Part shown: piece after piece, positions 1-20,651 of the stretch
Numbering within the stretch: the stretch's first letter is position 1
How the letters are laid out: the number at the start of each line of letters is the position of its first letter
Source of the DNA: a virus
Virus record (IMG/VR): IMGVR_UViG_3300030202_002216
Location: 1-20,651 of that record
DNA: 20,651 bases
Strand: one strand, 5' to 3'
Program-made: the position numbers and the translations under genes
The notes under the pieces: model-generated
Told to the model about the DNA's origin: nothing
The model's database searches: none
The model's input: only the letters and a program-made list of their open reading frames with translations

Positions 1-117
1 GTTCATCCCCAGACACTTAAAGCAGTAGTCAGGGAGCGTCTTGAATCTGGACGTGAGATGCCAACTGACATATTTAAAACTTACGCGGGTAACAGTACAA
101 AAATAACAAGGAGATAG
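1..117 (+). CDS. C-terminal end of an unidentified phage protein (partial)
   Basis: An open frame enters from the left edge and stops at TAG 115-117. The 38 visible residues begin VHPQTLKAVVRERLESG and end in a basic tail. No catalytic motif or known domain can be assigned from this fragment. It sits two bases before the next start codon, so it is probably the preceding gene of the replication operon. The frame and the stop are certain, but the product is not identified. Confidence 0.7.
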   Translation, partial: VHPQTLKAVVRERLESGREMPTDIFKTYAGNSTKITRR

Positions 118-119
118 AA

Positions 120-842
120 ATGAGTGACGAGAAACAAGTAGCAGTAAAGAAAGACGCAGGATTGCCTTCATCAATATTGTTTGAAGATGATGCTGCAGCA
201 GGTTTTGAGAATGTAAAGACAACTAGTTTGGCTTTACCTATCTTAAAACTTTTGCAAAATGGATCAGGAGAAGCACAAAGACGTAATCAAAATTATGTTG
301 AAGGTGCAGAACCTGGTATGTTCTTAAATACAGTTACAAAAAAATTGTATGATGGAACAAAAGGAATAGAAGTTATTCCTTGCCATTACAAACTAGAGTA
401 TCAAGAATGGGCAGACTATGGAACTGGTTCTAATAGACCAGAGAACATTTATGCTGATGATTCTGATATTCTTTCAAAAACAACCAAAGACTCATCGGGT
501 AAAGACAGACTAGATAATGGTCACTATATCCAAACTACTGGTCAACATTATGTGTTGATTGTTAGTGATGATTCTGTTGAGCAAGCTTTGATATCTATGA
601 GTTCATCTCAAGGTAAAATAAGCAGAGGATGGAACTCTATGATGTTGTCTATTACCTTTGAAGGTAAAAATGGACCATACAATCCATCATCTTTTAGCCA
701 TAGTTATAAACTAACTTCAGTTTTAAATTCTGGTAAAGGTAATCAATGGTACGGTTATAACGTTGTCAAAATTGGTCCAGTTAAGGACGAAGCTTTGTAC
801 GAACGTTCTAAAAAGTTTTACACTAGTTTAGCTAGCAAATAG
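120..842 (+). CDS. Conserved phage protein, possible ssDNA-binding protein
   Basis: A 240-residue acidic soluble protein with no signal peptide or membrane segment. The start is supported by AAGGAG at 109-114. Residues about 35-110 (a LALPILKLLQ segment, then a YVEGAEPGMFLNTVTKKLYDG segment and a GIEVIPCHY segment) resemble a conserved phage family I have seen beside replication genes in T7-like and marine phages. The position directly upstream of primase, helicase and polymerase fits a single-stranded DNA-binding or recombination accessory protein. That role is inference from context, as no OB-fold signature can be shown by eye. Membership of a conserved phage family is more secure than the function. 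Confidence 0.75.
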   Translation: MSDEKQVAVKKDAGLPSSILFEDDAAAGFENVKTTSLALPILKLLQNGSGEAQRRNQNYVEGAEPGMFLNTVTKKLYDGTKGIEVIPCHYKLEYQEWADYGTGSNRPENIYADDSDILSKTTKDSSGKDRLDNGHYIQTTGQHYVLIVSDDSVEQALISMSSSQGKISRGWNSMMLSITFEGKNGPYNPSSFSHSYKLTSVLNSGKGNQWYGYNVVKIGPVKDEALYERSKKFYTSLASK

Positions 843-851
843 TGTAATTAG

Positions 852-881
852 TGGGCGGCTGATGGAGACGAAGGCCGCCCA
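852..881 (+). other. GC-rich RNA hairpin between the first gene and the primase
   Basis: TGGGCGGC (852-859) pairs perfectly with GCCGCCCA (874-881), giving an 8-bp GC-rich stem around the 14-base loop TGATGGAGACGAAG. It fills most of the 58-base gap before the primase start at 901. There is no following run of T, so it does not look like a classical intrinsic terminator. It could be an RNA processing site, an mRNA stabiliser, a translational control element for the primase, or a weak attenuator. In this AT-rich genome such a GC-rich island stands out. Confidence 0.6.
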
Positions 882-900
882 TGTTTAATTAGAGAGCAAT

Positions 901-2439
901 ATGAAAGAGTTAAGTAAATTTATATATATTTTTGAAGGTTTAGATATCGCCCATGGTATCACTAAAAAAAGTGATGAGATTAATGAAAAGGGTAAAAATA
1001 AAACTAGTTCCTTTATAATACACAAACCACCTATTGAAAAAGTATGGCAAGATCATTTAGAAGGTAAGGATCCAGGTTTAGGTATCATTCCAATTAATAG
1101 AGATAATAAATTAAAATGGGGTTGTATAGATGTTGACATATATCCGGTAAATCATCAAGAGTTTGTTAAAAAATTACAAGAAAAAAATGTTAAAGCAATA
1201 GTGTTTCGTTCTAAATCTGGTGGAGCACATATATTTGTTTTTACAAAAACTTTTGTTCCAGCGATTGTAATGAGAACAAAATTAAAAATTATAGCTTCAG
1301 AAATTGGTTATGCAAGAGCAGAAATATATCCTAAACAAGATACCATTAATGTTGCTAGAGGCGACACAGGAAGTTTTTTAAATTTACCATATTATAACTA
1401 CAAAAATACAATACGATATGCTTTTAACTCTAAAGGAATTAAAATGTCTTTAGAAGAATTTTTTAATTATCATAGCGAAATGGCTATGACAGAAGAAGAG
1501 TTAACCAATTTTGCTATTATAAACGAAAAAGAAAATTTAGATTACTTTAAAGGTATGCCACCATGTCTAGTTACTTTACTAAGTGATGGAGTTCCAAACG
1601 GACAAAGAAATAATTGTATGTATAATGTTGGTGTATATCTTAAAAAAAGATATTCACAAAATAATGAGTGGAAAGGTCGTATGCACATATACGATGAAAA
1701 ATTTATGAAGCCACCATTAGGTTCTAATGAAGTTGATGTATTAAAAAAATCTTTAGAAAATAAAGAGTATAGGTATAAATGTAAAGATGAACCAATAGCT
1801 AGTTTTTGTAGTGCTAAAAAATGTGCAACAAAAGAATTTGGTATAGGTGAAGATGGTCCTACTTTAGAAATTACAGAAATTAGAAAGTATGAATCTGAAC
1901 CACCGATCTGGTTTGTTTCATTAGATGGCCCTACAGTAGAAGTAGATGGAGCGACACTTCATGACGCAGAAAAATTTTCTGTAGCATGTATGGAACAGAT
2001 TGGAAAACCTTTAATGCCTGTTCCAAAACACGCATGGAGAAAAGCATTAATAAAATTAATGTTAAATGCTAAACCAATAACAGCACCAGAGTCTTCTAAA
2101 ATTAGTGTCCAGCTAACTGAAATATTATCTGAATATATTAATAAAACGCCAGGTAGAGATAAAGAAGATATTTTAAGAGGTGTTGCATTTACAGATAAAG
2201 AAGGCATTACTATGTTTAAGTTTTCTAACTTTTGGAAGTATTTATTAAGAACAAAAACTTGGGCTGACAAGACATATCCAAAACAAAAAACACTAAGAAT
2301 GTTACAGCGGCTATTTAAAGCAACAGAAACTAGTCCAAAAATAGATGGTAAGACTCATAGAGTTTTAGAAATGGATCATCTTAATTTAGATAAACCTAAT
2401 ACAAAACAATATGAAATGGAGAAAGAACCATGGCAGTAA
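901..2439 (+). CDS. DNA primase of the archaeo-eukaryotic (TOTE-like) superfamily
   Basis: This 512-residue protein probably makes primers for phage DNA replication. The catalytic module of the archaeo-eukaryotic primase fold is visible. Residues 74-81 contain the metal-binding DxD (D77 and D79 in WGCIDVDIY), and residues 104-112 carry the SxSGGxH nucleotide-binding signature with H110. The N-terminal motif order resembles the primase domain described for TOTE conflict systems and seen in many marine phages. The remaining C-terminal 300 residues include several Cys (FCSAKKC near residue 305) and are unassigned. The ATG follows a weak GAGAG leader. The gene overlaps the downstream helicase by 10 bases, implying translational coupling. 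The superfamily is well supported, but the polymerase/primase activity is inferred. Confidence 0.85.
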   Translation: MKELSKFIYIFEGLDIAHGITKKSDEINEKGKNKTSSFIIHKPPIEKVWQDHLEGKDPGLGIIPINRDNKLKWGCIDVDIYPVNHQEFVKKLQEKNVKAIVFRSKSGGAHIFVFTKTFVPAIVMRTKLKIIASEIGYARAEIYPKQDTINVARGDTGSFLNLPYYNYKNTIRYAFNSKGIKMSLEEFFNYHSEMAMTEEELTNFAIINEKENLDYFKGMPPCLVTLLSDGVPNGQRNNCMYNVGVYLKKRYSQNNEWKGRMHIYDEKFMKPPLGSNEVDVLKKSLENKEYRYKCKDEPIASFCSAKKCATKEFGIGEDGPTLEITEIRKYESEPPIWFVSLDGPTVEVDGATLHDAEKFSVACMEQIGKPLMPVPKHAWRKALIKLMLNAKPITAPESSKISVQLTEILSEYINKTPGRDKEDILRGVAFTDKEGITMFKFSNFWKYLLRTKTWADKTYPKQKTLRMLQRLFKATETSPKIDGKTHRVLEMDHLNLDKPNTKQYEMEKEPWQ

Positions 2440-3995
2440 TTAGAAAAAAAATAATGGGACCACCTGGTACAGGTAAAACTTATAGACTTGTTAATCATTA
2501 TTTAAACAAAGAAATCAATGATTTACACACTAACCCACAAAAAATAGCTTATGTTACATTTAGTAGAGCTGCAGCATTAGATGGTGACAAAAAAATTCAA
2601 GCAGCTAAAGATGATAAGGAAGAATTACTTTTTCCAAAAGTTGAACTTTTATATGTATCAACTTTACACGCATTAGGTAAAAGAGAATTACAAATTCCAA
2701 AAAAACAAATACTCACAGGTTCTAAATGGAAGCAATTTAAATACGTTTATCCAATTTATTCTAATGTAAATTTTAATTCATATGTAGACGATTATGGAAA
2801 AACTATAACTAAAAATAAAAATTTAGAGGTAATACAATACGCTAAAGCAAAAGTAATTAGTTTAGAAGAAGCAACTATACAATTAAACTATCATTTAGGT
2901 ACCGTAGATATATTTTTTGTACAACAATTAGAAAGAGATATTGAATACTATAAAAAAATAAACGGTATGTATGAATTTTCTGACATGATTAACTTATTTG
3001 TTAAGAAAAAAAAGCATCTTGCTCTCGATGCAATTTTTCTTGATGAAGCTCAAGATCTAAATCCTTCGCAATGGGATATGTTTTTTTACATTGAGTCCAA
3101 ATGTAAACGCTCATATATTGCGGGGGATGATGATCAAACAATTTTTAAATTTCAAGGTGCTAATCCTAATATTTTTATAGATTTAGAAGGGGAAAGAGAT
3201 GACCAAGAAAAATCTTACAGAGTTCCTAAAACAATACATAGAAAAGCTTTAGAAATATTGACTCACATAAGTAAACGAGTAGATAAGAAATGGTATCCCA
3301 AAGATGAAGAAGGAAAACTTATAGAAAATTGTTTTTTAGAAGACTTAGATTTTAATAAAGGAGAGTGGATGATTTTAGCAACGACTAACAAATTGTTACA
3401 AGATTTTTCAGAACATTTTTACAGGAAAGGTTTAAGAATTTTTGGTAAAGGAAATACTTTTCTACCACAAAAAATTTTAGAAGCTTACAGAACTTGGAAC
3501 AAATTAAACAATGGAGAAATGGTGACAGTTGAAGATACAAAAAATATGTGGGAGTATTTAAACTACAACAAAAATCACGTTAAACACGGTTATGCTGGTG
3601 GTAAGACACTAATTGGTGATGAATTAATATCTTTAGATATTTTAAAAAAGAAACACGGTTTATTAATTGAAGGTGACTGGCAACAATTAAGTTTTGATGA
3701 GGATGTAAAAAAATATATAAAAAGTATTTTAAAAAGTGGTGATGACCTATCAACAGATCCAAGAATAGAACTGTCTACAATACATAGCGCGAAAGGTAGA
3801 GAAAGAGAAAATATTGTTTTGTGTATAGATTATGGAACACCAGACCAATCAACATGGATATCACAAAAAGTAGCAGAAGATCCGGATTCTACACATAGAT
3901 TATTTTTTGTTGGCGTAACACGAGCAATGCAAAAATTATATATTTTAGCACCATTAACAGCGAATTACTACAAGATAGGAGAACAGATAATATGA
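2430..3995 (+). CDS. Superfamily 1 DNA helicase, UvrD/RecB-like
   Basis: A 521-residue ATP-dependent DNA helicase. Walker A is GPPGTGKT at residues 10-17 and Walker B is FLDEAQD with D205 and E206. Motif III-like AGDDDQTIFKFQGA follows, then C-terminal STIHSAKGRERENIVL and FFVGVTRAMQKLYIL, which are the classic UvrD-type motifs V and VI. It is shorter than bacterial UvrD (about 720 aa), so the accessory 1B/2B insertions are probably reduced. Its place between primase and polymerase suggests it is the replication helicase, in place of a DnaB or T7 gp4 type enzyme. It overlaps the primase by 10 bases and the next gene by 4 bases. Confidence 0.92.
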   Translation: MAVIRKKIMGPPGTGKTYRLVNHYLNKEINDLHTNPQKIAYVTFSRAAALDGDKKIQAAKDDKEELLFPKVELLYVSTLHALGKRELQIPKKQILTGSKWKQFKYVYPIYSNVNFNSYVDDYGKTITKNKNLEVIQYAKAKVISLEEATIQLNYHLGTVDIFFVQQLERDIEYYKKINGMYEFSDMINLFVKKKKHLALDAIFLDEAQDLNPSQWDMFFYIESKCKRSYIAGDDDQTIFKFQGANPNIFIDLEGERDDQEKSYRVPKTIHRKALEILTHISKRVDKKWYPKDEEGKLIENCFLEDLDFNKGEWMILATTNKLLQDFSEHFYRKGLRIFGKGNTFLPQKILEAYRTWNKLNNGEMVTVEDTKNMWEYLNYNKNHVKHGYAGGKTLIGDELISLDILKKKHGLLIEGDWQQLSFDEDVKKYIKSILKSGDDLSTDPRIELSTIHSAKGRERENIVLCIDYGTPDQSTWISQKVAEDPDSTHRLFFVGVTRAMQKLYILAPLTANYYKIGEQII

Positions 3996-4198
3996 AACCA
4001 TATGACAAACAAATTGGCGGATCACATTATCAAAAATATAAAATTCAGCCTAGCAAGTTTGTAATAGAGAACAAATTGCTTTACCCTGAAGGATGTGCTA
4101 TAAAATATATTATTAGACATGCAGACAAAGGAAAGAAACAAGATTTATTAAAAGCAATTCACTTTATAGAAATGATTATCGAAAGGGATTATAAATAA
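3992..4198 (+). CDS. DUF3310 family small phage protein
   Basis: A 68-residue protein matching the DUF3310 (SaV-like) phage family. It starts with the typical IGGSHYQKYKIQPSKFV segment (residues 8-24) and continues with a GCAIKYIIRHADKGK segment and a short helix ending in the ATP-free tail LLKAIHFIEMII. Proteins of this family are common next to phage replication genes. They are sometimes annotated as nucleotide kinase-like, but their biochemical role is not firmly established. The ATG overlaps the helicase stop (ATGA), and the stop abuts the polymerase ATG, so the gene is inside the replication operon. Confidence 0.88.
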   Translation: MKPYDKQIGGSHYQKYKIQPSKFVIENKLLYPEGCAIKYIIRHADKGKKQDLLKAIHFIEMIIERDYK

Positions 4199-6181
4199 AT
4201 GTATACAGCTCAAACAGAATGGAACAGTCCTACTTCTTTTCCAGATTTAAAAGACCATAAATATATTGCAATTGACTTAGAAACAAAAGATCCAGGATTA
4301 AAATTACGAGGTTCCGGAGCGCTAATTGGTGAAGGTGAGATTGTTGGTATTGCTGTAGCAGTAGAAGGTTGGTCTGGGTATTATTCTTTTGGTCACCTAA
4401 AACAAAATCATTTTGATGAACTTAGTGTTATGAGTTGGATTAAAGATGTATGCGCTTTACCTGCTACAAAAATATTTCATAATGCAATGTATGATGTTTG
4501 TTGGTTAAAAGCATATGGTGTTAATATTAAGGGTCACATTGTAGACACTATGGTAATGGCAGCATTGGTTGATGAAAACAAATTTTCATATTCATTAAAC
4601 AGTGTTTCATACGAGTGGTTAGGTGAAGTTAAAGATGAAACAGCTTTAAAAGAAGCTGCATCTAAAGCTGGTGTTGATCCTAAAGCTGAGATGTGGAAAC
4701 TTCCTGATATGTTTGTAGGTGCTTATGCAGAAAAAGACGCTGAGTTAACTTTAAAACTTTTTAAAAAATTATCTGTTGAGATTAAAAATCAAGACTTAAC
4801 AAATGTATTTAATCTTGAAACACAATTATTTCCTTGTTTGATTGATATGAAATTTAAAGGCGTGCGTGTAGACGTCGAAAAAGCTCACAAATTAAAATCC
4901 ACATTAGTTGAAGAAGAAAAGCAATTGTTATTAGAAGTAAAAAAAGAAACACAAATAGAGCCTCAAATATGGGCAGCAAGGAGCATTGCCACAGTTTTTG
5001 ACAAGCTTCATTTACCTTACGAAAGAACAGTAAAATCAAAAGCACCTTCCTTTACTAAAAATTTTCTTCAAGAACATAAACATCCTATTGTTAATAAAAT
5101 TGCTAAAGCTAGAGAGATTAACAAAGCACATACTACATTTATTGATACAATTATCAAGTATCAGTATAAAGGTAGAATACATGCAGATATTAATCCTATT
5201 AGAGGTGAAGGTGGGGGAACAGTTACAGGAAGATTTTCTTATTCTAATCCTAATCTCCAACAAGTTCCAGCTAGAAACAAGCAGCTAGGGCCAAAGATTA
5301 GGTCATTATTTATTCCAGAAGAAAATCATAAATGGGGTTGTTTCGATTACTCACAACAAGAACCAAGACTAGTAGTTCACTATGCAGCATCAAGTCAAAA
5401 ACTTCGTCAAGAAAAAGAGGTAAAAAGAATTGTAGATGAGTTTAATAATAATATAGTAGACTTTCACCAGACCGTAGCAGACATGGCAGACATTTCTAGA
5501 ACACAGGCTAAAACTATTAATCTTGGATTATTTTATGGTATGGGTAAAGCAAAACTACAAGCTGAACTAGGTATGACTAAAGATGAAGCGGAAAAATTAT
5601 TTAATAAATATCATAACCACGTTCCTTTTGTTAAAGATTTAATGAATAATACTTCTAAAGACGCTGCAGCGTCCGGATATATTACCACTCTTTTAAAAAG
5701 AAGATGTAGGTTTAATAAATGGGAATTGAATGAATATAACCCTGGAGTTCTCAGCCCCCCAATGACTAAAGCAGAAGCGGAATCAGCGTCTATAGCCAAA
5801 CAAGAAGCCGAGTTAAAAAAGAGATATAAATATAAACTTGAGTTAGAAGCGGAAAAGCAACCTCCAGAAGAAAAAGAAAGGTTAGAGATGGAAGAAGAAA
5901 TAAAAAGGATTAGACCAAAAGTTAGAAGAGCATATACCTACAAAGCATTAAATAAATTAATTCAAGGATCAGCAGCAGACATGACAAAAAAAGCTATGTT
6001 AGATTTATATAAGGAAGGTATCATACCACATATTCAAGTTCACGATGAACTAGATATTTCTGTAGAATCACCGCAGCAAGCTAAAAAAATTATTGAGATT
6101 ATGAAAAATGCTGTTACATTAAAAATCCCTAATAAAGTTGACTATGAATCTGGAGATAATTGGGGAGAAATAAATGGATAA
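4199..6181 (+). CDS. polA: Family A DNA polymerase with 3'-5' exonuclease domain
   Basis: The 660-residue replicative polymerase. The exonuclease domain has Exo I D26 and E28 (IDLETKD), Exo II HNAMYDVCWLK, and Exo III YAEKDAELTL. The polymerase domain has motif A DYSQQEPRL with D383, the O-helix motif R434-K438-Y446 (RTQAKTINLGLFYG), and motif C HDELD with H615 and D616. The residue aligned with E. coli Pol I Phe762 is Leu442, a substitution reported as common in marine phage polymerases and linked to replication style. A Lys/Glu-rich insertion of about 60 residues (roughly 515-580) sits before the conserved LIQGSAADMTK helix. There is no 5'-3' exonuclease domain. The ATG is one base after the previous stop, and the upstream GAAAGGGAT can serve as a ribosome site. 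Confidence 0.95.
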   Translation: MYTAQTEWNSPTSFPDLKDHKYIAIDLETKDPGLKLRGSGALIGEGEIVGIAVAVEGWSGYYSFGHLKQNHFDELSVMSWIKDVCALPATKIFHNAMYDVCWLKAYGVNIKGHIVDTMVMAALVDENKFSYSLNSVSYEWLGEVKDETALKEAASKAGVDPKAEMWKLPDMFVGAYAEKDAELTLKLFKKLSVEIKNQDLTNVFNLETQLFPCLIDMKFKGVRVDVEKAHKLKSTLVEEEKQLLLEVKKETQIEPQIWAARSIATVFDKLHLPYERTVKSKAPSFTKNFLQEHKHPIVNKIAKAREINKAHTTFIDTIIKYQYKGRIHADINPIRGEGGGTVTGRFSYSNPNLQQVPARNKQLGPKIRSLFIPEENHKWGCFDYSQQEPRLVVHYAASSQKLRQEKEVKRIVDEFNNNIVDFHQTVADMADISRTQAKTINLGLFYGMGKAKLQAELGMTKDEAEKLFNKYHNHVPFVKDLMNNTSKDAAASGYITTLLKRRCRFNKWELNEYNPGVLSPPMTKAEAESASIAKQEAELKKRYKYKLELEAEKQPPEEKERLEMEEEIKRIRPKVRRAYTYKALNKLIQGSAADMTKKAMLDLYKEGIIPHIQVHDELDISVESPQQAKKIIEIMKNAVTLKIPNKVDYESGDNWGEING

Positions 6182-6186
6182 TTATT

Positions 6187-6837
6187 ATGGCTTATTTAAA
6201 TGCAAACATACCACCAATCTACGCACAAATAAGAAAGGAGTATTTATATGATCTTAAAAAACATCATGGAGAAGTTGAAGACTGTATTGTCTTTGGTATT
6301 AGCTCTATTGCAGGAAGTGCTATCTTATGGCATGCAATTATGGAAAACGGTGCAATCTTTTATCGTTTACCAATTACGGCTTTTATTCAACGTGATTTTC
6401 AACCGGAAGCTGTTCCCATTAAAAGACTTGATGAACTACAACTTTGGAATTGTTTTAGTTATTATCCTTCTGTTCATATTTGGGATATAATACAGGGTAC
6501 ATCAGGTAAATATATAGGTAAAGATAAGAAATGGCATCACGGATCCTATTTATTCACGGTTGACTTTGCTCATCCAGAGAGTAATATACTAGATACCGAA
6601 CATTCGGAAATACCGCACGAACATAAGTGCGCTCACATTATTGCCTTAGATGATGGCAATTTTGCAGCACAACCTAACAATAGATGTATATGGGACCTAC
6701 CTTCTTTTACTGTAAAAGATAATATCCCTGATTGGAAGGTGCAAACATCAGAGTGGAACGTAGAAGATTCTGGTAAGTGGCAAACTGAAGATACTGATAA
6801 ATTTTTCTACGAAATAGAGGAGAAGAAAAATGATTAA
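6187..6837 (+). CDS. Conserved phage protein of unknown function
   Basis: A 216-residue soluble protein starting MAYLNANIPPIYAQIRKEYL. I choose the ATG at 6187 because this N-terminus matches a family I recognise from marine phage genomes and because the open frame upstream has only a TTG start inside the polymerase gene. The sequence is rich in aromatic residues (several Trp) with a central HxxxHKCAHIIALDDGNF stretch, but no catalytic motif can be named. It follows the polymerase by five bases and overlaps the next tiny gene by 8 bases, so it is co-transcribed with the replication genes. The function is unknown. Confidence 0.85.
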   Translation: MAYLNANIPPIYAQIRKEYLYDLKKHHGEVEDCIVFGISSIAGSAILWHAIMENGAIFYRLPITAFIQRDFQPEAVPIKRLDELQLWNCFSYYPSVHIWDIIQGTSGKYIGKDKKWHHGSYLFTVDFAHPESNILDTEHSEIPHEHKCAHIIALDDGNFAAQPNNRCIWDLPSFTVKDNIPDWKVQTSEWNVEDSGKWQTEDTDKFFYEIEEKKND

Positions 6838-6910
6838 AAAATGGATTGTAAGACCAATTAGAAAAGTTTGGGATTGGTTAACAAATATTGTTAAAAACTG
6901 GGTTGGTTAA
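6830..6910 (+). CDS. 26-residue cationic amphipathic peptide
   Basis: A very short frame encoding MIKKWIVRPIRKVWDWLTNI plus a six-residue tail. A strong GAGGAG ribosome site lies at 6817-6822, eight bases before the ATG. It overlaps the end of the previous gene by 8 bases, and the next gene starts one base after its stop, the spacing expected of a real operon gene. The peptide carries four Trp and seven Lys/Arg and could form an amphipathic helix that binds a membrane. Its role is unknown. It could be a small lysis or membrane-active factor, which is speculation. Confidence 0.6.
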   Translation: MIKKWIVRPIRKVWDWLTNIVKNWVG

Positions 6911-6911
6911 T

Positions 6912-7052
6912 ATGAGTAAATGTAAAAATTGTAATCACGATTGTCATTGTGAAAAAGATTCACATATCGACGTTTGTGAATGCTCTAAATGTATCTGTGA
7001 TACAAAAGATGAAGACAAGACATGGGAAAACGAGGTTGCATACGAAAAATAA
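6912..7052 (+). CDS. Cysteine-rich small metal-binding-like protein
   Basis: A 46-residue protein with eight Cys and three His packed into residues 4-29. Cys are at 4, 7, 11, 13, 22, 24, 27 and 29, giving CxxC, CxC, CxC and CxxCxC motifs. This pattern suggests Zn or Fe binding, either as a compact zinc finger or in a metallothionein-like way. The second half is acidic. It starts one base after the stop of the preceding 26-residue gene and overlaps nothing else strongly. A clear ribosome site is lacking, so translation may depend on coupling. Confidence 0.65.
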   Translation: MSKCKNCNHDCHCEKDSHIDVCECSKCICDTKDEDKTWENEVAYEK

Positions 7053-7066
7053 TGGAGATAAGCAAA

Positions 7067-7726
7067 ATGAATTATTATTTTACAGGTGTATTAGTTTTAT
7101 TAATAACTTTATTAGCATTATTTGGAGGACCTGCATACCCAGCAGAAACACAAACAAACGTAAGTGGGTCCAACACAAGTATTGAAGGTGGGTATACAGG
7201 TGGAGCAACAACATATGAATCCGGATCATCATCTAACACAACAACTAATTCAACATCTAATTCTAATATAAAATCAGCGCCGCCGACAGCAGGAGCGCCG
7301 TCATATAATTCTATGACACAAGATGTGTGTGCAGTAGGTGGATCTTTAGGTGTACAAACATTTGGACTTGGTATCAGTGGTGGAAAACATTTTATTGACA
7401 AAAATTGTGAACGATTAAAACTATCTAGAATATTAAATGATTTTGGTATGCGTGTAGCAGCTGTTGCAATTCTTTGCCAGGATGAGCGTGTGTTTGAAGC
7501 AATGGAACAAGCCGGTACCGTTTGCCCTATTGATGGCAAAATTGGTGCTGAAGCTATGGCTTTATGGAAAAAATATGGTCATGAAAGACCAGATTATAAG
7601 ACATATGTTAAACGTATGACAGACAGAGAAAAAGCTGATAGAAGAGCAGAAAAGGAAATGACAAAAGAATTAGATAAAATGGATAAAACTATTAAGATAG
7701 AAGAATTAAAACCAAATGTTAGATAA
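7067..7726 (+). CDS. Secreted phage protein with signal peptide, unknown function
   Basis: A 219-residue protein. I place the start at ATG 7067 (GGAG at 7054-7057) because it begins directly with a signal peptide: a hydrophobic core VLVLLITLLALFGG, with a likely cleavage after AYPA (residue about 26). An in-frame upstream ATG at 7022 would bury the signal. After cleavage come a Ser/Thr/Gly/Asn-rich linker (about 27-80), a Gly-rich segment GVQTFGLGISGG, a helical core with three Cys, and a charged Lys/Glu tail. It should be exported to the periplasm or envelope of the host, or sit in the virion. No enzyme motif is visible. Confidence 0.8.
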   Translation: MNYYFTGVLVLLITLLALFGGPAYPAETQTNVSGSNTSIEGGYTGGATTYESGSSSNTTTNSTSNSNIKSAPPTAGAPSYNSMTQDVCAVGGSLGVQTFGLGISGGKHFIDKNCERLKLSRILNDFGMRVAAVAILCQDERVFEAMEQAGTVCPIDGKIGAEAMALWKKYGHERPDYKTYVKRMTDREKADRRAEKEMTKELDKMDKTIKIEELKPNVR

Positions 7727-7835
7727 ATATATTATTAAAACACTAGAAGCTATTGACAATTTTTGTGATAAAATAACTGATTTTTTATTTGCCCCACGTT
7801 GTAAATGTGGAAAGAAAAAGAAAAAAGATGCCTAG
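7716..7835 (+). CDS. Small basic-tailed protein, unknown function
   Basis: A 39-residue frame overlapping the previous gene by 11 bases and the next by 8 bases. Residues 1-24 could form a helix, followed by CKCGKKKKK, a CxC motif beside a run of Lys. The upstream context is inside the preceding coding region (AGAAG at about 7700). The tight overlap on both sides and the absence of any other frame here support translation, but the function is unknown. Confidence 0.55.
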   Translation: MLDKYIIKTLEAIDNFCDKITDFLFAPRCKCGKKKKKDA

Positions 7836-7947
7836 ACCAGTAAGAAAATGGGTAGTTCGTTTAAGAATGTGGTACGCAGATTTAAGAGGACATCATGGTA
7901 AACGATGGGACTATGAACCATCTAAAAATTACATGAGGAAAAAATGA
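7828..7947 (+). CDS. Small arginine-rich protein, unknown function
   Basis: A 39-residue protein beginning MPRPVRKWVVRLRMWYADLR, rich in Arg, Trp and Tyr. Its N-terminus resembles the 26-residue peptide encoded at 6830-6910, as both have a basic PxRK(V)W pattern, so the two may be related. The ATG follows the Lys-coding purine run at 7812-7827 and the stop overlaps the next start (ATGA). Nucleic-acid or membrane binding is possible from charge alone, but nothing more specific can be said. Confidence 0.6.
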   Translation: MPRPVRKWVVRLRMWYADLRGHHGKRWDYEPSKNYMRKK

Positions 7948-8363
7948 CTAAACCATTAAGAATATCTGAAGAAGCAGCTGTACAAATGCCAATGAAAACG
8001 GTAGCCAGTTTGATTGCGCTCGTCGCAATCGGCACATGGGCTTTTTTTGGTATTCAGGAAAAATTAAATTCAAACTCAACAAAATTAGAGTTAATGCAAA
8101 AAGATTTAATAGAGAATACAGAGTTTAGAATAAAATGGCCACGTGGTCAACTTGGTTCATTACCCGCTGATTCTGAGCAATTCATGATGATCGAGGATCT
8201 TTATAAGACTACAGATAAATTAAACGTGCACATTGAATCTATGGCTTTAAATAAAATAAATATAGAATTTTTAACAAAACAATTAGAAAAAGCTTTAGAA
8301 GATATTGAAGAACTAAAAGATTCTAGTAGAGATATGCATTACAAAAATGGTAATGGCCAATGA
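7944..8363 (+). CDS. Single-span membrane protein with coiled coil, possible lysis accessory
   Basis: 139 residues. One membrane segment runs from about residue 17 to 37 (MKTVASLIALVAIGTWAFFGI). It is followed by a mostly helical, heptad-like region that is strongest at residues 100-130 (FLTKQLEKALEDIEELKDS). Such an inner-membrane anchor with a periplasmic coiled coil is the shape of inner-membrane spanins. The gene lies upstream of the endolysin, but no partner test is possible here. AGGA at 7935-7938 precedes the ATG, which overlaps the upstream stop by 4 bases. A holin or structural role is an alternative. Confidence 0.75.
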   Translation: MTKPLRISEEAAVQMPMKTVASLIALVAIGTWAFFGIQEKLNSNSTKLELMQKDLIENTEFRIKWPRGQLGSLPADSEQFMMIEDLYKTTDKLNVHIESMALNKINIEFLTKQLEKALEDIEELKDSSRDMHYKNGNGQ

Positions 8364-8575
8364 TAGAATCTGTAGTAGCTTTGTTGATGTTTGTAAACGC
8401 AGAAATTAAGGAAGCCCGTTATCAAATTGATGGTATGGCACAATGTTTACGTGGCAAACGTCAGGCTGAAAGACAATACTCAGAAAATGTCATGTATAAA
8501 TGCTGGAAGGGTTCTGCAGAATTAGAACAAAATATTGATGGCTCAAAATCGATCAAGAAGCTTATAATAGAATGA
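8360..8575 (+). CDS. Small conserved phage protein, possibly exported
   Basis: A 71-residue protein starting with a short hydrophobic stretch (IESVVALLMFVNA) that could be a signal peptide cut after VNA. The mature part is charged and helical, with two Cys (29 and 48) that could form a disulfide. Starts and stops overlap both neighbours by 4 bases (ATGA), so translation is coupled across 7944-10338. I recognise similar short proteins from marine phage genomes, but their function is not known. Confidence 0.65.
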   Translation: MIESVVALLMFVNAEIKEARYQIDGMAQCLRGKRQAERQYSENVMYKCWKGSAELEQNIDGSKSIKKLIIE

Positions 8576-10338
8576 AATGGTTAATACCATTATTGTTATT
8601 AACAACTAGTGTATTTGCAGAAAACGATACAGCTACATCTACAAACATATTACCAAACGCAGGAACAACTTCATCTAATATGGATAACCATAATTTAGAT
8701 GGTGTAAACTCAGGCACAGGTAATTTATCTAACAATTCTACACACAACGGATTTACTATAACTTGTGACACAACAATCGATGGCCATTGTGGTAGAGCAT
8801 TTAATGGAGAGTTAGAATCAAGTCGTGACATGAAAGTATCAGCAGGAGATACTTTAGTTGGCGTAACAGGTACAGAATCTGGCACAACATATACAGCAAC
8901 ACAAAATAAATTAGATGGTGGCATAATATTAAATTCTTATTTTACAGTTCAAAACTGTGAAGATGGATCAAGTTCTTTTAGTTGTGGTCAATCAAGTGGT
9001 GCTGATGACAGCTATGTTCTTCATTTAAAAATTAAAGATGCTGATGGAAATACATTAGCTGACATGACAACTACAAGACTCAATGATGCAGGTTATAATG
9101 CAAACAGTGCTAAGTTTGAAGATAGTTTAACTTGGAATGGCACTGGTGGTGCTAGTTATGAATGGTACTGGCAAGGGTTTGATGGGCAACAAAGTACATC
9201 AGCTTTACGAGGACCCAACCTATTAGGTGCAGAACTACTATTAGATTTTCCAATAGATGATCACGAGGCATTAACACTAGAAGAAAGAACAGTTATTAAC
9301 GAAGCATTAAATACAACAGAACTTACAGAGAATGAAATCTATGACATTATATCTGGATTAGAGTCTATAATTGAAGAAGAGTTTTTTGCATCAGGTAATT
9401 TAGAAGAAGAAGCTAGAGTAGAACTTAGTATAGAAGAAACAGGTATAACGATTGAAGTAGCTTCTACTTCAACTGGAGCTATTATAATGGAAGCACCAAT
9501 GGTTCAAGAAATGTTTGCTCCTGTAATGGAAGAAATGCCTATTGAAACATTAAAAGAAGAAATGGTTGCAATGATACAAGAAGAAGAAATGTCTTTTATG
9601 GAAGTAATGGAGGAACTAGCACCACCTCCACCACCTATGGAATTAATAGAAGAAATGAAAGAAGAGGAACCTGTTGCAATGACAAGTAAACCTGTAATGG
9701 AAGAAGAAGCACCTAAAGAAGAAGAACCTAAAGCTATGGCAACTGGACCTATGATGAGTGCACCACCACAAGAGAAGGAAGAGACGAGCAGCAAGGAGCC
9801 ACCACCTATGGAAGTAGCATCTGCACCTAAAGAAGAAACACCAAAAGAAGAAGAATCTGTAAAAGAAGAAAAAAATATGGTAGAAGCTAAAAATGAAGAA
9901 GAAAGTAAAGAACCTGAAGAAGAGAAATCTACTAGCGAGAATGCTACAACATCCGTTGTTTCAAAACAAAATAATACCAAACAAAAAAAGGTACAATCGA
10001 AAGAAACTGTTAAACCTAAATTAAAAGTTATAATGGCTAAAGTAGATGCCAAAGTAAAAAACCCTTTAAAAAATTTACAACTTAAAAATTTAATAAAAAT
10101 GGATGCAATGGTAGATAATCAATTATCTTTAGATTCCTATAATGTGGCATTTTATGCACCAAAAGATATATATTTAGAGCAATTAAACCTTATAGATAAT
10201 AGGTTAATTTATTCAGATAAGACTCTTGCAACGTATATTCAAAATGATAAGATAGAAATCAAAGCTAAAAAACTTGAAGAGATAAATTCTAAGAAACAAC
10301 AGCTTTTAATAGAACTAGAGGTATTAAAAAATGGATAA
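8572..10338 (+). CDS. Large secreted protein with Glu/Pro/Met-rich repeat region
   Basis: A 588-residue protein. A signal peptide (residues 1-16, cut after SVFA) is followed by an Asn/Thr/Ser/Gly-rich domain to about residue 230. That domain has four Cys and ends in a GLDGQQST-like, Trp-rich segment (WYWQGF) that looks like a beta-rich adhesive fold. A helical region spans about 235-285. Residues about 300-460 are low complexity, with repeated blocks of PMMEE, EEEAPKEEEPK and APPPPPM. A basic Lys-rich C-terminal domain follows (about 470-588), ending in a coiled coil. The order suggests an exported adhesin-like or virion-surface protein. The strong antisense frame here is a by-product of the Glu codons. 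The function is unknown. Confidence 0.85.
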   Translation: MKWLIPLLLLTTSVFAENDTATSTNILPNAGTTSSNMDNHNLDGVNSGTGNLSNNSTHNGFTITCDTTIDGHCGRAFNGELESSRDMKVSAGDTLVGVTGTESGTTYTATQNKLDGGIILNSYFTVQNCEDGSSSFSCGQSSGADDSYVLHLKIKDADGNTLADMTTTRLNDAGYNANSAKFEDSLTWNGTGGASYEWYWQGFDGQQSTSALRGPNLLGAELLLDFPIDDHEALTLEERTVINEALNTTELTENEIYDIISGLESIIEEEFFASGNLEEEARVELSIEETGITIEVASTSTGAIIMEAPMVQEMFAPVMEEMPIETLKEEMVAMIQEEEMSFMEVMEELAPPPPPMELIEEMKEEEPVAMTSKPVMEEEAPKEEEPKAMATGPMMSAPPQEKEETSSKEPPPMEVASAPKEETPKEEESVKEEKNMVEAKNEEESKEPEEEKSTSENATTSVVSKQNNTKQKKVQSKETVKPKLKVIMAKVDAKVKNPLKNLQLKNLIKMDAMVDNQLSLDSYNVAFYAPKDIYLEQLNLIDNRLIYSDKTLATYIQNDKIEIKAKKLEEINSKKQQLLIELEVLKNG

Positions 10339-10444
10339 GAATAAAAAAAACAAAGTAAAAAAAGTAATTAAAGGTTTAAAAAAAGCTTCTAAATTACACG
10401 CAGGTCAGGCTAAAATATTAAAAAGAGTTATAAAAAAATATTAA
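10331..10444 (+). CDS. Lys-rich 37-residue protein
   Basis: This short frame encodes MDKNKKNKVKKVIKGLKKAS followed by KLHAGQAKILKRVIKKY. It overlaps the end of the preceding gene by 8 bases. The KLHAGQAK segment resembles small Lys-rich proteins often found just before the membrane gene and endolysin in marine phages. It has no hydrophobic span and about 17 basic residues, so it may bind nucleic acid or membrane phosphates. The ribosome site lies within the AGAGG of 10317-10321. Confidence 0.6.
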   Translation: MDKNKKNKVKKVIKGLKKASKLHAGQAKILKRVIKKY

Positions 10445-10733
10445 AGATCAACTCGCAGGCATAGCAGCATTGATTGCAGCAGTAGTTGCAATAGGTGGTG
10501 GATTTGCAACTTATGGCAAACTTACAGAAAAAATTAATGTATTAGAAAATAGATCTACTACTGATCACTCTGCACAAATAGCAGTAATTGAAGAAAAAAT
10601 TACTGCATTAGAAAGTTTAGTAAATACTGATCATAGTCACACTAAAATGTTAATTAATGAAAAACAAATAGAATTACTTAAAGTACAAATAGAAGAAATA
10701 AAAGTAAGCACAAGCAATCCATTAGCAAAATAA
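10440..10733 (+). CDS. Single-span membrane protein with coiled coil, possible holin or spanin
   Basis: A membrane segment (AGIAALIAAVVAIGGGFATYG) is followed by a helical, heptad-rich tail to the C-terminus (LNV..., IEEKITALESLV). This fits a small holin or spanin just before the endolysin. The start is uncertain. The only conventional start is TTG at 10470, which would cut into the membrane segment. The in-frame codon that restores the full segment is ATT at 10440, giving 97 residues. I report the ATT start because the segment is then complete, but a +1 shift from the upstream Lys-rich gene or a base error in the A7 run at 10432-10438 is also possible. It ends TAATG with the next gene. Confidence 0.6.
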   Translation: MKDQLAGIAALIAAVVAIGGGFATYGKLTEKINVLENRSTTDHSAQIAVIEEKITALESLVNTDHSHTKMLINEKQIELLKVQIEEIKVSTSNPLAK

Positions 10734-11209
10734 TGAACTTAAGCCGTAATTTTACTCTTTCAGAGTTAATTAAATCAGATACAGCAATTAGGAAAGGTAT
10801 CAATAATAATCCTAATGCAGAGCAAATTGAAAAATTGAAAGATTTGTGTGAAAATATTTTACAGCCAGTTCGAGATCATTTTGGTAGAGTTAAGATTACT
10901 AGCGGATTCCGTTCACCAGAATTATGCCACGCCATAGGTAGTTCAGTCAATAGCCAGCATTCAAAAGCTGAAGCGGCGGACTTCGAATGTATTGGAGTTG
11001 ACAACGCTGAACTTTTTGATTGGATTAAATCTAACCTTCAGCCGGACCAGCTCATACTCGAGTTCCACACTCCAGGTGAACCTAACAGCGGATGGATCCA
11101 CTGTAGCTGGGTACCGGATCAACCAAGAGCTTCTTTTCTTTGGGCTTACAGATCAGAAGGTAAAACTAAATACAAACCTATATTAGGAAGAGCAAAGGAT
11201 TTAGTGTGA
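10733..11209 (+). CDS. Endolysin: zinc peptidase of the M15 (D-Ala-D-Ala carboxypeptidase-like) family
   Basis: A 158-residue peptidoglycan-cleaving enzyme. The M15 metal ligands are visible: H76 and D83 in SQHSKAEAADFE, and H123 in WIHCSW. The ITSGFRSPELC motif (about 54-64) marks the fold. It probably cuts cell-wall cross-links at the end of infection. It has no signal peptide, so export would need a holin, and the membrane protein directly upstream is a candidate. The start ATG overlaps the previous stop (TAATG). Base composition is less AT-rich than its neighbours from 10940 to 11120. Confidence 0.92.
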   Translation: MNLSRNFTLSELIKSDTAIRKGINNNPNAEQIEKLKDLCENILQPVRDHFGRVKITSGFRSPELCHAIGSSVNSQHSKAEAADFECIGVDNAELFDWIKSNLQPDQLILEFHTPGEPNSGWIHCSWVPDQPRASFLWAYRSEGKTKYKPILGRAKDLV

Positions 11210-11430
11210 GTAATTTTTTTAAAAGTAAACTTAAATTTACACCAGAAATAATTAATGGTGTTTGCCCAACATGTGATGAAGAAACTTTATTAGTTTCTAT
11301 AACTCAAGAATATTATAGATGTATGACTTGTGGTACAGACTTAGAGCAAAAAGTAAATGGAGTAATAAAATACATACCAATAATGGTGATAAAAGATGGC
11401 GAAAAAGAAACCACTCTTCGGAGCAAGTAA
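11206..11430 (+). CDS. Zinc-ribbon protein
   Basis: A 74-residue protein with a GTG start that overlaps the endolysin stop by 4 bases. Two CxxC knuckles (CPTC at about 20-23 and CMTC at about 39-42) form a zinc ribbon. The rest is a small beta-rich stretch with a basic tail. This could be a nucleic-acid-binding or protein-assembly factor. Similar small ribbon proteins recur near lysis genes in marine phages, and no function is known. Confidence 0.75.
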   Translation: MSNFFKSKLKFTPEIINGVCPTCDEETLLVSITQEYYRCMTCGTDLEQKVNGVIKYIPIMVIKDGEKETTLRSK

Positions 11431-11539
11431 TTATATAAAAGAAAAACCTCGTAAGAGGCCAAAAAGGCATTCAAAAAGTCCTAATAAATCAGCAAAAAGA
11501 CAGAAAAAACGTAAATATCGTGGTCAAGGTAGAGGTTGA
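11396..11539 (+). CDS. 47-residue Lys/Arg-rich conserved phage protein
   Basis: The sequence starts MAKKKPLFGASNYIKEKPRK and is 40 percent Lys/Arg, with a glycine-rich C-terminus (YRGQGRG). I recognise this basic protein as a recurrent small gene in pelagiphage-like genomes. It overlaps the zinc-ribbon gene by 35 bases in another frame. The stop lies inside the -35 box of the next promoter. It probably binds nucleic acid, judged only from charge. Confidence 0.7.
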   Translation: MAKKKPLFGASNYIKEKPRKRPKRHSKSPNKSAKRQKKRKYRGQGRG

Positions 11540-11564
11540 CAAACATCCTAATATATCCTATATA
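11536..11564 (+). promoter_or_regulatory. Sigma70-type promoter
   Basis: TTGACA (11536-11541) and TATATA (11559-11564) are separated by 17 bases, a near-consensus pair. The TTGACA overlaps the stop codon of the gene ending at 11539. Transcription would begin near 11571, giving a leader of about 14 bases with AAAGGA (11574-11579) before the ATG at 11585. It should drive the accessory genes from 11585 onward. Confidence 0.75.
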
Positions 11565-11584
11565 TAAATTAGAAAGGAAATAAC

Positions 11585-11782
11585 ATGAAAACAGTCACAA
11601 TAAATGTTAACGGTGGTTCACAAAGTCAGTGGTCTACATTTATATTAGAATTAAATCTTATGAAAAAAGCATGGAGAAAATATGGTTTTGACATAGAATT
11701 AAAATCTGCTAACATTAATCGCATTATTGAACAAGGAACAGATAATGAGCTCTTTAAAAAAAATAGACGAAGCCGCAAATAA
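11585..11782 (+). CDS. Small conserved phage protein, first gene after the promoter
   Basis: 65 residues with a clear AAAGGA ribosome site five bases before the ATG. The N-terminus (MKTVTINVNGGSQSQWSTFI) and the following helix are of a type I have seen in marine phage genomes. No motif gives a function. The gene overlaps the next one by 38 bases. As the first gene of a fresh transcription unit it may act early or in host takeover, which is inference from position. Confidence 0.75.
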   Translation: MKTVTINVNGGSQSQWSTFILELNLMKKAWRKYGFDIELKSANINRIIEQGTDNELFKKNRRSRK

Positions 11783-11921
11783 TTGGAACAAAACTAAAAA
11801 TCCAAAATTTAAAGCCCTGTGGTATAAAAGAATAAGGGAATTTAATCATGGTGAAGACATTGATAATAATGATTCTGTTATTCAACGGAGAAGTAATTCT
11901 AGAAAAATACGATCTAAGTAG
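11745..11921 (+). CDS. Small helical protein, unknown function
   Basis: A 58-residue protein starting MSSLKKIDEAANNWNKTKNP. I choose ATG 11745 because AAGGA lies at 11733-11737. It overlaps the upstream gene by 38 bases and the downstream gene by 74 bases, all in different frames. The N-terminal half (LKKIDEAANNWNKTKNPKFK) is a helix, and the tail is polar and basic. Similar short proteins occur in marine phages. No function is known. Confidence 0.65.
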   Translation: MSSLKKIDEAANNWNKTKNPKFKALWYKRIREFNHGEDIDNNDSVIQRRSNSRKIRSK

Positions 11922-12060
11922 ATCAATGGAAATACATGAATGTTTGATGTTGGCCGACGAACATCGTGAAGCTATATCTACATACAAAGGAGATGGTATG
12001 AAACAAGGTTGGTATTTAAATGATGGTAGAGGTACAGTTCAAGGTTTTATTTGTGAGTAA
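11848..12060 (+). CDS. Small conserved phage protein
   Basis: A 70-residue protein beginning MVKTLIIMILLFNGEVILEK, with a short hydrophobic start, then HECLMLADEHREAISTY and a GWYLNDGRGTVQGFIC end that is typical of a recurrent marine phage family. The ATG follows AAGGGA at 11835-11840. The hydrophobic stretch is too short for a secure membrane call. It could be a beta strand of a small cytoplasmic fold. It ends exactly one base before the stop of the convergent - strand gene. Confidence 0.75.
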   Translation: MVKTLIIMILLFNGEVILEKYDLSRSMEIHECLMLADEHREAISTYKGDGMKQGWYLNDGRGTVQGFICE

Positions 12061-12279
12061 TTATATAGTTTGATTTTCCTTACAAAAAAAAGCTGTGTAA
12101 GTTCTATAAGTATCTACAAAATTAGGATCAAATTCTTTTAATAATATACTAGAGTAATCATATCCAAAATAAGCGCATTCATGGTATGTTTTAAATTCAT
12201 TTATAGGAGTAGGTATCAATTTACATTGATTTCCTTCAATAGCGCTACAAATAAACATTGTTAAAATAAATTTTGTCAT
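12061..12279 (-). CDS. Small secreted protein on the - strand
   Basis: 72 residues read from ATG 12279-12277 to TAA 12063-12061. It starts MTKFILTMFICSAIEG, a short signal-like hydrophobic segment, followed by a region with conserved-looking Cys (19, 35 and 66) and aromatic residues (HECAYFGYDYSS). It is one of only two - strand genes here. A longer frame upstream to 12372 has no matching signal. The ribosome site is weak. It abuts the + strand gene at 12060 tail to tail with no gap, and its start lies within the divergent promoter region of 12350. Similar small secreted proteins occur in marine phages. Confidence 0.6.
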   Translation of the reverse strand: MTKFILTMFICSAIEGNQCKLIPTPINEFKTYHECAYFGYDYSSILLKEFDPNFVDTYRTYTAFFCKENQTI

Positions 12280-12306
12280 TGACTTATTAAGATAATATCC
12301 TATATT
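12279..12306 (+). promoter_or_regulatory. Possible sigma70-type promoter for 12350
   Basis: TTGACT (12279-12284) and TATATT (12301-12306) with a 16-base spacer lie upstream of the GGAAGGA ribosome site (12334-12340) and ATG 12350. The -35 begins at the first base of the - strand gene's start codon. In such AT-rich DNA a chance match is possible. Confidence 0.45.
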
Positions 12307-12349
12307 GTGGGTTAATATATATTCAAATATGAAAGGAAGGATATAATAT

Positions 12350-12595
12350 ATGACTGATATAAGCAAGTACAAGAATATTTCTATAGATCACGACTCTTAT
12401 AAGAAGGGACGCATCTTATCAAAAAATAGACTTGTTAAAGATGGAATTATTTCATTATCAAAAGTTGTTTCTATATTATTAAATAGAGCAGCTTCTGAAT
12501 TTAAAATTTCTGAAGAAGAATTAGAAAAAATAGAAATAACATCTAAGAAAAAAAGAAAAAATAAAAAAATAAATGGAAAAGGAAAACATGTATAA
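12350..12595 (+). CDS. Small basic protein, possible DNA-binding fold
   Basis: An 81-residue protein with a strong GGAAGGA ribosome site nine bases before its ATG. The pattern YKNISIDHDSYKKGRILSKN (a short strand, then helices) and the following LSKVVSILLNRAASEF are compatible with a ribbon-helix-helix DNA-binding fold. This is a by-eye guess only. The C-terminal 25 residues are almost all Lys with Gly, Asn and Arg. It overlaps the next gene by 8 bases. Confidence 0.65.
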   Translation: MTDISKYKNISIDHDSYKKGRILSKNRLVKDGIISLSKVVSILLNRAASEFKISEEELEKIEITSKKKRKNKKINGKGKHV

Positions 12596-12746
12596 AATAT
12601 CTCAAGAAGAAAGAAAAAAACTTTTAGCTTACATGCAAAATAAACCATACTCAGAAGTGTATGCTTTGATTTTAATGTTAGTAGGTTTAAAACCAATTGA
12701 AGAAAAAAATAGTAAGGATGATAAACCAAAAAAAGTAGTAATGTAA
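12588..12746 (+). CDS. 52-residue protein, unknown function
   Basis: It starts MYKISQEERKKLLAYMQNKP with a ribosome site GGAAAAGGAAAA at 12574-12585. The middle has a hydrophobic helix (VYALILMLVGL) and the tail is polar. It overlaps the previous gene by 8 bases and the next by 1 base (TAATG). The hydrophobic helix is too short for a confident membrane span. It matches no family I can name. Confidence 0.6.
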   Translation: MYKISQEERKKLLAYMQNKPYSEVYALILMLVGLKPIEEKNSKDDKPKKVVM

Positions 12747-12928
12747 TGAAAGATAAAATTTGTCCTAAATGTAATGGTAATGGTTTTGTTAAGTTTTCAA
12801 TTGAAGAAGGTCGTGTGCCAGTGGTTGCACAGTGTAACCTTTGCAATTCGCAAGGAGAAGTACATGATAAAGAGTTTAATGAGTATTTTGATTCTTATGT
12901 TGAGCTTAAGCCATTGTTCAAGCAGTAA
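12746..12928 (+). CDS. DnaJ-type zinc-finger protein
   Basis: A 60-residue protein with CPKCNGNG at residues 6-13 and CNLCNSQG at 30-37, i.e. the CxxCxGxG repeat of DnaJ zinc domains in a two-repeat form. It probably binds one zinc and interacts with nucleic acid or protein. It starts at TAATG, one base into the upstream stop. The end of the gene overlaps, in another frame, the lipoprotein gene starting at 12864. Confidence 0.7.
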   Translation: MKDKICPKCNGNGFVKFSIEEGRVPVVAQCNLCNSQGEVHDKEFNEYFDSYVELKPLFKQ

Positions 12929-13034
12929 TATGATAAACATTGCTGCTGGTGTTTATGGTGGGATGGAAAAAAAACCTAATCCTATCAGTGTTATAAAAGT
13001 GTTTAAGAAGAAAGATAATGACAAAGAAAAATAA
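12864..13034 (+). CDS. Small lipoprotein encoded in a frame overlapping the zinc-finger gene
   Basis: A 56-residue protein starting MIKSLMSILILMLSLSHCSS. The hydrophobic signal core and the LSHC lipobox at residues 15-18 make a type II lipoprotein signal with Cys18 as the lipidated residue. AAGGAG at 12852-12857 gives an excellent ribosome site. The first 65 bases lie inside the upstream gene in another frame. The mature part is only 39 residues, with GGMEKKPNP and a basic tail. This resembles the outer-membrane partner (o-spanin) of phage spanin pairs in size and signal, but not in Pro content. That role is therefore open. Confidence 0.65.
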   Translation: MIKSLMSILILMLSLSHCSSSNMINIAAGVYGGMEKKPNPISVIKVFKKKDNDKEK

Positions 13035-13182
13035 TATAAGAGGACCTAATGATCTTGAAGAAATAATAGAAAGATTAGAAAAAAACAATGAAGAACTAAA
13101 AAAAGATAATTGGACTCTTGCAAAAGAAATAGATCGTTTAAATGAATACGTGCAAGTATTAGAAATGGAGAAAAAAAAATGA
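13018..13182 (+). CDS. 54-residue coiled-coil protein
   Basis: It starts MTKKNNIRGPNDLEEIIERL, followed by a continuous amphipathic helix with heptads (LEEIIERLEKNNEELKKDN, then LNEYVQVLEME). It overlaps the lipoprotein gene by 17 bases and the oxygenase gene by 4 bases. It probably self-assembles. No role is evident, though adjacency to the oxygenase is consistent with translational coupling. Confidence 0.6.
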   Translation: MTKKNNIRGPNDLEEIIERLEKNNEELKKDNWTLAKEIDRLNEYVQVLEMEKKK

Positions 13183-13862
13183 CTGAGGAAAAGAAAAAAC
13201 AGATTAGACTAGAGTATCAAATGTTTAGATGGGGTCCTTTGTTGATGAAAACAACGATAACAGAAGAAATAAAACTTAAATTTTTAAGTGAAGCAAAAGC
13301 AAGCACATTAGATTTTGAACCCAAGTTAGCGGGTATGCTTAAAAAAGAAGTAGGATTTAGAGATAGTAAAATATTTCTACCTTTCTTTAACCAAATGTTT
13401 GATATGTATGCTGATGCACAATTTAAATGGTCGCCAGAAGTTACTACAAAACCTGAAGATTTTAAACAACAGTACACATTAGATTCTTTATGGTGTAACT
13501 TTCAAGGGCCAGGTGACTTTAATCCACCTCACGATCATGGTGGGGCATTATCTTGGGTTATCTATTTAACCATACCAGAAGCTCTAAAGAAGGAGCAAGC
13601 AGCCTATAAAGGCCGTTCTGCAGGTCCTGGGGGTATAACTTTTATATATGGTGAAGGACCAAGAACTTACATAACACACCATTCACATTTTCCACAAGAA
13701 AGAGATATGTTTATATTTCCTGCAGCATTAAAACATTGGGTGTTTCCATTTAAAAGTGATTGCACAAGGGTGTCAGTGTCTGGCAATGTAAGTGATTCAA
13801 TTAACTTTAAATATTTAAATAATCATTTTAAAGAACAAAAGGAAGGAGAAAAAAATGAATAA
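13179..13862 (+). CDS. 2OG-Fe(II) oxygenase-like protein 1
   Basis: A 227-residue protein of the 2-oxoglutarate/Fe(II) oxygenase type. The candidate metal site is H118-D119-H120 in PPHDHGGALSWVIYL, a first motif of HxH form as in the PF13759-like branch seen in marine phages. The distal site is H186 (KHWVFPF), with R197 (TRVSVSGN) as the 2-oxoglutarate-binding residue. The spacing H186 to R197 is +11. Such enzymes hydroxylate proteins, nucleic acids or small molecules, and the substrate here is unknown. GGAG at 13167-13170 supports the start, and the gene overlaps the previous and next genes by 4 and 8 bases. Confidence 0.85.
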   Translation: MTEEKKKQIRLEYQMFRWGPLLMKTTITEEIKLKFLSEAKASTLDFEPKLAGMLKKEVGFRDSKIFLPFFNQMFDMYADAQFKWSPEVTTKPEDFKQQYTLDSLWCNFQGPGDFNPPHDHGGALSWVIYLTIPEALKKEQAAYKGRSAGPGGITFIYGEGPRTYITHHSHFPQERDMFIFPAALKHWVFPFKSDCTRVSVSGNVSDSINFKYLNNHFKEQKEGEKNE

Positions 13863-14073
13863 CTTAACAGTAAAAAGAGTTATTAAAAGACAGTACAATA
13901 CTATCATAGATGAACAAGAAAAAATAAAAAGAGTCTTGTCTATGGAAACAGATGATTTATTACCATCACAATTATCTGTTGGACTATTAGTTAGAGTCGA
14001 GCAGCATCTTGATGTAATTATTCAAGCACAAAATAGAATTGTATTGTTACAAGAAATAGTAAACCCGGAGTAA
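13855..14073 (+). CDS. 72-residue helical protein, unknown function
   Basis: It begins MNNLTVKRVIKRQYNTIIDE and is mostly helical, with a mid-region DDLLPSQLSVGLLVRVEQHL. There is no signal or metal motif. A purine-rich AAGGAAGGAG (about 13841-13850) provides the ribosome site. It overlaps the oxygenase by 8 bases, so it may be translationally coupled to it. Confidence 0.6.
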   Translation: MNNLTVKRVIKRQYNTIIDEQEKIKRVLSMETDDLLPSQLSVGLLVRVEQHLDVIIQAQNRIVLLQEIVNPE

Positions 14074-14076
14074 ACT

Positions 14077-14241
14077 ATGGCTAATGAAACAGTGTTGTTA
14101 TATGGTAAAACTGAATTACCTGTTGATGATTGTAAAGTTAAATTTAAAGATAAACACGGTAAAGAATACATAGTTGAAATATCTCGTTTGATTAAAGTAT
14201 TTAATAATAATATTTGGGAGAATAAAAAGAGTGTCAAATAA
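14077..14241 (+). CDS. 54-residue protein, unknown function
   Basis: It starts MANETVLLYGKTELPVDDCK and looks beta-rich with a basic tail. A ribosome site GGAG lies at 14067-14070. It overlaps the next gene by 11 bases in a different frame. No family can be assigned. Confidence 0.55.
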   Translation: MANETVLLYGKTELPVDDCKVKFKDKHGKEYIVEISRLIKVFNNNIWENKKSVK

Positions 14242-14491
14242 AAGAAAGCAAGAAGCAATGGCAGAGGTAAAATACATGCAATCAAAAAGTGAGGGTACAA
14301 GAGATATGAAAGCTATGAAAAAAAGACCATCAGGCAGAACGTTTGATGGTGTATCACGTCCATCTAATAATACATACAGGACAAATTTTGATGAAATATT
14401 TGGTAAAAAAGAACAAGATGAATTAAAGGAAAGTTATGAACAATCTAAACGTAATAAAAAAGAAAGAATTTCTGGAAATAAAAAACTGTAG
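14231..14491 (+). CDS. Conserved small charged phage protein
   Basis: 86 residues from a GTG start (14231), inside the end of the previous gene. The segment with KKRPSGRTFDGVSRPSNNTY (residues about 31-50) is of a kind I recognise from marine phage genomes. The protein is hydrophilic and highly charged with no hydrophobic core, so it may be partly disordered. It overlaps the HNH gene by 56 bases in another frame. The function is unknown. Confidence 0.7.
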   Translation: MSNKRKQEAMAEVKYMQSKSEGTRDMKAMKKRPSGRTFDGVSRPSNNTYRTNFDEIFGKKEQDELKESYEQSKRNKKERISGNKKL

Positions 14492-15035
14492 TATTTGTAA
14501 ACAAAAACTTAGTTTAAATAATTTTTATTTAAGTCACAATGGTCAATATAATTTTTGTTGTATACCCTGTGACAAGAAACGAAAACTCTTGTATCGTGCT
14601 GAAAATAAAGAGAAAATTGCATTAGCGGATCACAAGTATATTAACACAGAGAGAGGTTATGTGGGTGAAGTTATCAGTGGTATTTTTCAAAGACACAAGA
14701 AAAAGAATACTAGAATTAAATGGATACCAGAATGCACTAAACAAGAATTATATGATGAGTTGATGTTATATATACAAGACTTTGGTCGAAACTGTGAGTA
14801 TTGCAAACAACCTTGGACTTATAAACGAGCACTAGGTGTTAGAGGAACACAAAATACTGCACGCAAACGTGCTGGTGTTGAGTCTAATTTTTCAATTGAC
14901 CGGTTAGATTCTACTAAAACTTATAAACAAGGCAACATAGTATTCTGTTGTGTGGGTTGTAACAATAGAAAGAATCAAGTAAGATTGTCTGATGTTGTCA
15001 ACATAGTAAGAGTTTGGATGAAAAGAACAATATGA
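14436..15035 (+). CDS. HNH endonuclease with N-terminal zinc ribbon
   Basis: 199 residues. The N-terminal CSIC...CCIPC forms a zinc ribbon (about residues 18-45). CEYC near residue 121 and CCVGC near residue 175 frame the nuclease core. The HNH-like core is SNFSIDRLDSTKTYKQGN followed by CNNRKN. Such phage nucleases cut DNA during packaging or homing. AAAGGA at 14427-14432 precedes the ATG. I see no flanking intron or disrupted gene, so a packaging or accessory role rather than homing is possible. Confidence 0.85.
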   Translation: MNNLNVIKKKEFLEIKNCSICKQKLSLNNFYLSHNGQYNFCCIPCDKKRKLLYRAENKEKIALADHKYINTERGYVGEVISGIFQRHKKKNTRIKWIPECTKQELYDELMLYIQDFGRNCEYCKQPWTYKRALGVRGTQNTARKRAGVESNFSIDRLDSTKTYKQGNIVFCCVGCNNRKNQVRLSDVVNIVRVWMKRTI

Positions 15036-15112
15036 ATCATATCTTTGTATTTATTTTTACCTTTTTAGGTTTGATGACTTTACTGTCAATTTACATGATG
15101 GTGGTATTATAA
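15032..15112 (+). CDS. 26-residue hydrophobic membrane peptide
   Basis: It encodes MNHIFVFIFTFLGLMTLLSI plus six residues, almost entirely one membrane span. The ATG overlaps the HNH stop (ATGA). No ribosome site is needed if coupled. It may be a tiny membrane protein, but chance cannot be excluded in AT-rich DNA. Confidence 0.5.
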   Translation: MNHIFVFIFTFLGLMTLLSIYMMVVL

Positions 15113-15154
15113 ATATGAAGATTAAAAGAACAATAGATGGAAAGGAGGAAGATA

Positions 15155-15418
15155 ATGAGTTATAATAGAGATCCGTTATACTATCATACAAAAATTAATT
15201 TTGATGAGTTGCTAGAGAAAAGAGAAAAAGCAATCAGGTTTCAAATTGATGGCATTAAAACATGGATGCCTATAAAGTGTTGTAAAAAATTAGATGAAAA
15301 ATCTAAAACAGTTTATATTTGGACAAAAGTGTTAGAATCCAATATGATGCAAGCTAGAGAATATTTTAAAAATTTAAAAAGCACTAACGCTGAAAGTAAA
15401 AAAATTGAATTGGAATAA
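15155..15418 (+). CDS. Small charged protein, unknown function
   Basis: 87 residues starting MSYNRDPLYYHTKINFDELL. I choose ATG 15155 because the perfect AAAGGAGG (15141-15148) lies just upstream, whereas the in-frame ATG at 15137 precedes it. A conserved-looking middle has WMPIKCCKKLDEK and a helical acidic end. It overlaps the following nuclease gene by 14 bases in another frame. No function can be named. Confidence 0.7.
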   Translation: MSYNRDPLYYHTKINFDELLEKREKAIRFQIDGIKTWMPIKCCKKLDEKSKTVYIWTKVLESNMMQAREYFKNLKSTNAESKKIELE

Positions 15419-16085
15419 ACTATATGAGTACCCAAAGACTGTAAGATCATCTGTTGATGGGGTGCGTAAGTATTCTATAGGTAACGAAAAATTACCATCT
15501 GTTACGACTATACTACAAAGCACGCAAGACCCGGAGAAAGCTGAATCTTTGGCCAGGTGGAAAGCACGGGTAGGTAATGCAGAGGCAGATAGAGTCAAGA
15601 ATACTGCAGCTCTACGGGGCACTGCGATGCACACATACTTAGAACATCACGTTAAGGGCGGCAATGTACTAGATTTGACTGACTTGGGACGTGAGGCGAG
15701 CAGCATGGGGCAAACTATCATTGAGAAAGGTTTTCCTGACATGGAAGAAGTATGGGGTGTTGAGTGTACTTTATTTTATCCTGGTCTATATGCAGGCCAA
15801 ACTGATATGTGTGGTATTTATCAGGGGCGTGAAAGTATAATAGATTTTAAGCAATCAAACAAGCCAAAACGTGCCGAGTGGATAGATGAATATAAGTTGC
15901 AGCTAGCAGCGTATGCAACTGCTCATGATTGTATTTTTGGAACGAGCATCGAGCAAGGGGTAATTTTAATGTGTACGCCAGATAATTTCTTTCAACGGTT
16001 TATAGTGAATGGCAGCGAGTTTCGAGAATGGAAATGGAAGTGGCTAAAAAAGATTGACCAATACTATGATAGAAATAATAGATAA
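15405..16085 (+). CDS. PD-(D/E)XK nuclease, RecB/Cas4-like exonuclease
   Basis: 226 residues from a TTG start at 15405 that overlaps the upstream gene. The PD-(D/E)XK core is visible: GLYAGQTDM provides the Asp, IIDFKQS provides the D-x-K, and YKLQLAAYA is the RecB-type Q/Y motif. An N-terminal PSVTTIL and LRGTAMHTYLE segment is typical of phage nucleases of this type. It probably resects DNA ends for recombination, replication or packaging. No ATG gives a longer natural start. Confidence 0.85.
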   Translation: MNWNKLYEYPKTVRSSVDGVRKYSIGNEKLPSVTTILQSTQDPEKAESLARWKARVGNAEADRVKNTAALRGTAMHTYLEHHVKGGNVLDLTDLGREASSMGQTIIEKGFPDMEEVWGVECTLFYPGLYAGQTDMCGIYQGRESIIDFKQSNKPKRAEWIDEYKLQLAAYATAHDCIFGTSIEQGVILMCTPDNFFQRFIVNGSEFREWKWKWLKKIDQYYDRNNR

Positions 16086-16545
16086 CTTTTTAGAAGAAGA
16101 CGAATTTAATAAGATTCGTGATGTTTTAATGAGTGATAATTTTCCGTGGTTTTACAATGATTATATTACTAACAAGAATGATTTAAGTCATAAGTTTTAT
16201 TTTACTCATACGTTTTACAGGCAACCGGCCAGGATAAGTAATTGGTTTGACTTGTGGATCAATACTTTACAAAAATTAAAGTGCAATAGTATAATTAGAA
16301 TTAAAGCAAATATCTACCCTAAAAATAATAAAGAAGAAATAAATAAACCTCATATTGATTATAAATTTAAACATAAAGGTTGCTTATTGTATGTAAATGA
16401 TAATAATGGTGCAACTTATTTTAAAGATAAAAAAGTAATACCGAAAGCTAATAGAATTGTGTTATTTGATCCAAGCATTGAACACTCAAGTAGTCTATGT
16501 ACGGATGCAAAGAGGCGAGTGACTGTAAATTTTAATTATTTCTAA
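16066..16545 (+). CDS. 2OG-Fe(II) oxygenase-like protein 2
   Basis: 159 residues starting MIEIIDNFLEEDEFNKI. I choose ATG 16066 because that start places the conserved NFL...EEF at the N-terminus. The metal site is H96-x-D98 (PHIDYKF) with H140 (EHSSS), and the 2-oxoglutarate residue is R151. It is a near copy in architecture of the next gene: same length, same motif positions, low sequence identity. The first 20 bases overlap the nuclease gene. The substrate is unknown. Confidence 0.85.
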   Translation: MIEIIDNFLEEDEFNKIRDVLMSDNFPWFYNDYITNKNDLSHKFYFTHTFYRQPARISNWFDLWINTLQKLKCNSIIRIKANIYPKNNKEEINKPHIDYKFKHKGCLLYVNDNNGATYFKDKKVIPKANRIVLFDPSIEHSSSLCTDAKRRVTVNFNYF

Positions 16546-16549
16546 AATC

Positions 16550-17032
16550 ATGGATTTAAAGATTGTAAAAAATTATTTAGATAATGAAACTTATTATATA
16601 TTAAACAAAGAAATTAATTCAGATTATTTTCCTTTATATTACACAAATAATGTAAGTTACCGCAATAAAAAAGATAGCTTTATGTTTAATCATATTTTTT
16701 ATAACAATGGTGTAAATAGTAGTTTTTTTGAAAAAATTGTATTACCTTTAATTAAACCTTTAAATGTTAAAAATTTAATAAGAGCAAAATTAAATTTTTA
16801 TACCAATCAAAAACATCAAATAAAACATGTTTATCATACAGATAGTGAGGAAGACCATAAAGTTGCTTTATATTCTTTAAATACAAATAATGGCTATACG
16901 GAATTTGAAAATGGACCTATTGTAAAATCAGTAGCGAATCAGCTGTGTGTATTTGATGGTAAATTAAAACATAGATCTGTTACTCAAACCGATAAAGATT
17001 CCAGGATTAATATAAATATTAATTTTATATAG
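16550..17032 (+). CDS. 2OG-Fe(II) oxygenase-like protein 3, paralogue of the preceding one
   Basis: 160 residues. The metal site is H96-x-D98 (YHTDSEE) with H141 (KHRSV) and R152. The ligand spacing and length match the upstream protein (H96, D98, H140, R151), so the two arose by tandem duplication and then diverged strongly. Both have a Tyr/Phe-rich N-terminal half (YFPLYYTNNV). The genes are 4 bases apart and the product is rich in Asn and Lys. The enzymatic activity is inferred. The substrate is unknown. Confidence 0.85.
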   Translation: MDLKIVKNYLDNETYYILNKEINSDYFPLYYTNNVSYRNKKDSFMFNHIFYNNGVNSSFFEKIVLPLIKPLNVKNLIRAKLNFYTNQKHQIKHVYHTDSEEDHKVALYSLNTNNGYTEFENGPIVKSVANQLCVFDGKLKHRSVTQTDKDSRINININFI

Positions 17033-17043
17033 GTGAAGAACTT

Positions 17044-17562
17044 ATGAACATAAAAAAAATACAAACAGAATTTATTACAATAGATGTTCCAAATCATAAA
17101 AAACATAAACCTATACTACTGGATTTAATTAGTAAGATGCCTAATAAATCTTTACATAGAGTATCTAAAACAGATTGGGAACTACCTAAGGATTTTAAAA
17201 GAGAATATCTAGAGTATTTTTATGATAATATTGCAACTGATATTATGCACCAACAAAAAAAATATTTTAATGCTGGAAATTGGACTATTGGTAATGCATG
17301 GTTTCAACAGTATGAAAAAAACTCAACTCATGATTATCATACCCATGGTCTTGCAAACTATACCAATGTTTATTTCTTAGAACTACCGGACCCTAAGTTT
17401 AAAACTTCTATAAAAGTTGGAAAAAAAGAGTATAATTACAAGGTAAAAGAAGGCCAGATTATTACCTTTCCAGCGCACCTATTGCATGGTTCTATGTCTA
17501 ATGGTGATCTTAGAAAAACTGTAATTTCTTTTAACTCAAATTTTAAATATTATGTACTATAG
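17044..17562 (+). CDS. 2OG-Fe(II) oxygenase-like protein 4
   Basis: 172 residues. It has an HxH first motif (H99 and H101 in DYHTHGLANYTNVYFLEL), a distal His H148 (LLHGS) and R157, the form seen in PF13759-like phage oxygenases. This differs from the HxD pair upstream and matches the first and fifth oxygenases. AGGTGAAG at 17032-17039 is the ribosome site. The gene overlaps the SET gene by 11 bases. The substrate is unknown, but the coupling to a SET-domain gene suggests a shared protein target. Confidence 0.85.
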   Translation: MNIKKIQTEFITIDVPNHKKHKPILLDLISKMPNKSLHRVSKTDWELPKDFKREYLEYFYDNIATDIMHQQKKYFNAGNWTIGNAWFQQYEKNSTHDYHTHGLANYTNVYFLELPDPKFKTSIKVGKKEYNYKVKEGQIITFPAHLLHGSMSNGDLRKTVISFNSNFKYYVL

Positions 17563-17902
17563 ACCCTTACCTAATGGATTATATATTGGCCTATCTAAGA
17601 TAGAAGGACAAGGAGTGTATACTTCAAAGGAACTGCTGCGTGGTTGTAAATTAGGCGAATCTCATTACCGGATCGATGTATCGGGCGTCAACTCTATTAA
17701 TGAAGAAGAGAATGAAAACATAATAATTAGAACTCCGTTGGGTGGATTTATGAATCATAATGTAAAACCTAATTGTCATCGGTCGCAGATAAGAATTAAA
17801 CCTGGAATTGATAAGTGGGTTATAACTGTGGTTGAAGACATTAATCCTGGTGAAGAATTGACTTTAAAATATGAATTTTATGACCCAGAAAAACCAATTT
17901 AA
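17552..17902 (+). CDS. SET-domain protein, putative protein lysine methyltransferase
   Basis: 116 residues that cover the core of a SET domain. The SAM-binding strand is KIEGQGVYTSKEL (about 17-29), the knot-forming motif is FMNHNVKPNC (66-75), and the C-terminal motif is GEELTLKYEF (105-114). The knot Asn and His are present. The last motif has Lys where Asp often occurs (LKY instead of xDY). The size is shorter than most bacterial SET proteins, so it is a minimal version. It is coupled to the oxygenase gene by an 11-base overlap. A substrate cannot be inferred from sequence. Confidence 0.85.
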   Translation: MYYRPLPNGLYIGLSKIEGQGVYTSKELLRGCKLGESHYRIDVSGVNSINEEENENIIIRTPLGGFMNHNVKPNCHRSQIRIKPGIDKWVITVVEDINPGEELTLKYEFYDPEKPI

Positions 17903-17941
17903 ATTGTGGTAGAACTAAGGCAATTGTGGCAGAAACGAGGC
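17902..17941 (+). repeat. Two 20-base tandem direct repeats
   Basis: AATTGTGGTAGAACTAAGGC (17902-17921) is followed immediately by AATTGTGGCAGAAACGAGGC (17922-17941), with 17 of 20 bases identical. A diverged third copy (GATTGTAGCAGAATTCG) follows at 17954. The first copy starts at the last base of the SET stop codon. The TGTGG core is shared with the larger repeat cluster downstream. Confidence 0.6.
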
Positions 17942-17983
17942 ACGAGTGCGGCGGATTGTAGCAGAATTCGACGTACACATAGT

Positions 17984-18006
17984 CACTTTTTAGTGCATTT
18001 TTTTTT
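17984..18006 (+). terminator. Weak candidate terminator after the SET gene
   Basis: CACT (17984-17987) and AGTG (17992-17995) form a four-base stem around TTTT, followed by nine T's (17998-18006). The stem is too short for a confident intrinsic terminator. The position just after the oxygenase-SET block is suitable. Confidence 0.25.
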
Positions 18007-18011
18007 AAAAA

Positions 18012-18413
18012 TGTGGAAGATTTTTTAAAAACACAGCAAAAAGTATGCGACAGTTTGTCAGTTTTTTGTTTTCGAGAACAAAAATGTGGAAAATGGTATC
18101 AAAAACCCGCATAGAATTTACAGTAACAGGCAAAAATGTGGAAAATGTGGAAGATTCAAAATGCTAGAACCATTGGTATATAAGGAAAGTAATCAATTTC
18201 CACATTTCCACGTTTTTCAAAATGTTTTGAGGCATAAAAATGTTTAAAAGTATTTTAAGTCTTTATTAGTAGAAAAAAATTAAAATTAATTATTTTTCGC
18301 ACTATACAACAAAAGTAGCTTCCACACTTTTAAAATCAAAAATGTGGAAAATGTAGAAAGCCGCAGTAGCCAACACTTTTTTAACATTGAAAATGTGGAA
18401 GAAATGTGGAAGA
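18012..18413. repeat. Cluster of TGTGGAA repeats in both orientations, candidate origin or packaging site
   Basis: This is the largest gene-free stretch. Forward copies are TGTGGAAGA at 18012, 18146, 18394 and 18405, and TGTGGAAAA at 18085, 18137 and 18343. A TGTAGAAAG variant is at 18352. Inverted copies are ATTTCCACA (18196-18204), ATTTCCACG (18204-18212) and GCTTCCACA (18318-18326). A 20-base imperfect inverted repeat pairs 18131-18153 with 18195-18217. TTTTCCACA differs by one base from the E. coli DnaA box TTATCCACA. The AT-rich stretch 18237-18300 could be an unwinding element. The cluster sits near TerS, so a TerS binding site is the other reading. Confidence 0.6.
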
Positions 18414-18598
18414 AGCAAAGTATGCTAGGCACAGTAATATCTATGATGACAGAAAAAGAATTTTGGGATACATTCAATAAAAAACACAATCCTGAATATT
18501 ATTATGCCAAAAATAAAGAAAAAGAAAAAGAGCAAAAGAAAAATAAAAAACAAAAAAACTATACCTTTAAATATAAAATCTTTAGGAAACAAGATTGA
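18404..18598 (+). CDS. Small Lys-rich protein, unknown function, start uncertain
   Basis: A 64-residue protein starting MWKKQSMLGTVISMMTEKEF. The open frame extends upstream to a GTG at 18344, but those 20 residues are encoded by the TGTGGAA repeats, so I prefer the ATG at 18404, or the next ATG at 18422. The C-terminal half is a long Lys/Glu run (KNKEKEKEQKKNKKQKN). It overlaps the next gene by 95 bases in another frame. There is no recognisable domain. Confidence 0.45.
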   Translation: MWKKQSMLGTVISMMTEKEFWDTFNKKHNPEYYYAKNKEKEKEQKKNKKQKNYTFKYKIFRKQD

Positions 18599-18848
18599 TG
18601 CATATCCATTTGTAGTTATAGAATGGTTTGATATCGAGGGGGATGCCGGCTGGAGTTCTACAAAAGATTTAAATAGAGAACAATTACCAACATGTGTTTC
18701 TAGAGGTTATCTGTTAAGTCAGAAAAAAGGCGTCACTAGAATATTTACTGATTATATAAAAACAAAAGACAAACCAACTTTCGATAATATTGGCAACACA
18801 ACTATAATTCCAACGTCAGTGATAGTGTCAATTAAAAGACTTAATTAA
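18504..18848 (+). CDS. Conserved phage protein with a compact domain
   Basis: 114 residues. Residues about 32-114 (YPFVVIEWFDIEGDAGWSS onward, then LPTCVSRGYLLSQ and a TIIPTSVIVSIKRL end) are a domain I recognise from marine phage genomes, of unknown function. The first 31 residues are a Lys-rich extension starting at ATG 18504. It overlaps TerS tail to tail by 8 bases. It could bind nucleic acid near the packaging region, which is inference from position only. Confidence 0.75.
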   Translation: MPKIKKKKKSKRKIKNKKTIPLNIKSLGNKIDAYPFVVIEWFDIEGDAGWSSTKDLNREQLPTCVSRGYLLSQKKGVTRIFTDYIKTKDKPTFDNIGNTTIIPTSVIVSIKRLN

Positions 18849-19368
18849 CTTTTTTTACTTTTGGTAGTCTTGACTGTTCTACTTTCTTTTTTACTTCTTT
18901 AGTAATATCTTCTGCTTCAACACCTTCAAGTATAGGTGAATATTGATCTACAATATCTTTCATTCTTGTTTCTAGTTCCTCTGCGGATAGATCATCTAAC
19001 TTACCAGTTCTAATTATTTTTTGTTCAATATATAATCCTGCTGCTTTACCTCGTGCAACTTCTGCATTAACTGCTGCAGACCATGCACCTTTGTTTAAAG
19101 CTGCTTGTCTTATCTTACCCAATTCTGTGATGTGTCTTCCATAGGTGACATCATATTTTTTTTGATACTCTTCTCTGATCTCACCTATGTATTTAACAAC
19201 TAAAGGGTACTTTTTTGGATTCTGTAATTCTGATGCTGTGATTCGTGCTCTGTCTTTTGCATAGCCTGCTTCGATGGCACATTCAAATGCATACTTACGA
19301 CCTTCGTTAGTCACAAGCTCATGTGCAAACTTAATTTGCATTTCTGTTAATTTTTTTGGTAAACCCAT
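18841..19368 (-). CDS. terS: Terminase small subunit
   Basis: A 175-residue protein on the - strand. The N-terminal LTEMQIKFAHELVTNEGRKY and EAGYAKDRARITASELQNP are the helix-turn-helix region typical of phage small terminases. It binds the phage DNA and recruits the large subunit for packaging. The C-terminal half is helical and Lys/Glu-rich (KEVKKKVEQ), suitable for oligomerisation. It is transcribed opposite to nearly all other genes, and the large subunit is not in the window. There are only about six bases from a possible -10 box to the ATG. Confidence 0.85.
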   Translation of the reverse strand: MGLPKKLTEMQIKFAHELVTNEGRKYAFECAIEAGYAKDRARITASELQNPKKYPLVVKYIGEIREEYQKKYDVTYGRHITELGKIRQAALNKGAWSAAVNAEVARGKAAGLYIEQKIIRTGKLDDLSAEELETRMKDIVDQYSPILEGVEAEDITKEVKKKVEQSRLPKVKKVN

Positions 19369-19370
19369 AG

Positions 19371-19403
19371 TTGACTTATAACGTAACTTGTTGTAAAAAG
19401 CAA
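19371..19403. promoter_or_regulatory. Overlapping divergent promoter pair between terS and the next + strand gene
   Basis: On the + strand, TTGACT (19371-19376) and TAAAAA (19394-19399) have a 17-base spacer, and a start near 19406 would make the transcript of 19407 leaderless. On the - strand, TATAAG (19380-19375) lies about 17 bases from TTGCTT (19403-19398), and its start would coincide with the terS ATG. The two promoters share bases and would compete. An imperfect inverted repeat ACTTGTT/AGCAAGT (19387-19405) lies between them and could be an operator. Confidence 0.45.
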
Positions 19404-19406
19404 GTC

Positions 19407-19646
19407 ATGATTGACGCTAAGTTAATAAGACAAGTCTTAGATAAATTTTTAAAATCAGAGACAGTTAAACATGCAAGAATGCAAGTTAGGACATCAGATG
19501 GTGTATATCACGATATTAAATCAGTTAAGTTATTAGAAAATAAGATCATAGGTTCAAGAGAATCTCATCGTATTGTTATTGAAGTCCTACCTGAACAGGC
19601 CCCAATGGGTAAAGTTGTCAAAGATCATGGGGGTATTATACTTTAA
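19407..19646 (+). CDS. Conserved small phage protein
   Basis: 79 residues starting MIDAKLIRQVLDKFLKSETV. I choose ATG 19407 over an in-frame TTG at 19371 because that TTG forms the -35 of the divergent promoter. It has a KMKVR-like strand followed by a HDIKSVKLLENKIIG segment and a hydrophobic end, as seen in small proteins of marine phages. The function is unknown. It overlaps the next gene by 1 base. Confidence 0.7.
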   Translation: MIDAKLIRQVLDKFLKSETVKHARMQVRTSDGVYHDIKSVKLLENKIIGSRESHRIVIEVLPEQAPMGKVVKDHGGIIL

Positions 19647-20308
19647 TGAGTAATATTGAAACTGTATCTTTGTTTGATACATTACTCTATCAAACACAGC
19701 TTCCAGAATATTTAGAAGATAAAGATTTTATGGCTGTATGTGATGAACATACAGACAAAGCAATAGCAGATGCAAAACAAACTATTGATGATAGGCAAAA
19801 ACGATTTAATGCTGAAATAAAAGATCATGGCATGTCGTATCATTCTGGACCTGAGTTATATAAAGATGATAGACTTGGAGAGTTTGAGTTGTTAATTAGA
19901 AATACAGGTAGAAATATTTTAGAAGATCAAGGTTTTGATTTGTCTAGTCACATATTAGATTATACAGAAATGTGGATACAGAAGTTTGCTTTTGAAGGTG
20001 GTGGACATCAAGATACTCACGTTCATTGGGACAATCATATCTCTGGTTTTTATTTTGTAGAGTGTTCTGAAAGGACATCACGACCAGTATTTCACGATCC
20101 TCGTCCAGGTCGTATGATGTTGAATTTACCTATTAAGGATCATTCTAAACTATGTCCTGCTATGGAAAGACAGATTGTATCTATCAAACCTGGCACACTT
20201 TTAATGTTTAACTCATGGCTGCCGCATCAATTCAGTGTAGATAATGGTATTGATCCATTTAGATTTATACATTTTAACATACAAGCAAGACCTAAGACAT
20301 TACGGTAA
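19646..20308 (+). CDS. 2OG-Fe(II) oxygenase-like protein 5
   Basis: 220 residues. The metal site is H125-V126-H127 (THVHWDNHISGFYFV), again an HxH first motif of the PF13759-like branch. The distal site is H194 (LPHQFSV) with R206 (FRFIHFN). The middle has RPVFHDPRPG, often seen in this branch. It is the largest oxygenase after the first one and the only one next to the packaging genes. The start overlaps the previous stop (TAATG). The substrate is unknown. Confidence 0.85.
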   Translation: MSNIETVSLFDTLLYQTQLPEYLEDKDFMAVCDEHTDKAIADAKQTIDDRQKRFNAEIKDHGMSYHSGPELYKDDRLGEFELLIRNTGRNILEDQGFDLSSHILDYTEMWIQKFAFEGGGHQDTHVHWDNHISGFYFVECSERTSRPVFHDPRPGRMMLNLPIKDHSKLCPAMERQIVSIKPGTLLMFNSWLPHQFSVDNGIDPFRFIHFNIQARPKTLR

Positions 20309-20311
20309 AAT

Positions 20312-20651
20312 ATGGTCGAAAATGAGGCTGGATTATGGCGTTATTGGAAAAAAAATACACCTCAAATTAATTGGACAAAGATAGAAAATACAAGCAGTTT
20401 AGGAACCCCTGATTTGTTGGGATATAATAATTCTGGCACATTTTTTACAGTTGAACTAAAAGTAACGAAGGGTAATAAATTACGCTTCTCACCACATCAA
20501 ATTGCCTTCCATGTAAAGCATCCTGAGAATACATTTATCTTAGCAATGCACCTCGCCTCTAGTAGCTTGAAACTTTATGAGGGAAAATTTATTGAGGAGC
20601 TTGTCGCTTGCGGCTTGAAGCTTGATGCTTGTAGCTTGGGGCTTGATGCTT
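20312..20651 (+). CDS. VRR-NUC-like PD-(D/E)XK nuclease (partial, runs off the window)
   Basis: 113 complete codons from ATG 20312 to the edge. The core is SLGTPDLLGYNNSG (Asp of the active site), then FTVELKVTKGNKLRFSPHQ (E-x-K and the following Gln), matching VRR-NUC type nucleases related to Holliday junction resolvases. The C-terminal end from residue 96 on is translated from the 7-base repeat (LVACGLKLDACSLGLDA) and may not be part of the fold. The stop is outside the window, so the length is unknown. Confidence 0.75.
   Translation, partial: MVENEAGLWRYWKKNTPQINWTKIENTSSLGTPDLLGYNNSGTFFTVELKVTKGNKLRFSPHQIAFHVKHPENTFILAMHLASSSLKLYEGKFIEELVACGLKLDACSLGLDA
20599..20651 (+). repeat. 7-base tandem repeat (GCTTGNN), at least seven units
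   Basis: GCTTGTC, GCTTGCG, GCTTGAA, GCTTGAT, GCTTGTA, GCTTGGG and GCTTGAT run in exact 7-base register from 20599 to 20647, and another GCTT follows at the edge. The first five bases are invariant and the last two vary. The period is not a multiple of three, so the repeat is read in rotating frames within the nuclease gene. A weaker copy (AGCTTGAAA) occurs at 20566. Confidence 0.85.

Follow-up and report, generated by a model that had tools for sequence, protein, structure and literature searches.

SAR11, the commonest bacteria of the ocean, are the hosts of pelagiphages. Few unexplained genes are as common in marine phages as those for 2OG oxygenases, which have been discussed as DNA-repair or metabolic enzymes. 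Wittmers et al. 2022 (PMC9599517) reported that HTVC023P-type pelagiphages carry several 2OG-Fe(II) oxygenases that are co-located without being orthologous, and that groups of genes have been transferred between phages; there the oxygenases are partnered with 'ferrochelatases' and treated as auxiliary metabolic genes, as are those enriched in seasonal viruses (PMC11561400). Related clusters are present in the cyanophages S-SM1, P-HM2 and S-MbCM7, where a 'denV' gene (T4-GC_100) lies with 2OG-Fe(II) genes.

The window analysed here (the whole stretch of 20,651 nt, IMGVR_UViG_3300030202_002216) belongs to an HTVC023P-type pelagiphage and, like the phages of Wittmers et al., contains several co-located oxygenases. 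A preliminary description had listed five oxygenase-fold genes (here OxyA to OxyE) and a small SET gene, and all six reading frames are open where they had been placed. For the published pelagiphages the text of that paper describes the oxygenases as nearby but not adjacent, and no SET gene, link to tail fibre type or second-site cassette was reported. The cyanophage clusters contain members of the OxyB/C family next to other oxygenases, in S-SM1 and P-HM2 downstream of tail fibre genes; they differ in being labelled DNA endonuclease V, in having no SET gene and in belonging to myoviruses rather than podoviruses. Co-located pelagiphage oxygenases are already published; the literature searched contained neither a link to fibre type nor a relocated SET cassette. 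A search on phage fibre hydroxylation and phage SET genes, with most subscription journals outside its coverage, returned nothing direct.

Oxygenases of the phage backbone

OxyA (13179-13862), OxyD (17044-17562) and OxyE (19646-20308), all on the plus strand, display an HxH...H arrangement instead of the HxD/E...H triad, with all three His 99-100% conserved (H99, H101 and H148 of OxyD are invariant in 45 sequences). They are classed solely as putative oxygenases of the PF13759 type (2e-12, 4.5e-7 and 1e-12, respectively), OxyD also matching phrog_81 (5e-21). When the window was scanned with PF13759 only, 4 of the 5 oxygenase genes gave matches, 2 of them clear. OxyE exceeds the TIGR02466 cut-off of 62.5 bits (70.4), whereas OxyA (33.5) and OxyD (21.9) fall below it, and OxyE matches the two solved TIGR02466/PF13759 proteins 3bvc (2e-9) and 2rg4 (2e-7), neither of which has a named activity. 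The signatures proposed earlier for all five proteins therefore need to be divided: HxD...H...R holds for OxyB and OxyC only, and a candidate distal Arg for 2-oxoglutarate binding, conserved in at least 90% of OxyB/C sequences and in 99% for OxyA (R197), has no counterpart reaching 85% in OxyD or OxyE.

OxyA lies upstream of a PD-(D/E)XK phage exonuclease gene (15405-16085, plus strand; phrog_298, 5e-47) and occupies the same site in most of 79 OxyA-anchored loci. The conserved exonuclease-terminase block ends on the right with the terminase small subunit gene (18841-19368, minus strand; phrog_51, 1.5e-9), itself conserved in 70 loci. OxyE follows this block and is found at the same site in sister loci L129-L131, L241, L246, L248 and L250-L256. 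OxyA is thus a backbone oxygenase of the phage clade and OxyE one of a subclade, both outside the cassette formed by the remaining genes. Five sister contigs (L129, L130, L131, L198 and L241) are devoid of the cassette but retain OxyE, and OxyA too where the contig extends that far. The single five-oxygenase cluster of the preliminary description is ruled out, since sister phages that lack the cassette still have OxyA and OxyE at their usual sites.

The OxyB-OxyC-OxyD-SET cassette

The four remaining genes form a cassette (16066-17902, plus strand), with the 3' end of the exonuclease gene as its insertion point. OxyB (16066-16545; phrog_274, 8e-51; PF13640 at 2.5e-4, under the cut-off) and OxyC (16550-17032; phrog_274, 1e-36; without a Pfam match), also both on the plus strand, are 27% identical members of one family with a prolyl-hydroxylase fold. 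The 2-His-1-carboxylate triad of the 2OG-Fe(II) superfamily is present in both: in OxyC numbering, H96 and D98 are invariant among 24 relatives, and H141 and R152 are each conserved in at least 90%. OxyC is the most divergent of the oxygenases, yet its model is a confident double-stranded beta-helix (AlphaFold2 pLDDT 92.8, pTM 0.88), which bears out the expected fold; assignment of the other four rests on sequence families. The top Foldseek matches of the model are prolyl hydroxylases. HIF prolyl hydroxylase 2 (PHD2) is the nearest structure, and its likeness, together with that of the Pseudomonas putida prolyl 4-hydroxylase (4j25), extends through the beta-helix and HxD...H...R along the entire OxyC (Z up to 15.9, VIA-align), although identity is 12-17% and OxyC is shorter (~160 aa versus ~190-220). 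DNA endonuclease V, the label of phrog_274, is ruled out for this family, as DenV-type enzymes are helical pyrimidine-dimer glycosylases and OxyC has a beta-helix and a conserved HxD...H. The sole hint of a link to defence systems, which is not favoured here, was a weak match of OxyB to a CRISPR-associated '2OG' entry (2e-6).

The preliminary description left proteins and DNA as alternative targets. Repair or modification of DNA by AlkB-like or hydroxymethylation-type activity has been proposed for cyanophage oxygenases, some of which adjoin uvsX/uvsY/uvsW according to the work cited in PMC9146016 (the phage Mosig shows that neighbourhood), and is consistent with the location of OxyA beside the exonuclease and of OxyE near the terminase. 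An OxyB/C profile also matches an N6-methyladenine demethylase, but the match is weak and not significant (E 0.08). Moreover, OxyC is closest in fold to peptide hydroxylases, the relatives of OxyB, OxyC and OxyD accompany tail genes rather than DNA genes, and no link of these three to DNA modification was found. A role in DNA repair or modification is therefore improbable for the oxygenases in general, less so for OxyA than for OxyB-D, and protein targets are preferred.

The same four genes occur on a second contig, L001, with 97.4% nucleotide identity over 16066-17892, starting exactly at the OxyB ATG, while the flanks are unrelated to those of the window; OxyB-OxyC-OxyD-SET is therefore one unit. 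Homology between the window and sister phages ends at 16055 and resumes at ~18073, the exonuclease-terminase interval measures 2759 bp against a median of 702 bp in 70 relatives, and the cassette is absent from the equivalent site in every sister phage seen. The last codons of the exonuclease gene differ from those of sister phages. Its overlap with OxyB results from the insertion, the cassette supplying the final exonuclease codons and the stop. To the right, the cassette is flanked by noncoding backbone (17903-18500) with an array of AATGTGGAA repeats, which is also present in sister phages; 8 copies lie within 18010-18411 and 9 in the whole window, a number that none of 100 shuffled versions of the window reached.

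On L001 the cassette sits between a glycine-rich tail fibre gene and a virion structural protein gene. The structural protein and its counterpart on a sister phage contig share 80% identity, which identifies L001 as a tail locus from this same clade; that of the window phage itself lies outside the 20.6 kb record. OxyB shows 0 amino-acid changes between the two copies, and all four genes are under purifying selection (dN/dS 0-0.27). Synonymous divergence is 0.36 for SET and 0.04-0.07 for OxyB-D, and thus the four genes do not have one clean shared history. These were the only two copies among the viral contigs searched, both are from metagenomes and the junction is sharp, as might be seen if the position in the window were an assembly chimera. 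This is very unlikely: both homology breaks coincide with gene ends, the backbone resumes correctly beyond them, and the copies differ by 47 substitutions, hence they do not derive from one misjoined molecule. The history of the cassette as a unit is well supported.

The SET gene and its association with oxygenases

SET (17552-17902, plus strand; PF00856, 1.5e-8, over the cut-off) overlaps OxyD by 11 bp, in agreement with the translational overlap noted earlier near this gene. It encodes a minimal SET domain of 116 aa and is a predicted lysine methyltransferase. The fold and the GxG, NHSxxPNC and GEELxxxY motifs of SET domains are present, with core residues invariant or nearly so; TPLGGFxNHSxxPNC and GEELxxKY are conserved in 55 relatives, and the model (pLDDT 88.5) matches MLL4, SETD8 and viral vSET. 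The closest described counterpart is vSET of Paramecium bursaria chlorella virus 1 (1n3j, 3kma), likewise a viral minimal SET protein (~116-119 aa; profile match 7e-7, and fold), from which the window protein differs in sequence (~21% identity) and in having a host of another kingdom. The stand-alone phage SET family comprises at least 575 viral loci, and SET genes occur in four unrelated phage neighbourhoods. To our knowledge, bacteria offer no histone target for a vSET-like enzyme. In the SET tree the window and L001 copies are sister to L241, inside a group from the pelagiphage exonuclease neighbourhood. The neighbours of bacterial SET homologues revealed no consistent pathway.

A coupled module of SET and oxygenases had been proposed, with linkage in related phages set beforehand as the test. 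As a unit the cassette stands, by virtue of its second contig and purifying selection, and linkage in relatives holds for the oxygenases, both with one another and with the tail fibre locus; for SET it fails. Of the SET genes, 10/80 have an oxygenase at a distance of up to 5 kb, compared with 15/80 control exonuclease genes, and SET was found in 0/80 sampled tail loci, ruling out a general or conserved SET-oxygenase operon. SET is stand-alone, widespread and without oxygenase enrichment, and its combination with oxygenases is therefore rare. A sequential pathway on a single substrate, for example lysine methylation by SET that is then recognised, undone or succeeded by hydroxylation, might explain why the four genes remain together with an 11 bp overlap on two contigs with unrelated flanks, and in a second phage (L055) SET lies within an array of six oxygenases. 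Nevertheless, 70/80 SET loci lack an oxygenase up to that 5 kb distance and the SET copies are far more diverged than the oxygenase copies, so that a joint SET-oxygenase pathway seems decidedly unlikely.

Tail-locus oxygenase arrays and their possible substrate

Relatives of OxyB, OxyC and OxyD usually occur in arrays between a glycine-rich tail fibre gene and a virion structural protein gene. A tail marker lies within 3 kb in 25/32 loci of OxyB relatives and 20/29 of OxyD relatives, as against 1/79 loci of OxyA and 0/15 of the oxygenases found at exonuclease loci. Tail loci were also sampled via the structural protein, and hence not selected for oxygenases; 33/48 contain at least one. Oxygenases are present in 22/22 loci with the glycine-rich/MAHF fibre and in 11/26 without it, a difference for which the Fisher value of 7e-6 overstates independence because the loci are related. 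One locus (L399) has a structural protein 95% identical to that of L001 together with another fibre and no oxygenase. The layout with oxygenases in the tail locus is also seen in HTVC023P, HTVC027P, HTVC033P and 023Pt_psg01.

Arrays hold up to nine oxygenases and some include a tryptophan halogenase (PF04820, 3e-95). An array-linked 'ferrochelatase', phrog_2954, has no Pfam ferrochelatase match and an invariant HxD...H, and phrog_3531 fuses it to an oxygenase-like half; on these features it is likely an oxygenase. Profile comparison was insensitive here, and a search for solved relatives found none.

The location of these arrays beside host-binding tail fibre genes suggests that the cassette is a relocated set for tail-protein modification. 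OxyB-D are most likely protein hydroxylases acting on tail fibre proteins, with SET a passenger or second modifier. As putative Fe(II) oxygenases they would hydroxylate side chains of newly made tail fibre or neighbouring virion proteins during assembly, altering adhesion or shielding the fibre, and would move together with the fibre type on which they act. The module may have been copied or moved from the tail locus to free space behind the exonuclease gene, from where it could act in trans. The most likely source of SET is a pelagiphage-resident pool of stand-alone SET genes, and its probable targets are lysines of another protein of host or virion; glycine-rich fibres are poor in lysine (3-10 in 320-364 aa), which makes this domain an improbable target of SET. 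Tail proteins are proposed tentatively as the substrate of OxyB-D, given that prolyl-hydroxylase-like folds, as modelled for OxyC, are also found in enzymes acting on small molecules or nucleic acids (its structure matches include SnoN and ALKBH5). The explanation as a whole, with two clade-resident oxygenases and a cassette relocated from the tail locus that modifies a tail protein, is given a probability of about one half. Arrays also accompany other fibres (11/26), which counts against it. A bolder version has the oxygenase arrays, sometimes with a halogenase, chemically alter the glycine-rich fibre that binds the host and change hands together with it, the window phage having a second, relocated copy with SET; this is possible but doubtful.

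Alternatively, the oxygenases might serve auxiliary metabolism or host takeover, with small molecules or proteins of the host (e.g., the translation apparatus) as their targets and the tail locus as a mere cargo site for accessory genes. Cellular prolyl hydroxylases with the OxyC-type fold modify host proteins, and gene content of the arrays varies greatly; the published treatments (PMC9599517, PMC11561400) class them as auxiliary metabolic genes. Against it, the arrays follow fibre type (22/22 versus 11/26) rather than being randomly distributed, and the flanking structural genes are constant. This alternative is accordingly regarded as rather unlikely.

The analysis separates a stand-alone phage SET family from the oxygenase system. 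In SAR11 phages, oxygenase arrays are found between tail fibre and virion protein genes, with one for every glycine-rich fibre sampled, and the module is mobile as a unit. Array location, fibre link and mobility together make the tail proteins of the virion itself a specific candidate substrate that can be tested. If the arrays do modify the glycine-rich fibre, receptor recognition in these phages would vary through chemistry in addition to sequence.

Protein families and folds

All six genes, five oxygenase-like and one encoding a SET protein, are real, and their positions and families were confirmed. OxyB (16066-16545) and OxyC (16550-17032) belong to one family, phrog_274, in which residues H96, D98, H141 and R152 are conserved among 24 relatives. 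OxyC had no match in a Pfam search; its structure model is confident (pLDDT 92.8, pTM 0.88), and the nearest solved structures are prolyl hydroxylases (PHD2: Z 15.9, rmsd 2.5 over 151 residues). We therefore reject the label of phrog_274, DNA endonuclease V: since its members have a prolyl-hydroxylase fold, the label (cyanophage ‘denV’, T4-GC_100) looks like an annotation error across many cyanophage records. OxyA (13179-13862), OxyD (17044-17562) and OxyE (19646-20308) carry HxH...H, with histidines 99-100% conserved, and thus do not follow the usual 2-His-1-carboxylate rule; judged by sequence, they are putative 2OG users. The SET protein (17552-17902) consists of a minimal SET domain whose motifs are intact, and its good structure model matches the folds of MLL, SETD8 and chlorella virus vSET.

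Two histories within 7 kb

The window DNA polymerase is 50-56% identical to those of pelagiphages HTVC023P, HTVC027P and 023Pt_psg01, which share with the window the gene order helicase-polA-M15 peptidase-exonuclease-terminase small subunit. A 588-aa protein (8572-10338) with a signal-like N-terminal segment and long Glu/Pro/Met-rich repeats differs from its neighbours.

The preliminary description treated the five oxygenases and SET as one cluster. This holds for OxyB-OxyC-OxyD-SET (16066-17902), since the same four genes occur in a second contig, L001, but not for OxyA and OxyE, which are resident in relatives' loci: most of 79 OxyA-anchored loci have OxyA upstream of the exonuclease, and OxyE follows the terminase block in a subclade including the window's closest relatives. 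The exonuclease-terminase interval is 2759 bp in the window, against a median of 702 bp (70 loci having that interval) and 691-1188 bp in sister phages L129, L130, L131 and L198 (exonuclease 78-85% identical), where OxyB, OxyC, OxyD and SET are absent from it. Homology to the sisters breaks off at 16055 and resumes at about 18073, and homology to L001 runs from 16066, the OxyB ATG, to 17892. A further relative, L241, matches most of 12.5-20.6 kb at 82-86% identity. It has no counterpart of 16046-18433, and its SET is a separate one at another position, equivalent to 14410-14476.

Assembly error is a rival explanation here; the two cassette copies, in separate contigs, are distinguished by 47 substitutions, all of them beyond the first 400 bases. 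Few amino acids have changed anywhere in the cassette, and synonymous divergence climbs from 0.04 in OxyB to 0.36 in SET, which argues against a single simple transfer of SET together with the oxygenases. Searching viral contigs with a DNA pattern derived from OxyB gave no third copy.

Next to the terminase small subunit gene, a dense noncoding AATGTGGAA/TTCCACATT repeat array (18006-18411; also in sister phages at L129:4863-5330 and L131:10687-11040) is a candidate origin or packaging site. Eight of the window's nine exact repeat copies are packed in about 400 bp, and none of 100 shuffles reached nine; TTTTCCACA within the array resembles a DnaA box.

SET as an independent element

The SET scan yielded at least 575 viral loci, with neighbourhoods judged in the best 80. 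In these 80, SET has four settings: the vicinity of the pelagiphage exonuclease, the gap between helicase and polA, a position upstream of the large terminase, and, in cyanomyovirus-like phages, one immediately upstream of baseplate gp25. Twelve cyanomyovirus-like loci (L033, L035, L074, L080-L087 and others) have a small SET directly upstream of gp25 and gp6. Similar stand-alone small SET genes lie on contigs binned to marine bacteria (L320-L374), many being Flavobacteriaceae that have a gene neighbourhood in common.

A joint pathway of SET and oxygenases is a rival reading, and their linkage across phages was a check named in the preliminary description. That linkage did not hold up: an oxygenase lies within 5 kb in 10 of these best 80 SET loci versus 15 of 80 exonuclease control loci, and SET was found in none of 80 tail loci examined. 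The SET tree places window and L001 as sister to L241, inside the pelagiphage exonuclease-neighbourhood group (support 100/93). Another contig, L055, has an independent SET within an oxygenase array; the combination, though rare, therefore has at least two origins. SET is independent of the oxygenase arrays. We found no paper on phage SET together with these oxygenases.

Oxygenase arrays in tail loci

In L001 the four cassette genes are flanked on one side by a glycine-rich fibre and the small ‘MAHF’ protein and on the other by ‘MLQK’, a structural protein (PHROG labels for these surroundings, taken from related loci, are phrog_7759 and phrog_3287, virion structural protein). The L001 structural protein shares 45-48% identity with the 023Pt_psg01, HTVC027P and HTVC023P proteins and 80% with its counterpart in one sister contig of the window phage; L001 is thus a tail locus of the window's clade. 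Because the window record is a 20,651-base IMG/VR contig, the window phage's own tail genes lie outside it.

A tail marker lies within 3 kb of OxyB relatives in 25 of 32 loci and of OxyD relatives in 20 of 29, of OxyA relatives in 1 of 79, and of exonuclease-locus oxygenases in 0 of 15. Tail loci were also anchored on the structural protein, making their selection independent of the oxygenases; of the 48 that extend 2.5 kb or more upstream, oxygenases are present in 33, namely 22 of 22 with the glycine-rich/MAHF fibre versus 11 of 26 without (Fisher p 7e-6, which ignores relatedness of loci). One locus (L399), whose structural protein is 95% identical to that of L001, has another fibre and lacks an oxygenase. 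We found no paper linking pelagiphage oxygenases to fibre type.

The layout is present in annotations of cultured HTVC023P, HTVC027P and HTVC033P and uncultured 023Pt_psg01; likewise, in cyanophages S-SM1 and P-HM2 the tail fibre genes have oxygenases downstream of them, some belonging to the ‘denV’ family. For the pelagiphages, oxygenases located together and multigene transfer are already in the literature (PMC9599517). About nine to ten oxygenase-like genes run in series from tail fibre to structural protein at L394:2217-7793, and tryptophan halogenase genes (PF04820) occur within arrays at L216:5438-6853, L438, L441, L454 and L459.

With linkage, fold and selection observed, we think that OxyB, OxyC and OxyD act on tail-fibre or neighbouring virion proteins, whose side chains they would hydroxylate; substrate and effect we infer. 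Some receptor-binding fibre tips, gp38 among them, are known to carry glycine-rich motifs (PMC12892980). The glycine-rich fibres of the tail loci have few lysines, which argues against SET acting on the glycine-rich domain. Rival readings are that the oxygenases act on DNA, a DNA-repair idea having been published for cyanophage copies (PMC9146016), or in host metabolism or on host proteins.

The phrog_2954 ‘ferrochelatase’ (HTVC023P gp67, 023Pt_psg01 URG13120.1, L227:3820-4455), which has been reported to accompany pelagiphage oxygenases, matches no ferrochelatase family in Pfam and has an HxD...H motif that is invariant, and so is probably a further oxygenase. Seasonality of these oxygenases has been published (PMC11561400); if phrog_2954 is an oxygenase, published partner-gene and seasonality claims would be affected.

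Follow-up and report, generated by a model that had tools for sequence, protein, structure and literature searches.

A repeat array that keeps its place and switches its word among ocean phages: a candidate initiation site

What function is served by a dense array of short repeats in the non-coding gap close to the terminase small subunit (TerS) gene of a marine phage, and what kind of protein would read it? The question is raised by a viral record of 20,651 bases (IMGVR_UViG_3300030202_002216, positions 1 to 20,651), which was analysed over its whole length and is termed here the window. The window carries genes for an AEP-type primase, a UvrD-like helicase, a family A DNA polymerase, an exonuclease, a phrog_25889 protein and TerS. 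Gene order and protein matches place it near the pelagiphages HTVC027P and HTVC023P, and to judge from these isolates SAR11 bacteria are the probable host of this ocean phage. Among the titles and abstract openings of the open-licence literature, no account of an origin or a packaging site in this group of phages was found; a term search of the accessible text of two papers gave no mention of origin, packaging, terminase or intergenic in one (PMC12753301) and no mention of origin of replication or termini in the other (PMC9599517).

The repeat array in the window

The array occupies a non-coding region at positions 17902-18445 that contains repeat words, an element termed U and an AT-rich tract. 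It is bounded by an open reading frame at 17552-17902 and by a small one whose ATG at 18446 is kept in relatives; none of the short open reading frames within the gap is conserved in an alignment with 21 relatives, and a comparison with Rfam gave no match at the gathering threshold. Directly after the array is the small, conserved and lysine-rich open reading frame (MTEKEFW..., 18446-18598, + strand), which overlaps the phrog_25889 gene (18504-18848, + strand) in a different frame. The latter gene lies between the array and TerS in relatives; TerS itself (18841-19368, - strand) matches phrog_51 with an E value of 1.5e-9. A PD-(D/E)XK-type exonuclease gene (15405-16085, + strand) borders the array in many relatives, and in the window 2OG oxygenase-like and SET-domain genes separate the two. 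The separating cassette (16054-17902), which comprises three 2OG-Fe(II) oxygenase-like genes and the SET-domain gene, has little or no match in most of 25 other records compared. Elsewhere in the window, dense AGAAGAA repeats at 9370-9450 are found within the open reading frame 8572-10338, which encodes a glutamate-rich protein.

Nine exact copies of TGTGGAA or its complement TTCCACA are present in 17902-18413, and 1000 dinucleotide shuffles of the region gave a mean of 0.097 and a maximum of 2. By exact word count these begin on the + strand at 18012 (18012-18018), 18085 (18085-18091), 18137, 18146, 18343, 18394 and 18405, and on the - strand at 18198 and 18320 (18320-18326). Four further copies have one mismatch: TGTGGTA at 17905 and TGTGGCA at 17925, which form a degenerate pair 20 bp apart (17905-17931, + strand), TTCCACG at 18206 and TGTAGAA at 18352. 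The preliminary description, which spoke of about a dozen forward and inverted copies, is thus borne out. The copies at 18137 and 18146 form a head-to-tail doublet, TGTGGAAAATGTGGAA, with a 9-bp step (18137-18152, + strand); a second doublet has an 11-bp step (18394-18411, + strand), and the word at 18343 is followed after 9 bp by the TGTAGAA variant (18343-18358, + strand). An inverted doublet, TTCCACATTTCCACG, has an 8-bp step, the second copy carrying its one mismatch (18198-18212, - strand). The dyad described earlier is also present, as the head-to-tail doublet (18131-18153) faces the inverted one (18195-18217); ungapped pairing yields arms of 13-14 nt at 92-93%.

The three DnaA-box-like copies of that description were found as well. 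These are TGTGGAAAA at 18085, 18137 and 18343, which reads TTTTCCACA on the other strand and differs there by one base from TTATCCACA. The AT-rich segment beside the repeats corresponds to 18246-18295, where the 50-mer has 10% GC and ties with that at 16556 for the lowest GC content in the window. The U element, CCTTATATACCAATGGTTCTAG on the - strand at 18164-18185, is common to most of the word classes given below. A degenerate second U-like element, weak in the window, was aligned by eye to the relatives' GTTGGTATACAACAA at 18298-18312 (+ strand).

A constant place and a changing word

The same intergenic region was compared in relatives fetched by two routes. With TerS as the query, the best 80 of 107 related loci were taken, and 19 of these 80, some of them near-copies, hold TGTGGAA clusters in the same gap; other TerS-fetched loci hold an array of a different word there. 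Repeats are thus present, not absent, in relatives. A further 80 loci were obtained through a predicted ribbon-helix-helix gene. The order exonuclease, array, phrog_25889 gene (+) and TerS (-) holds in 17 of 18 of these loci that were laid out, though their TerS proteins are only 30-50% identical to that of the window; no TerS match was found in L210. Among the same 18, p19371 follows the cassette in 15 and nuc in 16.

In a blind procedure, one overrepresented word of the form NNN-ACA was sought in the exonuclease-to-TerS gap. A repeated word of this kind was called in 66 of 102 distinct gaps, the window included; of 504 length-matched control windows from other parts of these loci, 10 gave a call. 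When all 64 trinucleotides were compared as cores, ACA came out first, followed by A/T runs, as scored in the arrays alone and without a control. The words called are TCCACA (17 gaps), GGTACA (14), ACCACA (10), GTTACA (9), GATACA (5), TACACA (4), TCTACA (3) and four singletons, and the TGTGGA of the window belongs to the TCCACA class. No word was called at the threshold in 36 of the 102 gaps, and the procedure gave no call in L021. A further class, CTACAA in L043, L044, L048 and L050, lies below threshold, and a GGTGACC-type repeat takes the place of the NNN-ACA word in L037, L040 and L041. As for the isolates, the repeat of HTVC023P differs by eye (CTAGGAAA), and placement of HTVC027P in the GTTACA class was rejected, as it has two copies only and received no blind call.

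A search with the TGTGGAA doublet matched 60 contigs, of which 37 hold at least six words in 600 bp together with TerS and 23 have no array with TerS. Seven of the 37 are loci already in the set; the other 30 represent a far clade with exonucleases (where matched) 60-67% and TerS 54-57% identical. The array is a word-switching site, its place constant and its word differing by lineage. Since the word of the whole array has been replaced repeatedly, different recognition codes exist at one site among lineages. The pattern points to a site at which DNA copying or packing begins, with a 'password' that changes between lineages.

Word spacing was determined over 68 arrays, two of which were added by hand. 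Within 40 bp there are 163 pairs of neighbours in the same orientation; the step is 8-11 bp in 123 of them and exactly 9 in 67, so that the arrays display regular spacing of one tandem short word, a trait of iteron-type origins. Variation in the word motif lies in its left half; the right half, ACA and then A or T, is the more constant.

The consensus of the U element is TATATA-WA-YCAAYGR-YT. A U score of 12 or more is reached in 78 of 102 arrays versus 5 of 303 control windows, an enrichment that is partly circular because the matrix derives from TerS-fetched loci and two isolates. More independent support comes from the GATACA and GGTACA classes, which were mostly fetched via another gene: at a score of 10 or more, U is found in 5 of 5 GATACA and 13 of 14 GGTACA arrays, and in 1 of 9 GTTACA arrays. 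It is absent from the single TGCACA array and the single ACTACA array, and in HTVC023P a U-like sequence is found upstream of the TerS gene. The density is 1.69 per kb in arrays versus 0.01 per kb in flanks, with the motif defined on the same arrays, and U is present in both orientations. Exact IHF consensus sites number 36 in the arrays versus 5.9 expected, and U fits the IHF consensus in some word classes other than TGTGGAA. The 17 TGTGGAA arrays scanned contain no exact IHF consensus, and U is therefore not simply an IHF site.

Proteins compared with the word

Nine protein families were compared with the word: exonuclease, TerS, phrog_25889, p19371, nuc, ribbon-helix-helix, zinc ribbon, primase and helicase. 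None sorts cleanly with it. The exonuclease sorts best, with an AUC of 0.939 versus 0.715-0.890 for six others. A quick tree of 71 exonuclease rows requires 13 changes to account for 11 words, where the minimum is 10 and shuffling gives a mean of 45.2, and on the TerS tree the word changes 15 times (least possible 11, shuffled mean 49.1). GTTACA occurs in separate exonuclease clades, as does GGTACA. Because the exonuclease gene adjoins the array, linkage alone could account for the sorting.

TerS was rejected as the determinant of the word, as TGTGGAA occurs with two clearly different TerS helix-turn-helix types, and the TerS proteins of L033 (TACACA) and L035 (TCCACA) are 97.7% identical. Primase and helicase were rejected as readers on a pair of relatives, G011 and G013, that share a word with primases 28% and helicases 35% identical. 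The exonucleases of this pair are 98% and the TerS proteins 100% identical, and on these sequence comparisons the array is inherited with the late block and not with the replication block, since word, exonuclease and TerS are shared but primase and helicase are not. G011 and G012, whose polymerases are 93% identical, have different words. Replication and late blocks have been exchanged between G011 and G013 (L117-L119, L109-L110), most late genes being more than 90% identical and the primase 28%.

The phrog_25889, p19371 and nuc proteins were likewise set aside as readers, since there are pairs that are highly identical yet differ in word, or that share a word despite low identity. For the phrog_25889 protein, one word goes with two forms at the same place that are about 31% identical to each other. 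Its AF2 model is mostly a beta small barrel (mean pLDDT 83) whose top Foldseek matches are weak and mainly to Sm/Hfq-like small barrels; no function is assigned to it, as no Foldseek match had E under 0.001. A column-by-column search for specificity residues gave nothing standing out beyond phylogeny.

Origin, packaging and other readings

A cis-acting initiation site, whether origin or packaging site, is the best kind of reading, because the place is conserved, the words are paired, and an AT-rich tract and the U element are present. The array may be the phage's own cis-acting nucleoprotein site working like an iteron-type origin, most likely a replication origin; this is put forward tentatively, at somewhat less than an even chance. 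The proposal concerns an iteron-like way of working, not proven membership of the iteron-origin family. The short words, which have an NNN-ACA core and read TGTGGAA in the window, would be bound cooperatively by a DNA-binding protein, in both orientations and in head-to-tail pairs spaced by roughly a turn of the helix. The role of U would be to bend the complex or anchor it, and replication would start at the array with opening of the AT-rich tract.

Counting against an origin, GC skew does not point to one at the array, the array belongs with the late block and not with the replication block, no gene family tested follows the word cleanly, and U is lacking in eight of nine GTTACA arrays and in the single TGCACA and ACTACA arrays. 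The 36 gaps without a call and the 23 doublet matches without an array and TerS count against it as well. GC skew, which had been suggested as a check, runs positive over most of the genomes examined; in most of them it falls immediately to the right of the array, a pattern that is not diagnostic. In HTVC027P, minus-strand genes are found where the skew dips right of the array.

Packaging initiation at a pac site is the main rival; it is rather unlikely, yet several observations agree with it. A headful start would lie here, the repeats bending or marking the DNA without being read letter by letter by TerS. The array is beside TerS in 17 of 18 laid-out loci, which were partly chosen through TerS, and it goes with the late rather than the replication block. 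Ends were compared in four long relatives: those of G012 (59,636 bp) overlap by 127 bp within purM, so that the genome closes there; those of G067 (58,740 bp) both fall in a groES homologue and do not overlap; and G068 and G010 show no end overlap. The breaks at unrelated places in the two near-full-length genomes would fit circular permutation, although both are assemblies. Neither genome breaks at the array, so the relatives show no fixed end there; genome termini near it, which the preliminary description had suggested searching for, did not appear. On the assembled relatives, a cos site is thus not supported. Of the earlier proposal of a pac or cos site read by TerS, the cos half loses support from the position of the relatives' ends and the reading by TerS from the uncoupling of TerS and word, and the pac part remains.

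That uncoupling, which runs in both directions, also counts against pac, and switching of every copy suggests a sequence-specific reader, which TerS does not resemble. The lack of TerS covariation only weakens a pac site, because TerS need not read pac repeats: in the excerpted text of PMC4737164, the DNA-binding domain of SF6 TerS is no reader of them, and some direct repeats differ between the pac sites of SPP1 and SF6 although TerS is exchangeable. A further point against it is another pac candidate across TerS, an array of the constant word GCTTG in heptads. Tandem GCTTGNN heptads lie at the end of the nuc open reading frame at the contig end (20599-20651); there are 17 steps of 7 bp in L012 and 16 steps in HTVC027P, and many others have only scattered copies. 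These heptads are a second candidate for pac or for an origin.

Control of transcription of the small gene pair at 18446-18848 is a distinctly doubtful alternative. The words would be operators, and U possibly an extended -10 promoter (TTGGTATATA, + strand). The array is directly upstream of conserved + strand genes, and by eye the reverse reading of U looks like TG-n-TATATA, several arrays having a word upstream of it. Such control would require about ten operators over about 400 bp for two small genes, however, and U stands in both orientations and almost nowhere outside arrays; the word has also stayed the same where the downstream gene gave way to a form with about 31% identity.

It is very improbable that the array serves the predicted ribbon-helix-helix protein (gene at 12350-12595) as its centromere or as a set of operators. 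In about 30 sequences strand residues 9/11/13 seemed to follow the word, but a wider locus set contradicted this early match and the protein was rejected as word determinant: L184 and L189 have identical proteins with the words GATACA and GGTACA, and the N-S-S strand occurs with TCCACA, ACCACA, GGTACA, GATACA and GTTACA. The fold is a reading of the sequence, with nothing over the cut-off in Pfam. Relatives of this protein are found in very many viral contigs (at least 600 pattern matches, at least 487 confirmed), and the copy in the window is diverged and longer at the C-terminus.

The preliminary idea of a phage origin that recruits host DnaA keeps its initiation-site part but loses DnaA, since the words misfit, and DnaA is disfavoured as reader to the point of being barely credible. 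For it are the three TTTTCCACA copies and the TACACA class, which could fit a relaxed box; against it, TTWTNCACA fits only three of the nine window words, which is no DnaA-box cluster, 108 TCCACA-class words have T (100) or C (8) but never A at the third box position, 37 of them have C at the second, and the homologous GGTACA, GATACA, GTTACA, ACCACA and TCTACA arrays do not fit the box. Nor is TTWTCCACA enriched over the reversed pattern in whole-genome counts of five SAR11 genomes (13, 35, 42, 42 and 26 versus 24, 51, 63, 46 and 52).

Replacement of the word in the whole array is the point of interest, whichever function, origin, packaging or transcription, is right. As the place stays constant, it represents a natural experiment on a DNA-binding code changing in all copies, and word switching could matter for which phages are able to exploit the machinery of others. 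A broader hypothesis, itself rather doubtful, is that widespread ocean phages keep an initiation site at a fixed address and rewrite its word wholesale, in several to ten copies, with a reader that is neither TerS nor primase/helicase; co-infecting phages might then tell self from non-self, in replication or packaging, by a password that diversifies. As a candidate site the array is specific and can be tested.

Several known systems display parts of this pattern. The pac sites of SPP1 and SF6, as the excerpted source describes them, resemble the array in having direct repeats near the TerS gene (PMC4737164). The SPP1 pac covers promoters and the start of the TerS gene, whereas here the TerS gene is oriented the opposite way and the array is located past its 3' end, separated from it by another gene. 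Phage lambda cosB consists of R sites plus an IHF site. The likeness to cosB is in repeats and an IHF-like element near TerS; the difference is that the relatives here have no fixed genome end at the array and the words do not follow TerS. Lineage-specific iterons are found in lambdoid O/ori and in plasmid origins. They are also described for geminiviruses in the accessible part of PMC12548392. Unlike these iteron origins, the array has a position beside TerS and a word that primase and helicase fail to track, and its initiator is only postulated. It resembles them in its short repeated words, a candidate AT-rich tract for unwinding and an extra bending-type site, and also in a word that differs between close relatives.
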